From Gemmatimonadetes bacterium 2013_60CM_65_52 (GTDB lineage Bacteria > Gemmatimonadota > Gemmatimonadetes > Gemmatimonadales > Gemmatimonadaceae), in the NCBI GenBank assembly GCA_002215645.1, contig NGFI01000009.1, forward strand, positions 1-57,347: a DNA stretch of 57,347 bases, given 5' to 3'. The first letter of the stretch is position 1. Each line of letters starts with the position of its first letter. The notes under the pieces are model-generated. The model was given only the letters and a program-made list of their open reading frames with translations, had not been told where the DNA came from and did not search any database. Of the stretch, positions 1 through 57,347 are shown piece after piece. The translations under genes were made by a program, and so were the position numbers.

Positions 1-2024
1 CGTTGTTCGGGCACACCAATGCGATAGCCGCCGTGCGGCGTCGGCGTGAGATTCAGCACCACCACGGCAAAACCGTCATTGCCGCGGCGCAGATAGGAGA
101 GGACGGAATTGGCCCGATCGGCGACGTCGATCCACTCGAAGCCACGCGGCTCGCTGTCGAGCTGCCATAGCGCGGGATGCTCGCGGTAGACATGCCCCAG
201 GCGCGCGACATACGCCTGGAACGCTGCGCGATCGGGCCACTCGAGGAGATGCCACGGTAGCGACTCGTCGTGATTCCATTCCTCCGGCTGCGCCAGCTCG
301 CTGCCCATGAAGAGCAGGGATTTTCCGGGACGCGTAATCTGATACGCCAGCAGCGCCCGCAGATTGGCCATCCGTTGCCAATGGTCGCCCGGCATCTTGG
401 CGTAGAGCGACCCTTTCATGTGCACCATCTCGTCGTGCGAGAGCGGCATGATGAAATGCTCGCTGTGCTCGTAGATCATGGCGAACGTGAGCGAATCCTG
501 ATGGTAGCTTCGGAAAATGGGCGGGCGCTCGAAGTATTCGATGGTGTCGTGCATCCATCCCATGTTCCACTTGAACGTGAAGCCGAGGCCGCCCTCCTCG
601 ATCGGCCGGCTCACGCCCGGCCACGCCGTGGAATCCTCGGCGACGGTCATGCACCCCGGCGCGGCCGCATGGACGACGGCATTCATCTCGCGCAGAAAGT
701 CGATGGCCTCGAGATTCTCGCGGCCGCCGAACCGGTTGGGAACCCATTCGCCTTCCTTGCGGCTGTAATCGAGGTAGAGCATCGAGGCCACCGCGTCCAC
801 TCTCAACCCGTCCATGTGGAACTCGTTGAGCCAGTAGAGCGCGTTGTTGACGAGAAAGTTGCGGACTTCGCGACGCCCGTAGTTGAAGATCAGCGTGCCC
901 CAATCGGGATGTTCGCCGAGCCGAGCGTCCTCGTGCTCGTAGAGTGCCGTGCCGTCGAATCGGCGGAGCGCGTAATCGTCGCGAGGAAAATGCGCGGGCA
1001 CCCAGTCCAGCAACACACCGATTCCCGCGCCATGCAGGGTGTCCACGAGATAGCGGAGGTCGTCGGGCGACCCATAGCGTGACGTGGGAGCGAAGTATCC
1101 CGTGATCTGGTAGCCCCATGAGCCGTAGAACGGGTGCTCCATCACGGGCAGCAGCTCCACGTGCGTGAATCCCATGCGCGTCACGTACTCGGCGAGCCGC
1201 GGCGCGATCTCCCGATAGCTCAGGAACCGGTTGCCCTCCTCGGGCACGCGCGCCCACGATCCGAGATGGATTTCATAGATGTGGACCGGCTCCCTTACGT
1301 GGTCGCGGCCGGTCCGCGCCGACATCCACGCTCCATCGCGCCACCCGTACGTTCCTTCCGTGACCACGATGGAGGCCGTGCCCGGCGACTGCTGCATCTT
1401 GAGGCCCACCGGATCCGTCTTGATGCGCAGGTGCCCGTCCCGCGTTCGCAGCTCGTACTTGTAGAGGGCGTTCACACCCACTCCGGGGACGAACAGCTCC
1501 CACAGCCCGCTCGAGCCCATGCGGCGCATGGGGAACTGACGTCCATCCCAGTTGCACCAGTCCCCCACCACACTCACACGCTCCGCGTTCGGCGCCCATA
1601 CGGTGAACGACGCGCCTTCGTCGCCATCCACCGTGCGCAGGTGGGCGCCGAGCATGGTCCAGAGGCGACGATGCGTTCCCTCGTTGAAGAGGTGGAGATC
1701 CACGTCGCCGATCGTGGGGAGATGGCGATACGCATCGCCACGCTCCCACGTTCTGCCGTCCGATGCGATGAAGCGAAGGCCATAGCGTAGCGGCAGGCGT
1801 GCACCGGCAATCACAAGCGAGAAAAAACCACCCGATTCGTCGCGCATGGCCGTGCTGACACCATCGCGGATCACGAAGCAGTCCGCCGCCTCGGGCTGGT
1901 GAACGCGAATGATCACGCCAGACACGTCGCCCGCTTCGTACGGGTGCACGCCGAGCACCGAATGCGGATCGGCATGCCGCCCCTCCGCCAGGGCGCGTCG
2001 CGCGTCGGAGTCGAACGTCGTCAT
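1..2024 (-). CDS. glgB: 1,4-alpha-glucan branching enzyme, 3' end beyond window
   Basis: GlgB makes the alpha-1,6 branches of glycogen by cutting an alpha-1,4 chain and re-attaching it (GH13). The frame stays open from the ATG at 2024 to the left edge, giving 674 codons; the family runs to about 730, so only the C-terminal part of the all-beta domain is missing. Visible family landmarks are the N-terminal HADPHSVLGVHP stretch, the nucleophile Asp410 in GLRVDAVASMLYLDYSR, the acid/base Glu463 in TVAEDST, and the LPLSHDEMVH segment. The last visible residues (YRIGVP) match the C-terminal beta domain. The ATG overlaps the glgX stop codon as ATGA, so the two genes are translationally coupled. Confidence 0.97.
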   Translation of the reverse strand, partial: MTTFDSDARRALAEGRHADPHSVLGVHPYEAGDVSGVIIRVHQPEAADCFVIRDGVSTAMRDESGGFFSLVIAGARLPLRYGLRFIASDGRTWERGDAYRHLPTIGDVDLHLFNEGTHRRLWTMLGAHLRTVDGDEGASFTVWAPNAERVSVVGDWCNWDGRQFPMRRMGSSGLWELFVPGVGVNALYKYELRTRDGHLRIKTDPVGLKMQQSPGTASIVVTEGTYGWRDGAWMSARTGRDHVREPVHIYEIHLGSWARVPEEGNRFLSYREIAPRLAEYVTRMGFTHVELLPVMEHPFYGSWGYQITGYFAPTSRYGSPDDLRYLVDTLHGAGIGVLLDWVPAHFPRDDYALRRFDGTALYEHEDARLGEHPDWGTLIFNYGRREVRNFLVNNALYWLNEFHMDGLRVDAVASMLYLDYSRKEGEWVPNRFGGRENLEAIDFLREMNAVVHAAAPGCMTVAEDSTAWPGVSRPIEEGGLGFTFKWNMGWMHDTIEYFERPPIFRSYHQDSLTFAMIYEHSEHFIMPLSHDEMVHMKGSLYAKMPGDHWQRMANLRALLAYQITRPGKSLLFMGSELAQPEEWNHDESLPWHLLEWPDRAAFQAYVARLGHVYREHPALWQLDSEPRGFEWIDVADRANSVLSYLRRGNDGFAVVVLNLTPTPHGGYRIGVPEQ

Positions 2025-4201
2025 AGCGTGTGCTGTTCAGGGAGCGACAACCGCTCGCGCCGCGGCTGGTCGGCAACGTGGATCCGCCGATCCATTCCGT
2101 AACGCAGCAGCACCAGCGCATGCGCATCAATCGTGACGCTCAGCGCATGCTCCGGCGGCATGTCGTCGCGCGCCGAATTGAGCAGGATCACCCAGGTGTT
2201 CTCTCCTTCCAGGGCGGGCAGCGTGAAGGACACCGGTTCCGCGCCGGCGTTCATCAGGATGAGGAGCGTGTCGCCCAACACCGCATGGCCACGCTCGTCC
2301 ACTTCGTCGGTCGCCGCGCCGTCGATGAGCATGCCGAGCGCGTGCGCCTTCGCATCGCGCCAATCTACGTCCGTCAACTCCGTTCCGTCCGGCTTGAGCC
2401 ACGTCACGTCCTTGCGGTCCGAACCCGGAGGGGGCGCGCCACGGAAAAAGTGGCGGCGACGCAACACCGGATGCGCCTGTCGCATGGCAAAGAGCTTTCG
2501 CGTGAACGCCAGCAGCGCCGACGTGCCCTCATCGATCTCCCAATCCACCCAGGTGATCTCGTTGTCCTGCGCGTATGCGTTGTTGTTTCCCCCTTGTGTG
2601 CGCGCGATCTCGTCGCCGTGCGAGAGCATCGGCACGCCCTGCGAGAACGCGAGCGTCGCGAGCAGTGCCCGCGTGACGCGAATGCGCCGCTCGCGGATCA
2701 CCGGGTCGTCCGTGTCGCCCTCGACGCCCCAATTCCGGCTGAAATTCTCGTTGTGCCCGTCGCGATTGTCCTCGCCGTTGGCCTCATTGTGCTTCTGCTC
2801 GTAGCTCACCAGATCGCGGAGCGTGTAGCCATCGTGCGCCGTGATGAAGTTGATGCTCGCGTACACGCCACGATCGCTGCTCGAGAAGATGTCGCTGGAG
2901 CCCGCGAGCCGGCTTGCCAACTCGCCCACCTGTCCCGGGTCGCCGCGCCAGAAACGGCGCACGGCATCGCGATATTGCCCGTTCCATTCGGTCCAGCGCA
3001 GCGGAAAGTTGCCGGCCTGATAGCCCCCTGGCCCGACGTCCCATGGCTCCGCGATGAGCTTCACGCGCGCCAGCGTGGGATCCTGCTGCATGATGTCGAA
3101 GAACGCGGAGAGCTTGTCCACGTCGTAGAGCTCCCGGGCGAGCACCGGCGCGAGGTCGAAGCGAAAGCCATCCACGTGCATCTCGTCCACCCAATAGCGC
3201 AGCGAATCCATCACCAGCTGGATCGTGCGCGGATGCTGCATGTTGAGTGAGTTGCCCGTGCCCGTGAAATCGGTGTAGAACCGCTTGTTCTTTGCCTCCA
3301 GCCGGTAGTACGTCGCGTTGTCGATGCCCTTCAGCGACAGTGTCGGTCCCAGATGATTGCCCTCGCCGGTGTGGTTGTACACGACGTCGAGAATCACCTC
3401 GAGCCCCGCTGCGTGCAGGGTCTTCACCATGGTCTTGAACTCGTACACCTGGTTGCCGAGCCCGCGCGTGGCGTAGCGCACGTCGGGCGCAAAGAACCCG
3501 ATGGAGTTGTAGCCCCAGTAGTTGGTCAGGCCACGCTCGGCGAGGTGACGATCCACCACGAACTGATGCACGGGCAGCAGCTCGAGCGCCGTGACACCGA
3601 GAGTCTGGAAGTACTCGATCATCGGATCGCTGCAGAGGCCAAGGTACGTGCCCCGGAGCTGCGGCGGCACGTAGGGCTGCCGAATGGTCATGCCCTTCAC
3701 GTGGCACTCGTAGATGATCGTTCGGTTGTACGGGACGTTGAGCGGGCGGTCGTCTTCCCAGGTGAAGGCCGAGTCGATGACCACGGATTTCGGGACGCTG
3801 CCCGCGGAGTTGTCCGGATCGGGCTCCAGATCACTCTCACCGTCCACGCGATACGCGAACAGTGCGTTGCTCCATGTAATCGAGCCCGTGATCGCTTTCG
3901 CGTATGGGTCGATGAGCAGCTTCGCCGGATTGAAGCGATGTCCCTGCTCCGGCTCGTACGATCCGTGGACGCGATACCCGTAGAACTGCCCCGGGCGGAC
4001 ATCGGGCAGATAGCAGTGCCACACCTGGTCCGTGCGCTCCGTCAACCGGATCTTCGCGGACTCCGCGGCGTCATTCTCGTGCGCGAACAGGCACAGCTCC
4101 ACGCCGCTCGCGTGCTCGGAGAAGAGCGCGAAGTTGACGCCGGTCCCGTCCCACGAGGCTCCCAGTGGATAGGGACGGCCCGGCCAGATGCGCAGTGTCA
4201 T
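2021..4201 (-). CDS. glgX: glycogen debranching enzyme GlgX
   Basis: This GH13 isoamylase-type enzyme removes alpha-1,6 branches from partly degraded glycogen in the cytoplasm. The 726-aa protein has the N-terminal CBM48-like beta domain (about 8-110), then the TIM barrel with DVVYNHTGEGN (about 272-282), DGFRFDLAPVLAR with nucleophile Asp349, LIAEPWD with acid/base Glu385, and AHDGYTL with Asp457. The length fits the GlgX/TreX family. The start ATG at 4201 gives the usual N-terminus with G-x-PYPLGA. It sits 82 bp downstream of an HD-GYP gene and overlaps glgB by 4 bp, forming a glycogen-remodelling operon. Confidence 0.96.
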   Translation of the reverse strand: MTLRIWPGRPYPLGASWDGTGVNFALFSEHASGVELCLFAHENDAAESAKIRLTERTDQVWHCYLPDVRPGQFYGYRVHGSYEPEQGHRFNPAKLLIDPYAKAITGSITWSNALFAYRVDGESDLEPDPDNSAGSVPKSVVIDSAFTWEDDRPLNVPYNRTIIYECHVKGMTIRQPYVPPQLRGTYLGLCSDPMIEYFQTLGVTALELLPVHQFVVDRHLAERGLTNYWGYNSIGFFAPDVRYATRGLGNQVYEFKTMVKTLHAAGLEVILDVVYNHTGEGNHLGPTLSLKGIDNATYYRLEAKNKRFYTDFTGTGNSLNMQHPRTIQLVMDSLRYWVDEMHVDGFRFDLAPVLARELYDVDKLSAFFDIMQQDPTLARVKLIAEPWDVGPGGYQAGNFPLRWTEWNGQYRDAVRRFWRGDPGQVGELASRLAGSSDIFSSSDRGVYASINFITAHDGYTLRDLVSYEQKHNEANGEDNRDGHNENFSRNWGVEGDTDDPVIRERRIRVTRALLATLAFSQGVPMLSHGDEIARTQGGNNNAYAQDNEITWVDWEIDEGTSALLAFTRKLFAMRQAHPVLRRRHFFRGAPPPGSDRKDVTWLKPDGTELTDVDWRDAKAHALGMLIDGAATDEVDERGHAVLGDTLLILMNAGAEPVSFTLPALEGENTWVILLNSARDDMPPEHALSVTIDAHALVLLRYGMDRRIHVADQPRRERLSLPEQHTL

Positions 4202-4283
4202 CCGTTCATCATACTCGGCGTGCGAACGGCGCAGCCACCCTGCCGGCCGCGGTTCCGCAAGCGTACCGCAAGTACCGGCCCGC

Positions 4284-5474
4284 TCAGGCGGGCGTCGGCT
4301 CGCGGAGCTCGGCCAGGGTCGTCTGCTCGATACGGCCCTCCATGCGCCGCATCAGGTCCACGAATACTCCCGCGATGTCCGGGTCGAAATCAGTACCCGC
4401 ACCGTCCTCGATGTACTCGAGTACGCGCGCCGGTTCCCACGCCCCGCGGTAGGGCCGGTGCGTCCGCAGCGCGTCGTAGACGTCGCAGACGTGCACCAGG
4501 GCGCTCGCACAGTGGCACTCGCGGCGGACGTGGCGCGCGGGATACCCGCCGCCGTTGAGCATGATGTGATGCTCGAACGCCACTACGGCGGCGAGATCGA
4601 GTTGTTGCCCACTCGAGAGGATGAGCTTCGCCCCCTCCTTCGTGTGCCCCTGCATCACGGCGCGTTCGTCGTCGCTCAGCTTGCCCGGCTTGTTGAGGAT
4701 GTCCAGTGGAATGCGCGTCTTGCCGAGATCGTGTAACAACCCCGCCACGCCAAACGCGCGCACGTCCGCGGACGACATGCCCATGGCCTCCGCGAGTGCC
4801 ATCGTCAACACGCTCACGTTGAGCGAATGCGTCGTGGTGTACTCGTCGAATTCGCGCAGCGAGAGGAGCGGCAGCAGCATCTGCTGATCGCCGTGCATGG
4901 CGACCGCCAACGACCGCACCACGGATTCCGCCTCGAGCAGCGGCAGCAATCCGCGGTCGCCGACCTCGCCGTGCATCCATTGCACCGTCTCCACCTCGTC
5001 GCGCAGATCGTAACGGGTTCCGCGCGGTTGGCTCGCCTCCGACGACACGGCCGGCGTCGATCGTTGCTCGCCACGGATGCCGAGCGCGCCGAAGCGGATG
5101 GTGCTGCGCGGCGCCCCCGGCCGCGCTTCCGCGGTGTCGATGGTAGCAAGCGTAAGGCGCGCCACGACCTCCTCGAGAAACGTCTCGAAGTCATCGCGCG
5201 AAACGTCCGCGGCAAACTCGAGGCGCTGCACACCGGCGTTCGCGAGACGCGACGCCCATTCCCAGTCGCGCATCTCGCGAAGTGGACGCTCCGCGAACAC
5301 CACCTCGTCGCCGAGGAAGGAGAATTCGGGACGGGCGTCGTGCGCCTGGAGGTCGCGCAACAACCGGTACGCAGTGTCCACCGCGCGCGCCCGCGCGGGG
5401 TGCGATGGCGCGTACAGGGCCATCGTGGCAATGGACTGCGTGAAGGCGGTGAGAAAGCGGACGGGATCGCTCAT
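4284..5474 (-). CDS. HD-GYP domain phosphodiesterase-like protein
   Basis: The 396-aa protein joins an N-terminal domain (about 1-110) to a C-terminal HD-GYP domain (about 205-390). The predicted metal ligands are all present: His216, His248-Asp249 in LLHDLGK, His277 in QGHTKEGAKL, the His302-His303 pair and Asp331. The signature GYP reads GGGYP (308-312). HD-GYP proteins typically hydrolyse cyclic di-GMP; activity here is inferred. I chose the ATG at 5474 because it overlaps the upstream stop as ATGA, and longer in-frame starts lie inside the neighbouring gene. Its N-terminal domain resembles that of the upstream gene. The downstream genes are glgX and glgB. Confidence 0.88.
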   Translation of the reverse strand: MSDPVRFLTAFTQSIATMALYAPSHPARARAVDTAYRLLRDLQAHDARPEFSFLGDEVVFAERPLREMRDWEWASRLANAGVQRLEFAADVSRDDFETFLEEVVARLTLATIDTAEARPGAPRSTIRFGALGIRGEQRSTPAVSSEASQPRGTRYDLRDEVETVQWMHGEVGDRGLLPLLEAESVVRSLAVAMHGDQQMLLPLLSLREFDEYTTTHSLNVSVLTMALAEAMGMSSADVRAFGVAGLLHDLGKTRIPLDILNKPGKLSDDERAVMQGHTKEGAKLILSSGQQLDLAAVVAFEHHIMLNGGGYPARHVRRECHCASALVHVCDVYDALRTHRPYRGAWEPARVLEYIEDGAGTDFDPDIAGVFVDLMRRMEGRIEQTTLAELREPTPA

Positions 5475-7600
5475 TTGATTGCTTCCGTCCGCATAGTGAG
5501 CCGCTCGCCGCGCACGGCCGCACGCACCGTGGCGCTGGTGCTGGACCGTGCAAGCTCGAGGGCCGGCGTCGCACGTGAATCGCTTCCCCACCGCGCCGCA
5601 AGGACGTTGAGCGCCGCGAGCATCTCCGGCGACGTCGGGGTCAGCCGCGGCCGACGCAGCAGTCCGCCCGTGGTCATCGTGCGGCGGACGAGCCACTCGA
5701 CGCTCTGCTCATCGGACACACCCGCCACCGCGCGTACAGCGGCCACGAGCGCGGCGCTCTCCGTGATCTCGCCCCGATCGACGCGCAGCCTGATGGTGGA
5801 GGCAACCAGCGGCGGGCACCGCTCCTGCGCCGCCTGAAGGCCCGCCGCGACCACGCAAGCGTCGTCGTCCCGCACGGCCACGAGCATCGCCGCGTCGCGC
5901 GTCTCCTCGTACGAGAGCAGAAGCCTTGCCGCTTCGCGGCGGACGGCCGCGTCGCCGTGCGCGAGAAATGACCGTGCCTCGCCCGGTAGCTTTGCCGGAG
6001 CCATGCTTTTCAAACCGGCGAGCAGCTCACACACGATCGGCGGCGCAGCGGAGGCAAGCTGCGCGGCAACCGCCGGCGCGGCATCGGCCCCGAGCGAGAT
6101 GAGCGTCGCAATGAGACGATCGTGATGTGCGCCGGAGGGCAGCACGATGACCGCACGAACGAGCGCCGGCGCGCCGGCCGCGCCGAGGCGCATGGCTACA
6201 CGCCGAATCAGTTGGTGATCGAGCTTCGGCGCGACGAGCAGCGCGCCGAGCGGATCCGCCGCCGCGATGACGGTCCACAACTGCGACGAGATCTCCTCGC
6301 GTCCCGGAGGCGCTGTGTCGAGCACATCGAGCAGCTCCGCCAGTTGTCCTCGAGCGAGCGAGGCCGTCAACGCGCGCGTGACCGCATCGCCAGTAACGCC
6401 AAGCTCCAGCGCCATGAGAATCACGCGGGCCGGCTCGCAGGGAAATTGCGCCTCGTCGGGCGCAGTCGCGGGGTCAGCTCGCGACATGTGCTCCAGCGCC
6501 GCCGAATAGGCGAGCGGATTCGGGTCATCGAGCGACCACGAGCTCACCAGTCGTTCCACGTGCTCGCGAAATTCCTCGTCGGCCATGTTGCCGCGCCTGC
6601 CGGTGTCCTGCGCGGCGTGCGTTGCAAGCTTCGTCAGCATGCGCACGAGCGAGTGTGAGATCGTCTGGCCTTCCGCGTTGGCCGCCGCCTGCACCAGCTC
6701 CACCACCGCGTCCACGTTCATCCCCTGCGCGGCATCCAGCACGAACTTGCGCCGCTGTAGCGTGTCGCCGCCCATGTCGAGGAGACGGCGCAGCGTCGCC
6801 GGCTGCAGCGAGCCCACGAGCTTCGAGATCCTGCGCTTCAACCCGGCGCTCGCCTGCACCTGCGTGTCGTCGTGCCGCACTTCGTGCGCGATCTGGAGCA
6901 GGTAGCCGACGATCACCTGGTCGTACGCGGGCTCGCGATCGTGGTCGTCGATGGCCTTGGCAACGTGCTCCGGCTCGAGCTCACCGTCGGATTGGGAGCG
7001 CCCCTGCTCGGACGCGATGGCCGCACGCGCGAGGCCGACCCAGAGCTGCGCCGCGCGCGTGTCTCGTCCGCCGGGCGGCCGAGCTGATCCGTCTTCGTCT
7101 GCCGCCTCCTCCTCATCGAGCAACTCGAGCCGGTCGTACGTGAGCGGAAAGAGCTTGACGTTGACCCAGAGCGAATCGAGAATTTCCGGTTGCATGCCGA
7201 GCGGCTTTTCATCGCGCTGCGCTTCGATGCCCACGCGTTCGAGTGCCGACGCGAGCTCGTCGCGCGAGATGCCGCGGAGGAACTTCAGCGCGCCGATGTG
7301 GTGCCGGTGGAGCTTGCCCGCCAGCTCGCTGAGCAGCGGATGCAGCGCGCCCGTGGCCACGCCTTCGATGATGAGCTGGCGTCGCGCGACGCCAATGGAG
7401 AGCGCGGGACGTTCGACGAGCAGCCGGATCAGCGAGTCGTGGACCGCCTCCACCGACTGGGTGAGTAGCGGATGCCCGTGCGGGTAGATGGCATGCTTGT
7501 GCATGGCCACCGAGAGCTCCACCAGGAACTCGGACAATTCCTGAGAGAGCCGGGGCGTTTGCGCGTCGGCGCTGGCTGAACGAGGATCGGCATCGATCAC
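5471..7600 (-). CDS. large HEAT-like repeat protein paired with the HD-GYP protein
   Basis: I do not recognise a named family. The 709-aa cytoplasmic protein starts at a GTG (7600). Residues about 20-130 look like the N-terminal domain of the HD-GYP protein encoded next: both share a FLxxx core, a YPHGHP/YAPSHP turn, an alpha/beta stretch and an ISRDEL/VSRDDF segment ending in ALERV/FLEEV. A Glu/Asp-rich linker follows at about 160-170. The rest is alanine- and leucine-rich helical sequence with HEAT-like units, for example AVRREAARLLLSYE. A role as scaffold or regulator of the HD-GYP protein is inferred from the 4-bp overlap and the shared domain. Confidence 0.75.
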   Translation of the reverse strand: MIDADPRSASADAQTPRLSQELSEFLVELSVAMHKHAIYPHGHPLLTQSVEAVHDSLIRLLVERPALSIGVARRQLIIEGVATGALHPLLSELAGKLHRHHIGALKFLRGISRDELASALERVGIEAQRDEKPLGMQPEILDSLWVNVKLFPLTYDRLELLDEEEAADEDGSARPPGGRDTRAAQLWVGLARAAIASEQGRSQSDGELEPEHVAKAIDDHDREPAYDQVIVGYLLQIAHEVRHDDTQVQASAGLKRRISKLVGSLQPATLRRLLDMGGDTLQRRKFVLDAAQGMNVDAVVELVQAAANAEGQTISHSLVRMLTKLATHAAQDTGRRGNMADEEFREHVERLVSSWSLDDPNPLAYSAALEHMSRADPATAPDEAQFPCEPARVILMALELGVTGDAVTRALTASLARGQLAELLDVLDTAPPGREEISSQLWTVIAAADPLGALLVAPKLDHQLIRRVAMRLGAAGAPALVRAVIVLPSGAHHDRLIATLISLGADAAPAVAAQLASAAPPIVCELLAGLKSMAPAKLPGEARSFLAHGDAAVRREAARLLLSYEETRDAAMLVAVRDDDACVVAAGLQAAQERCPPLVASTIRLRVDRGEITESAALVAAVRAVAGVSDEQSVEWLVRRTMTTGGLLRRPRLTPTSPEMLAALNVLAARWGSDSRATPALELARSSTSATVRAAVRGERLTMRTEAIK

Positions 7601-7694
7601 GCGGCCCGCTGGGAGAACGTTTGTCTGCGAAAGGATGGGCGGGGCGCGGTCGTCCCTTTCCCCGATGACGATAACGCGTGGGCGCCCGTCACTC

Positions 7695-7714
7695 GGTCGC
7701 TGCGCTCAGCGACC
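7695..7714 (-). terminator. hairpin overlapping the anti-sigma gene stop codon
   Basis: GGTCGCTG and CAGCGACC form a perfect 8-bp stem around a 4-nt loop, with the anti-sigma stop codon (7706-7708) inside. No T-run follows on the minus strand, so it is a terminator or 3'-stability hairpin only by inference. Confidence 0.35.
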
Positions 7715-8536
7715 CGGACAACTTACGGCGCGCGCCGTCACCGGAAGATCGCGTTGTGCCGTGGCAGAGCGCCCTGCGGCCATGACGCCGGATCGCACCG
7801 TTCCCCCGCCGGTAAACGACATGTACATCGTGTGCCGCGCGCCTTCCAGCGTCAGCGCGATGCTGTCGTTGTCGGAGCGGGTTATGACAGCCCGTGCGTG
7901 CGTGTCCTTGCCATCGGGTGTCAGGACCCGCGCATGTTGCGCTGTCGAGTCGTAAGCCAGCACGAATGGCGGCGACACCTCGCCCAAGCTGGCGCGAAAC
8001 CCGGAAGACGCCTCCACCTGCATGCAGGTCGACGGGAACAGCCCGCGCAGCGGCTCGACCGCGCGCGGCGGCTGCTCCTGCCGGAGGCGGGCGACTATGG
8101 CGGAGCGCAGCAGGGAATCGGACATCGGCGGCATCGGACGTCCCGCGGCCGGCGCCATCGCGTCCGGTGCAGGGATACGCTCCACGGCCCCATGTCGGCG
8201 CGTGAGCACGACACCAATGGTGACGACAAGGGCCGCCGTGAGAACTGCACGTGCCGGTGTAACACGGAGTGCGCGCCATGTGCTCCGCGAAGCGGCTGGC
8301 GTGGGGCGAATGATCGGCGGCGGCACCTCGTCGAGCAGTCCGGCCACACGCGACGCGCCTGCGATCAGCCCTCGAGCCTCCGCAACGCGCGCCGAGCACA
8401 ACGCACACTTGGCCGCATGCGCCTCGGTTCGCGTGGCGGCGGCGGAATCGAGGGAGCCCTCGAGCCATGCGTGAATCGTCCCCTGGTCCGGATGGACGTC
8501 GTCGACGTCGCGCGTCGTGAAGCGTCGTTCGTTCAC
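7706..8536 (-). CDS. zinc-finger anti-sigma factor, single-pass membrane protein
   Basis: The 276-aa protein has an N-terminal zinc-binding anti-sigma motif, His40-x3-Cys44-x2-Cys47, followed by one predicted membrane helix at about 94-112. The roughly 160-residue C-terminal part is predicted to be extracytoplasmic and matches no domain I know. This layout is typical of ECF anti-sigma factors that hold the sigma factor at the membrane. The ATG at 8536 overlaps the sigma-factor stop as ATGA, which supports both the start and a sigma/anti-sigma pair. Confidence 0.85.
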   Translation of the reverse strand: MNERRFTTRDVDDVHPDQGTIHAWLEGSLDSAAATRTEAHAAKCALCSARVAEARGLIAGASRVAGLLDEVPPPIIRPTPAASRSTWRALRVTPARAVLTAALVVTIGVVLTRRHGAVERIPAPDAMAPAAGRPMPPMSDSLLRSAIVARLRQEQPPRAVEPLRGLFPSTCMQVEASSGFRASLGEVSPPFVLAYDSTAQHARVLTPDGKDTHARAVITRSDNDSIALTLEGARHTMYMSFTGGGTVRSGVMAAGRSATAQRDLPVTARAVSCPGR

Positions 8537-9045
8537 GCGGGCTCCGGTGCGTTGAGGAGCGCCTCGTACGCCTCCATCAGGCGGCGGCGCGCGCGTGCGA
8601 GCGTCGATCCCACGGCGGTCACGGGCATCTCCAGCGCGGCGGCGATCTCGTCGTACCGCAACCCTTCCTCGCGCATGAGGAGCGCATCGCGGTCGCGCAG
8701 CGGCAAGGTCTCGAGCGCCGAGCGCGCCATGGCCTGCTCGGCGGGCCGCTTCGCGTGCGTTGCCTCCAGATGAGAGACGATGTCCGTCTCGACGTCGGCG
8801 CGCATCAGCGCGAGGCGGGGCTGAGCTCGCGGCACACCGACGTCTTCGGAACGCGCCAGGTTGATGGCGGCGGCGAATATCGTCGAGCGCTCACCTTCCT
8901 CGTCGTCCTCGACCGCCACGCGCTCGATGGTCTCCCTCGCGATCTCCTCAGCGGCATCGCGATCGTCGAGCCGCCGCGCAATGAAGCGCGCCAGCGTGGC
9001 GTGGTAGGTGGCCGTCAGCCGGGCGGCGCGATCCTGTGGGATCAT
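8533..9045 (-). CDS. ECF-type RNA polymerase sigma factor
   Basis: This is a 170-aa sigma-70 family protein. Region 4 (about 110-165) is clear: LPLRDRDALLMREEGLRYDEIA, then AVGSTLARARRRLMEAYEAL, the standard sigma4 helix-turn-helix. Region 2 (about 5-75) is recognisable but divergent: the conserved E-D-L-x-Q-E-T-F segment reads EEIARETIERV, and an acidic EDDEEGE stretch replaces the usual aromatic-rich segment before the promoter-melting helix. It is cotranscribed with its anti-sigma factor and faces an ArsR regulator across 126 bp. Its target promoters cannot be deduced here. Confidence 0.85.
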   Translation of the reverse strand: MIPQDRAARLTATYHATLARFIARRLDDRDAAEEIARETIERVAVEDDEEGERSTIFAAAINLARSEDVGVPRAQPRLALMRADVETDIVSHLEATHAKRPAEQAMARSALETLPLRDRDALLMREEGLRYDEIAAALEMPVTAVGSTLARARRRLMEAYEALLNAPEPA

Positions 9046-9143
9046 GTCGCGTAGAATATCGCCATCCTGACGCGTCGGTGCACATACGCGAGCGGTTGGC
9101 GGCGCATGCGTAGCCGGGCGCGCGATAAAGGGGGTCTGGCGTC

Positions 9144-9157
9144 ACATAAATTTATGT
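9144..9157. promoter_or_regulatory. AT-rich perfect palindrome before the ArsR gene, probable operator
   Basis: ACATAAATTTATGT is a perfect 14-bp palindrome that is almost all A/T in an otherwise very GC-rich region. It ends 14 bp before the ArsR start and lies between the divergent sigma and ArsR genes. ArsR-family repressors commonly bind AT-rich dyads at their own promoters; binding is inferred. Confidence 0.5.
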
Positions 9158-9171
9158 TCATATATTCCGGA

Positions 9172-9453
9172 ATGGCCGAGACCGATCGCAACCGCGCACT
9201 CGCGGCACTCCGATTCCGCGCCCTGGGCGACGAAACACGCCTTCGGTTCCTCGAGATCCTTTCCGACCGCGAACACACCGTCGCCGATCTCATGGCGGCC
9301 ACCGGCCTCGGTCAGTCCCTCGTGTCGCACCACCTGCGCGCGCTGCGCGACGCGGCCCTCGTCACCACGCGACGCGACGGACGATGGATCCACTACGCAC
9401 TCTCACGACCGACCCTCGCCACAACCAGACTCGTGCTCTACGAGCTGGACTGA
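9172..9453 (+). CDS. ArsR-family winged-helix transcriptional regulator
   Basis: The 93-aa protein is a single winged-helix domain: RFRALGDETRLRFLEIL (first helices), TVADLMAATGLGQSLVSHHLRALRDAALV (recognition helix region), then the DGRWIHYAL wing. I see no cysteine metal site, so it may respond to something other than arsenite-type metals. I used the ATG at 9172; earlier in-frame starts would translate the palindromic operator. A small zinc-ribbon-like gene follows 61 bp downstream on the same strand. Confidence 0.85.
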   Translation: MAETDRNRALAALRFRALGDETRLRFLEILSDREHTVADLMAATGLGQSLVSHHLRALRDAALVTTRRDGRWIHYALSRPTLATTRLVLYELD

Positions 9454-9514
9454 CTGGCGCGGCGCCCACGCGCTGTGCGATGTTTGCGCGACTCAGCCGA
9501 GTCCCGGAGGAATC

Positions 9515-9694
9515 ATGGCAGAAAGCTCGTCCACGAAGGATCTCGAGGATCGCGTCGCCAAACTGCAACGCGCGGTCTACTACCTCATCTGGAAGCGCAC
9601 GGGCTTCGGCGAGCAATGCGTGCACTGCGGACACTCGTATCCGAGCCACGGCGAAAAGTGCAAGGCCGCGGAGGTCGAACAGTTGGTGCGCTGA
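9515..9694 (+). CDS. 59-aa protein with zinc-ribbon-like cysteines
   Basis: A good ribosome site (GGAGG, 6 nt before the ATG) precedes a 59-codon reading frame. A predicted helix (KDLEDRVAKLQRAVYYLIWK) is followed by CVHCGHSYPSHGEKC, a Cys-x2-Cys-x9-Cys arrangement with a nearby His that could bind zinc. I know no named family. It is probably cotranscribed with the ArsR regulator 61 bp upstream. Confidence 0.65.
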   Translation: MAESSSTKDLEDRVAKLQRAVYYLIWKRTGFGEQCVHCGHSYPSHGEKCKAAEVEQLVR

Positions 9695-9868
9695 GTCACG
9701 CCTGAGGGCGGACTCGACCGAACGCTCAGACGAACGCGACCGAGGACTGACGGCGCACTCGACGGGAGCATTGCGGCCCTTGCCCGTGAGGTGGCACGGC
9801 AAATGTGAGTAGGCATGGTGCGCGACAACGTGGTCGCGTGATGGTTCGCGCCACTCTGCCGCTCCCAG

Positions 9869-10969
9869 ATGCACCTCGCCACCGTGTTACGCCGCAGCCG
9901 CCGGATGATCGTCGCACTCGGACCGATGCTGTTGGGCGGAGGCTGCGCTCCCATGAGCGGCCGGGACGCACCGGGACTCGTCGCGTCAGCCGGCGCATCG
10001 CTGGCCCCGACGACGATCACCACCGCCTGGTCCGAGGCGCGCACGGTTTCCTTCGCGCTCGATCGCATCGATCAACGCAGCCTGCCGCTCGATCGCACGT
10101 ATCGGCACTTCGGTAGCGGACGCGACGTCACCGTCTACGTCTTCGACGGCGGCATCATGGCGTCGCACCCGGAGCTCGAGGGGCGGGTCCGGCGCGGCTT
10201 CAATGCCTTTCCGAACGAGGACCAGCTCTGCAACGCGCACGGCACCGCGGTCGCCGGAGCCGTCGCCGGCACGACGCTCGGCGTCGCGCCCGCGGTGGAG
10301 ATCGTGGACGTGAAGATGGTGGAATGCCGGCGCATGCGCGGCAGCATCGAGGCCATCGTGCGGGGCGTCAGTTGGGTGCTCGAGGACAGGGCGCAGCATC
10401 CACATCATCGCGCGATCGCGAACTGGTCCTTCATCGCCGACACCACCGGAAACATCGCCGCACTGGATACCGCCGCGCAGCGGTTGCTCGACGCCGGCAT
10501 TCCCGTCGTCGTTTCGGCCGGCAACCTCGAGATGGATGCATGTCGCGTCTCGCCGGGCAACGCGCCGGGCGTCATCACCGTGGGCTCCTCGCGGCTCCGG
10601 ACCATCGGCGACGGCGCGCACGCGATGCTCGTGGATCAGCGCACACCGGGCACGGCATTCGGCCCATGCATCGGCATCTTCGCGCCGGGCGATTCCGTGT
10701 TGTTGCCGAGCATGGATTTTCGGCGGTTGCCGACGGAGCAGTTGTGGACGGGAACCTCGATGGCCGCTGGCTATGTAAGCGGCGCAGCGGCGTTGTATCT
10801 CGAGGCGCATCCGCTTGCGACGCCTGACGCCGTGTGGCGTGATCTGAAGCGCTCGGCATCCACCGGCATCGTCGTCGATCCGCGATCACCGGCCGCCGGC
10901 ATGCTGTACGTCGGTCCGGTTGACGCCGGCGCGAGCACGCCCACGGTCGCATCGCACACGCAGCCCTGA
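9869..10969 (+). CDS. subtilisin-like serine protease of the proteinase K type, secreted
   Basis: The 366-aa S8 peptidase has a complete triad: Asp93 in VFDGGI, His124 in NAHGTAVAG and Ser297 in GTSMAAGYVSG, with oxyanion Asn219 in SAGN. The stretch LDRIDQRSLPLD before the catalytic Asp is typical of the proteinase K/aqualysin branch. A hydrophobic N-terminus ends in LLGGGC, so it may be a lipoprotein, though the lipobox is imperfect. I see no long inhibitor propeptide. The ATG at 9905 is an alternative start. A dispersed repeat begins 10 nt after the stop. Confidence 0.9.
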   Translation: MHLATVLRRSRRMIVALGPMLLGGGCAPMSGRDAPGLVASAGASLAPTTITTAWSEARTVSFALDRIDQRSLPLDRTYRHFGSGRDVTVYVFDGGIMASHPELEGRVRRGFNAFPNEDQLCNAHGTAVAGAVAGTTLGVAPAVEIVDVKMVECRRMRGSIEAIVRGVSWVLEDRAQHPHHRAIANWSFIADTTGNIAALDTAAQRLLDAGIPVVVSAGNLEMDACRVSPGNAPGVITVGSSRLRTIGDGAHAMLVDQRTPGTAFGPCIGIFAPGDSVLLPSMDFRRLPTEQLWTGTSMAAGYVSGAAALYLEAHPLATPDAVWRDLKRSASTGIVVDPRSPAAGMLYVGPVDAGASTPTVASHTQP

Positions 10970-10978
10970 CGTCGGCGT

Positions 10979-11045
10979 GAAGATCAGTAGTGACGACCAG
11001 TACTCGGTATCCGGCACTCGGTAAACGAGCGTATCCGGTACGACC
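10979..11045 (+). repeat. stop-associated dispersed repeat, copy A
   Basis: This 67-nt element begins 10 nt after the subtilase stop, in the sense direction. Its core runs CAGTAGTGA, then CCAGTACTCGGTATCCGG, CACTCGGTAAACGAG and CGTATCCGGTACGACC. Close copies occur at 13146-13213, 14090-14155, 16596-16662 and (shortened) 16684-16731. Confidence 0.85.
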
Positions 11046-11102
11046 ATCGGCGCGGCGGTCAACCGGGAATAAAACACCGAGTGGCCAACCCGGTCATCAT
11101 CC

Positions 11103-11108
11103 TACAAT
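11103..11108 (+). promoter_or_regulatory. possible -10 element of the transketolase gene
   Basis: TACAAT lies 12 nt before the transketolase ATG, in the only AT-rich spot of this intergenic region. No convincing -35 box is visible. If used, the leader would be very short. Confidence 0.25.
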
Positions 11109-11120
11109 TATGTTTCGCGC

Positions 11121-13142
11121 ATGCCAATGACCGCACTCGACAAGCTCGCCATCGACACCATCCGCACGCTGTCCATGGACGCCGTGCAGAAGGCCAACTC
11201 GGGTCATCCCGGCACGCCGATGGCTCTCGCGCCGCTCGGTTATCTGCTCTTCACGAAGCACCTGAAGCATGATCCCGCCGACCCGCATTGGCCCGACCGC
11301 GATCGCTTCGTGTTGTCGTGCGGCCACGCGTCCATGCTGCTGTACAGTTGTCTCTACCTCAGCGGCTACGGCCTCACGCTCGACGACCTGAAGCAGTTCC
11401 GCCAATGGGGCAGCAGGACGCCGGGACATCCGGAGCTGCACTTCGCACCCGGTGTGGAGACGACAACGGGCCCGCTCGGACAGGGCATCGGGAACGCGGT
11501 CGGCATGGCCGTGGCGCAGGCACATCTCGCGGCAACATTCAATCGCGAGGGACACGCGATCGTCGACCACTATACATGGTTCATCTGTAGCGACGGCGAC
11601 CTCATGGAGGGCATCTCCCACGAGGCTGCGTCCTTCGCGGGACACTTCAAGCTCGGAAAGCTCATCGGCTTCTACGATGACAATCGCATCACGATCGACG
11701 GTAGCACCGACCTCACGTACACCGATGACGCGGGCAAACGGTTCGAGGCGTATGGCTGGCAGGTGCTGCACATTGCGGACGTCAACGATCTCGACGCGAT
11801 CGACAAAGCCATCGCCGAAGCGAAGGCCGATTCGACGCGTCCAACGCTGGTCGTCACCAGGACGCACATCGGCTACGGCAGCCCGAAGAAGCAGGACACC
11901 GCCGCCGCGCATGGCGAGCCCCTCGGTGCCGACGAAGTCGTGGCGGCCAAGAAGAATCTCGGATGGCCGAAGCCCGACGAGACGTTCTACGTCCCCGAGG
12001 AGGCGCTGAAGCACTGGCGCGGCGCCCTGGATCGCGGGGCGAAGGCACACGCGGAATGGAACGAGCGGCGCGCGAAGTACGGCGCTGCGTATGCCGACGA
12101 CGCGAAGGAGCTCAATCGTCGGATGAGTGGAGCGCTGCCCGCCGGATGGGAGAAGGTCGTCCCGGATTTCACCGCGGAGAACGGGTCCGTTGCGAGCCGA
12201 GCGGCGTCCAATACCGTGCTCAATGCGCTCGTCGGTGTGATGCCTGAGCTCATTGGCGGCTCCGCGGACCTCACGCCGTCCAATGGCACGGCCGTGAAGA
12301 CGTGGAAGAATTTCGCGCCCGGCGATTACGACAAGCGCTACATGCACTTCGGCATTCGCGAGCACGGCATGGGCGCGATCATGAACGGCATGGCGTTGCA
12401 CGGCGGGCTCATTCCGTTCGGTGGGACGTTCCTGATCTTCTCGGACTACATGCGTCCGGCGGTGCGTCTCGCGTCCATCATGAAGCAGCGCGTGATCTTC
12501 ATCTACACGCACGACTCCATCGGGCTCGGCGAGGACGGGCCGACGCATCAGCCCATCGAGCAGCTTTCGGCCCTGCGCGCGATTCCCGATATCACGCTCA
12601 TCCGGCCGGCCGATGCCACGGAGACGGCGGAGGCGTGGAAGGTCGCCGTACAGCACTCGAACGGTCCTGTGTTACTCGTCCTGACGCGGCAGAAGCTCGG
12701 CTTCATCGATCGCACGAAGTTCGCATCGGCGGCGGGCGTCGCCAAAGGTGGTTATGTGCTCGCCGAGGCCGCTGGTGGATCGCCCGATGTGGTGTTGATG
12801 TCGAGCGGATCGGAAGTCGCACTGATCATGTCGGCGGCGGAGAAGCTCTCGGCGCTTGGCGTGAAGGCCCGCGTGGTGAGCATGCCATCGCACGAGCTGT
12901 TTGCGCGGCAGGGAGCGGGCTACGAGTCCACTGTGCTTCCGGAGGGCGTGCCGCGCGTCGCCATCGAGGCGGCGCATCCAATGAGCTGGTATCGATGGGT
13001 CGGCTCGAATGGCGTGGTGCTGGGACTCGAGCGGTTCGGGGCGAGTGCGCCGTACGAGACGATCTACAAGGAGCTCGGACTCACGGTCGACAAGATCGTT
13101 GAAACGGCGAGAAAGCTCGTGGGATCAGAGTCACCACGCTAA
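11121..13142 (+). CDS. tkt: transketolase
   Basis: Transketolase moves two-carbon units between sugar phosphates in the pentose phosphate pathway using thiamine diphosphate. The 673-aa length is normal. Landmarks in order are [16 protein letters not shown] (His29), the TPP/Mg motif SDGDLMEG with a downstream Asn, FGIREHGMG with the catalytic Glu, and [16 protein letters not shown]. Two ATGs, 11121 and 11127, are possible; neither has a strong ribosome site. It stands alone, and a dispersed repeat starts 4 nt after the stop. Confidence 0.97.
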
Positions 13143-13145
13143 GAC

Positions 13146-13213
13146 TAAGAGCAGTAGTGAAGACCAGTACCCGGTACCCGGCACTCGGTAAAATGGCGTA
13201 TCCTGTACACGAC
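13146..13213 (+). repeat. stop-associated dispersed repeat, copy B
   Basis: This copy starts 4 nt after the tkt stop in the sense direction and carries the CAGTAGTGAAGACCAGTAC head and the GCGTATCC-GTACACGAC tail. It fills much of the 184-bp space between convergent genes; I see nothing else recognisable in the remainder. Confidence 0.85.
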
Positions 13214-13326
13214 GTTTCAGGGTCAGAGTCTGCCGTCCGGATTCTGCCTTCAGCCGTCTGACGTCCCATCGCCGCAGCGGCCGGCGTCGGTGGCCGAGTC
13301 TTAGAGTGGGAGCGGTTCAGACAAGG

Positions 13327-14052
13327 TTAGGGCGTAACCACAAGATTCCGGAAGTGCCCGATTGCACCCAGGCCGATCCACAAGGCGACGGCTCCCTTGG
13401 CTGACGGACCCGACTTGACATCGTTCACGATCAGCACCGGCTGTGGCTGATCATGCACGTATAGCCGGGCCTGCACACCCCGTATTTCAATCTTGATCTT
13501 CGTCCACGTATCCGGCAGGAGATCGACGTACGCTTCGTAGCGCGACGGCGTCTCGCGACGGAGGCGCAACCAGGTCCAGTCGGGATGTGAGATGTACTGG
13601 ACCGAGTGGTTCCGGCGTTCCTGATCTTCTGCGCGTCCATTCGTCGGCCGGAGGTAGAACGCATCGTACGTCTGCCGGCCATTCGGAGTGGAATCGGCCT
13701 GCACTCGGAACGCGATGCCGACGAAGCCCCGCGCGCCGGCGAACGCGCCTTCTGCCGGCGAGCCCGCGACCTCCACCTCAATGACGCCGTTCGAGAGCTC
13801 GAGGCCCTCGATCCTTACGAACGATTCTGGTTCGATCTGACCGGAGATGTACTCCGGCCGGCGCATGACCTCGGGCGCCACGGCCACTCGCACGCCACGC
13901 TTGCCCTGGAACGTCACCGCCTCGGCGGTCGTGTTGTGGAGTTGCAGGCCCTCGGTCGTTTCCAGGGCGTAGTGTCGCGCCTGGCCCGAAGCGGTGCGAG
14001 CAAGCACGGCGCAAAGAATTCCGACGAGCACGATGACGAAACGCCGCATCAT
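13327..14052 (-). CDS. secreted jellyroll-like protein (LamG/DUF1080-like)
   Basis: The 241-aa protein has a clear signal peptide (MMRRFVIVLVGILCAVL, cleavage near ASG-QA). The rest is beta-rich, and the closing GAVALWIGLGAIGHFRNLVV is the typical last strand pair of concanavalin-like jellyrolls such as LamG or DUF1080 (3-keto-disaccharide hydrolase) proteins. No catalytic residues can be assigned. The ATG at 14052 has AGGAG 6 nt upstream. A longer in-frame reading would translate the dispersed repeat upstream and is not credible. It may share a transcript with the PLP enzyme upstream. Confidence 0.75.
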   Translation of the reverse strand: MMRRFVIVLVGILCAVLARTASGQARHYALETTEGLQLHNTTAEAVTFQGKRGVRVAVAPEVMRRPEYISGQIEPESFVRIEGLELSNGVIEVEVAGSPAEGAFAGARGFVGIAFRVQADSTPNGRQTYDAFYLRPTNGRAEDQERRNHSVQYISHPDWTWLRLRRETPSRYEAYVDLLPDTWTKIKIEIRGVQARLYVHDQPQPVLIVNDVKSGPSAKGAVALWIGLGAIGHFRNLVVTP

Positions 14053-14089
14053 GGCGTTCTCCTGACGGTTGTCGTCTGCTGCGACCCGT

Positions 14090-14155
14090 GGTCGTACCGG
14101 ATACGCTCGTTTACCGAGTGCGGGATACCGGGTACTGGTTTTCACTACTGACCTC
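14090..14155 (-). repeat. stop-associated dispersed repeat, copy C
   Basis: This copy lies on the minus strand and begins 7 nt after the stop of the minus-strand PLP enzyme, so it is again in sense orientation. It has the CAGTAGTGA head, the ACTCGGTAAACGAG centre and the CGTATCCGGTACGACC tail. Confidence 0.85.
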
Positions 14156-14162
14156 AGCGCAG

Positions 14163-15455
14163 TCAGGCAACTCCCTGCCTGATCGCCTGTATCACTCTAT
14201 CCGCGAACAGATCCACTTCATCGACCGTGTTGTAGACGTTCGGCGTAATCCGCATTCCCTTGAACTCGTCCGTCACCATGGGTGTGGTGACGATCCGGTG
14301 CTTGTCGAGCAGCCATCCGCCGAGCTTGCCCATATCCATGCCGTTCACGCCGAAGACGCCGATCGCACCCGACTTGCCCGGTGCGATGTCCGTGATCATG
14401 AACGCGCGGTCGCTTGCGGCGAGCACCTGTTTCGCCCACCGATCGCGCAGGTAGCGGAGCCGGGCGATTTTCCGCTGCATGCCGATACCGCGGTTGAAGG
14501 CGATGGCGACCGAGATGGCGTTGTGGTTCGCCGCCGGGTGCGTGCCGATCTCCTCGTACTTCCGGATGTCCGCGTCCTGCTCGATGGATCCCGCCATGAG
14601 CGGCCAGAGCTTCGGAATACGGTCACGCCGTACGTACAGAAATCCCGTGCCGATGGGCGCGTGCAACCACTTGTGCAGGCTCGTGCCGTAGTAATCGCAG
14701 CCGAGATCGTCACGCGTGAACGGAAAGTGCGCGAACGCGTGTGCGCCGTCGACGAACACCTGAATGCCTTTCGGCTTCGCGAGGTCCACGATCTCGCGCA
14801 CCGGCGCGATGTAGCCGGTCTGAAAGCTGATGTGCATCACCTCGATGACCTTCGTCCTCGGCGTGATGGCGTTCGCGATCTGCTCGACGAATGACGCGGA
14901 GCTCTTCACGGGTGTCTCGAGCTTCACGCGCTTGAGGATGACGCCGTCGCGGCGCTCGCGCTGCCGCCACGCGTTCTGCATGCGCGGATAGTTCTGTGTC
15001 GTCATGACGACCTCGTCGCCCTTCGCGAGATCGAGGCCGAAGATCATCGTCTCGTTCGACTCGGACGCATTGCGCGTGATGGCCATCTCTTCCAGGTCGC
15101 AGCCGAAATCCTTCGCGAGGTCGCGCCGAACCGACTCGATGCGCGGCTCGAGCACGCGCCACATGTGATCCACGGGCAGCTCGTTCGAGAACTTCAGGTC
15201 GCGGATCATCTGCTCGAGCACATGCGTCGGCGCGGGGCTGCAGCCGCCGTTGTTGAGGTTCACCATCGTGCGATCGAGATCGAACGCCCGCTGGATCTGT
15301 TCCCAGTACTCCTCGTCGGATGCCACGCCTTCGGCGGGCCTGCTGCCGGCGACATCGGTCGCGTCGAAGATCCGCCGGAAGGCGTCGGCGCGCATGACCG
15401 GCGCGGCGAGCGATGCTCCGAAGAGAGAATGGACGAACGTACGGCGCGATGGCAT
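14163..15455 (-). CDS. Tat-exported class V aminotransferase-fold PLP enzyme
   Basis: The 430-aa protein belongs to the aminotransferase class V fold (isopenicillin N epimerase/cysteine desulfurase relatives). PLP residues are Asp236 in VFVDGAHAF and Lys262 in TSLHKWL. The N-terminus, MPSRRTFVHSLFGASLAAPV, is a twin-arginine signal, which fits export of a folded cofactor enzyme. The substrate cannot be told from sequence. It faces the MBL lipoprotein gene across 100 bp. Confidence 0.85.
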   Translation of the reverse strand: MPSRRTFVHSLFGASLAAPVMRADAFRRIFDATDVAGSRPAEGVASDEEYWEQIQRAFDLDRTMVNLNNGGCSPAPTHVLEQMIRDLKFSNELPVDHMWRVLEPRIESVRRDLAKDFGCDLEEMAITRNASESNETMIFGLDLAKGDEVVMTTQNYPRMQNAWRQRERRDGVILKRVKLETPVKSSASFVEQIANAITPRTKVIEVMHISFQTGYIAPVREIVDLAKPKGIQVFVDGAHAFAHFPFTRDDLGCDYYGTSLHKWLHAPIGTGFLYVRRDRIPKLWPLMAGSIEQDADIRKYEEIGTHPAANHNAISVAIAFNRGIGMQRKIARLRYLRDRWAKQVLAASDRAFMITDIAPGKSGAIGVFGVNGMDMGKLGGWLLDKHRIVTTPMVTDEFKGMRITPNVYNTVDEVDLFADRVIQAIRQGVA

Positions 15456-15555
15456 GGCAGCGGTCCTGGCGCGAGTTCGTCAATCTTCCGTGCGGACGTG
15501 ACGAAAGTCCAGTCCGGAGGCCGTCGGATGATGCTCAACGCGTACTTTTGCGCTT

Positions 15556-16578
15556 GTGCGGCGCAGACGCATCGGTACCGTTCGCGATGTGAGACATCGC
15601 ATTCCCTTCGCTCTCGCCGCGCTGCTGTGCGCCTGCGTGCCGGGCGACACCGATGCCCGTATCGCCGAGGACCATGGGCGAGCACCGGCCGAGCTCGTCG
15701 TTCGAATGCTCGACGTCGATCAGGGAGATGCGATCCTCATCCAGAACGGCGGTTCCACAGTCCTCGTCGACGGCGGCCCGAAGCCAGCCACCCTCGGCCG
15801 ATACCTCGACCAACTCGCTCTGAACGGAACGACGATTGACGCCGTCGTCCTCACGCACCAACACGCCGATCACTATCAGGGGCTGCGCGAGCTCTTTGCG
15901 ACGCGTCGCAACATCACGGTTCGCTACTTCTGGGAAAATCAGGATCCGTCGCCGAACGTAACGCTGGCCAGGCTGCGTGATTCCATTGCGGCGCGAGTGC
16001 GCCGCGGATCCCTGATCTATCGCGACACGGACGATCCATGCGCCAATGGCGCGCCGTTGTGCACCGTCACGCTCAAAGGCGGAGCGAAGCTCCACATCAT
16101 GCGCCCCGATCCGGACGGCCAGAAACCGAACAATCGCTCGGCGGCGATCAAGCTCGTGGGCCCTGATTCGGCATCCTTCACCATGTGGATGGCCGGCGAC
16201 GCGGAACAGGACGAGATACGCTGGTTCTCGAGCGCCGGGTACGATCGTTCTCCGGGCATGCGCGTGGACGTACTCAAGGCCGATCATCACGGAAGCTGCA
16301 ACGGCGTGAGCGATGCGTATCTCGACGCGATTCGCCCGTCGATCGCGCTCGTTTCAGTCGGCTCGGCGAATGACTACGGCCATGTCCATTTGCAGGCCAA
16401 GACGATTTACCGACGCCATCGCGTGTCGTGGTATCGCACGGACGAGAATGGGACAATCACCATTCGCGCGCGGGGCACGCTAAATTCGAGCTACACGATT
16501 TCGGTGGAGCGAGGGGAACACAATGCTGACGGGCAGAGCGATCGGCGTGCAAGTGCGGCCGCCTGTGAAGAGCAGTAG
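15556..16578 (+). CDS. ComEC-like metallo-beta-lactamase-fold lipoprotein
   Basis: The protein of up to 340 aa has the MBL metal motif THQHADHYQG and later the pairs MAGDAEQDE and LKADHHGSCNG, in the order seen in ComEC/Rec2 C-terminal domains and stand-alone relatives. The signal region ends in LLCAC, a plausible lipobox, so it is probably anchored outside the cytoplasm. Substrates of such stand-alone proteins are unknown; nuclease or phosphodiesterase activity is possible. I used the GTG at 15556; a later GTG at about 15589 also fits. The C-terminal tail after about residue 315 looks random, and the stop TAG comes from the repeat copy at 16567. Confidence 0.82.
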   Translation: MRRRRIGTVRDVRHRIPFALAALLCACVPGDTDARIAEDHGRAPAELVVRMLDVDQGDAILIQNGGSTVLVDGGPKPATLGRYLDQLALNGTTIDAVVLTHQHADHYQGLRELFATRRNITVRYFWENQDPSPNVTLARLRDSIAARVRRGSLIYRDTDDPCANGAPLCTVTLKGGAKLHIMRPDPDGQKPNNRSAAIKLVGPDSASFTMWMAGDAEQDEIRWFSSAGYDRSPGMRVDVLKADHHGSCNGVSDAYLDAIRPSIALVSVGSANDYGHVHLQAKTIYRRHRVSWYRTDENGTITIRARGTLNSSYTISVERGEHNADGQSDRRASAAACEEQ

Positions 16579-16595
16579 TGAAGGCCAGTACCTGT
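16567..16595 (+). repeat. partial dispersed repeat, copy D1
   Basis: GAAGAGCAGTAGTGAAGGCCAGTACC is the head of the dispersed repeat, followed at once by full copy D2. The two heads form a 29-nt tandem duplication with few differences. The TAG at 16576-16578 inside it ends the MBL lipoprotein gene. Confidence 0.8.
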
Positions 16596-16662
16596 GAAGA
16601 ACAGTAGTGAAGGCCAGTATCCGGTATCCGGAACCCGGTAAAGGAGCGTATCCGGTACGACT
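16596..16662 (+). repeat. stop-associated dispersed repeat, copy D2
   Basis: This full-length 67-nt copy runs from GAAGAACAGTAGTGA to GCGTATCCGGTACGACT, sense to the MBL gene. Inside it TCCGG-TAT-CCGGA can form a short hairpin. Confidence 0.85.
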
Positions 16663-16683
16663 ACCGACGCCCGACTAACATCG

Positions 16684-16731
16684 CCGTGTACTGAATACGC
16701 CTCGTACAGGATGCCGGATACCGAGTACTGG
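16684..16731 (-). repeat. dispersed repeat, shortened copy E
   Basis: Read on the minus strand this is CCAGTACTCGGTATCCGG, then a diverged part GTACGAGGCGTATTCAGTAC. It lacks the CAGTAGTGA head. It lies 38 nt past the stop of the minus-strand GH3 gene, so it too is in sense orientation, facing copy D2. Confidence 0.7.
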
Positions 16732-16769
16732 GGCTCCCTCCGGGTGCTGCTGTTACGTCGTCATCGTCA

Positions 16770-19076
16770 CTACTCCACAATGAATCGTGCTGTCTTCCCT
16801 CCAATCTGAAGCTCGAATTCGCCAGGCTCCACGCCCAGTCGATTGTCGCGTCCGACGAACGCAAGCCGTTGCACGGGAATACGGAACGTGACTGTCCGTC
16901 GCTCGCCCGGTGAGAGCGTAATCTTGTCGAAGTCGCGCAGACGGCGTATCGGCGGCGACACCGATGCGTAGAACTGCCGGCTGTACACCTGAACGACCTC
17001 CATGCCAGCACGCTTGCCCGTGTTCGTGATCGTGACCGATGTGACGATCGTGTCGCCGACCGCCAGCGTCTTCTTCGCAAGCGCGATCGAGTCGTATGCG
17101 AACGTCGTGTACGAGAGGCCGGCGCCGAAATCCCATTCGGGCCGATAGCCGTTGTCGGGCTTCGACGACGATGCGTCGCCGCTGGCCGTCCGATCGTAGT
17201 GCTCCACGTCGCCGGCGTTTCTCGGATACGAGTACGGCAGACGGCCGCTCGGGTTCGTAGCGCCCGCAATCACACTCGCAAGCGCCTCGCCGCCATAGGG
17301 ACCGGGAAGAAAGGCTTGCAACACGGCGCGCGCACCACCGACGATGTCGTGAATGGTGCGCGGGCGACCCTCGAACACCGTGAGCACCACAGGTTTACCC
17401 GTCTGCTCCATCGCAAGCGCCAGACGGAGCTGGGCGGCGGGCATCGACAGATCGTCGATGTCGCCCGGTTTTTCGGCGGACGGCGGCTCCGCAAGCGCGA
17501 CGACGATGACATCGGCACTCCGCGCGGCGGCGACCGCGGCGTCGATATTCCCGTCTGTCGTCAGGCCGGCACCGGCGACATGCGTCACCGAGGCGCTGCC
17601 GAACTTTCCGCGCAGCGCATCGAGGAACGTCACGATGTTCCGCGGATACATGGAGCTGTCCGTCCCCTGCCACGTGTAGGTCCAGCCTCCGTGCATCGCG
17701 AGAACGGCGGTGGCGCCGGGACCCGTTACGAGGATACGCGTACCGGTAGCCAGGGGAAGCAGGTCGCGCTCGTTCTTGAGCAGTGTGATCGATTCTTCTG
17801 CCGCCTTGCGGCTCACTGCCGTGAAAGCAGGCGAGGCGACATTCGCGAGCTTTGCCGGATCTGCCGACGCGTTCGCAAAGAGACCGACCTCGAACTTCAG
17901 CCGGAGGATACGGCGCACCGCCTCGTCGATGCGCGCCTCGCTGATCTCGCCCGCGTGCACCAGGCCGATCACGTCATCGATGAAGTTCGTGCTGAGCGGC
18001 ACCATGCTCATGTCGATGCCGGCGTTCACGGCCATGCGCACCGCGTCTCTCCGGGTGCGTGCCACGTGATGCACCGTGGAGAGGCGGAGGATGTCCTCAT
18101 AGTCGCTGACGACCACGCCGCGAAAACCGAGCTCTGTGCGCAGCAGATCGGTGAGCAGCTCGTGGCTCGCATGCACGGGAACGCCGTTGATCTCTCCCGA
18201 GTTCACCATGATGGAGCGGATCCCGGAGTCGATCGCGGCCTTGAAGGACGGCAGGAAGTACTCGCGTAACTGACGATCCGGAATCCACGCGGCCGTGCGA
18301 TCCTTGCCGCTGAGCGGCATGGAATACCCGAGGAAGTGTTTTCCGGTGGTGGCGACATAGACATCGCTCTGTCGTGGCGGTGAGCTGGCCTGCGTCACGT
18401 TTCCGGCGCCGAGCAACGAGTCGATGGCCGGCTGGGGGTCGCGCTGTTCGGCTGCGACAGCGATGGAGCCCATCGTCGCCACGAGAAATGGATCTTCGCC
18501 GAACGTCTCGTTCATGCGCGACCAGAGCGGCTGTCGCGCGACGTCGAGCACCGGCGAGAAGTTCCATGCAATACCGCTCGCGCGCGTCTCGTAGGCGGTG
18601 ATCTGATTCTCCCGCCGCACGAGGTCGCGATTCCATGTCGCGGCCATGTTGATGTTCTGCGGAAAGATCGTGGCGCCACGCATGTACTGGTGGCCGTGCA
18701 CCGCATCGATTCCATAGATGACGGGAATCGGGAGTCGGCGGCGCGCCGCGAATCGCTGCACCATCGACGTCAGGTCCACCCATTGTGCCGGCGTGAGCGC
18801 CACATAGCTGACGTTGAGCAGCGATCCCACGTTCCGCTTGACGAGAAGCTGTTCGAGCTTCGCCGAGTCTATCTGCTGCGGCGTGGTGGCGGTTCCGTTG
18901 ACGCGCGTCACGATGCTGATGTCGATCTGCGTCATCTCGCCGACCTTTTCCTCGAGCGTCATCTGGCGCAGCAGATTCTCGACTCGCGGATCGGGCGCCT
19001 GCGCGCCGGCGAGCGCTGGCAAACACGTGAACAGAGCGGCTGCGAGGAGAGTTCTGGTCATGGACGTGGTCGGCAT
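16770..19076 (-). CDS. secreted beta-glucosidase, glycoside hydrolase family 3
   Basis: The 768-aa protein has a signal peptide (about 6-25, cleavage near ALAGA-Q). It has the full BglX-like GH3 layout: a TIM barrel with YGIDAVHG (121-128), KHF (246-248) and nucleophile Asp325 in VVVSDYEDI, the alpha/beta sandwich (about 430-590), and the C-terminal fibronectin type III-like domain (about 660-768). It likely releases glucose or similar sugars from beta-linked oligosaccharides in the periplasm or outside. The ATG at 19061 is an alternative start. It is BglX-like but exact specificity is unknown. Confidence 0.93.
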   Translation of the reverse strand: MPTTSMTRTLLAAALFTCLPALAGAQAPDPRVENLLRQMTLEEKVGEMTQIDISIVTRVNGTATTPQQIDSAKLEQLLVKRNVGSLLNVSYVALTPAQWVDLTSMVQRFAARRRLPIPVIYGIDAVHGHQYMRGATIFPQNINMAATWNRDLVRRENQITAYETRASGIAWNFSPVLDVARQPLWSRMNETFGEDPFLVATMGSIAVAAEQRDPQPAIDSLLGAGNVTQASSPPRQSDVYVATTGKHFLGYSMPLSGKDRTAAWIPDRQLREYFLPSFKAAIDSGIRSIMVNSGEINGVPVHASHELLTDLLRTELGFRGVVVSDYEDILRLSTVHHVARTRRDAVRMAVNAGIDMSMVPLSTNFIDDVIGLVHAGEISEARIDEAVRRILRLKFEVGLFANASADPAKLANVASPAFTAVSRKAAEESITLLKNERDLLPLATGTRILVTGPGATAVLAMHGGWTYTWQGTDSSMYPRNIVTFLDALRGKFGSASVTHVAGAGLTTDGNIDAAVAAARSADVIVVALAEPPSAEKPGDIDDLSMPAAQLRLALAMEQTGKPVVLTVFEGRPRTIHDIVGGARAVLQAFLPGPYGGEALASVIAGATNPSGRLPYSYPRNAGDVEHYDRTASGDASSSKPDNGYRPEWDFGAGLSYTTFAYDSIALAKKTLAVGDTIVTSVTITNTGKRAGMEVVQVYSRQFYASVSPPIRRLRDFDKITLSPGERRTVTFRIPVQRLAFVGRDNRLGVEPGEFELQIGGKTARFIVE

Positions 19077-19128
19077 GGTAGGAGTCTCATATGGCGGAAC
19101 CTACGGATAAGACGTATGCAGTAACAAG

Positions 19129-19157
19129 CAAAAGGACGGGAGCACGCGTGCGCCCCC
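19129..19157 (-). terminator. rho-independent terminator of the metalloprotease gene
   Basis: On the minus strand, about 25 nt after the metalloprotease stop, GGGCGCACGCGTGCTCCC forms a hairpin (GCACGCGTGC core, outer GGG/CCC with one mismatch). It is followed by CCTTTTGCTTG, a reasonable T-rich tail. It separates this gene from the GH3 gene downstream. Confidence 0.55.
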
Positions 19158-19181
19158 GCCCTCCCGCTCATCCTCCGAGGA

Positions 19182-21746
19182 CTACTTCTTCGGATCCAGA
19201 ATATCCCCAATCCGCTTGATGGCGCCGGCGACATGGAGCTGCGTCGACCGGTCTCCACCACGCGCGGCGCGAAGATCGTCGCGCAGCGCCACGAGTGTGC
19301 CCCGCAACTGGGACTTCGCATCACTGCTCAGCACCGGCTGCCGGAGGCCGAACTGCGCAAGCTGCTGCGCCAGCAGGGGATTTGCCGGGCCCGGGTTGAG
19401 CTTCCGGTCGATCTGCGTGAGATAGTCGTTCTGGAGCTCGCGGCGGAACGCGTCCACCGACTGGCCGCTGTAGATCTCCGACCAGATGCCGTGCCGGAGG
19501 TCGTCGAGCAGGCCCGCCAACGTGTAGACGCTCGCCTTGTTCGGCGTAAGTGCCTCGGACTCGAGCAACCGGTTGAGCCGCCCGTCGTTCAACACCGATG
19601 TCAGCACGCGACTCTGCGCGGAGGTGATGCGCTCGATCATGCCGCCAGCCTCCACGCGCGAAGCGATCTCGGGACGAATGAGGTAGGACGGCGTCTTGAA
19701 CACCTGCTCGTTCAGGAACTTCACCCCTTCCACCTGCCGTGCCTTCGAGAGGCTGGCGTACACGGGTCCGCTCTGCGTGCCCGACTTGTACTGGACCGTG
19801 CCGCCACCGACGATGGTTGCGACATGGTTTGCCTCGGTGGCCCACTGCCCCACCGTGCGGTTGTAAAGCTCCGCGAGATCGGCGTTATCCTCGCCCTTCT
19901 GCGTGGCGGCCGCCGATACGTAGCCAAGCGCGCGCTGGATGTTCTTGAAGCCCAGCGCCGTGGATTTCACGGGATCGGCGTCGCCAACCGCTTCACTGAG
20001 CGTGCCGAAGCCGCCGAACTCGTTGTTCTCGGAGAAGCGGAACCACGGAACCGTGTCCTGCACGAGCGTCCACCGGTCGAGCGTCGCGCGCTCGTCATCG
20101 GACGTCTTCGCACCTGCGATCGGCTTGTAACCCCACATGATGGCCCACTTGTCGTACGGGCCCACGCGTGGGATGACGTCCTCGATTGCAATCCGGTCCT
20201 CCGGCTGCGCGACATAGTTGAACCGCGAGTAGTCCATGATGGATGGCGAGTGACCCATCCTGTGGACCCAGGTCCCGCTCCGCACGCTGTCCGCCGGATA
20301 TGTGGAGCTGCCGATCTGGTCGTGCCGCAACCCGATCGTGTGTCCGATCTCGTGGGCGACGACGAACTCCAACAGCCGGCCCGTCAGCGAGTCGGGATAC
20401 GGGAAGGTCCGCGCGCGTGCATCGAGCTGCGACGCCTGCGCGAAATACCAGTCACGATTCAGGTTGATGACGTTCTGGAAGATGCGCGCGGAGCCATTGA
20501 GGATCTCGCCAGTGCGCGGATCGCTCACATGCGGTCCCACCGCATTCTCCACGGTGCTCGGCAGCCAGCGAATGACCGTGTGGCGAATGTCCTCGGGCGA
20601 CCAGTCCGGATCGTTGGCTGGCGGATCCGCCGCGACGATACCATCGCGGAATCCTGCCGCTTCAAACGCAGGCTTCCAGTCGTTGATGGCCCTCCGAACC
20701 CACGGCTTCCACTGCTCCGGCGTGTTGGGATCGACGTAATAGACGATGGGCTGCTTCGGTGCACAGAGACCGTCAGCACCGGCGGGACCCGCGCACTCGA
20801 GCCGATATCGCGTGATGTACTGCCGGCGGGCCGCGCGGGAGTCGGCGCCGAAATCTACATATCTGTTCGAGAAGAATCCGACGCGCTCATCGTGGCGACG
20901 TGGCGTCATCGGCTGCTCGGGGAGACGCACGATGCTCCAGTGTGCGAGCACGGAGCTTGCCGGTCGGGGAGCGATTGCACCTGCGGTCGGAAGGCCGGGC
21001 AGTCCGAACGCCGTGGTCGTGCCGGTCTGCGTCGCCTCTATCTCGACATTGTCCGGAAATGCCACCACGCGCTCCACGAACGAACGCGTCGCATCCACCT
21101 GTCCGCGGATCGCCTGCAGCTCTGGAATCGAGGTCGTGAACAGCCGCGTCACGTCGACCACCGCGGCGCTGTCGGGACCATAGGTCTCGACGCTGAAGGC
21201 GGCGACGATGGGTGCGTAGCTCGACGCCACCACGGCGCGATACACGGGAAGCGTCGTGTCAGCGACGATGGCCCACGAGGGCGCGCGGAGGAGAACGCGG
21301 TTGCCTGTCCGCTCCCAGCGCAGGGATGATTCACCGAACTGGTCGCCGCCGTAATCGCCGAAGCCGCCGGTGGGCAGATTGGGATTGGACGCGGCCGCCC
21401 GCGCATATCGGCCAACGACGAGCTGGTCCTTGTTCAGCTCCTTGGCCGGAATCTCGAAGTACAGGCGGTCACCCACGCGATGCGTGATGAACAGCCCGCG
21501 CCGCGTTTTCGCCTCACTGGTGACGACGCGGTTATATGGTCGCGGCGCGGCTGGCGCCGGAGCGGCTCCGCCAGCGCCGGGTGCTCGGCCGGCCGTATCC
21601 TGAGCGGGCGTGCCCTGCGGCACGCCGGCAACCGAGCCACGCGTAGCGGTGGTCTGCGGAGCGGGCGCTGGCGCGGGCTCCGGCTGCGCGCTCGCGCACG
21701 CGCCGAGCGTGGCAGACGCCGCGATGGAGAGAAGGCGGATCTTCAT
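19182..21746 (-). CDS. zinc-dependent metalloprotease lipoprotein (metzincin, DUF5117-like)
   Basis: The 854-aa protein starts with a lipoprotein signal ([11 protein letters not shown]) and a long Pro/Ala/Gln-rich linker (about 20-65). The active site is metzincin-type: [12 protein letters not shown] gives zinc ligands His465, His469 and His475 with Glu466, and the downstream [11 protein letters not shown] supplies the Met-turn. This layout (DUF5118-DUF5117-zinc protease) is common in Bacteroidota and Gemmatimonadota; substrates are unknown. The ATG at 21746 sets the lipobox correctly; upstream in-frame Met codons are not credible. It is 121 bp downstream of the DUF3006 gene on the same strand. 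Confidence 0.9.
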
Positions 21747-21867
21747 GATGAAATGGTGGTGTGCTTCAGGTGGGACGACCTGGCTTCGCCAAACGAATGG
21801 CGGCGGGAACGATCTTCCTATGAATTGACGCATACCGGGCTGGGAACGCTGTGGATCCCGTTGACGC

Positions 21868-22164
21868 TTAGAGAGTGACGTTGCCTCCGGGATCGCGCTT
21901 GCGCGAGTCGCGCATCGCCCGATCTGTTGCCGCCTTGGATTTCTCCAGCGCCGCCGCCGTACCGGCGGCATCAATCGAAATCGTCGCGATCACGGCGTCC
22001 CCCTTTCCCGAATCCATCACGACGCGGAGCAACTGCCCCTCTTTCGTGCCCGGCGGAAGCAGATATGCTGGCACCGTGCGCATGCGTGCACCGTCCTCCT
22101 CGATGCGCGCGACACCATCCTCGATGCCATCCACTGCCCACCGGTGCTCGTGCGCCGAGGACAT
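21868..22164 (-). CDS. DUF3006-family small protein
   Basis: The 98-aa protein has the DUF3006 pattern: [17 protein letters not shown], then [18 protein letters not shown]. The second half is a basic, charged extension with a [17 protein letters not shown] helix. No function is established for the family. Its ATG shares one base with the rmuC stop (TGATG), so the pair is coupled. Confidence 0.8.
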
Positions 22165-23279
22165 CAGTGGAGCCCGGTGTCCTGTACGCTTGCCGATGTC
22201 ACGAGCGACGGCGTCACCAGCTCCGCCGCCTGCACGCCGCGAGTGCGCGCACCCACGGGCTCGATCACGGCAATGCCGGCGCGGTCCGGTGCGGCGCCCA
22301 ACTCGCGAAAGCGGCGCGCGGAGACGAGGACGCGAGACTCCAGCGAACCGACCGCGCGGTTGTAGCTCGTCACCGCCCGATCCAGCGCGCTTCCCACCTC
22401 GGCAAAGTGTCCGCCCAGCGTTGCGATACGCTCGTACAGCGTTGCGCCAAGCACACTGATCTCCCGCGCACCATCGGCGATGCGCGCCTCACGCCATCCG
22501 AACGAAACCGCGCGAAGCAGCGCGATGAGCGTCGTCGGCGTCGCGATGATCACACCGCGCGCCGCCGCGTCGTCGAGCAGATCCTCGTCCTGCTGCACGG
22601 CGGACGAGAAGAACGCCTCCCCAGGCAGGAACATGACGACGAATTCCGGTGTCGCGCCGCTGCCGGCGTGCTCCCAATATCCCTTCTTCGCGAGAACGTC
22701 CACGTGCGCGCGCAACTGCACAGCGTGCTGTCTCAGGAGCGGCTCTCGCTGGCGGTCGTGGGCAGACATCGCATCGAGGTACGCGGACATGGGCGCTTTG
22801 GCGTCGACCATGACGCTCCGCCCGCCGGGCAGGCGGACAATCATGTCGGGACGCGACGTGCGCTCCCGGTCGTCCCCATCGCGATTCGTGAGCGTGACCT
22901 GCGTGTCGAAATCGCAATGCTCGGTCATGCCGGCGAGCTCGACGACACGCTTGAGCTGCACCTCGCCCCATCGGCCACGGGTGCCGGGAGACCGGAGCGC
23001 GGACGCGAGCTGATGCGTCTGGTCGCGCAGGCCCTCGCTGACGGCGGTGACGTTGTGCAACTGCTCGGATAACGCGCCGAACTGCATCGCGCGCTCGCGG
23101 TCGAAGCTCGTGAGACGCTGGTCGTAGCGATCCAGCTCGTCCCGCAGTGGCTCCAGCATCGCGCCCAGCTCCGTCGCAGCCGACGGCGAGCGACGGAGGA
23201 GCATGCCGGCCACCACGACGATCAGCGCACCCAGTATCGCGCCAGCCGAAAAGACGGCGACCGCTTCCGTCAGGGACAT
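22164..23279 (-). CDS. rmuC: RmuC family DNA recombination protein
   Basis: The 371-aa protein has an N-terminal membrane helix (about 6-28), a helical stretch (about 35-85) and the RmuC domain with [34 protein letters not shown] and [14 protein letters not shown]. RmuC proteins have a PD-(D/E)XK-like nuclease core and limit certain DNA inversions in Escherichia coli. I used the ATG at 23279; the in-frame extension upstream lacks features. It is divergent from the FAD/Rieske oxidoreductase gene. Confidence 0.92.
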
Positions 23280-23387
23280 GTGGCGAACATGTGCAGTGGA
23301 CAGATCATTCGCCAGCGGGACGGCGACCACAGGGGGAATGGACGTGCTTTTTGCATTGGTGGCCACCTCTCTTCCGGAGCGTCCGGC

Positions 23388-24905
23388 ATGTCGGGAACGC
23401 GCTCGATCTGGTTCGACACCGCTTCCCTCCCGAAGCATCGCGCCATCGCGAAATCCACGCACGTGGACGTGTGCGTCGTCGGTGCGGGTATCGCGGGGTT
23501 GTCCGTGGCATACTCGTGTGCGCGCGAGGGCAAGCGCGTGACCGTGCTCGAGCGGGACCAGATCGCCGCAGGAGAGTCGGGTCGTACGACGGCGCATCTC
23601 GTGAACGCGCTCGACGACCACTATTTCGTGCTCGAGAAGTCGCGCGGCCTCGAGATGTCGCGTCTCGCGGCCCAAGCGCACTCGGCGGCAATCGACGTGA
23701 TCGAACAGACGATTCGGGACGAGCAGATCCAATGCGACTTCGCGCGCGTGGACGGTTACCTCTTCCTCGGCGCCGACGACACGCAGCAGCTATTGAGCGA
23801 TGAGCTCGCCGCCGCACACCGTGCGGGGTTGATCGGGGTCTCGCGCAAGCAGAGCGCTCCCGGTTTCGCGAGCGGACCCGTGCTTCGCTTTCCAGGACAG
23901 GGGCGCCTCCATCCGTTGAAGTATCTCGCTGGACTCGCCAGTGGAATCGAGCGCCTCGGTGGCCGAGTGTACGGGGGGTCGCGCGTCGAGAGCATCGAGG
24001 GTGGCACGCCAGCCAAGGTGAAGACGACGTCCGGCATGGTGGTCTCGGCACACGATGTCGTGGTGTGTACCAACGGCGCCATCAGCGACATGACAACCAC
24101 GCATGTGAAGCAGGCGCCCTACCGGACGTTCGTGGTGGCCTTCGAGATGAAGCGCGGTGCGTTTCCGGACGCGCTCTTCTGGGATACGCCCGATCCCTAT
24201 CATTATGTGCGCATCCAGCCTCTCGACCGCGCGCGCGATGCGATTCTCGTGGGCGGTGCGGATCACAAGACCGCGCACGAGAACGATGCCACGGACCGCT
24301 TCGACGCCCTCGAGTTTTGGGCGCGAGGCTACTGGCCGAACCTCGGCAACCGCATTTCACAGTGGAGCGGTCAGGTACTCGAGCCCTTCGACTACCTGGC
24401 GTTCATCGGAGCGAATCCCGACGGCGCGGAGCACGTGTGGCTGGCGACCGGTGATTCCGGAATGGGCATGACGCATGGCACCATCGCCGGCATTTTGCTG
24501 CCGGTGTTGATGGAGGGTGCGCCGCACCCATGGACACCGCTCTTCGATCCGAAGCGGTTGACCACGCATCCGGCGGAATTGAAGGCACTCGCGCGCGAGA
24601 GTATCGACGTCGCGCTGCACTATGCGGAGCGCGTGTTACCGGGTGATACGAGCGACGCGGCTGACATTCCGCGCGGCGAGGGTCGCGTCATCCGGCGCGG
24701 TATGCACAAGATCGCCGCTTACCGGGACGCGCGCGGCCGTCTCCATGAACACTCGGCGGTGTGCACGCACCTCAAGTGCGTCGTCCGTTGGAATTCCACC
24801 GAGCAGAGCTGGGATTGTCCCTGTCACGGATCTCGGTTCGACCCGCAGGGCAAGGTCATCGCGGGACCCGCGACGACCGATTTGCCTCAGACCGCCGAGG
24901 GCTGA
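23388..24905 (+). CDS. FAD-dependent oxidoreductase fused to a C-terminal Rieske [2Fe-2S] domain
   Basis: The 505-aa protein starts with a dinucleotide-binding fold, [17 protein letters not shown] (about 27-43), continues through a DadA/glycine oxidase-like DAO domain, and ends in a Rieske domain. Cluster ligands are Cys459 and His461 in VCTHLKC, and Cys and His in [12 protein letters not shown]. The fusion family is widespread; the substrate is usually unknown, probably an amine or amino acid. I used the ATG at 23388, with GGAG about 10 nt upstream. Confidence 0.9.
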
Positions 24906-25102
24906 CTCGGAGTGGGGGTCGGCTCTTCCCGCGTCTCGGACTCGGCCTGGCGCACCATGGGAGCGATGCGCGCGGAGCGTCCACCCAGCATGCGCGCCGC
25001 AACCTGCGACGGCATGTAAACAGTGGCTTTGGCGACGCTCGGCGAAACGGCGAACGTTGGCAACGAGATGCCGAAAACGGCGATGTGACGCAGCATGACC
25101 AT
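24887..25102 (-). CDS. small hypothetical protein, 71 aa
   Basis: The frame has a strong ribosome site (GAGGAG, 7 nt before the ATG at 25102) and a weakly hydrophobic N-terminus ([19 protein letters not shown]), then a basic middle and a Pro/Thr-rich tail. It overlaps the end of the convergent oxidoreductase gene by 19 bp. No family is recognised. The ribosome site is the main support. Confidence 0.45.
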
Positions 25103-25254
25103 CGGTGTTCTCCTCTTTGAACCTTACGCTGACTCTGACACCGGGTTTCGCGGAATGGTTTGTGGCTGCCCGTCTGCTGCGCCCATGCACGTGTCTTCCG
25201 CTCGCCTGAATGCGTGGTGTCCTTGACGGCGGCGCAGTGCTCGTGCATATTCGT

Positions 25255-25274
25255 GTTTGGTCAACTGATTAAAC
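25255..25274. promoter_or_regulatory. probable TetR operator overlapping the exporter operon start
   Basis: GTTTGGTCAACTGATTAAAC is a 20-bp imperfect palindrome (7 of 10 base pairs matched; outer GTTT/AAAC perfect) ending 3 bp before the regulator's ATG. TGATTAAAC is repeated 14 bp later. A CATATT sequence at 25246-25251 could be the -10. Autoregulation by the TetR protein is inferred. Confidence 0.5.
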
Positions 25275-25277
25275 CAA

Positions 25278-25943
25278 ATGATTAAACAGCTGGCACGGAA
25301 AAAACGCACCGCTCTCCAGCGGGACGTCGGCACTGAAACGCGTATTCTGGACGCCGCACGCACGGTCTTCATCCGGCGCGGCACCGCGGGCGCACGCATG
25401 CAGGAGATCGCCCGCGAAGCGGGCGTCAACCAGGCACTCCTGCACTACTACTTCAGATCCAAGGAGCGGCTCGCCAGCGCTGTCTTTCGCCAGATCGCCG
25501 GCCGCCTTCTGCCGACGCTCGTGCAGATCATCGGTGGCGACATCAGCATCGACGAGAAGATCGACCGTATCGTCGACACCTATCTCGACAACCTCAGCAA
25601 AAGCCCGTTTCTCCCGGGCTATCTCCTGTCGGAGATTCATCATCATCCGGAACGCGTCACGGACCTTCTGCGTTCCGCTTTCGGCAGCGATCCCGGACGC
25701 GTCCTCCCACCTGTCTTCGACACGCTGCGCCGACAGATCGACGAACGTGTCGCGGGTGGCACCATGCGTCCCATCGCGCCGGAACAGTTTACGATCAACC
25801 TGATCTCGCTCTGCATCTTCCCATTCGCGGCGAGACCGATGCTACAGGTCCTCTTCGGCATGGATGACGCGGCGTTCGCGCGCTTCATCGAAGTCCGGAA
25901 GACAGAGATCCCGGCATTCTACCGCAACGCGCTTCGCCCATGA
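25278..25943 (+). CDS. TetR-family regulator of the exporter operon (CecR-like)
   Basis: The 221-aa protein has an N-terminal TetR helix-turn-helix (about 20-68): RILDAARTVFIRRGTAGARMQEIAREAGVNQALLHYYFRSKERL. A helical ligand domain follows. It is the first gene of a seven-gene operon and overlaps the TolC gene as ATGA. In Escherichia coli the related CecR (YbiH) controls ybhGFSR, so it probably represses this exporter until a ligand is bound. No ribosome site fits before the ATG because the operator lies there, so the message may be leaderless. Confidence 0.87.
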   Translation: MIKQLARKKRTALQRDVGTETRILDAARTVFIRRGTAGARMQEIAREAGVNQALLHYYFRSKERLASAVFRQIAGRLLPTLVQIIGGDISIDEKIDRIVDTYLDNLSKSPFLPGYLLSEIHHHPERVTDLLRSAFGSDPGRVLPPVFDTLRRQIDERVAGGTMRPIAPEQFTINLISLCIFPFAARPMLQVLFGMDDAAFARFIEVRKTEIPAFYRNALRP

Positions 25944-27235
25944 CATCTCGTTGCCTTCTTCTCGCGACGCTGGTCGCCCTGCCCACGTCCGCAATGGCCC
26001 AGCAGCGTGACACGCTCACACTCGGTGTCCTCCAAGTGAGCGCGCGGCAGCATGATCCGCGAGCAATGGAAGCGGATCTCCTCACGGCGCAGTCGCGACT
26101 CCGTCGCCGTAGCCTGAACGCCGAACAGCTCCCTGTTCTCGCAGTGGACGGCCAGGCGCAGCTTCAGTCCGAGGTCGCTCATCTCGCGGTCGCGCTGCCC
26201 GGATTGACGTTGCCGACTCCGCGGCGCGACACGTACGACGCCCGCGTTTCCGCCACACAACGTCTCATTGACCCGTCGCGGGCACCGAGGGAGGCATTGG
26301 AGACGGCGCAGCTCGGTGAGTCGCAGGCAAGACTTCGCGTCGCGCTTCAGAATACGCGGCAGGCGGTGAACGACGCCTTCTTCGCGGCGCTACGCGCCGA
26401 AGCGCAGATGGGTGAGCTCGAGCCGACACTCGCCGACCTCGAGTCACAGGTGCGCGGAGCGCAAGTACGTGTTCGTGGAGGAACTGCACTTGAGAGCGAA
26501 GCGCGCATGCTCGAGGCGGAGCTGTTGCGCCGCCGGCAGACGATGGCCGAGCTGCAATCCAGTCGCCGCGTGGCGCTCGCGACCTTGCGGGATCTCGCTG
26601 GTGTGTCGGCGCAGAACCCTGGCGTTCTGCTGGTGCCGGAACTCTCCCGTGAGGTGGTCCGTGCGCGAGCTGGACTCGATTCGTTGCGCGGCCGCACGGA
26701 GTACGAAGAGTTCGCCGCATCCAGAGCAACACTCATGCGACAGGAGGACGTGCGTGCCGCGCAGGACAAGCCGCGCGTATCCGCGTTCGGCCGACTCGGT
26801 TACGGCCGGCCCGGGCTCAACCCACTCGGTGACCGATTCAACACCTACTGGCTCGGCGGAATTCAGTTGCAGTGGACACCGTGGCCCTGGGGTGCAACGA
26901 GCAACGATCGCGAAGTCCTAGCGCTCCAGCGACAGATCGTCTCAGCCGAGGAGCAGTCGTTCACCGAGATGCTGCGACGCTCCGTGAATGCCGACCTCGC
27001 GACGATCGATCGGTTGTCCGCGACACTCGCAATGGACGACGAGATCGTCGCGCTGCGCGAAGGCGTCGTCGCGGAAACCCGGCATCGCTACGCCGAGCAG
27101 GTCGTGACCGCGGCAGAATTCATCGACCGCGAGACGGAGCTCCTCAGCGCACGCGCCGCGCGCGCGAGCCATCGCGTCGAACTGGCGCAGAGCCAGGCAC
27201 GGTTTCTCACCACCATGGGCATCGAGGTGCGCTGA
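25940..27235 (+). CDS. TolC-family outer membrane efflux protein
   Basis: The 431-aa protein has a signal peptide (cleavage near SAMA-Q) and long alanine-, arginine- and glutamate-rich helices in two halves, such as the stretch around QLGESQARLRVALQNTRQAV. Short beta segments like LPTPRRDTYDARVSATQRLID belong to the barrel. It would form the outer-membrane tunnel for the ABC exporter encoded next. It overlaps the adaptor gene by one base (TGATG). Confidence 0.88.
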   Translation: MTSRCLLLATLVALPTSAMAQQRDTLTLGVLQVSARQHDPRAMEADLLTAQSRLRRRSLNAEQLPVLAVDGQAQLQSEVAHLAVALPGLTLPTPRRDTYDARVSATQRLIDPSRAPREALETAQLGESQARLRVALQNTRQAVNDAFFAALRAEAQMGELEPTLADLESQVRGAQVRVRGGTALESEARMLEAELLRRRQTMAELQSSRRVALATLRDLAGVSAQNPGVLLVPELSREVVRARAGLDSLRGRTEYEEFAASRATLMRQEDVRAAQDKPRVSAFGRLGYGRPGLNPLGDRFNTYWLGGIQLQWTPWPWGATSNDREVLALQRQIVSAEEQSFTEMLRRSVNADLATIDRLSATLAMDDEIVALREGVVAETRHRYAEQVVTAAEFIDRETELLSARAARASHRVELAQSQARFLTTMGIEVR

Positions 27236-28146
27236 TGCGTCGGACTTCCAATCGAGTGCTGCGGTGTTTTACGGGTGCGCTGCTGCTCGCAGCATGCAGC
27301 AAGGCGGACACTCCAGATGCCTATGGAAATTTCGAGGCGAATGAGGTCGTCGTCTCGTCACAGGCAGCCGGACAATTGCAGTCATTCACCGCCACCGAGG
27401 GCGCGACACTGGCTGCGGGAGCGACCGTGGCCGTCGTGGACACCACACAGCTCGCACTCGAGCGCGCTCAGACAGTCGCTCAGCGGGGTGCCACGGAGGC
27501 TCGCGCCGCGGCGGCCGGCGGTCAGGTTGGTGTTTACGCGGCCCAGCTCACCGTTTCACGCAGAAATCTCGAGCGCACACGCCGGCTCATCGATCAAAAG
27601 GCCGCCACGGCGCAACAACTCGATCAGGCGGAGCGCGATTACCAGACACTCGTGGCGCAGATTGCCGAGGCCCGGGCACAACAGGCAAGTGTGATGCGAG
27701 AGGTCGCGTCGTCCACGGCCCACATCGAGCAGGTTCGGGATCGCATCGCAAAGAGTCGCGTCGTCAATCCCACTGGCGGAACCGTCCTCGCGACGTACGT
27801 GAAGGCCGGCGAGGTCGTGCAGCCCGCCCAGCCGCTCTATCGGATTGCGAAGCTCGACACGCTGACGCTTCGCGCGTACGTGACCGAGCAGCAACTGGGC
27901 TCGCTGAAGCTCGGTCAGCGCATTCAGGTGCACGCCGACCGCGGCGATGGCACGCTGGCGACGTTTCCGGGTGTCGTCGCATGGGTGTCCTCGAAAGCCG
28001 AGTTTACGCCGACACCCGTGCAGACGCGCGACGAGCGTGCGTCGCTCGTGTACGCGGTCAAGATCAGCGTCCCGAACACCGGCGCCGTGCTGAAGATCGG
28101 CATGCCGGGAGATCTGCGTCTCGCGCCGGTCACCAAGGGCACGTGA
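27235..28146 (+). CDS. HlyD-family periplasmic adaptor lipoprotein (YbhG-like)
   Basis: The 303-aa membrane fusion protein starts with a lipoprotein signal ending in LLLAAC. Next come a biotinyl-lipoyl-like half (NEVVVSSQAAGQLQSF), a coiled-coil hairpin (about 75-170), the second lipoyl half (VVNPTGGTVLATYVKAGEVV) and a beta-barrel domain. It links the inner-membrane ABC pump to the TolC protein. The ATG at 27235 fits the lipobox; longer frames are artefacts of the TolC gene. The stop overlaps the ATPase start as GTGA. Confidence 0.9.
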   Translation: MRRTSNRVLRCFTGALLLAACSKADTPDAYGNFEANEVVVSSQAAGQLQSFTATEGATLAAGATVAVVDTTQLALERAQTVAQRGATEARAAAAGGQVGVYAAQLTVSRRNLERTRRLIDQKAATAQQLDQAERDYQTLVAQIAEARAQQASVMREVASSTAHIEQVRDRIAKSRVVNPTGGTVLATYVKAGEVVQPAQPLYRIAKLDTLTLRAYVTEQQLGSLKLGQRIQVHADRGDGTLATFPGVVAWVSSKAEFTPTPVQTRDERASLVYAVKISVPNTGAVLKIGMPGDLRLAPVTKGT

Positions 28147-29075
28147 CGAACGTCATCGAGGTCCATGAGCTGACGAAGCGTTTCGGTAGCGTCACCGCTC
28201 TCGATGGCGTGTCGTTCGACGTCGCACCCGGTGAAGTCTTCGGGCTCGTCGGTCCGGACGGTGCCGGCAAGACGACGCTGTTCCGTATTCTCACATCGCT
28301 GCTTCTCCCCGACGGCGGGCAGGCCACGGTGCTCGGCTGCAACGTCGTGAAGGATCACTGGGCAATCCGTGCGCGCGTCGGCTACATGCCGGGCAGCTTC
28401 TCGCTCTACCCCGATCTCAGTGTGGCCGAGAATCTCGAGTTCTTCGCGGCGGTGTTCGGCACCACGGTGAAGGAGGGATACGAGCTCATTGCACCCGTGT
28501 ATCGCCAGCTCGAGCCGTTTCGCGACCGGCGCGCCGACGCGCTTTCCGGCGGCATGAAGCAGAAGCTGGCGCTGTCCTGCGCACTCGTGCACCGCCCCGA
28601 GCTGCTCTTTCTCGACGAGCCCACCACGGGCGTCGATGCGGTCTCGCGCCGGGAATTCTGGGACCACCTCGCGGTGCTCAAGTCGTCGGGACTTCCGATC
28701 CTCGTCTCCACGCCCTACATGGACGAGGCCCTCCGCTGCGATCGCATCGCACTGATTCACGACGGCCGGCTGCTCGGCGTGGACACGCCGGCCGCCATCG
28801 GCAAGCGGTTCACTCGTCCGCTCGTTCGTATTGCGGGTAGCGATCGCTACGGGATGTTGTGTGCGCTCCGCGAGCACGAGCATACCGCGTCGGTCAATCT
28901 CTTTGGCGATTCGCTCCACTACACGGATTCGCGGCCCGATCTTTCCGGCGATGAGATCGCGCGCGACGTGACATCGTTTCTCGATGGCCGGGGATTCTCC
29001 GATGCGCGTGTCGAGCCCATTGAGCCCGGCATCGAAGACAGTTTCATGTCACTCATGGCGAGCGAGGCGGCGTGA
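28143..29075 (+). CDS. ABC exporter ATPase, degenerate half (YbhF N-half-like)
   Basis: This 310-aa nucleotide-binding protein has Walker A GPDGAGKTT (37-45), the signature LSGGMKQ (134-140) and Walker B LLFLDE (154-159). The Q-loop reads YMPG with no Gln near 84, and the H-loop reads STPYMDE with Pro at 191 in place of His. The GPDGAGKTT form and the missing H-loop His match the N-terminal half of Escherichia coli YbhF as I recall it. It starts at GTG 28143, overlapping the adaptor stop, and probably pairs with the next ATPase. Confidence 0.9.
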   Translation: MTNVIEVHELTKRFGSVTALDGVSFDVAPGEVFGLVGPDGAGKTTLFRILTSLLLPDGGQATVLGCNVVKDHWAIRARVGYMPGSFSLYPDLSVAENLEFFAAVFGTTVKEGYELIAPVYRQLEPFRDRRADALSGGMKQKLALSCALVHRPELLFLDEPTTGVDAVSRREFWDHLAVLKSSGLPILVSTPYMDEALRCDRIALIHDGRLLGVDTPAAIGKRFTRPLVRIAGSDRYGMLCALREHEHTASVNLFGDSLHYTDSRPDLSGDEIARDVTSFLDGRGFSDARVEPIEPGIEDSFMSLMASEAA

Positions 29076-29833
29076 GCGCCGAGTCGGCGACGTCCGCGAT
29101 AGAGGCGCGCAACCTCACCCGCCGGTTCGGATCGTTCGTCGCGGTCGATCACATCACCTTCGACATTCGTGCCGGCGAAGTATTCGGCTTTCTCGGTGCC
29201 AATGGCGCCGGCAAGACGACCGCCATCAAGATGCTCATCGGCTTGCTGCCGCCGACCGAGGGCGAGGCGCACGTTGCCGGATTCGATGTGCGTACGCAAC
29301 GTCTGGAGGTTCGGCGCAACATCGGCTACATGAGCCAGCGCTTCAGCTTGTACCCGGATCTCACCGTTCGAGAGAACATCCGGCTCTACGGTGGCATCTA
29401 CGGCCTGACCGATTCGGAGATTCGAGAGCGGTCGTCGTCTCTTCTCGAGCGCCTCGGCCTTTCCGGTAGTGCGGGCGACCTCGTTGCGCGACTGCCGCTC
29501 GGATGGAAACAGAAGCTCGCTTTCTCCGTCGCCCTGTTGCACGAGCCGAAGATCGTGTTTCTCGACGAGCCCACCGGCGGTGTAGACCCGATCACGCGCC
29601 GCCAGTTCTGGGAAATGATCTACGCCGCGACGGCGCGCGGGACGACGGTGCTCGTGACCACTCATTACATGGACGAGGCCGAGTACTGTGGCCGGCTCTC
29701 GATCATGGTGGAAGGGCGCATCGCGGCGCTCGGCTCACCGGAAGAGCTCAAGAGACAATTTGGCGCCGCGTCGGTGGATGACGTGTTCGTGCAACTCGCG
29801 CGAACGACCTCGGAGCCGGGAACGGCCGCGTGA
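29072..29833 (+). CDS. ABC exporter ATPase, catalytic half (YbhF C-half-like)
   Basis: This 253-aa ATPase has Walker A GANGAGKTT (42-50), Q-loop Gln89, Walker B IVFLDE (161-166) and H-loop His198 in VTTHYMDEAEYC. The signature is LPLGWKQ, not LSGG. It therefore complements the previous ATPase, which has LSGG but lacks the Q- and H-loop residues. The GTG start overlaps the preceding stop, and the permease gene overlaps its end in the same way. Confidence 0.92.
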   Translation: MSAESATSAIEARNLTRRFGSFVAVDHITFDIRAGEVFGFLGANGAGKTTAIKMLIGLLPPTEGEAHVAGFDVRTQRLEVRRNIGYMSQRFSLYPDLTVRENIRLYGGIYGLTDSEIRERSSSLLERLGLSGSAGDLVARLPLGWKQKLAFSVALLHEPKIVFLDEPTGGVDPITRRQFWEMIYAATARGTTVLVTTHYMDEAEYCGRLSIMVEGRIAALGSPEELKRQFGAASVDDVFVQLARTTSEPGTAA

Positions 29834-30939
29834 ACAGCGCCGCCCTGTGGGCATTCATCGTCAAGGAGCTTCGCCACATCAGGCGCGACCGGCAGACGCT
29901 GACGATTCTGCTTTTCATGCCATTGGTGCAGGTCGTGCTCTTTGGCTTCGCGCTGCGCAGCGACGTCCGCAACGTTCGTATCGCCTTCGTGGAGCCGGCA
30001 CCGGATGCGGCGACCGTTGCATTGCGCAACCGATTCGCCGCAACCAACCGGTTTCGGGTCGTCGCGCGGGTGCGGCGCATGGACGACGTGGAACCGCTGT
30101 TCAGGCGCGGCGAGGCCGATGTAGCCATCGTCACCGAGCCGGATTTCGCATCGCATCTGTCGGCGGGCGACACCGCGCACGTGGCCGTGATCATCGATGC
30201 ATCGGATCCCAATACGGGAAGCGTGATCCGCAACTACGCGCAAGCCGTGCTTGCCGCCTACGAGGGGGACCTCACCGAGAACCGGGGCGCGACGAGGATC
30301 ATCACCGACGTACGGATGCGCTTCAATCCCACGCTCGAGAGTGTGAATCTGTTCGTGCCCGGATTGATTGCGCTCGTGCTGACACTGGTATCAGCGCTCA
30401 TGACGGCCATCTCGCTCTCGCGCGAAAAGGAGCGCGGCACACTCGAGGTGCTGCTCGTCTCGCCGCTGCGGCCCTGGCAAATCATCGTGGGGAAGGTGTT
30501 GCCGTACCTCGGGCTCGCGTTCGCCAACGTCCTGACGGCGCTGTTGGCAGCGTGGCTCGTCTTTCACGTTCCGTTCCGCGGCAGCGTGCCGTTGCTGCTC
30601 GGCGAGAGCGTGCTGTACGCCCTCGCATCGCTCGCCCTTGGCGTGCTCATCGCGGCGCTGTCGTCGTCGCAGCGTGGCGCCATGATGGCTGCAATGCTCG
30701 CGACGATGCTGCCGAGCGCTCTCCTGTCCGGAATGATCTTTCCGATTGCGAGCATGCCCCGGTGGCTCTCGCCGTTCACGAACGTCGTTCCGGCGCGGTG
30801 GTTCATCGTCATCGCGCGGGGCATCATGCTCAAGGGTATCGGGCTTCCATACCTCTGGCGTGAGACGCTTGTGCTCATCGCGATGGCGTTGGTTCTCATC
30901 ACCGTCGCTGTGCGGTCCTTCAAGCCGAGATTGGCCTAG
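29830..30939 (+). CDS. ABC-2 type permease (YbhS-like)
   Basis: The 369-aa membrane protein has one N-terminal helix (about 20-42, LTILLFMPLVQVVLFGFAL), a large extracytoplasmic domain (about 45-175) and about five C-terminal helices. The loop SREKERGTLEVLLVSPLRPWQI is the coupling segment typical of ABC-2 permeases. It forms a heterodimer with the next protein by inference. The start is GTG 29830. Confidence 0.9.
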   Translation: MNSAALWAFIVKELRHIRRDRQTLTILLFMPLVQVVLFGFALRSDVRNVRIAFVEPAPDAATVALRNRFAATNRFRVVARVRRMDDVEPLFRRGEADVAIVTEPDFASHLSAGDTAHVAVIIDASDPNTGSVIRNYAQAVLAAYEGDLTENRGATRIITDVRMRFNPTLESVNLFVPGLIALVLTLVSALMTAISLSREKERGTLEVLLVSPLRPWQIIVGKVLPYLGLAFANVLTALLAAWLVFHVPFRGSVPLLLGESVLYALASLALGVLIAALSSSQRGAMMAAMLATMLPSALLSGMIFPIASMPRWLSPFTNVVPARWFIVIARGIMLKGIGLPYLWRETLVLIAMALVLITVAVRSFKPRLA

Positions 30940-32048
30940 TGCGCGCGCTTCGATTTCTGCTGGTGAAGGAGTTTCTTCAGATCGCCCGCGACAAGGTCAT
31001 GCTGCGGATGACCATCATCGCGCCCATCCTCCAGCTGCTCCTGCTCTCGAATGCCGCGACCTTCGAGGTAAAGAGCGCGCGATTGTACGTCGTCGATCGC
31101 GATCACACGACGATCTCGCGCGGTCTCAGCCAGCGGTTGCAGGCGGCCGGCCGCTTCGTGCTGGCCGATGCGTCACCCTCCGCGGCCCTCGCTGAGGAGG
31201 CGCTGCTGTCCAGGCGCGCGAGCCTGATCGTGAACATTCCTCCGGACTTCGAGCGGGACATCGTGCGTGACCATGCGGCCCGTGTGCAGCTGGTGTTGAA
31301 CGCAGAGGACGGTGCCACGGCGGGGGTGACGGAAGGCTACGCGATGCAGATCATCACGCGATACGCGGGCGAGCTCGGTGCGACAATCCACGCATCCTCG
31401 CCGACAGGCCCCGTCCTCGACGTGCGATCGCGTAATTGGTACAACGCCGATCTCCGATATCGCGACTACATGGTGCCGGGAATCCTCGTGCAGCTCGTCA
31501 CGGTGGTCGGCACGCTGCTCTGTGCAATGAACATCGTGCGCGAGAAGGAAGTGGGCACGCTGGATCAGCTCACCATCACTCCTCTTTCGCGGAGTGCCTT
31601 CATTGCGGCGAAGCTCATTCCCCTCTGGGTCATTGCCCTGTTCGAGCTGACCATCGGGTTGCTCGTGGCGCGCCTGGTGTTCGGCGTGCCGATGCGCGGC
31701 AGCCTTGTTCTCGTCTTTTTCGCTGCCAGCGTCTACCTCGTGGCGGCCCTGGGCCTTGGACTCTGGATCTCGACGTTGGTGAGCACGCAGCAACAGGCCA
31801 TGTTCGTCACGTTCTTCATCATCATGGTGTATCTGCTGATGAGCGGACTGTTCACGCCGGTGCGATCCATGCCGGATTGGGCGCAGTGGCTGGCAGAGAT
31901 CAATCCGGTCAAGCACTTCATCGGAATCATGCGGGCGGTGATGCTCAAGGGAGCGACGATCGTAGAGGTGATGAAGCCTCTGCTTGCGCTGGCTGCCTTT
32001 GGCACCGTGGTCTTGTCGCTCGCCGTACGGCAGCACGGGCGGCAATGA
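30939..32048 (+). CDS. ABC-2 type permease (YbhR-like)
   Basis: This 369-aa paralogue of the preceding permease has the same layout: an N-terminal helix, a periplasmic domain, the coupling loop VREKEVGTLDQLTITPLSRSAF and five C-terminal helices. The start GTG shares a base with the upstream TAG (TAGTG). It is the last gene of the exporter operon. Cargo is not predictable; relatives export cationic drugs and other small molecules. Confidence 0.9.
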   Translation: MRALRFLLVKEFLQIARDKVMLRMTIIAPILQLLLLSNAATFEVKSARLYVVDRDHTTISRGLSQRLQAAGRFVLADASPSAALAEEALLSRRASLIVNIPPDFERDIVRDHAARVQLVLNAEDGATAGVTEGYAMQIITRYAGELGATIHASSPTGPVLDVRSRNWYNADLRYRDYMVPGILVQLVTVVGTLLCAMNIVREKEVGTLDQLTITPLSRSAFIAAKLIPLWVIALFELTIGLLVARLVFGVPMRGSLVLVFFAASVYLVAALGLGLWISTLVSTQQQAMFVTFFIIMVYLLMSGLFTPVRSMPDWAQWLAEINPVKHFIGIMRAVMLKGATIVEVMKPLLALAAFGTVVLSLAVRQHGRQ

Positions 32049-32096
32049 GCACCTGGTGAAGGTTCTACGGTTGCAGAGAACAGGTGAGAACCGGAG

Positions 32097-32193
32097 CCAC
32101 AGAGAGCACAGAGAACAAGAACGAAGAGAAAGAAAACGTGGAGAAGCACTCTGTGCTCTCTGTGCTCTCTGTGCTCTCTGTGTTCTCTGTGGT
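32097..32193. repeat. CACAGAG-type inverted and tandem repeat
   Basis: Five tandem 9-bp units of CTCTGTG plus two variable bases occupy 32149-32193. A left arm, CCACAGAGAGCACAGAGAACA at 32097-32117, is nearly complementary to the right end, allowing a stem of about 20 bp over a purine-rich loop. It lies in the 181-bp gap between the exporter operon and the TonB receptor. I see no other gene there. Confidence 0.8.
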
Positions 32194-32229
32194 TTATTGG
32201 CTGTTCACGCAAGCCGCTACTATTGTGTG

Positions 32230-34317
32230 ATGCGTACTCGCTTCACGCTGACGACACTGCTGTTGTGCGCGCCTTGCACGCTCGCCGCCCAGGACAGCGC
32301 GCGGGCATCGCTGCCCGCCATTCGTGTCACGGCCACGCGCGAGGGACCGCGTTCGATCATCGAGCTTCCATTCGCGATTTCACGCGTGAGGCCCGACTCC
32401 CTCGCCGCGCTTCGGCGAGCCGGAGTCGATGAATTGTTGTTCGCCATTCCCGGCCTGGCACTCGCCAATCGACAGAATCCCGCCCAGGATCCACGCGTCA
32501 GCATTCGCGGCTTCGGGGCGAGATCCGCATTCGGCGTGCGCGGCGTTCGCGTCCTTCAGGATGGCATTCCCGTGACGCTTCCCGACGGACAGACACCCGT
32601 CGACGTTGTGGATGTGGAAGGGGCCGACCGAGTGGAGGTGACGCGCGGCAGTGCGTCGTCGCTCTACGGCAATGCGGCCGGTGGCGTCATCGACCTCAGG
32701 TCGAAGCCGCCAGCAGCGGCCTTTGCGCCATATGGACGAATCGTGAGCGGCGCCGCGACTCCGACCGTCGCCGCGACAGGCGTCAGCGACGTCGTCAACG
32801 GGATCGGCGTCACGTCGTCACTCAATCGGATCACCGGCAGCGGATATCGCGAATACTCCGCGCAGCGCGCGACGCGCGCGGCCGCGCGCGCTCTCTTCGG
32901 TGATGGTGACTCGGATGATGCGCGCTCAGTTGCGCTGTCGGCCCGGCTTACCGCCGTGGACCGCGCGGAGAGTCCCGGCGCTCTCACGCGCGCACAGATG
33001 GATGCCGATCCGCGTCAAGCAGATCCACTCTCAGTCCGCAAGGGCGCGCGCAAGACAGTGCATCAGGGTGATCTCTCGCTGGCGCTGTCGCGGCCAATGG
33101 GCGACGTCATCGACGTCGACGCGAGCCTGGTTGGAAGTGTACGCACGCTCGAGAATCCGCTCACGCAGGCGATCGTGGACCTCAAGCGCTCCAGTGGCGG
33201 AGCGTCGCTGCACGCGAGCGCACGTCCGATCGTCGCCGGACACATGCTCCGCATCACCGCGGGCACAGACGCGCAATGGCTGAATGACGACCGGCAGGAA
33301 TACGACAACTGCATCGGCACCACCTGCGCCGGATTCCAGACGGAACGGGGCGCACAACGGAAGAATCAGCGTGAGCTGGTGGGCTCTCTCGGGCCGTTTG
33401 TGCGGGCGGAATTCGCCATCGCCGATGGACTGCTCGCGTCGGCCGGTGTGCGCCACGATCGGGTGAATTTCCGCGTTCACGACCGACTCATCACGCCGAC
33501 CAACCCTGACGACTCAGGCGAGCGAGACCTGGCGGCTGTGAGCCCCTCGTTCGGAATCGTGTGGCGTCTCTCGCCGCTCGCGTCGCTGTACGCGAACGTC
33601 TCGTCCAGCTTCGAGACGCCGACCACGACGGAGCTTGGCAACAACGAGGACGGCTCGGCGGGGATCAACACCAATCTCCAGCCGCAGACCACGGTAACGG
33701 TCGAGATGGGGACGAAGGGCGTCCTGGCCGGAACGGGTGTCAGGTGGGACGCCGCCCTCTTCGACGCGCGTGCCCGGGACGAGCTCGTGCCGTTCGACAT
33801 CCCGAATGGCAATGGCAGACGCTTCTTTCGCAATGCGGGACGAACCGCGCGCCGCGGCGGCGAGCTCGCGCTCGATGGCGGTTCCGGCCCGTTCGCACTG
33901 CGCGCAGCGTACACGTATTCGCATTTCCGCTACGTCGGATACGCCGTCGGTGCGACGTCCTTTGCCGGACGCCGCATTCCCGGAGTGCCCGAGCACGCGT
34001 TGATGACGACCGCCGCCGTTCACGTCGCGCGAGCGACCCTCTCCGCGACCGCGGACGTCGCCAGCCCTCTCGATGTGGACGACGCCAACAGTGCACAGGC
34101 GCCGGGACGCGCGGTGTTCGGCGTCGCTGTGAGCCGTGAGGTCGTCCTTGCCGGTGCGCGGCTCGCCCCCATGGTGGCGGTGCAGAACGTTGGAGGCGCG
34201 CGCTACGCGAGCAGCGTCAGCGTGAATGCCACTGGAGGAAAGTTCTACGAGCCCGCCCCCGGGCGCGTCCTGCTCGTGCGCTTCGTCCTGGCGCGCGATG
34301 GCGCCGGAGGGCCCTGA
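32230..34317 (+). CDS. TonB-dependent outer membrane receptor
   Basis: The 695-aa protein has a signal peptide (cleavage near TLAA-Q), a TonB-box-like IRVTATR, a plug domain (about 40-155) with VSIRGFGARSAFGVRGVRVLQDGIP and RVEVTRGSASSLYGNAAGGVI, and a beta-barrel to the end. A Cys pair in NCIGTTC probably forms a disulfide in an outer loop. It resembles FecA/siderophore-type receptors, but the ligand is unknown. I used the ATG at 32230, since longer frames run through the upstream repeat. Confidence 0.9.
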   Translation: MRTRFTLTTLLLCAPCTLAAQDSARASLPAIRVTATREGPRSIIELPFAISRVRPDSLAALRRAGVDELLFAIPGLALANRQNPAQDPRVSIRGFGARSAFGVRGVRVLQDGIPVTLPDGQTPVDVVDVEGADRVEVTRGSASSLYGNAAGGVIDLRSKPPAAAFAPYGRIVSGAATPTVAATGVSDVVNGIGVTSSLNRITGSGYREYSAQRATRAAARALFGDGDSDDARSVALSARLTAVDRAESPGALTRAQMDADPRQADPLSVRKGARKTVHQGDLSLALSRPMGDVIDVDASLVGSVRTLENPLTQAIVDLKRSSGGASLHASARPIVAGHMLRITAGTDAQWLNDDRQEYDNCIGTTCAGFQTERGAQRKNQRELVGSLGPFVRAEFAIADGLLASAGVRHDRVNFRVHDRLITPTNPDDSGERDLAAVSPSFGIVWRLSPLASLYANVSSSFETPTTTELGNNEDGSAGINTNLQPQTTVTVEMGTKGVLAGTGVRWDAALFDARARDELVPFDIPNGNGRRFFRNAGRTARRGGELALDGGSGPFALRAAYTYSHFRYVGYAVGATSFAGRRIPGVPEHALMTTAAVHVARATLSATADVASPLDVDDANSAQAPGRAVFGVAVSREVVLAGARLAPMVAVQNVGGARYASSVSVNATGGKFYEPAPGRVLLVRFVLARDGAGGP

Positions 34318-34319
34318 GG

Positions 34320-34335
34320 CGACACCCGGGTGTCG
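34320..34335 (+). terminator. palindromic hairpin after the TonB receptor gene
   Basis: CGACACCCGGGTGTCG is a perfect 16-bp palindrome 3 nt after the stop codon, able to form a 6-bp stem with a CCGG loop. No T-run follows, so termination is uncertain. Confidence 0.35.
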
Positions 34336-34397
34336 GAATTGGCGCAGGCGGAGTCCTCAGGATAGCATCCGCAGAGCGGCTTCACCCCACCGGTCCT

Positions 34398-35816
34398 ATG
34401 CGACGTACGTCGCTGATCCTGTCCCTCGCGATTCCCGCGCTCATGGCGTGCCGCACAGGTGCGCCGGTTCCCTCCGCCGAAGAGATCGTCGAGGGACATG
34501 CGCCTGGGATCGTTCCCGACACGGTGGACGATTCTGCCACCATGAACTTGCGCGCCGCGCGCTGGGCGCTTCGCCGTCCGGCTTCGGCAACACGCGAGTT
34601 CTGGGAAGACATCTCGGTGCTCGATCTACCCGGTGCCGAGCGGTCGGCGCGCAGCGTGGAGGAGCGTACGTTCGCGTACGGGCTCCGCACGTTGATGGCG
34701 AGCGACCCGGATGCGTCCGCCGTCGTGTTTCGTGCGCTGGCGCACGGCGCGAGGGACAACATCGTCCGGATGCGCGCGCGCGTCGGACTCACCGTCGCTC
34801 TCTCCTGGCGGTCCGACTGGCCCGCAATCGCCGCCATCGGCGTCGATCCCGACACGATCGACATCGGCGATGTTCTCGCACAGCAGGCCGCGGTGGAACG
34901 CTGGGCACACGCGCTCTCGAGTCTCCCCCCGCCGGTCATCGAAGTACCGGACTATCCCACGACCATTCGCCTGCGCCGTAGCGCCTTCGGCACGCCGGTC
35001 ATCACCGTTCGCGTGAATGGCCACGAGCATGAATTCTGGCTCGACACGGGCGCAAGCCTCACCCTGGTGTCCGCCTCGGTCGCGAAGGACGCCGACCTGA
35101 AGCTCGCGGCACTCGACACGCTGGCACTCGGAGTCGTCGGAGGACACATCCCGGCACGCGCGGTACTCATTGACTCGCTCGCCGTGGGGCCCGTCATTGC
35201 TCGAGGCATCAGTGCCGCGCTTGTGAGTCCGGGTACGCTTCGGCTCGACCATCGGGTGGTGAACGGGGTCACGGAATCCGTCTCGATCGATGGCGTCATC
35301 GGCACGGACGTCCTCCGCGCGCTCGACCTCGTGCTCGACGCAGCGGCCGGCACGCTGACCATTCGAAAGCCAAGGCCGAATCCACTGGCGGCTCGCAATC
35401 TCTACTGGATCGGGTATCCCGTCGTGCGTCTCGTCGCACAGGACGGGACACCGCTCATTCTCGGCCTCGATACGGGGGCGGAGGGGACGTACGTCACCCC
35501 GTCGCTGCTTCGCAAGCTTCCCCGCACGTCGGTTGCAATGCGGCGCGCGGTGATCGGTGGCCTCGGCTCCGAGGTGCAGCGCACATCGTGGATTGCCCGC
35601 GAAGTCGCGCTCAGCGATGGCGACTACGCGTTGACGCTGCGGAACATTCCCATTACCTCGGACCGCCGCTGGACCTTCATCACCTTCGACGGCGTCATCG
35701 GGAGCGACGTCGCCTTGCATTCGCGGATGCATCTGGATTTCGTCAACGGCATCTTCGACGTCCGCCGCAGCGGCATCGACGTGGAGCCCGTCGACATCAC
35801 CGTAAAGCATCAGTGA
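34398..35816 (+). CDS. lipoprotein with two retropepsin-like aspartyl protease domains
   Basis: The 472-aa protein starts with a lipoprotein signal ending in ALMAC. After a helical region of about 150 residues come two retropepsin-like halves. The first has WLDTGASLT (Asp216) followed by GVIGTDVL; the second has LGLDTGAEGT (Asp358) followed by GVIGSDVA. Each half has the DTG triplet and the hydrophobic-G motif of aspartic proteases, so one chain could form a complete two-aspartate active site. Location in the periplasm or on the outer membrane is inferred. It lies 80 bp after the TonB receptor gene. Confidence 0.8.
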   Translation: MRRTSLILSLAIPALMACRTGAPVPSAEEIVEGHAPGIVPDTVDDSATMNLRAARWALRRPASATREFWEDISVLDLPGAERSARSVEERTFAYGLRTLMASDPDASAVVFRALAHGARDNIVRMRARVGLTVALSWRSDWPAIAAIGVDPDTIDIGDVLAQQAAVERWAHALSSLPPPVIEVPDYPTTIRLRRSAFGTPVITVRVNGHEHEFWLDTGASLTLVSASVAKDADLKLAALDTLALGVVGGHIPARAVLIDSLAVGPVIARGISAALVSPGTLRLDHRVVNGVTESVSIDGVIGTDVLRALDLVLDAAAGTLTIRKPRPNPLAARNLYWIGYPVVRLVAQDGTPLILGLDTGAEGTYVTPSLLRKLPRTSVAMRRAVIGGLGSEVQRTSWIAREVALSDGDYALTLRNIPITSDRRWTFITFDGVIGSDVALHSRMHLDFVNGIFDVRRSGIDVEPVDITVKHQ

Positions 35817-35850
35817 GGAGAATGCCCCAGCGATCGCGCCGCGCAACGGA

Positions 35851-36447
35851 ATGAGCGGGTTCTTTTCCCATTTCGCCGAGCAGTATGGCTATGCCGGTGT
35901 TGCGCTGTTCGTCACGCTCGAGGGGTTCGGGATTCCCTTGCCGGGAGAAACCGCCGTAGTGACCGCGGCGGCGTTCGCGGCGACGGGCTCGCTCAGCCTG
36001 CCCGGTGTCGTCATCGCGGCAAGCATCGGCGCGGTGTTGGGGGGCTCCGGCGGCTACTGGATCGGCCGCATCGGGGGACGCGAGCTGCTGGTGCGACACG
36101 GCGATTTCTTTCGTCTCACGCCCGAGCGGCTCCATCGCACCGAGGTGTACTTCGCGCGCCATGGTGCCTCGACGGTGTTCTTCGCCCGATTCGTCGCCCT
36201 GCTTCGCATCTTCGGCTGCCTCTTTGCGGGTGTCGCGGAAATGCCGTTTGTCTCATTCAGCCTGGTCAACCTCGCCGGCGGTGTACTCTGGGCCGCCACG
36301 TTCAGCGCGCTGGGCTATCTCTTCGGCAGAAACCTGCCGCTCCTGGACGCCTACATCGGCAGATTCAGTCTTCTCGTCTCGCTCATCGTCGTGATCGCCA
36401 TCGCGGCATACTTGATCAGGCGGAGACGAGCCGTACCATCTTCTTGA
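35851..36447 (+). CDS. DedA/SNARE-associated family membrane protein
   Basis: The 198-aa integral membrane protein has the DedA pattern: the re-entrant loop GFGIPLPGETAVVTAAAF (about 26-43), GGYWIGRIGG, FFARFVALLRIFGCLFAG and several membrane helices to the C-terminus, ending in a basic tail (RRRRAVPSS). DedA proteins are linked to lipid (undecaprenyl phosphate or phosphatidylethanolamine) flipping and membrane homeostasis. It starts 34 bp after the protease gene and overlaps the convergent DinB gene by 32 bp. Confidence 0.9.
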   Translation: MSGFFSHFAEQYGYAGVALFVTLEGFGIPLPGETAVVTAAAFAATGSLSLPGVVIAASIGAVLGGSGGYWIGRIGGRELLVRHGDFFRLTPERLHRTEVYFARHGASTVFFARFVALLRIFGCLFAGVAEMPFVSFSLVNLAGGVLWAATFSALGYLFGRNLPLLDAYIGRFSLLVSLIVVIAIAAYLIRRRRAVPSS

Positions 36448-36889
36448 GCAAGGCGATCTGCCCTGCGTGATAGGCATCGTGCTCCACGACCCCGTGAAGC
36501 ATGTACGCCACCGAGTAGTCGCGGAACGCCACGGGCTCGTAGAGCGCGTTCTCCTCGAGTCGCGCGATCGCCCTGGAGAGCGACGCATGCCGCTCGCGCA
36601 GCAACTGGAGCGCGCTCCTCCAGGTCTCGTCGGTGGGCTGGCTGAACGTTGGAAAGTTCTCTTCGTCGGTCGGGTTGGCATTCTCGCCGACCAGGCGCCG
36701 CTCCGCGATGGCCGCCCACACGCTCACGTGCGCCACGAGCTCGGCGATGTTGTGCGCGCCAGGAATCGGGCGCGCGCCCGCCTCCGCCGCCGTGACATCG
36801 GCGAGGATCTGATCGAGCGCGTCCGCGTGCCAGACGGGGCCCGCGACGGCACGCGTGACGTGCCCGGCAATGAAGTCCTTCGGTGTCAT
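36416..36889 (-). CDS. DinB-family putative metal-dependent protein
   Basis: The 157-aa four-helix-bundle protein has the DinB/YfiT metal pattern: a His in HNIAELVAHVS and the pair in EHDAYHAGQIALLKKM. Such proteins often act as metal-dependent thiol transferases or are uncharacterised. I used the ATG at 36889, which opens 13 bp after the transporter gene and gives a standard length. It is the last gene of a three-gene operon with the transporter and a CocE-type hydrolase. Confidence 0.85.
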   Translation of the reverse strand: MTPKDFIAGHVTRAVAGPVWHADALDQILADVTAAEAGARPIPGAHNIAELVAHVSVWAAIAERRLVGENANPTDEENFPTFSQPTDETWRSALQLLRERHASLSRAIARLEENALYEPVAFRDYSVAYMLHGVVEHDAYHAGQIALLKKMVRLVSA

Positions 36890-36902
36890 GTGCACGCGCC
36901 TC

Positions 36903-38228
36903 TCACATTGCCGGACGCGCGCGTCTCGACATCTGCACACCGATGAGGCTCACCGCGGCCGCGGCACTGAGCCACAGAGCCGGGGCCGCCTTGTTCCCGG
37001 TCGCCTCGATGAGATAGGTCGAGAGCGCGGGAGTAAAGCCGCCGAACACCGCCGTCGCGAGACTGTAGGCCAGCGAGAAACCCGCCGTGCGCACGCGCGC
37101 CGGCATGATCTCCACGAGCAGCGGTACCATAGCGCCGTTGTAGACACCAAAGAAGAACGACAGCAGCAGTTCCACCGCGAGCAGCCGCCCGATGCTCGGC
37201 GCGGCAACCAGCCAGGTCATGGCCGGATATGAAGTCAGCACAGCCAGCACCGGAATCACATAGAGCAGCGGCCTGCGTCCGATGCGGTCGGAGAGCGCTC
37301 CCGACAATGGAAGCCACAGGAAATTGGAGATGCCGACACCGCACGTCACCACGAACACCATCGAAGGCTCGAGGTGGAGCGCCTGACGTCCGAACGTCGG
37401 CGTGTAGGCAGTGATGAGGTAGAAGGATGTCGTGGTGAAGACCACGAGCAGCATGCCGGTGAGCACCAGCACCCAGTTCTCCGCCATCGTGCCAAGCACG
37501 GCGGAAACGCGACGCGGATGATCGGGCATCTTGCTGAACGCTGTCGTCTCCTGGAGCGACCGGCGCAGCCACAGGATCACCGGGATGATTCCACAACCGA
37601 TGAGCAGCGGAATCCGCCATCCGTACGCGCCCATTGCGTCCGAGGTCAGCATGCCAGTGAGCACGAGGCCTGTCAGCGCCGTGAACACGACGGCCACCTG
37701 CTGGCTCGCCGACTGCCACGAGCAGTAGAAGCCGCGCTTGCCGGGCGTTGCGATTTCGGCGAGGTACACGGAGACACCACCGAGCTCCACGCCGGCGGAT
37801 AGTCCCTGGAGCAACCGGCCGGCAACGACGATGAGCGGAGCGGCGATGCCAATCGACGCGTACGACGGCGTCACGGCGATGGTGAGCGTACCGACGGCCA
37901 TCAGGGCGAGCGTGACGATGAGTCCCTTTCGCCGCCCCTTTCGGTCGATGTAGGCGCCGAGCACGATCGCTCCCACCGGGCGCATGAGGTAGCCGGCGCC
38001 GAACGTCACCAATGAATACATGAGCGACGCGAACTCGTTCGCGGCCGGGAAGAACGCCTTCGCGATGTATGCGGCGTAGTAGCCATACACGATGAAGTCG
38101 TACATCTCGAGAAAGTTGCCGCTGGCCACGCGCAACACCGTGCCGATGCGCGCGCGGCGATCCGCGCCTGTCATCACGATCCGCTCCGGCGGTGCGATGT
38201 CACTCAACGGCAGCGGCTGAGTCGTCAT
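36903..38228 (-). CDS. MFS transporter of the metabolite:H+ symporter (MHS) family
   Basis: The 441-aa protein has 12 predicted membrane helices. The opening [25 protein letters not shown] and the loop DRKGRRKG are typical of the MHS branch that includes citrate and tricarballylate carriers (CitA/TcuC). It probably imports an organic acid with protons. It overlaps the preceding hydrolase gene as ATGA, so it may take up a product of that enzyme. Confidence 0.9.
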
Positions 38229-40087
38229 GGTCTCTCCCCGAGCGGAACGATGGGCAGCACGATGCGGGACGGATAGCGCACGCTATGGTAGATCGTATTG
38301 TCCGCCGAAATCATACGACGGTTTCTGCCGAGTGGCTCGCCGGTGTTCGGGTTCACGTCGAAGCGCGGGAAATTGCTGCTCGAGATGTCCACGCGGATGC
38401 GGTGGCCCTTCTTGAACACGTTCGCCGTCGGAAACGGCTCGATGGTGAATTCGTTGATCGCGCCCGGCGCGAGCATTACGGCGTGGTCGCGCGTCGCTCG
38501 GTAGCGGCCGCGCACGATGGCATCGGTGAGATTCAGATCGAAGCCGTCCGGCCAGTCCGCGCTGGGTGGATAGACGTCGATCAGCTTGGCCGTGAAATCC
38601 GTGTCCGTGCGATTTGTTGACGTGTGAAGTGTTACACGGATCGGGCCGATGACCTGGACGTCTGCGGCCAGCGGCTCCGTCTGAAATACCACCACATCCG
38701 GCCGCGCGCGCAGAGGAAGATAGGGCGGCTTTGATGGCGGAAATCGCACGTCCTCGCGCTGGTTGTAGGCGCCGTCCTTGAGCCGCGCCGACGAACCACC
38801 GCCGATGGTTGGCACCGGATGCGACGGATCGAACGTGTACGTCGTGCTCGGTGACCCCGTTGTCGACTTGTCGGTTCTCAACGTGCCGTCGCCGTGAAAG
38901 TAGTACGACACCTGCTTCGTGCCCGGGAGCGGCCATGACGTCTCGTTCCGCCAGTAGCCTCCGTGAAAGAGACGTCCGTCCGCGTCGCGGTGTCCGTCTC
39001 CCGTCCCCATGACGAACAGGCGCAGCGGCGTCTCGCGCTCGACACCCGTCGGCTTCCCCTTCAGGAAGTGGTCGAACCAACGGAGATGCCAGTCGCCGTC
39101 GAAATCGGAAATCGCGGCGCCCGCGCCGAACGCCACGTCGCCGGCAAACGCGCGCGTGTTGCCGTGGTGTGTCCACGGACCCACGAGGAGACGCTGCGGA
39201 CTCTTCTTGAGCTTCCCCAGCTCGACGAAATTCTGGAATGTGCCCGCAAGGAAGATGTCGTACCAGCCGCCGACGTGGATCATCGGAATGTCCGACGTCT
39301 CCTTGTAGTGTTCCGACCAGTTCAGCATCGGGTCCTTCCAGAAGTCGTCGTAGTCCGCGTGCTCGTAGAAGTCGAGATACCATGCCTCGTACTCCGGCGC
39401 GGCGGAGAGCGGATTGAGACCGCGACGCATCGGCTGCACGCCATACCAGTCCTCGACCCTCTCCTGCTCGAGCCGCTTCTTCACGATCGCGTTGGGCGCG
39501 TCGGCCGCGAGCTGGCTCCACGCCCACGTGAGCTGTCGTCCCATCTCGTAGGTGCCGCGATAGCGAACGCCGTGATCCCACGCGTTCGACATGCCGCCCA
39601 TGTTGACGACCAGTGTCTTCAGCGACGGGGGGTGATACTGCGCCGCGCCCGCCTGTGTATGCGCGGCGAATGAGGTTCCCCACATGCCGACGGAGCCGTT
39701 GCAATACGGCTGCTTCGCCAGCCACTCGATGACGTCGTATCCATCGGTGGCATCCTTCGGCTGCACCTTGAGAAACCTTCCCTCTGAGCGGTAGCGTCCC
39801 CGCACGTCCTGCGCGACGACCACGTAGCCGTGTCTCGCGAAGTACTCAGCGTCGTGCTGTTGTGCGCCCTTGTCGTACGGCGTGCGGATGAGCAGTACCG
39901 GCAGCCGCTCGGCCAACACCACGCCGTCGCGCGCGGGGCGATAGATGTCGGTGGCCATGCGAGCCCCGTCGCGAACGGGAATCATGAGGTCGTGCTCGGC
40001 GCGGACGACATCGTATGTCTGTGCCAGTGCGACAGCCGGCACACATGCAGCGGCAGCCACGATTCGCCTCAGCAACTGACCTGTCAT
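38225..40087 (-). CDS. secreted CocE/NonD-family hydrolase (X-Pro dipeptidyl-peptidase-like)
   Basis: The 620-aa protein has a signal peptide (cleavage near VALA-Q) and an alpha/beta-hydrolase domain of the S15/CocE type. The nucleophile is Ser139 in WGTSFAA, at the position where relatives have GxSYxG. The acid is likely the Asp in [10 protein letters not shown] and the base a His in GPWTHHG. A C-terminal jellyroll follows (about 390-610). It acts on an acyl ester or Xaa-Pro peptide in the periplasm. It is first in the operon with the MHS transporter and DinB gene. Confidence 0.92.
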
Positions 40088-40223
40088 GCCCGAAGGTCAC
40101 CTCTGCCGCCGCGGCCCGCAAGCAACGTTTGTCATGCAAGAGAAAGGTTCCGCTGCCGATACTATATTATTGCCGTAACAGCTGTGTCTCGCTGTTGTCA
40201 GTTATCGATATCCTCTGGAATCC
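40088..40223. promoter_or_regulatory. divergent promoter region between the hydrolase and flippase genes
   Basis: This 136-bp region separates two divergent starts. An AT-rich block at 40159-40171 (containing TATATT on the plus strand and TATAGT on the minus strand) could supply -10 elements for either side. No clear -35 boxes are visible. Confidence 0.3.
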
Positions 40224-41744
40224 GTGCACAACGCTGCCTCCCGCTCCCCACAACGGGTGAACGCGCGCGCGAGTCTGCTGCGCAACATCGCCGGCAATTG
40301 GATCGGCGTTGGTGCGGACGCGGTCACGGGCGTCGTGCTCACGCGCATCATCCTGCACGCTGTTGGTGATGCCCCATTCGGACTCTGGGTGTTGGTGTCC
40401 GGTCTGCTCGGCTACTACGGCCTGCTCGACCTCGGCACCCGCAACGGCGTCATTCGCTACGTAGCGCGCCATAACGCGCGGGGGGACTTCGAGAGCCTCT
40501 CGAGCGTCGTGTCCACCGCGGTTTCCGGGTATGTCGTCATCGGGCTTGCGGTGCTGGTGCTCACTGTGATGGCGGCATGGCAGCTCGACCACCTCTTCAC
40601 TTTTCATTCGGCCGCTGATCTCGCGGCCGGACGACTGTTGATTCTGATCCTCGGCACCGGAGCGGCGATCGGATTTCCGTTGAGCGCGTTCGGTGGTGCG
40701 CTCGAGGGGCTTCAGCAATTCGTACGCATCGGAGTGGTGCAGGCCACCGCCAGCGTTGCTCGCGCGATCATGGTCGTGATCGCGTTGCGGCTTGGCTACG
40801 GCATCGTTGCGGTCGGCGTCATCACCGTGGCCTGCAACGTCGCCGCGGGAATCGCGAACGCCGCGTACGTCGTGCGCCGGTTTCCTGAAGTGCGCATCGC
40901 GCTTTCCGGCGTGCGCCGGGACACCTTCGCCACGCTGGCGGGATTCGGCGTCGTCACTTTCTGGGTCGCGGTCTCCAACCGTCTCCGCTTCGAGTCCGAT
41001 TCGCTGGTGATCGGCCGGATGATCGGTCTCGAGATGGTCGCTGTCTTTGCCATCGGTTCGAAGATCCTTTCGTATGGCACCGAGGTGGTCGCGGCCATGG
41101 CCGGCGTGTTCACGCCGGCGTTGAGCCATGCCGATGCACTGGGCGACCACGACATGGTCACGCGAATGACCCTCACCGGAAATCATCTCGCCAGCCTGTT
41201 GGCGTTTCCGATGACGGTCGTGCTGTTCTTTTTCGGGAAGGTGCTCATTGCACTCTGGGTCGGCGCCCGATACGAGCTCGCCTACATGGTGCTGCTCATC
41301 ATCGGCGTGCCGATGGCGGTGTACATGAGCCAGTTCGGATCCACACGGATGCTGTATGGCGTGGGCCGGCATAAAGCACTCGCGAAGATCCTCTTCTTCG
41401 AGGGAGCCGCGAACCTCGTGCTGAGCATCGTCCTTGCGCGCCGGTTCGGTATCCTGGGCGTCGCGTGGGGCACTGCCATTCCGCTTGCTCTCACCGCGTT
41501 CGTGATCCTCCCGTGGGTCTCGTGTCAGTCACTCGGGAGCTCCCTCGCGAGCTACTGGGCCGCTGCACAACTGCCCGCGCTCGTGACGGTGGCACCGCTC
41601 ATCGCCCTCTTCGGCGCGATGGCAATGCTGCGCCGAAATGCGGGTCCGGTGGAAGCCATGGCGCAACTCATGGTCGGAGCGGTGCTCTATGCCGCCCTTG
41701 TCTTCCGCCGGTTTCAGAAACCTCCAGCTGCGTTTGCACACTAG
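40224..41744 (+). CDS. polysaccharide/oligosaccharide flippase (Wzx-like, MOP superfamily)
   Basis: The 506-aa protein has about 12-14 membrane helices and the MOP-family opening LLRNIAGNWIGVGADAVTGVVLTRIILHAVG, with GLLDLGTRNGVIRYVA after the second helix. Such proteins move lipid-linked oligosaccharides across the inner membrane. It starts at GTG 40224, the first start after the AT-rich region. Five bases separate it from the methyltransferase-kinase fusion, suggesting a surface-glycan job for both. Confidence 0.87.
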   Translation: MHNAASRSPQRVNARASLLRNIAGNWIGVGADAVTGVVLTRIILHAVGDAPFGLWVLVSGLLGYYGLLDLGTRNGVIRYVARHNARGDFESLSSVVSTAVSGYVVIGLAVLVLTVMAAWQLDHLFTFHSAADLAAGRLLILILGTGAAIGFPLSAFGGALEGLQQFVRIGVVQATASVARAIMVVIALRLGYGIVAVGVITVACNVAAGIANAAYVVRRFPEVRIALSGVRRDTFATLAGFGVVTFWVAVSNRLRFESDSLVIGRMIGLEMVAVFAIGSKILSYGTEVVAAMAGVFTPALSHADALGDHDMVTRMTLTGNHLASLLAFPMTVVLFFFGKVLIALWVGARYELAYMVLLIIGVPMAVYMSQFGSTRMLYGVGRHKALAKILFFEGAANLVLSIVLARRFGILGVAWGTAIPLALTAFVILPWVSCQSLGSSLASYWAAAQLPALVTVAPLIALFGAMAMLRRNAGPVEAMAQLMVGAVLYAALVFRRFQKPPAAFAH

Positions 41745-41749
41745 GACAA

Positions 41750-43840
41750 ATGTTCGTCGTCGACGCCGACACCCCCCACCAGTCCATGATTGCATTGATC
41801 TGCCCGCAGTGCGCTTCGCCACTGCCAGAGAGCGGAGTGCCGCTCCTGTGCGCCACGTGTGGCGCGTCGTATCCCGTACGGAACGGAATTCCCTACCTCG
41901 TCGACCACGATTTCTACTGGGGCGAGATCCAACAGGCCGATGCACAGCGCCTGATCGACGAAGCGCGGCGCGTGGGCTGGAGAACAGCCGTCGCCAACCG
42001 GTTCACGCCCGCGGACGACGCGTGGATCTCCATTCTCGACTGGCAGCGCGCCTCGTGGATTCCGCTGCTCGAGCTCCCGAGCGATGCCGCCGTTCTCGAC
42101 ATCGGCAGCGGCTACGGCGCCATCACGCACGCGCTCGCCCAGCATTTCGAGGAAGTGCACTCCATCGATGCCATTCCGCAGCGCGTCGAGTTCACGAGCC
42201 TTCGCATGCGACAGGAGGGCTTCACCAACGTCCGTCTGGCGGTGGGCAGTGCGCTCCGTCTTCCATATCCACCCAACAGCTTCGACGCCATCGTCGTGAA
42301 TGGCGTGCTCGAGTGGATCGGCGACTGGGACCCTGAAGGCAGTCCACGCGACGCGCAGCTTCGCTTTCTGCGGCGAGTGCAGTCGCTGCTGAAGCCCAAC
42401 GGCCGTCTGCTGGTGGGCATCGAGAACCGGCTGTCGTACGCGTCCTTCTACGGCGCCATCGATCATTCCGGCCTGCCGTTCACCAACCTGCTGCCGCGGC
42501 CACTCGCCACGGCGGCACTCAAGCTGTTTGCGCGCCAGCACCATCGCATGGTCGCGCCGTCGAAGACGTATCGCACGTACACCTATACGAGAGCCGGCTA
42601 CGACAAGCTCTTCAGCGAGGCGGGCTTTTACGGCAACGACGGCTACTGGTCGGAGCCGGGTTACAACCAGCCCTATCGCCTCACGCCCCTCGACAAGAAG
42701 AGCATCGAGCGCAGTCTCGATGAGTGTCAGTTCGGCGCGCGTTCGGAGCCCGGGGGACTGTCCGCCATGGCTCGGCTCAAGCGCCTCTTCGCGCGCTTCG
42801 GCCTGTTTCGGCACTTCGTGCTCGATTTCGTCTTCATCGTCCATAAGAGCGAGCCCGAGCCGCACGCGTGGGAGACCATGCTGCCACCCGAGCTCAAACC
42901 GCGCCCGCACTTTCTGCTCACCACGTATCCCTTCGCAAAGAAGACGACGATTCGCGCTTACCTCGACGACGATCCAGGTGTCGTCGTCAAGGTCTCGACG
43001 CCCACGGTAGACAGTTGCGCGCGCGTCGCGAACGAGTTCGCGGAGCTTCAGCGCGTGTCTGAGATTGCGTCGCGCAGTCCTGAGCTGCTGCCATTCGAGG
43101 TCGCCAGACCACTCGCGTCGGAGACATTCGGCCGTCAACTCATCACGGTCGAGTCACGCGCCGTGGGCGAGCCGCTGTCGATGATTCTTCCCCAGCTCGA
43201 CTTCGACCGGCAGGTTGCATTTCTGCGGCGCCATCTCGGCAGGTTGGCCGAGAGCACGTCAGCAGTGTCGAGGCTCGGTCCGTACCGTGCGCGGCGCACA
43301 TCGGCAGCCACCTGGCTCAGGAATGCCAGGACCGTGCTCGGTGCGAATCTAGCCTCGCGCATCGATGACATCGGCGGCAAGTACGACACGTGGATGGGAC
43401 ACGGCGACTTCACTGTGGAGAACTGCGTGCTCGACGTCGCCTCCGGACGCCTCACGCTCATCGACTGGGAGTTCGTGCGAGACGGCGTGCCTCCGATGTA
43501 TGACCTCTTCTGCCTGTATTTCTCGATCCTCAACTTCATCCAGCCCCCCGACGACATTCTCACGAGGTGCGGGGATGACCTGCAGCTCGCGCAGTTTCAT
43601 ACGGTGCTGTTTGCCGACAACGCGCTCGCGAAGCTCTTCAGGGAACAGTTGTCTCGCGAATTCGCGCGACTCGCCATCGATCCAGGGACGGCGTACGATC
43701 TTCTGCTCGACTCGCTCCTCTTCCGCATCGGCTACCTCGTCGAGCGCCGATCCGGTGTGGCGCAGAGTCGTATCCGGTTCGTCAATGTAATGGATGCCTG
43801 GCGGGAGAGCTTTCGCGTCGATGGCGTGACAGCCGGCTGA
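41750..43840 (+). CDS. fusion of zinc-ribbon SAM methyltransferase and aminoglycoside phosphotransferase-like kinase
   Basis: The 696-aa protein has three parts. A zinc-ribbon with Cys18-x2-Cys21 and Cys34-x2-Cys37 (Trm112-like) opens it. A class I SAM methyltransferase follows (about 90-290) with VLDIGSGYG (115-123) and VNGVLEWIGDW. The C-terminal half (about 390-680) is an APH/choline kinase-like fold with HGDFTVENC (His551, Asp553) and LIDWEF. The kinase lobe lacks an obvious glycine loop. A substrate linked to cell-surface glycan is inferred from the flippase next door. The ATG at 41786 is an alternative start. Confidence 0.82.
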   Translation: MFVVDADTPHQSMIALICPQCASPLPESGVPLLCATCGASYPVRNGIPYLVDHDFYWGEIQQADAQRLIDEARRVGWRTAVANRFTPADDAWISILDWQRASWIPLLELPSDAAVLDIGSGYGAITHALAQHFEEVHSIDAIPQRVEFTSLRMRQEGFTNVRLAVGSALRLPYPPNSFDAIVVNGVLEWIGDWDPEGSPRDAQLRFLRRVQSLLKPNGRLLVGIENRLSYASFYGAIDHSGLPFTNLLPRPLATAALKLFARQHHRMVAPSKTYRTYTYTRAGYDKLFSEAGFYGNDGYWSEPGYNQPYRLTPLDKKSIERSLDECQFGARSEPGGLSAMARLKRLFARFGLFRHFVLDFVFIVHKSEPEPHAWETMLPPELKPRPHFLLTTYPFAKKTTIRAYLDDDPGVVVKVSTPTVDSCARVANEFAELQRVSEIASRSPELLPFEVARPLASETFGRQLITVESRAVGEPLSMILPQLDFDRQVAFLRRHLGRLAESTSAVSRLGPYRARRTSAATWLRNARTVLGANLASRIDDIGGKYDTWMGHGDFTVENCVLDVASGRLTLIDWEFVRDGVPPMYDLFCLYFSILNFIQPPDDILTRCGDDLQLAQFHTVLFADNALAKLFREQLSREFARLAIDPGTAYDLLLDSLLFRIGYLVERRSGVAQSRIRFVNVMDAWRESFRVDGVTAG

Positions 43841-43846
43841 CGGCGG

Positions 43847-44911
43847 TTACACCGTCATCTGCAGCGCCGCGCGCATGTAGCCGAGCGCGTAGGCCATGCC
43901 CGCGTGCCACGGCGCGCCGCAGGTCATTTCCGGCGTGTGATCGGGAATGATCACGCCGTCATAGCCCACAGCGCGGAGCGCGCGAATGGCGGCCAGCATG
44001 TCGAGGTCGCCTTCGTCCACGAACACTTCCTGATAGTGCGGTACCTTTCCGCGGACATTTCGGAAATGGACGTAGGCAATGGCCCGCTGAGCTCCATAGT
44101 GTGCGATGGCGTCGAGCACGTTGCCGTCCCGCATCTCCTGTAGAGAGCCCAGACAGAACTCCAACGCATTCGCGCGGCTTGGCGCGATGTCCAATACTTT
44201 CTGGTACTTCTGCGGCTGATTGACGAGCCGCGCCGTGCGGCGCAGCATGTCTGCCGGCGGGTCGTCCGGATGGAGCGCCATGCGCACTCCCGCCTCCTCC
44301 GCAACCGGAACGATGCGCGAGAGGAAATACTCGTAGCGCTGCCACAGCTCGTCGGTATCGACGCGCGGCACCGTGCCTTCGGGTGCGTCGGGGTCGTAGA
44401 CCATGTTCCAGGCCATGCCGTTCGGCATGGGGGTCTGCGGGTCGATCGTCGATTCGTCGTACACCAGCGCCTTCGCGCCTCCGCGTCCCCACGGGCCTTT
44501 GGTCCATCCCCACACGCCTGCGAGACTGAAGTTGTATCCCATGATCGGGATGCCGACACGGCCGATCATCCGGATGGTGCGCTTCAGTTGCTCGAGCTGC
44601 TGCTCCTTGCGCGGACCGTCGAGGAGGATGTCGTACCAGTGCGCCGGATCGAAATTCTCGATCGCCTCCCATGCGAGCCCGTTGGCCTCGATGCGCTGCT
44701 TGATTGCTCGCAGGTCGTCCTCCGTCCAGGGACGATCCTGATTCTGCGTGATGCCCCATCCCATGTTCGGCTCGCCGCTGGCGAGCACGGGATTCTGTCC
44801 GCGGAAATAGTCCACGAGGTGCACGACGAGATGCGTCACGCCGGCCTGCTTCGCGAACTTGAAGTTGTCGTCGGTAAGGAGACTGCGGTACAACCCGAGG
44901 CCGAGCTTCAT
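43847..44911 (-). CDS. uxuA: mannonate dehydratase
   Basis: UxuA converts D-mannonate to 2-keto-3-deoxygluconate in hexuronate breakdown. The 354-aa protein has the TIM-barrel signature stretches MALHPDDPP, LEFCLGS, VHFRNVRG, FVDEGDLDM and IIPDHTPE, which hold the metal- and substrate-binding His, Cys and Asp residues. The length is normal. No other uronate gene is next to it. It faces a 68-aa membrane protein gene across 67 bp. Confidence 0.93.
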   Translation of the reverse strand: MKLGLGLYRSLLTDDNFKFAKQAGVTHLVVHLVDYFRGQNPVLASGEPNMGWGITQNQDRPWTEDDLRAIKQRIEANGLAWEAIENFDPAHWYDILLDGPRKEQQLEQLKRTIRMIGRVGIPIMGYNFSLAGVWGWTKGPWGRGGAKALVYDESTIDPQTPMPNGMAWNMVYDPDAPEGTVPRVDTDELWQRYEYFLSRIVPVAEEAGVRMALHPDDPPADMLRRTARLVNQPQKYQKVLDIAPSRANALEFCLGSLQEMRDGNVLDAIAHYGAQRAIAYVHFRNVRGKVPHYQEVFVDEGDLDMLAAIRALRAVGYDGVIIPDHTPEMTCGAPWHAGMAYALGYMRAALQMTV

Positions 44912-44978
44912 GGCGACACGACGGTAAAAATACGATAACTTGATCCATCACCGACGACCGACACAGCGAGCAACCCAC

Positions 44979-45185
44979 ATGAGCTACTCAGGACCGATCA
45001 ATGATGTCCGCCCGCCGAGACAGAATACGATCTACCGGACGGTGCAGGTGGCAAAGGCCGGCGTGAGCTTCGGCTCCGCGCTCGCCATCACGATCTCGTG
45101 GAGTCAGCATCACTCGATCGTGTGGGCGATCATCCAGGGATTTCTGTCGTGGGTGTACGTTGTCTACTACGCGATTACGCGATAG
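44979..45185 (+). CDS. small single-pass membrane protein, 68 aa
   Basis: The 68-aa protein has a polar N-terminus (MSYSGPINDVRPPRQNTIYR), a GSALAITISW segment, a polar SQHHS break and a hydrophobic C-terminal helix (IVWAIIQGFLSWVYVVYYAI). Short proteins with this GxALAxxISxxxxxSxxWAIIxGxxSWxYVxYYA pattern occur in several phyla, but I know no function. I used the ATG at 44979. Confidence 0.65.
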   Translation: MSYSGPINDVRPPRQNTIYRTVQVAKAGVSFGSALAITISWSQHHSIVWAIIQGFLSWVYVVYYAITR

Positions 45186-45187
45186 TC

Positions 45188-46660
45188 CTACGGCACCACC
45201 ACTGGCTTTCCCTCCACATCCATCGGCTGTATCGGCGCGATACCCGTCGCCTTTAACGGCGCCTCGATCGTGGCTCTGTCGCCCACGATGATCAGGTTCA
45301 TGTGGTCCCAGTCGATGTACTGCTTCGCGGCGCGCGTCAGATCATCCTTCGTTACCGCGTTGATGTTGTTCGCGTAGTCCTGGAAGAACGTCTCCGGCAA
45401 GTCCTGCGTGTAGATGCTGGAGATCGCCGCCGCGGTGCCGTTTACCGACGCGAAGCGCGAGGGAAGCGACTGAATCAACGACTCCTTGCCCTGCTTCACC
45501 TCGTTGTCCGTGAACGGCATCGCGCCCTGTACACCCTTGAAGTGCGTCTGGAAACCGATGAGGGCACTGTCGGTCTTTGCGCTCACGATGCTGCCACCGG
45601 CCTGGAACGCGCCCGGCCCATGGCCAAACGCGAAGCCGGAGCGCACGCCGTAGCTGTAGCCCTTCACCTCGCGGATGTCGTGATTCAGCCGCGATTGGAA
45701 TAGTCCGCCGAGGATGTGGTTCATTACGGCGATGGGGTAGTAGTCCGGCGTGCCGCGCGAGGGGCCCGGCGTTCCAAAGGCAAAGACACTCTGCGCCGCC
45801 TTCGGCTTGTCCACGAGATAGATCTCTCGCGTCTTCGGCGCCGGCACCGGTCCATATGCCCAGCTCGGCCGCTCTCCGCCCTGCGGCCATGCGGCGAGCG
45901 CTCGTTCGACGATTGCCTTTGCGGACTTTGGATCGATGTCGCCGCTTACGGTGATCACCGCCCGCCCCGGCTTGAAGTAGGAGCTCGCGAAGCTCACGAT
46001 GTCGGCACGCGTGATGGCCTTTACCGTGTTCTCGTTGACGACGCGCCCGTAGGGGTGCGCGTCGCCGTACGTCACCTTCGCGAAGACACTCTGCGCGATG
46101 CTGTTGGGCTGGTCCTTCTGCTGCGTCAGGGCGACGAGCGTCCTCCCCCTGATGCGCTCCAGCGCCGAGTCCGGGAAGGTGGAGTTGAGCATCATGTCCG
46201 TGAGCAGTGCGAGCGCCGGCTCGAACTTGTCGCTCAGGGAGGTAAAACGAATCGTACCGCCTTCCTGCCCCACCGAGGCGTTGATGCTCGTGCCGAGCAG
46301 TTGCTGGGCGTCGGAGAGTTGATCCGCCGTGCGTGTCTTTGTCCCCTCGCTCAACATCTGTCCCGTGAACTGCGCGAGTCCGAGTTTTCCAGCCGGCTCA
46401 TAGTTTGCCGCGCCGCCGACGAAATCCAGATTGAACGCAACGAGCGGCAGATCGTGTTTCTCGACGACGATCAGGTCCGCGCCGTTCGCGAGCTTCGTCT
46501 TCGTCCATTTTGGCACGTGCAACGTCGGCGACTTGCTGACGGCTGGCTCCTTGTTGCGATCGAGCTTCTGCGCGGAGCTCGCGGAAACCGGCAGAGTAAG
46601 CGCGAGGACCAGCAGGGGCGCAGCAGGTGCGCGAAGCGAGAATGTGCGGGGGCTCATCAC
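45188..46660 (-). CDS. M16-family peptidase-like protein, non-catalytic subunit
   Basis: The 490-aa secreted protein (signal peptide about 1-30) has two M16 halves but lacks the HxxEH zinc motif: the expected position reads GLAQFTGQM. It keeps the Arg-Tyr segment REVKGYSYGV in the C-terminal half, used for substrate binding in M16 heterodimers. It overlaps the catalytic partner gene as ATGA, so the two products very likely form a clamshell protease in the periplasm, as in two-gene bacterial M16B systems. Confidence 0.9.
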   Translation of the reverse strand: MMSPRTFSLRAPAAPLLVLALTLPVSASSAQKLDRNKEPAVSKSPTLHVPKWTKTKLANGADLIVVEKHDLPLVAFNLDFVGGAANYEPAGKLGLAQFTGQMLSEGTKTRTADQLSDAQQLLGTSINASVGQEGGTIRFTSLSDKFEPALALLTDMMLNSTFPDSALERIRGRTLVALTQQKDQPNSIAQSVFAKVTYGDAHPYGRVVNENTVKAITRADIVSFASSYFKPGRAVITVSGDIDPKSAKAIVERALAAWPQGGERPSWAYGPVPAPKTREIYLVDKPKAAQSVFAFGTPGPSRGTPDYYPIAVMNHILGGLFQSRLNHDIREVKGYSYGVRSGFAFGHGPGAFQAGGSIVSAKTDSALIGFQTHFKGVQGAMPFTDNEVKQGKESLIQSLPSRFASVNGTAAAISSIYTQDLPETFFQDYANNINAVTKDDLTRAAKQYIDWDHMNLIIVGDRATIEAPLKATGIAPIQPMDVEGKPVVVP

Positions 46661-48081
46661 TTGTTCCCCATGATGTAGTGTCCACCGTCGGGAGCGACGG
46701 TCACCTTCGTGCTCGACTCGGCTCGCGACGCGAGCTCCGGCTTGTTCAGTGGCACGATGCTCACCACCACGCGATTGGCGCCGAGATACTTGTTGGCGAC
46801 GCGTTTGACGTCGGCAGCCGTAACAGCCTTCAGGCGTGCGTATTGCTTCTTGTAATAGCCGGCGTCGCCGTGAAAGACCGCGCCATCATTAAGAATTTCA
46901 CCCTTGCCCAGGTTGGACTGGAGCTGCGACACGAAGCCGAACTCGAGCCCCGCCTTGGCCTTCTGCATCTCCTCCGCGGTCGGCCCATCGTCACGAAAGC
47001 GCGTGAGCACAGAGTCTGTCGACGCCTCGAGCGACGTGAGCGTGTTGTTCGGCCGCGGCGTCACGAAGATGACGAAGTTGCCGGCGCTCTCGTTGTCGTT
47101 GTTGAAGGCGGTCACGCTCGCTGCGCTCTGGCGATCATACACCAGGGCCTTCGTCAGCCGTGCCGTGCGCGGGCCGGCGAGAATCTGCGCGAGAATCTGT
47201 AGCGGATCGGAGTCCTCGTTGTCGTCCCCGACCGTGACCCACGAGAAATATAGCCTCGGCACCTGCACCCGGTCCTCGAACGTCAGCCGTTTGGTCGCCG
47301 AGAGAACAGGCGGCCTTACGGTCGGCCGAGTGATCTTCGCGCCCGCCTTGAGGTCGCCGAAATACTTGCGCACGAACGCCTTCGCCTGCGCTGGCTCGAA
47401 ATCGCCCACGATGGCGATGGTCGCGTTCGACGGTGCGTAATAGAGGCGGAAGAAACTCTTGACGTCGTCCACCGTGGCTTTGTCCAGGTCGGCCATGTAG
47501 CCCACGACCGGCCATGAATATGGATTCGTCTCGGGATAGAGCCCGAAGTCCACCAGCTCATACGCACGGCCGTATGGCTGGTTATCCACACTCTGGCGGC
47601 GCTCGTTCTTCACGATGTCGCGCTGCGCCAGGAACTTCTTCTCGTCGAGCGAGTCGAGCAGAAAACCCATGCGATCCGACTCCATCCAGAGCGCGCTCTC
47701 GAGATAGTTCGACGGCACGTTCTCCCAGTACTGGGTGCGGTCGTTGTTCGTGGATCCGTTGTTGGTACCACCTACCCCCTCGGTGAGCCGGTCATGCGTG
47801 CCGTATGGCACATGTCCCGAGCCCGTGAACATCACGTGCTCGAACATGTGCGCGAAGCCCGTGCGTCCAGTCATCTCGTTCTTCGACCCGACGTGATACC
47901 AGACGTCCACGGTCACCTGCGGCACCGTATGGTCGGGCGCGAGAATTATCTCGAGGCCGTTCGGGAGGCGCATGGTCTCGAACGGGATGTTGACGGCGTT
48001 GCCCTTCTGCGCGTGTGCCGGCGCCGCAATCAGCGCCGCGAACGCCGCAAACCGGAAGGCTCGATGGAGTTGCATGGACAT
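46657..48081 (-). CDS. M16-family zinc peptidase, catalytic subunit
   Basis: The 474-aa protein has a signal peptide (cleavage near APAHA-Q), then the inverted zinc motif HMFEH (His78, Glu81, His82) and the distal Glu segment VKNERRQSVDNQPYG. It degrades or processes peptides together with the non-catalytic subunit encoded downstream. ATGs at 48081 and 48075 are both possible. It is divergent from an O-methyltransferase gene. Confidence 0.92.
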   Translation of the reverse strand: MSMQLHRAFRFAAFAALIAAPAHAQKGNAVNIPFETMRLPNGLEIILAPDHTVPQVTVDVWYHVGSKNEMTGRTGFAHMFEHVMFTGSGHVPYGTHDRLTEGVGGTNNGSTNNDRTQYWENVPSNYLESALWMESDRMGFLLDSLDEKKFLAQRDIVKNERRQSVDNQPYGRAYELVDFGLYPETNPYSWPVVGYMADLDKATVDDVKSFFRLYYAPSNATIAIVGDFEPAQAKAFVRKYFGDLKAGAKITRPTVRPPVLSATKRLTFEDRVQVPRLYFSWVTVGDDNEDSDPLQILAQILAGPRTARLTKALVYDRQSAASVTAFNNDNESAGNFVIFVTPRPNNTLTSLEASTDSVLTRFRDDGPTAEEMQKAKAGLEFGFVSQLQSNLGKGEILNDGAVFHGDAGYYKKQYARLKAVTAADVKRVANKYLGANRVVVSIVPLNKPELASRAESSTKVTVAPDGGHYIMGNK

Positions 48082-48208
48082 GTGGGTAGGGGATGCAGCG
48101 GACCGTCCCCTGATATTGGAGGGACTCCCGCGAGGATTCAACCAGCGTCTACCTTGGACACCTGAGCCGCGACACATGTTCACCGTTCAAGCCGCCGGGG
48201 GTGCCGGG

Positions 48209-48874
48209 ATGTCAAGGGAACAATGGGCTGCCGTCGATGCGTACCTCGTCGAGAAGCTGGTCGCCCACGATCCCGCGCTGCTCGCGGCGCTGGAGGAGAG
48301 CGCGCTGGCAGGCCTGCCGCCCATCGCCGTATCTCCGATGCAGGGAAAGCTGCTGCACCTGTACGTTCGCCTGCTCCGAGCCACCCGCGTTCTGGAGATC
48401 GGCACCCTCGGCGGCTACAGCACCATCTGGATGGCGCGCGGCCTCGCGCCTGGCGGGCGAATCATCACGCTGGAGTACGAGCCGACGCACGCAGAAGTTG
48501 CCCGGCGCAACTTCCAGCGGGCCGGCGTCAGCGACATCATCGATGTCCGCGTGGGACGGGCGATCGATTCCCTGCCAAAGCTCCAGCAAGAGGCCGACGA
48601 TCCGTTCGACCTCGTCTTTGTGGACGCGGACAAGGCAAGCATCCCCGAATACTTCGAGTGGTCGCTGAAGCTCACGGCCCCCGGCTCCGTGATCATCGTG
48701 GACAACGTGATTCGCGATGGGGCGATCATCGACCTGGAGAGTACCGACCCGAACATCATCGGGATTCGACGCTTCAATGAGATGGTCGCCGCTGAGTCAC
48801 GGGTGAGTGCCACCGCAATCCAGACGGTCGGACTCAAGGGGTACGACGGCTTCGCGTTTCTTCTCGTCGGCTGA
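48209..48874 (+). CDS. O-methyltransferase (class I SAM-dependent)
   Basis: The 221-aa protein fits the catechol O-methyltransferase-like family (COMT/YrrM type): VLEIGTLGGYSTIWMARGL binds SAM, then VFVDADKASIPEYFEW and VIIVDNVIRDG give the metal and catalytic Asp residues. The substrate is unknown. I used the ATG at 48209 because the family core begins immediately (REQWAAVDAYL); the in-frame ATG at 48176 would add 11 residues. Confidence 0.88.
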   Translation: MSREQWAAVDAYLVEKLVAHDPALLAALEESALAGLPPIAVSPMQGKLLHLYVRLLRATRVLEIGTLGGYSTIWMARGLAPGGRIITLEYEPTHAEVARRNFQRAGVSDIIDVRVGRAIDSLPKLQQEADDPFDLVFVDADKASIPEYFEWSLKLTAPGSVIIVDNVIRDGAIIDLESTDPNIIGIRRFNEMVAAESRVSATAIQTVGLKGYDGFAFLLVG

Positions 48875-48879
48875 CCTGC

Positions 48880-50490
48880 CTACTTGCGGATGAACAGCGG
48901 GCCGACGCCGAGCGAGTCGTAGTGCGTGGCGATGTACTGGTTCAACTCGGGCGAGAGACTTCGCAGCGACCGGTCGAAGCCGATCATCCTGGGCGACATG
49001 AGTCCCGACTCCATGTCGCGCAAGATCATCTCGCGTTCCGCCGGCGTCATCATCGCCTGCATCTCACGATGCAGAAACCAGAAGCGGGAAGCATGGGGGC
49101 GAAAGACGCCGTAACCAGTGAAGCCGTCCAGGAACGTGTCTGTCGGTGTCGAGTGGGCGTAGACAGCCCGGATCGCTTGCAGCTGGGCAGAGTTGGTCGC
49201 CCGTAGCTCACTGCGCAGCTCGGCCAGTGGATAGACGCCGAGGAACGCGACCATCGCGGCAACCGCCGGCTCCGCCATGGCCTTCAAATAGAAGACGACA
49301 TAGGCACCGAGTCCCGCGACAGCAGTGAGCGGTACGAGCCAACCAAAATGCGCCATCACCGGAAGTGAGTAACGCGTGCACCACACTGCGAGAACGGCGG
49401 CAAGGCCGAGGCGGCCGATGGCCGTGCGTCGGTCCGCGCTGGTTGTAACCACCAGAAAGTCCGCCGCAAGCAGCGCGAGTAGCGGTAAGAGCGTGAGAAA
49501 GGACTGCTCGTACGGAACTGGATTGAGAAAGAGCCCGATCGCGAGCCCGATGGTGTTGAGGACGATGATCGCCGTTGCGGTCGACATGCGGCGCGAGCCG
49601 GCCAACCGTGGGAGCTGCATGAGCAGCGCCGCGGCGCCGAGCGCGACCAGATATGGATTCTGCCGTAGGAGAATGCGGATGCGCGAGAGCGGTGAGAATC
49701 GGTCCGCCAGTCCGATGTTGGCGCCGATGTTGTAGTGAAGGAACTGGCTGAGGGTGTGCTGGGACGCGAAGTAGCCGAATCCGAGCGCAATGACGATTGC
49801 AAAGCCGGCGATTTGCGCCGCAGCGAGCGTGAGTCGCCGCCGGAGCGACGTCGACGCCGTACCATCCAGGACGTACCACGCCATGGTCGCGGCCAGCGAC
49901 GGGCCCGCGAACAGCAGCTTCTGCGAGGAGAAGAGGCCCAGCGCGATGGACGCTCCACTCACGGCGAAAAGCAGCATGTCACGGCGTGGAGTTCTTCCGT
50001 CCGATCGCGTGCCCTCGAGGATGAGAATCAGGCTGCCCAGCCAGAAGATCATCGTGAGGAGATCGGGCCGGATCTCCAGCGTCTTGTTCACGAACATGAT
50101 CGTGGTGGAGAGCAATGCCGTCGCCACCCACGCGACTTCGGCCCCACGCCAGCGGCGCGCGAGATCGAACGTCAGTACGACGATCACCGCCGACAGCAAC
50201 CACATCACGCGCCGTGCGAGAAACAGCATTGCCTCGCCTTCTCCGGCGCTCGACGCGACGTCGTGGAACCGGAAGAATGCTGCGAGGAAATAGTGGAAGA
50301 GCGGCGTATGATGATCCACGAAGTCGCGGAACGGCACCTGTCCCAACGCGATGCTCCAGGCGTTGTGCGTGTGCTGGAACTCGTCGGGATCGAAATAGCG
50401 GATGCGCAGCAGCGGCAGCCGTATGAGCCACGCGGCCAGCGTAATGACGCCAGCCGTCCAGGCGATGGGATTCGTCCAGCGAAGACGCAT
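48880..50490 (-). CDS. GT-C fold glycosyltransferase (GT39/ArnT-like) membrane protein
   Basis: The 536-aa protein has about 11 membrane helices and the GT-C acidic motif in the first outer loop, Asp36-Glu37 in YFDPDEFQHTH. A soluble C-terminal tail follows (about 430-536). Such enzymes use polyprenyl-phosphate sugars to glycosylate lipids or proteins on the outer face of the inner membrane. The ATG at 50490 gives a normal basic N-terminus. It is convergent with the O-methyltransferase gene and divergent from the Uma2 gene. Confidence 0.85.
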   Translation of the reverse strand: MRLRWTNPIAWTAGVITLAAWLIRLPLLRIRYFDPDEFQHTHNAWSIALGQVPFRDFVDHHTPLFHYFLAAFFRFHDVASSAGEGEAMLFLARRVMWLLSAVIVVLTFDLARRWRGAEVAWVATALLSTTIMFVNKTLEIRPDLLTMIFWLGSLILILEGTRSDGRTPRRDMLLFAVSGASIALGLFSSQKLLFAGPSLAATMAWYVLDGTASTSLRRRLTLAAAQIAGFAIVIALGFGYFASQHTLSQFLHYNIGANIGLADRFSPLSRIRILLRQNPYLVALGAAALLMQLPRLAGSRRMSTATAIIVLNTIGLAIGLFLNPVPYEQSFLTLLPLLALLAADFLVVTTSADRRTAIGRLGLAAVLAVWCTRYSLPVMAHFGWLVPLTAVAGLGAYVVFYLKAMAEPAVAAMVAFLGVYPLAELRSELRATNSAQLQAIRAVYAHSTPTDTFLDGFTGYGVFRPHASRFWFLHREMQAMMTPAEREMILRDMESGLMSPRMIGFDRSLRSLSPELNQYIATHYDSLGVGPLFIRK

Positions 50491-50642
50491 GCGGTGTTCG
50501 TGACGGGAAGTATTCGGGGCCGCGTGAATGTACTGTCGAAACACCCACGACGCGCATCGCGAGTGTTGCTCACGCCGCGTTACAGCTATCGTGTGGTGTT
50601 GTGCACTGGACAGCCTCTTTGCCGAGTGGGTATTGTATGGGC

Positions 50643-51185
50643 ATGGCGCTCACGGTTCCGCGGTACACGATCGCCGAGCTGGACGACTTCCCCGACGACG
50701 GGAATCGGTACGAGCTGCTCGATGGCGTCCTCATGGTGACGCCGTCGCCGGGCTCACCACATCAGGGTATCGCTGCTCGCCTGGCTATCACCTTGGGCGT
50801 TGCGCTCCAAATACCAGGACACGCCCACATCTACACGCCGGGTGTAGTGCAGTTGCCGCCGCGCACGCAGCTCCAGCCAGATCTGCTCGTAGTGCCCGCA
50901 CGCCTTCCGATCGGAGCGCCGTGGGTGGACATGAAGGACCATTGGCTCGCCGTCGAGGTGCTGAGTCCCTCGTCGCGCCGCTATGACCGCGATTTCAAGC
51001 GAAACGCGTATCTCGAGCTCGGCGTTCGCGAAGTCTGGCTGGTCGACATTCGTGACAGATCCGTGGAAGTCTGCCAACGGCGCGGCGAAGGCGACGTGGT
51101 GCGCGACGTGATTCACTGGCACATCGCGGAAATCGCTCAGACCGTCGACGTCGATCTGCGCGAGCTCTTTGCCGGCCTCGATTGA
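50643..51185 (+). CDS. Uma2-family (DUF820) PD-(D/E)XK nuclease-like protein
   Basis: The 180-aa protein has the Uma2 layout: YTIAELDDFPDDGNRYELLDG, a central QPDLLVVPA strand with the catalytic Asp, and WLAVEVLSPSS with the Glu, then YDRDFKRNAYLELGVREVWLVD. These match the restriction-endonuclease-like core; no biological role is known. ATGs at 50643 and 50637 are both possible. It stands alone. Confidence 0.88.
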   Translation: MALTVPRYTIAELDDFPDDGNRYELLDGVLMVTPSPGSPHQGIAARLAITLGVALQIPGHAHIYTPGVVQLPPRTQLQPDLLVVPARLPIGAPWVDMKDHWLAVEVLSPSSRRYDRDFKRNAYLELGVREVWLVDIRDRSVEVCQRRGEGDVVRDVIHWHIAEIAQTVDVDLRELFAGLD

Positions 51186-51249
51186 TTGCTCGTCCTCGGG
51201 TTGCCATATGTCGCACAACCATCGAGCGAGACGGGTGCACCGTCGGAGC

Positions 51250-51735
51250 TTACTCCGGAGGCCAAGCGCCGAGTAGGCGGCGCACCGTCACAATTTGTCC
51301 GAGATGGTACGCGGTGTGATCGACCGCGACGAGAATCGTGCGCAGGTACGTCTGCCCGGTTCCATGCGGAATCTTGGACGTGAGATCGACCGAGCCGTCC
51401 GTCGTCAGGTGTGCAAGCCCCTCCCGGTCCGCGCTGATCGCCGCAATGCATTCGTCCCACGACGAGCCGGTTGGTGGCGCCGGATCCCTTGGCCAGTAGC
51501 CCTCCGGCCATTCGATCTCGTGCTTGTAGTTCTCATTCACGCAGAAGTCGAGGAGGTCGTGCTGCGCGATGCGAATGTGCTCGAGCAACTGCCACACCGA
51601 ATGCGGAGCGCCGTCGGGACGCCGGCCGCGATCAGACGGCGGGAGGCCCTTCAGCGCGTCGTCCAGCTTCGTGTGCGCCTGATCCCAGTCGAGAGAGGAG
51701 GCGACGATCTGCTGCCAGGATGCATTCGGTGACAT
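51250..51735 (-). CDS. DinB-family putative metal-dependent protein
   Basis: This 161-aa DinB-like four-helix protein has SVWQLLEHIRIAQHDLLDF in the second helix and VDHTAYHLGQIVTVRRLLGAW at the C-terminus, giving the His triad usual for the family. No signal peptide is seen. It is divergent from the M20 peptidase and convergent with the Uma2 gene. Confidence 0.87.
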   Translation of the reverse strand: MSPNASWQQIVASSLDWDQAHTKLDDALKGLPPSDRGRRPDGAPHSVWQLLEHIRIAQHDLLDFCVNENYKHEIEWPEGYWPRDPAPPTGSSWDECIAAISADREGLAHLTTDGSVDLTSKIPHGTGQTYLRTILVAVDHTAYHLGQIVTVRRLLGAWPPE

Positions 51736-51905
51736 GGGCGCTCTCCGCGAGATTCGAGCGCGTACGCTACGTCAATCGGGCGGTCGCGGCAAATCAGCTC
51801 CCAGTTCGAGCGCATCGGGCAGGCGCTAGCCGGGCATTGGTGACCGCACCAGATTTCGTTTGGCGCCCGCCCGCGGGTGTGAAACACACTCGTTTGGGGG
51901 TCGCT

Positions 51906-53243
51906 GTGAGACGCTATCACCTATATGGAGTTCTGGCGCTGTTCGTCGCCGTCCGCGCGAACGCGCAAGACCGCTCGGCCATTACGTCCGAGGTTGAGGC
52001 GGTCTACGGGCAGAGTGAGGTGCTCTACCGGTATCTCCATCAGCATCCCGAGCTTTCGAGCAAGGAGGCACAGACCGCCATCAAGATTGCGGGCGAGCTG
52101 CGGCAGCTTGGGTTTGACGTGACCACCGGCGTCGGCGGTACCGGAGTCGTCGCACTACTCCGAAACGGCCCAGGGCCCACCGTCATGCTTCGCACCGAGC
52201 TCGATGCACTGCCGGTGACCGAGAACACCGGACTGGCCTTCGCGAGCACCGTCGTGGTGAAGAACGATGCGGGCGTCGACGTCGGCGTGAGCCATGCGTG
52301 CGGACACGATATTCACATGGCGTCGCTCGTCGGGACAGCACGCATCATGGCGGCCGATCGCACGCGCTGGAGCGGCACGCTGATGCTCATCGCGCAACCC
52401 GCCGAGGAGACCGTCGCCGGCGCTCGGGGCATGCTCAACGACGGATTGTTCACCCGCTTTCCACGCCCCGACTATGCACTCGCCGTGCATGATGACGCGC
52501 GGTTCCCGGCGGGACTGGTCGGTTATCACGCCGGACCGATACTCACCAACGCCGACGGCGTGATCATCACCATCTATGGCCGCGGTGGCCATGGTGCGCG
52601 CCCCGAGTCGGCGATCGACCCAATCGTGATCGCCGCGCGTCTCGTCGTGTCTTTGCAGACCATCGTGTCGCGTGAGAATTCCCCGTTCGACCCCGCGGTC
52701 GTCACCGTCGGCACGATTCACGGAGGCACCAAGAACAACATCATACCCGACGAGGTGAAGCTCGAGCTGACGGTGCGCTCCTTCACGCCGGCGGTGCGTC
52801 AGCGTCTGCTGGCCGCAATCGACCGCATCACGAAGGCCGAAGCGGCCGCCGCGGCCGCACCGCGCGCGCCAAAGGTCGAAGTCATTCCGGGCGCGAGCGC
52901 GTTGGTGAACGATCCGGCGCTGACGGAGCGAGTACGCGCCGCGCTTGTGCGCAGCATGGCGCCCGGCCTGGTGACTGAGATTCCACCCGAGATGGCCAGT
53001 GAGGATTTCTCGGAGTTTCAGCTCGCCGGCATTCCGACGGTGATGTTGCGCGTCGGTGCCGTGGAGAGAGTGAAGTACGACGCCGCGATGAAGGGCGGTG
53101 GTATTCTCCCGTCGCTGCACTCCGCGCTGTACGCGCCCGACCGCGAGCCCACGATGAAGTCCGCGATCGCCGCGGAGGTCGTAGCACTGCGTGACCTCAT
53201 GCCTCCTGCATCGAAGCGTCCAGCACAGCAGCAGGACAAATAG
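51906..53243 (+). CDS. secreted M20-family metallopeptidase (amidohydrolase)
   Basis: The 445-aa protein begins at a GTG with GGGGG 6 nt upstream and a signal peptide (cleavage near VRANA-Q). M20D landmarks are YRYLHQHPELS, SHACGHDIHM (Cys132, His134, His137), QPAEETVAGARGML and the late GGGILPSLHSALYAPD. It resembles hippurate/N-acyl amino acid amidohydrolases that remove acyl groups in two-metal sites. Longer frames upstream run through non-coding sequence. Confidence 0.9.
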   Translation: MRRYHLYGVLALFVAVRANAQDRSAITSEVEAVYGQSEVLYRYLHQHPELSSKEAQTAIKIAGELRQLGFDVTTGVGGTGVVALLRNGPGPTVMLRTELDALPVTENTGLAFASTVVVKNDAGVDVGVSHACGHDIHMASLVGTARIMAADRTRWSGTLMLIAQPAEETVAGARGMLNDGLFTRFPRPDYALAVHDDARFPAGLVGYHAGPILTNADGVIITIYGRGGHGARPESAIDPIVIAARLVVSLQTIVSRENSPFDPAVVTVGTIHGGTKNNIIPDEVKLELTVRSFTPAVRQRLLAAIDRITKAEAAAAAAPRAPKVEVIPGASALVNDPALTERVRAALVRSMAPGLVTEIPPEMASEDFSEFQLAGIPTVMLRVGAVERVKYDAAMKGGGILPSLHSALYAPDREPTMKSAIAAEVVALRDLMPPASKRPAQQQDK

Positions 53244-53288
53244 CGTCCCGTCTCGAGCTCTCCGCGCACATCGGGCCACGGTCTCGAA

Positions 53289-54557
53289 TCAGAATTCGCT
53301 GGAGCTGTTCGAGAAGCGCGGGTTGACGACGTTGTTGAGCACCGAGCCGAACGTGTAGCTGATGCCCATATAGAGAAATGCGCGATACGTCGTCGCGAGC
53401 TGTGACTGGCGGAGCAGTACTTCCTCTCGCGTCAGTTGACCCTTCGCGAGGTAGAGCTGGTCGTGGAGGATTGCATAGTCGCCGAACAGGTTGACGCTGA
53501 ATCCCTTGAACAGCCTCACGTCGGCTTCGCTGTAGAACGACAGCCGGCTCTTGCTGAGGTCGTTCAGGTAGTGATACCCGTAGATCTCGAAGCGGAGCGA
53601 CCCCCACTTCTGCTTCTGCGATATGGCGATGTTCAGCGACTCGAACGGCAGCGTTTCCACGATCTTGAAGTACACCGTCGTGTCGTCGTAGCGGAAATGC
53701 TTTATTCCCGCCGCGTACTGCAGGAGAACGGCCCGCCTCGTGTATTCCTTATATGGGTAGATGTCGTACTCCACGGCCGGCGCCGCCGTGACGGCAAGAT
53801 GCTGATTCAGATACGTCGACGATGCGGCAGAAACGCGACCGCCCGCGGACCATTGTTCTCCGAGACTCCGCACCTGTTGCGCGGCTGCGCCGTAATCGCG
53901 CCGTACGCTCGTCACCCGATCGGTGCCGATCGAGAAGGCTTGATCGATGTAGTTCTCGCTCACGCGCAGGTTCGTCTTCCATAGCTCGGTCACCCGCGAT
54001 GCGGTTAAGCTGCCGTAGACATAGTTGTTGCTGAAGTCGCGCTCTCTACTCGCGTTGATGTTGGCGCCGAGTCGAAATACCCAGGCGTTCCACGGGTCAG
54101 CTGCGGGCTTGGCGGAAGCCGCACTGGCCGCCCCGGGCTCCAGGGAGAGGCTCGCTCGGTCGCCATCGGCAGTCCGGGCCAGATAGCGGGCGAGCCCCAG
54201 TTTGACGACGCGCGAGATCGCCTGCCGCTGCTCGTCTTCCGTTGCTCCCTGCTTGGTGCTCACGGTGAGCGTATCTGCGAGACCGGCGAAGCGCCGCTGG
54301 CCGTAGAAGGCGAGCGTGAACAAACGTCCGTCTCCGCCCGTGCGTTGGCGCGTGATGAGAACGTGCACGTCAGCCGCCGAACGCTCGCGTACGTGGTCGA
54401 CGAAGGCGATCTCCGTGCGATAGTAGTCCGGATCGCAGTAGAAGTCGCTACAGTCGAGGAACAGACTGAACGCACGGCTTGCGGTTTGTGCGCCTGCTTC
54501 GAGTGGCGCGCCCAGATAGAGAAGTGCCCCGAGCGCAACGAGCAGGGAGGAACGCAT
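53289..54557 (-). CDS. secreted outer-membrane beta-barrel protein (DUF481-like C-terminus)
   Basis: The 422-aa protein has a signal peptide (cleavage near LEAGA-Q). The soluble N-terminal domain (about 26-135) starts with FLDCSDFYCDPDYYRTEIAF, whose two Cys residues may form a disulfide. A barrel follows (about 155-422) with alternating aromatic strands such as WGSLRFEIYGYHYLNDL, as in DUF481 proteins. Similar two-part proteins occur in Bacteroidota and Gemmatimonadota without known function. The ATG at 54557 follows GGGAGG-type sequence. It is divergent from a secreted DinB gene. Confidence 0.8.
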   Translation of the reverse strand: MRSSLLVALGALLYLGAPLEAGAQTASRAFSLFLDCSDFYCDPDYYRTEIAFVDHVRERSAADVHVLITRQRTGGDGRLFTLAFYGQRRFAGLADTLTVSTKQGATEDEQRQAISRVVKLGLARYLARTADGDRASLSLEPGAASAASAKPAADPWNAWVFRLGANINASRERDFSNNYVYGSLTASRVTELWKTNLRVSENYIDQAFSIGTDRVTSVRRDYGAAAQQVRSLGEQWSAGGRVSAASSTYLNQHLAVTAAPAVEYDIYPYKEYTRRAVLLQYAAGIKHFRYDDTTVYFKIVETLPFESLNIAISQKQKWGSLRFEIYGYHYLNDLSKSRLSFYSEADVRLFKGFSVNLFGDYAILHDQLYLAKGQLTREEVLLRQSQLATTYRAFLYMGISYTFGSVLNNVVNPRFSNSSSEF

Positions 54558-54782
54558 TGAGGCACTCCAACGGTGGGGGTCGGAATCGGCTGTGCGGCCA
54601 GCGGACCGCGGTCTCCTATTGGACAAGTACGCAGGCCGCGCAATGGAATGCTCGTCGCGGGCGCCCCTCTTAGCAAGCAAGGAGGAGGCGGCCCGCCTTG
54701 CGGCTGCGCCGGGTGCGCCACAGCATTCAAGACGCCCGGCGCCCACCGCCAAGCGGGTTCATGTCCCGTTCCGGAGAACACA

Positions 54783-55340
54783 ATGCGCCTTCGTTTCCTC
54801 ACCGCGGCCGCGCTAGCGCTTCCTATGGCGCTCGCCGCACAGACCACAAACAACGTCACCGCTTCGTTCAAGGCCAGCAGCGCGCGCTACGGCGGATGGC
54901 TCGCGGCGGCGTTCGACTCCATTCCCGCCAGCAAGTACAGCTACAAACCCACGCCAGTGCAGCAGACGATCGGGTACGTCGCCCAGCATCTCGAGGCCGC
55001 GAATTACGGACTGTGCGGCGGCTTTGGCGCCGTGAAGCGCACGCCAACGGCCAAGGATTCTCTCGCGGATACGATCAAGGCCATGTGGCCCAAGGATACG
55101 CTCGTCGCCCGACTCAAGGCGTCGCTGGCGTTCTGTGACAACGCGTTGGCCAGCGTCGACGATGCACGCCTGGGTGAAGAGCTACCGACCGGCCCTCCGG
55201 GCTCCGGGCGCACAGTCCCACGGGCGCGATTCATGATTGGGTATGTCACGGATCTCGCTGAGCACTATGCGCAGATCGCGAGCTATATGCGCATCATCGG
55301 GCTGGTTCCGCCCTCGGCCCTGCCGCGACCGGGTCGTTAG
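54783..55340 (+). CDS. exported DinB-like protein
   Basis: The 185-aa protein has GGAG 7 nt before its ATG and a signal peptide (LTAAALALPMALAA-Q), then a DinB-like helical bundle: IGYVAQHLEAANYGLCGGFG and the closing TDLAEHYAQIASYMRIIGLVPP, with His residues at the usual places. Export is unusual for this mostly cytoplasmic family, though it recurs in Gemmatimonadota-like genomes. A strong hairpin follows the gene. Confidence 0.82.
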   Translation: MRLRFLTAAALALPMALAAQTTNNVTASFKASSARYGGWLAAAFDSIPASKYSYKPTPVQQTIGYVAQHLEAANYGLCGGFGAVKRTPTAKDSLADTIKAMWPKDTLVARLKASLAFCDNALASVDDARLGEELPTGPPGSGRTVPRARFMIGYVTDLAEHYAQIASYMRIIGLVPPSALPRPGR

Positions 55341-55346
55341 GCGTGA

Positions 55347-55373
55347 CGAAGCCGGAGCCTGCCTCCGGCTTCG
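55347..55373 (+). terminator. strong hairpin after the exported DinB-like gene
   Basis: CGAAGCCGGAG and CTCCGGCTTCG pair perfectly over 11 bp around a 5-nt loop, 7 nt after the stop codon. No T-run follows. It separates the gene from the RiPP locus. Confidence 0.55.
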
Positions 55374-55473
55374 CCGCATGGCGGTCGGGCGTCTAGGGCC
55401 GCTAGTCCTCGACCAGCATTGCCCGTGGTGTGACGGTATGATGCCGCCCACGGCTTAGCCTCATCCGAGCGCG

Positions 55474-55797
55474 ATGCGGCGCCGAACCGCACGTGGACGC
55501 GCACCCAGAGCGCCCATGGCAAGGCTACCACCGCGAGGATCGCGTGCCGGCCACGCCCAAAGCGTGATCACATGCGCGCGGCCCAACGGCACGGTTCTCG
55601 TCGACGTCCGCGCGGGCCGGCGTGTTTCGCTCGACGTGTTTGGTACCCGTGTCTGGAACCAGCTCGTGCTGGAGCCAACGCTAGGGGCACTCGTCTCCAG
55701 GTTGCACGACGACGGCTCCTCGGCGGAGCGCCTCGCCGAGGACGTCGTCCGACTGCTTTCGGCCTGGCGCAGGATGGGGATGATCGAATGGCGGTGA
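55474..55797 (+). CDS. PqqD-family RiPP recognition protein, first copy
   Basis: A PqqD-like domain (RiPP recognition element) occupies the last 80 or so residues: LVDVRAGRRVSLDVFGTRVWNQL, then ALVSRLHDDGSSAERLAEDVVRLLSAWRRMGMIEW. Such proteins bind the leader of a precursor peptide and pass it to the modifying enzymes. The start is uncertain; the ATG at 55516 would drop an Arg-rich N-terminus and may be the true one. It overlaps the regulator gene by 10 bp and belongs to the lasso-type cluster at the right edge. Confidence 0.78.
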   Translation: MRRRTARGRAPRAPMARLPPRGSRAGHAQSVITCARPNGTVLVDVRAGRRVSLDVFGTRVWNQLVLEPTLGALVSRLHDDGSSAERLAEDVVRLLSAWRRMGMIEWR

Positions 55798-56606
55798 CAG
55801 ACGTTCCCCACGAGCGATCGCTGAGGGTCGGAGTGCTGACCGGAGCCGGCAATCACGAAGACGTCGTGCAGCAGCTCTCTCCATTGGGTGCAGTCGAATG
55901 GTGCGAGCGAACAGATGCACTGCTGGGCGCGGCGGCTGGGGGACGGTTCGACGCGGTCGTCACGGGCCCCGAGAATGAGGACGGCCGTTCGATTGCGGCA
56001 ACGCTGGTCGATCTCGCCGCACTCTGCCCCGCTCTACCGGTTGTAATTCACTCCCGGGTCAATCTCGCCACGATCGAGAAGCTCATTGGGGTGATGGCGG
56101 TAGGCATGCGTACGGAGTGCGTCGTCCGTCCCTTTGCGCGCATCGAGCCTGTGCTTCGACACCTGTGTTCCCCAGCATATCGTCCCAGCGCGGTGCCCCT
56201 GTTGCTGCATCACGTGATGCCGGTCGTACCGACAGTGCTGAGGGTGTTCGTCGCATTGGCCATTCTCACGGCGGCCACGCGCCGCGGAGTCGACGAGCTC
56301 GCGCGATGGAGCGGAAGCTCCCCGCGCACCATCGAGCGACGATTGCGGAGTGAGCATTGGCCCGGCGCCCACGTCGTACTGCGCTCGTTCATCGCGCTGG
56401 ACGCCCTCTGGTTGATGACGGAGTACGGCTGGTCTGCACGTCGCGTACAGGTCGTGCGCGGTTTCTCCCATCCGAGCGGCGTGACGCGACTGCTGTCGAC
56501 GTATGCCGGCACTCGACCGTCGACGCTCAATGACGATGGCGGATTCGCCGCAGCACTCGATCACGTCATGGGAGTCGTGCTCGGCCGATCCAGCGCTGGG
56601 GGCTAA
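55788..56606 (+). CDS. pseudo-receiver/AraC-like transcriptional regulator in the RiPP cluster
   Basis: The 272-aa protein has an N-terminal alpha/beta domain (about 9-125) shaped like a response-regulator receiver (RVGVLTGAGNHEDVV, FDAVVTGPENEDG, LPVVIHSRVN) but without a clear phospho-acceptor Asp. The C-terminal half carries an AraC-like double helix-turn-helix: VDELARWSGSSPRTIERRLRSE and VQVVRGFSHPSGVTRLLSTYAGTRPS. It is translated from an ATG inside the end of the first pqqD-like gene, so it is co-regulated with the RiPP genes and probably controls them. Confidence 0.72.
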   Translation: MAVTDVPHERSLRVGVLTGAGNHEDVVQQLSPLGAVEWCERTDALLGAAAGGRFDAVVTGPENEDGRSIAATLVDLAALCPALPVVIHSRVNLATIEKLIGVMAVGMRTECVVRPFARIEPVLRHLCSPAYRPSAVPLLLHHVMPVVPTVLRVFVALAILTAATRRGVDELARWSGSSPRTIERRLRSEHWPGAHVVLRSFIALDALWLMTEYGWSARRVQVVRGFSHPSGVTRLLSTYAGTRPSTLNDDGGFAAALDHVMGVVLGRSSAGG

Positions 56607-56699
56607 GACGGTCGCGCCATAGCAAGTCTGTCGCTTTTCAGCGATGCCCTGACGGCACTCGTCGCGCCACACTCCCTGGGTATACGGGAGGCTCAGCGC

Positions 56700-57029
56700 A
56701 TGCCAGTGAGTTTTCTCTCAAGGAAGTCGACTACCGATCTGACGTGCTGCCGCTTTCGCCGGTCGCCGCGCGTACTCGTCACGCTGCAGGCCGACGAAGC
56801 CGTTCTGTTCGATACCGTGAGAGACCGATACTTCACGCTCAACGGCGTCGGAACCTGCGTATGGGCATCACTGGAGCAGCCGTCCACGCTCGCGGATCTC
56901 GTCGCCGTGGTTTGTCGTGACTATGACGTTCCGCGCGAGGATCGGGATGGTCGCGTGTCGCGCGACGTCAGCGACCTCCTTGGCCAGCTCAATGCGGCGG
57001 GTCTCATCGTGGCCGAGCCGATCACGTGA
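56700..57029 (+). CDS. PqqD-family RiPP recognition protein, second copy (lasso B1-like)
   Basis: The 109-aa protein has the PqqD fold: VTLQADEAVLFDTVRDRYFTLNGVGTCVWASL, then LADLVAVVCRDYDVPREDRDGRVSRDVSDLLGQLNAAGLIV. This is the B1 (leader-binding) type found beside lasso B2 peptidases. A good GGGAGG ribosome site lies 8 nt before the ATG. The stop overlaps the start of the B2 gene as GTGA, which strongly ties the two together. Confidence 0.88.
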   Translation: MPVSFLSRKSTTDLTCCRFRRSPRVLVTLQADEAVLFDTVRDRYFTLNGVGTCVWASLEQPSTLADLVAVVCRDYDVPREDRDGRVSRDVSDLLGQLNAAGLIVAEPIT

Positions 57030-57347
57030 CGTTTACCAACGGAGCGTTCGCGGTGGGGCGCGCGATGCTGCTGATCGCGTTACTGAAGCTTGCGCTTGCC
57101 ATTGGAGGATTCGAGCGGACCTGGAGCTGGATCCGGCGACGCGCTCAGGTGATCGAAGTCGCGGCGGATGTGGAGACGACGACTGTTGAACGCCTCGAGC
57201 ACACCGTGGCGATGGCAGCGGCGCTCTATCCGGGGCGCGCACAGTGTCTCGAGCGATCGCTCCTGCTCTACTGGTGTCTTCGCCGCCGGGGGATCGTGGC
57301 GCATTACCGCATGGGCGTGCAGTCGTACCCGTTTCTCGCACACGCCT
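57026..57347 (+). CDS. lasso peptide biosynthesis B2 protein (leader peptidase), 5' part
   Basis: The frame runs from a GTG at 57026 off the right edge; 107 residues are visible. A hydrophobic N-terminal helix (about 9-28) is followed by the transglutaminase-like Cys motif LYPGRAQCLERSLLLYWCLRRRGI, with catalytic Cys74, and by the start of the GVQSYPFLAHA His motif (His106). B2 proteins remove the leader of lasso precursors in an ATP-assisted complex with B1. The final C-terminal residues and any cyclase gene lie outside the window. Confidence 0.88.
   Translation, partial: MTFTNGAFAVGRAMLLIALLKLALAIGGFERTWSWIRRRAQVIEVAADVETTTVERLEHTVAMAAALYPGRAQCLERSLLLYWCLRRRGIVAHYRMGVQSYPFLAHA

Follow-up and report, generated by a model that had tools for sequence, protein, structure and literature searches.

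A second, altered RRE-fold gene beside a regulator in an isopeptidase-class lasso-peptide cluster of an uncultured Gemmatimonadota bacterium

Why should one lasso-peptide operon carry two proteins with the leader-recognising RRE fold? What is unusual about the locus described here is that this fold is present again, in altered form, in one operon with a transcription regulator. The locus ends the window, a 57,347-nucleotide stretch that is the whole of contig C4 in the 14-contig, 4.2 Mb assembly of an uncultured Gemmatimonadota bacterium. The initial annotation placed four genes between 55474 and 57347, in the order PqqD1 (the extra RRE-fold protein), REG (the regulator), PqqD2 (a B1-type RRE) and B2 (the leader peptidase), and all four ORFs are present (Table 1), as are the claimed overlaps of 10 bp between PqqD1 and REG (55788-55797) and of 4 bp between PqqD2 and B2 (GTGA, 57026-57029). 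Two details need correction: the first gene could start at 55474, but 55516 is the likelier start, and B2 is truncated by the contig end, not by biology. A promoter and terminator scan returned a single weak promoter match, within REG, and no terminator. Just upstream, outside the cluster, is a DinB-family gene (54783-55337; PF12867, 3.4e-7).

Table 1. Features of the locus in the window and in the joined C4-C5 reading
Feature	Coordinates	Strand	Remarks
PqqD1	55516..55797	+	divergent lasso-type RRE; PF05402 E 1e-6
REG	55788..56606	+	pseudo-receiver + AraC-type HTH; HTH_18 weak, E 7e-4
PqqD2	56700..57029	+	canonical B1 (RRE); PF05402 E 4.7e-15, NF033530 E 1e-11
B2 leader peptidase	57026..57347, to 57430 joined	+	PF13471 E 4.9e-23
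Assembly overlap, 82 bp	57266..57347	.	exact match to C5:179176-179257, minus strand
Cyclase	57427-59298 (joined)		ATGA overlap with B2
Precursor A1	59350-59490 (joined)		leader MSKIYAAPKLVAKGDVMQTTK / core AAGGGSGD PIDTLQSLTPGSVGFGL; cleavage site predicted from sequence
Precursor A2	59580-59726 (joined)		leader MQKNYAAPKLTAKGSVLEITK / core AVAEGMGD PGESLALQARPVGAVGFGL; cleavage site predicted from sequence
S9 isopeptidase-like	59799-62309 (joined)	minus
SusD-looking lipoprotein	62254-63615 (joined)	minus	label from position and appearance
SusC-type TonB receptor	63619-67131 (joined)	minus
FecR	66966-67943 (joined)	minus
ECF sigma	68033-68710 (joined)	minus

The terminal 82 bp of C4 recur, as the reverse complement, at the end of contig C5 and nowhere else in the genome. 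Reading across this junction supplies the rest of B2, which then scores 90.7 bits against NF033537 (cut-off 33) and contains the Cys and the HAWIE motif, and it adds the cyclase, precursors A1 and A2, the isopeptidase, SusC, FecR and the sigma factor. The initial annotation had called the locus lasso-type and proposed looking to the right for a cyclase and small precursor genes; both are found on C5, with the cyclase and two precursors no more than 2.4 kb downstream. Because the cyclase half lies on a separate contig, linkage of the cluster depends on the overlap plus synteny. The assembler did keep C4 and C5 separate, and were the join wrong, the window would hold only an orphan B1-B2 fragment; we judge this extremely improbable, since the overlap is exact and unique in the genome, B2 reads on through the junction, the cyclase is ATGA-coupled to B2, and three relatives (G104, G025 and G107) carry B2-C, isopeptidase, TonB receptor, FecR and sigma factor in identical order. 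The SusD-looking gene has no match in the clusters of these three relatives and no Pfam match.

With the joined contig supplying an Asn-synthetase-like cyclase (PF00733, 2.3e-33; 166 bits, under the NCBIfam cut-off of 525), the locus has a B1 RRE, a B2 peptidase and a cyclase, the biosynthetic set of a lasso cluster. It also has an S9 isopeptidase-like peptidase, which matches family NF033523 (1.4e-40) at 140 bits, under the cut-off of 400, together with a TonB receptor and a FecI/FecR pair; the TonB plug, FecR and ECF sigma domains of these uptake and signalling genes on C5 were all identified. No GntR-like regulator precedes the precursor genes, and REG is the sole regulator between PqqD1 and the precursors. 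It is well supported that the window ends in the 5' part of a lasso-peptide cluster of the isopeptidase class, and the joined cluster appears to serve the synthesis, import and breakdown of two lasso peptides.

The isopeptidase clusters of Proteobacteria (astexin, sphingopyxin, benenodin; PMC9266682) share A, B, C and the S9 isopeptidase with this one, as well as the TonB receptor and the sigma/anti-sigma pair, and, as in those clusters, no ABC transporter is found among the annotated ORFs. The Gemmatimonadota cluster differs from them in having REG before B1 instead of GntR before the precursor, precursors located 3' of the cyclase, a SusC-type receptor beside a SusD-looking lipoprotein, and the extra RRE-fold PqqD1. 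A member of another family in this phylum also has a close SusC/SusD-like pair, by a different lasso cluster (L100 in G186, 1187-5648). Elsewhere on C5 (L173, C5:99020-118920) a further, weaker B2-like ORF accompanies an S9 peptidase-like ORF, with no PqqD or cyclase match in that stretch. Two tandem isopeptidase-like genes adjoin a single lasso cluster in each of L203 (G415), L075 and L080, and an S9-type peptidase ORF of ~1,100 aa, which may be a divergent isopeptidase, lies about equally far from many other lasso clusters (L090, L092, L095, L108, L113, L115, L116, L121, L127, L131, L162 and L201).

Both precursors have the marks of lasso precursors: a YxxP leader (YAAP in each), Thr at -2 (in T-K) and an acidic residue in the 7-9 range (Asp8). 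Their leaders are almost identical, conforming to YAAPKLxAKGxVxxxTK. Among 11 precursors of REG-type clusters (ORFs from L097, L202, L203, L103, L125, L091 and L077), the Y..P motif recurs, the stretch from Tyr to T-K/R is fixed at 17 residues, core position 8 is Asp or Glu, and the end is Phe-x-Leu. Cleavage of A1 elsewhere, for example before GGSGD, was considered and set aside, as a cut at T-K/R keeps Asp/Glu8 in 11/11 precursors. Residue 1 of the predicted cores is A, A, H, Q, V, N, V, M, L, A and I, with Gly in none of them. Experimentally observed first residues are Gly, Cys, Ser and Ala, to which metanodin adds Asn (PMC12670498); Leu1 is mentioned in a citrulassin paper (PMC12971885). 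Metanodin is alike in its metagenomic origin, in the isopeptidase gene of its lasso cluster and in a residue 1 other than Gly; it is gammaproteobacterial with a larger ring, whereas here a varied non-Gly residue 1 is clade-wide and 8-residue rings are predicted.

By analogy with known families, the YxxP leaders of A1 and A2 would be bound by PqqD2, B2 would cleave the precursors after T-K, and the Asn-synthetase-like C protein would close an 8-residue ring from the core's first amine to Asp8. The peptide would then be imported, and its presence signalled, via the SusC-type TonB receptor and the FecI/FecR-like pair, and the S9 peptidase would open the ring as in astexin-type clusters.

Where, then, do the regulator and the extra RRE belong? 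The AlphaFold2 (AF2) model of REG (pLDDT 88.8) shows a five-strand receiver fold followed by a helical AraC-type half, and its receiver superposes on Spo0F (6ifh) with Z 15.4 over 115 aa at 2.1 Å; a sequence search of the PDB gave no credible match. The initial annotation had described a regulator devoid of a phospho-acceptor Asp, and this is borne out: strand 3 ends in T59-G60, with no Asp there, and REG has the predicted fold of a phosphorylated response regulator without its phosphorylation site. RitR and CosR are atypical orphan response regulators that act independently of phosphorylation. REG shares with them the receiver fold (5u8k, Z 14.3; 8uvx, Z 14.2) and a DNA-binding C-terminal half, and differs in the AraC type of that half and in its lasso-cluster setting. 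Nor is REG a plain housekeeping AraC protein, as its near relatives (counted as E < 1e-15 plus lasso genes on their own contig) lie in lasso loci. Every member of the REG clade (n=6) is in a lasso cluster, and a contig scan with the REG alignment returned only four loci, none beyond those already found. Of 11 lasso clusters with a strong isopeptidase, 8 have REG nearby, as do 4 of the 72 that lack a strong one (Fisher p 1.8e-6, in a test that ignores genome relatedness). In this analysis, REG-type regulators in lasso clusters were seen in Gemmatimonadota only. From its position close to the start of the biosynthetic operon, we infer that REG would be a phosphorylation-independent DNA-binding protein standing in GntR's place.

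PqqD1 overlaps REG, and we accept it as a real gene because its third-position GC is coding-type (0.78-0.82, against a non-coding 0.49 for the overlapping extension of the REG frame) and because it has orthologues in two other genomes, G396 (46%) and G107 (36%). Its frame is open in all three genomes at 31-46% identity, each with the order PqqD1-REG-PqqD2-B2-C, and PqqD1 directly precedes REG every time. Here the two overlap by 10 bp; in G107 the ATG of REG comes 13 bp after PqqD1, and in G396 REG's first in-frame ATG comes 24 bp after it. A sequence search with PqqD1 by itself reached TbiB1 at no better than E 1.2, and fold comparison was therefore used. The AF2 model (pLDDT 86.4), whose input alignment contained B1s, has a winged-helix RRE fold, and its best solved match is again TbiB1 (5v1v; Z 13.9, 1.6 Å, 85 residues), with FusB1/TfuB1 (6jx3) at Z 13.1.

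The groove tells a different story from the fold. In PbaB1 the leader is held by Y38, Y69, V71 and L87 (PMC13381572). Of 115 B1s, 106 have Tyr at position 38, 111 have an aromatic residue (Tyr, Phe or Trp) at 69, and 99 have Leu at 87, where Trp does not occur. PqqD2 keeps the equivalents of all four residues, in line with TbiB1, FusB1/TfuB1 and PbaB1 (9x90). The three PqqD1s have R, A and G at position 38, no aromatic residue at 69 and no V71, and all have Trp at 87, which leaves them, unlike those discrete lasso RREs, with no Tyr-pocket aromatic and with a Trp in the Leu pocket; a leader-binding groove of the B1 kind is not seen. They also have a Trp-Arg end in common and cluster separately from 14 B1s in a tree (support 98/95, with a long branch within the PqqD1 clade and a bootstrap that had not settled). 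PqqD1 does not look like a second B1: the lasso RRE fold is modelled, and the groove is altered.

These residues bear directly on the proposal in the initial annotation that two RREs serve two precursors, which the comparison does not uphold. The genome studied here does combine two PqqDs with two precursors. Yet the two leaders are nearly identical, PqqD1 is devoid of Y38, the aromatic residue at 69 and L87, and the correlation breaks both ways, with two precursors and one PqqD in G199 and G414, and one precursor and two PqqDs in G107. Two precursors thus do not require two RREs, and several other single-PqqD clusters have two or three precursor-like ORFs. We consider two functional B1s, one per precursor, very unlikely. 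Of 395 genomes sampled from the phylum, 120 contain family NF033537. Among the 83 clusters that have both B2 and a cyclase, the number of PqqDs in range is one in 72, two in six, three in one and zero in four. Where the extra PqqD is not associated with REG, it lies beside a second lasso gene set (L158 and L094) or is a PqqD-like domain within a longer protein (L065, 10552-13953; L067, 12563-13966). The L065 and L067 lasso clusters have their own B1 besides.

Could PqqD1 instead be a functionless leftover of a B1 duplication, retained by chance before REG? Its divergence at the leader groove would fit, as would the failure to find it upstream of REG in G025 and G104, both of which keep REG. 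The REG tree places the present genome and G396 beside G107 and the pair G025 and G104, for which reason loss of PqqD1 in those two would be the simplest history, and REG would not always depend on PqqD1. On the other hand, a dead copy is unlikely to have kept Trp87 and the Trp-Arg end in common, or an open frame in three genomes with coding-type GC, and we find this explanation doubtful. A target other than the lasso leader, such as another RiPP precursor or the isopeptidase's linear product, is also conceivable, as RRE folds with changed grooves are known to serve other RiPP classes. Co-localised RREs can tell leaders apart (PMC13381572). No second RiPP enzyme is seen in the operon, however, and PqqD1 sits immediately before REG in 3/3 cases; we think such a target unlikely. 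The LppB/PbaB1 pair of Bacillota likewise places two RREs side by side in a single host, and there they serve two RiPP pathways (PMC13381572), whereas the two described here share a single lasso operon, and one of them appears coupled to a regulator.

The reading that we favour, on the position of the genes, is that PqqD1 acts with REG. PqqD1 would be an old B1 paralogue that has kept the RRE fold and changed its groove, a partner of REG and not a maturation RRE, perhaps responsive to leader or peptide. The overall picture of an isopeptidase-class lasso cluster in which REG replaces GntR and an altered B1 paralogue works with it is one that we hold to be probable. A more specific proposal, which we advance only tentatively and with more doubt than belief, is that PqqD1 is an RRE turned signalling subunit that binds leader, precursor or opened peptide and controls REG; were this so, the cluster would sense its own precursor or product. 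Our literature searches found lasso peptides and Gemmatimonadetes together in five papers, neither term being in any of their titles, listed no paper that pairs lasso peptides with Gemmatimonadota, and, for RRE, regulator and autoregulation in a lasso context, gave nothing that seemed relevant from title and abstract.

The purpose of isopeptidase-containing lasso peptides is still an open question (PMC9266682). With a regulator family to itself, a regulator-coupled RRE-fold gene and predicted non-Gly-1 cores, this clade offers a defined system for studying the sensing and recycling of such a peptide by the cell, and for learning whether an RRE can work in regulation rather than maturation. REG's broad family has more pseudo-receiver/AraC-type members within a few kb of lasso clusters, at L003 (5816-6703, on C5), L091, L097, L202 and L180.
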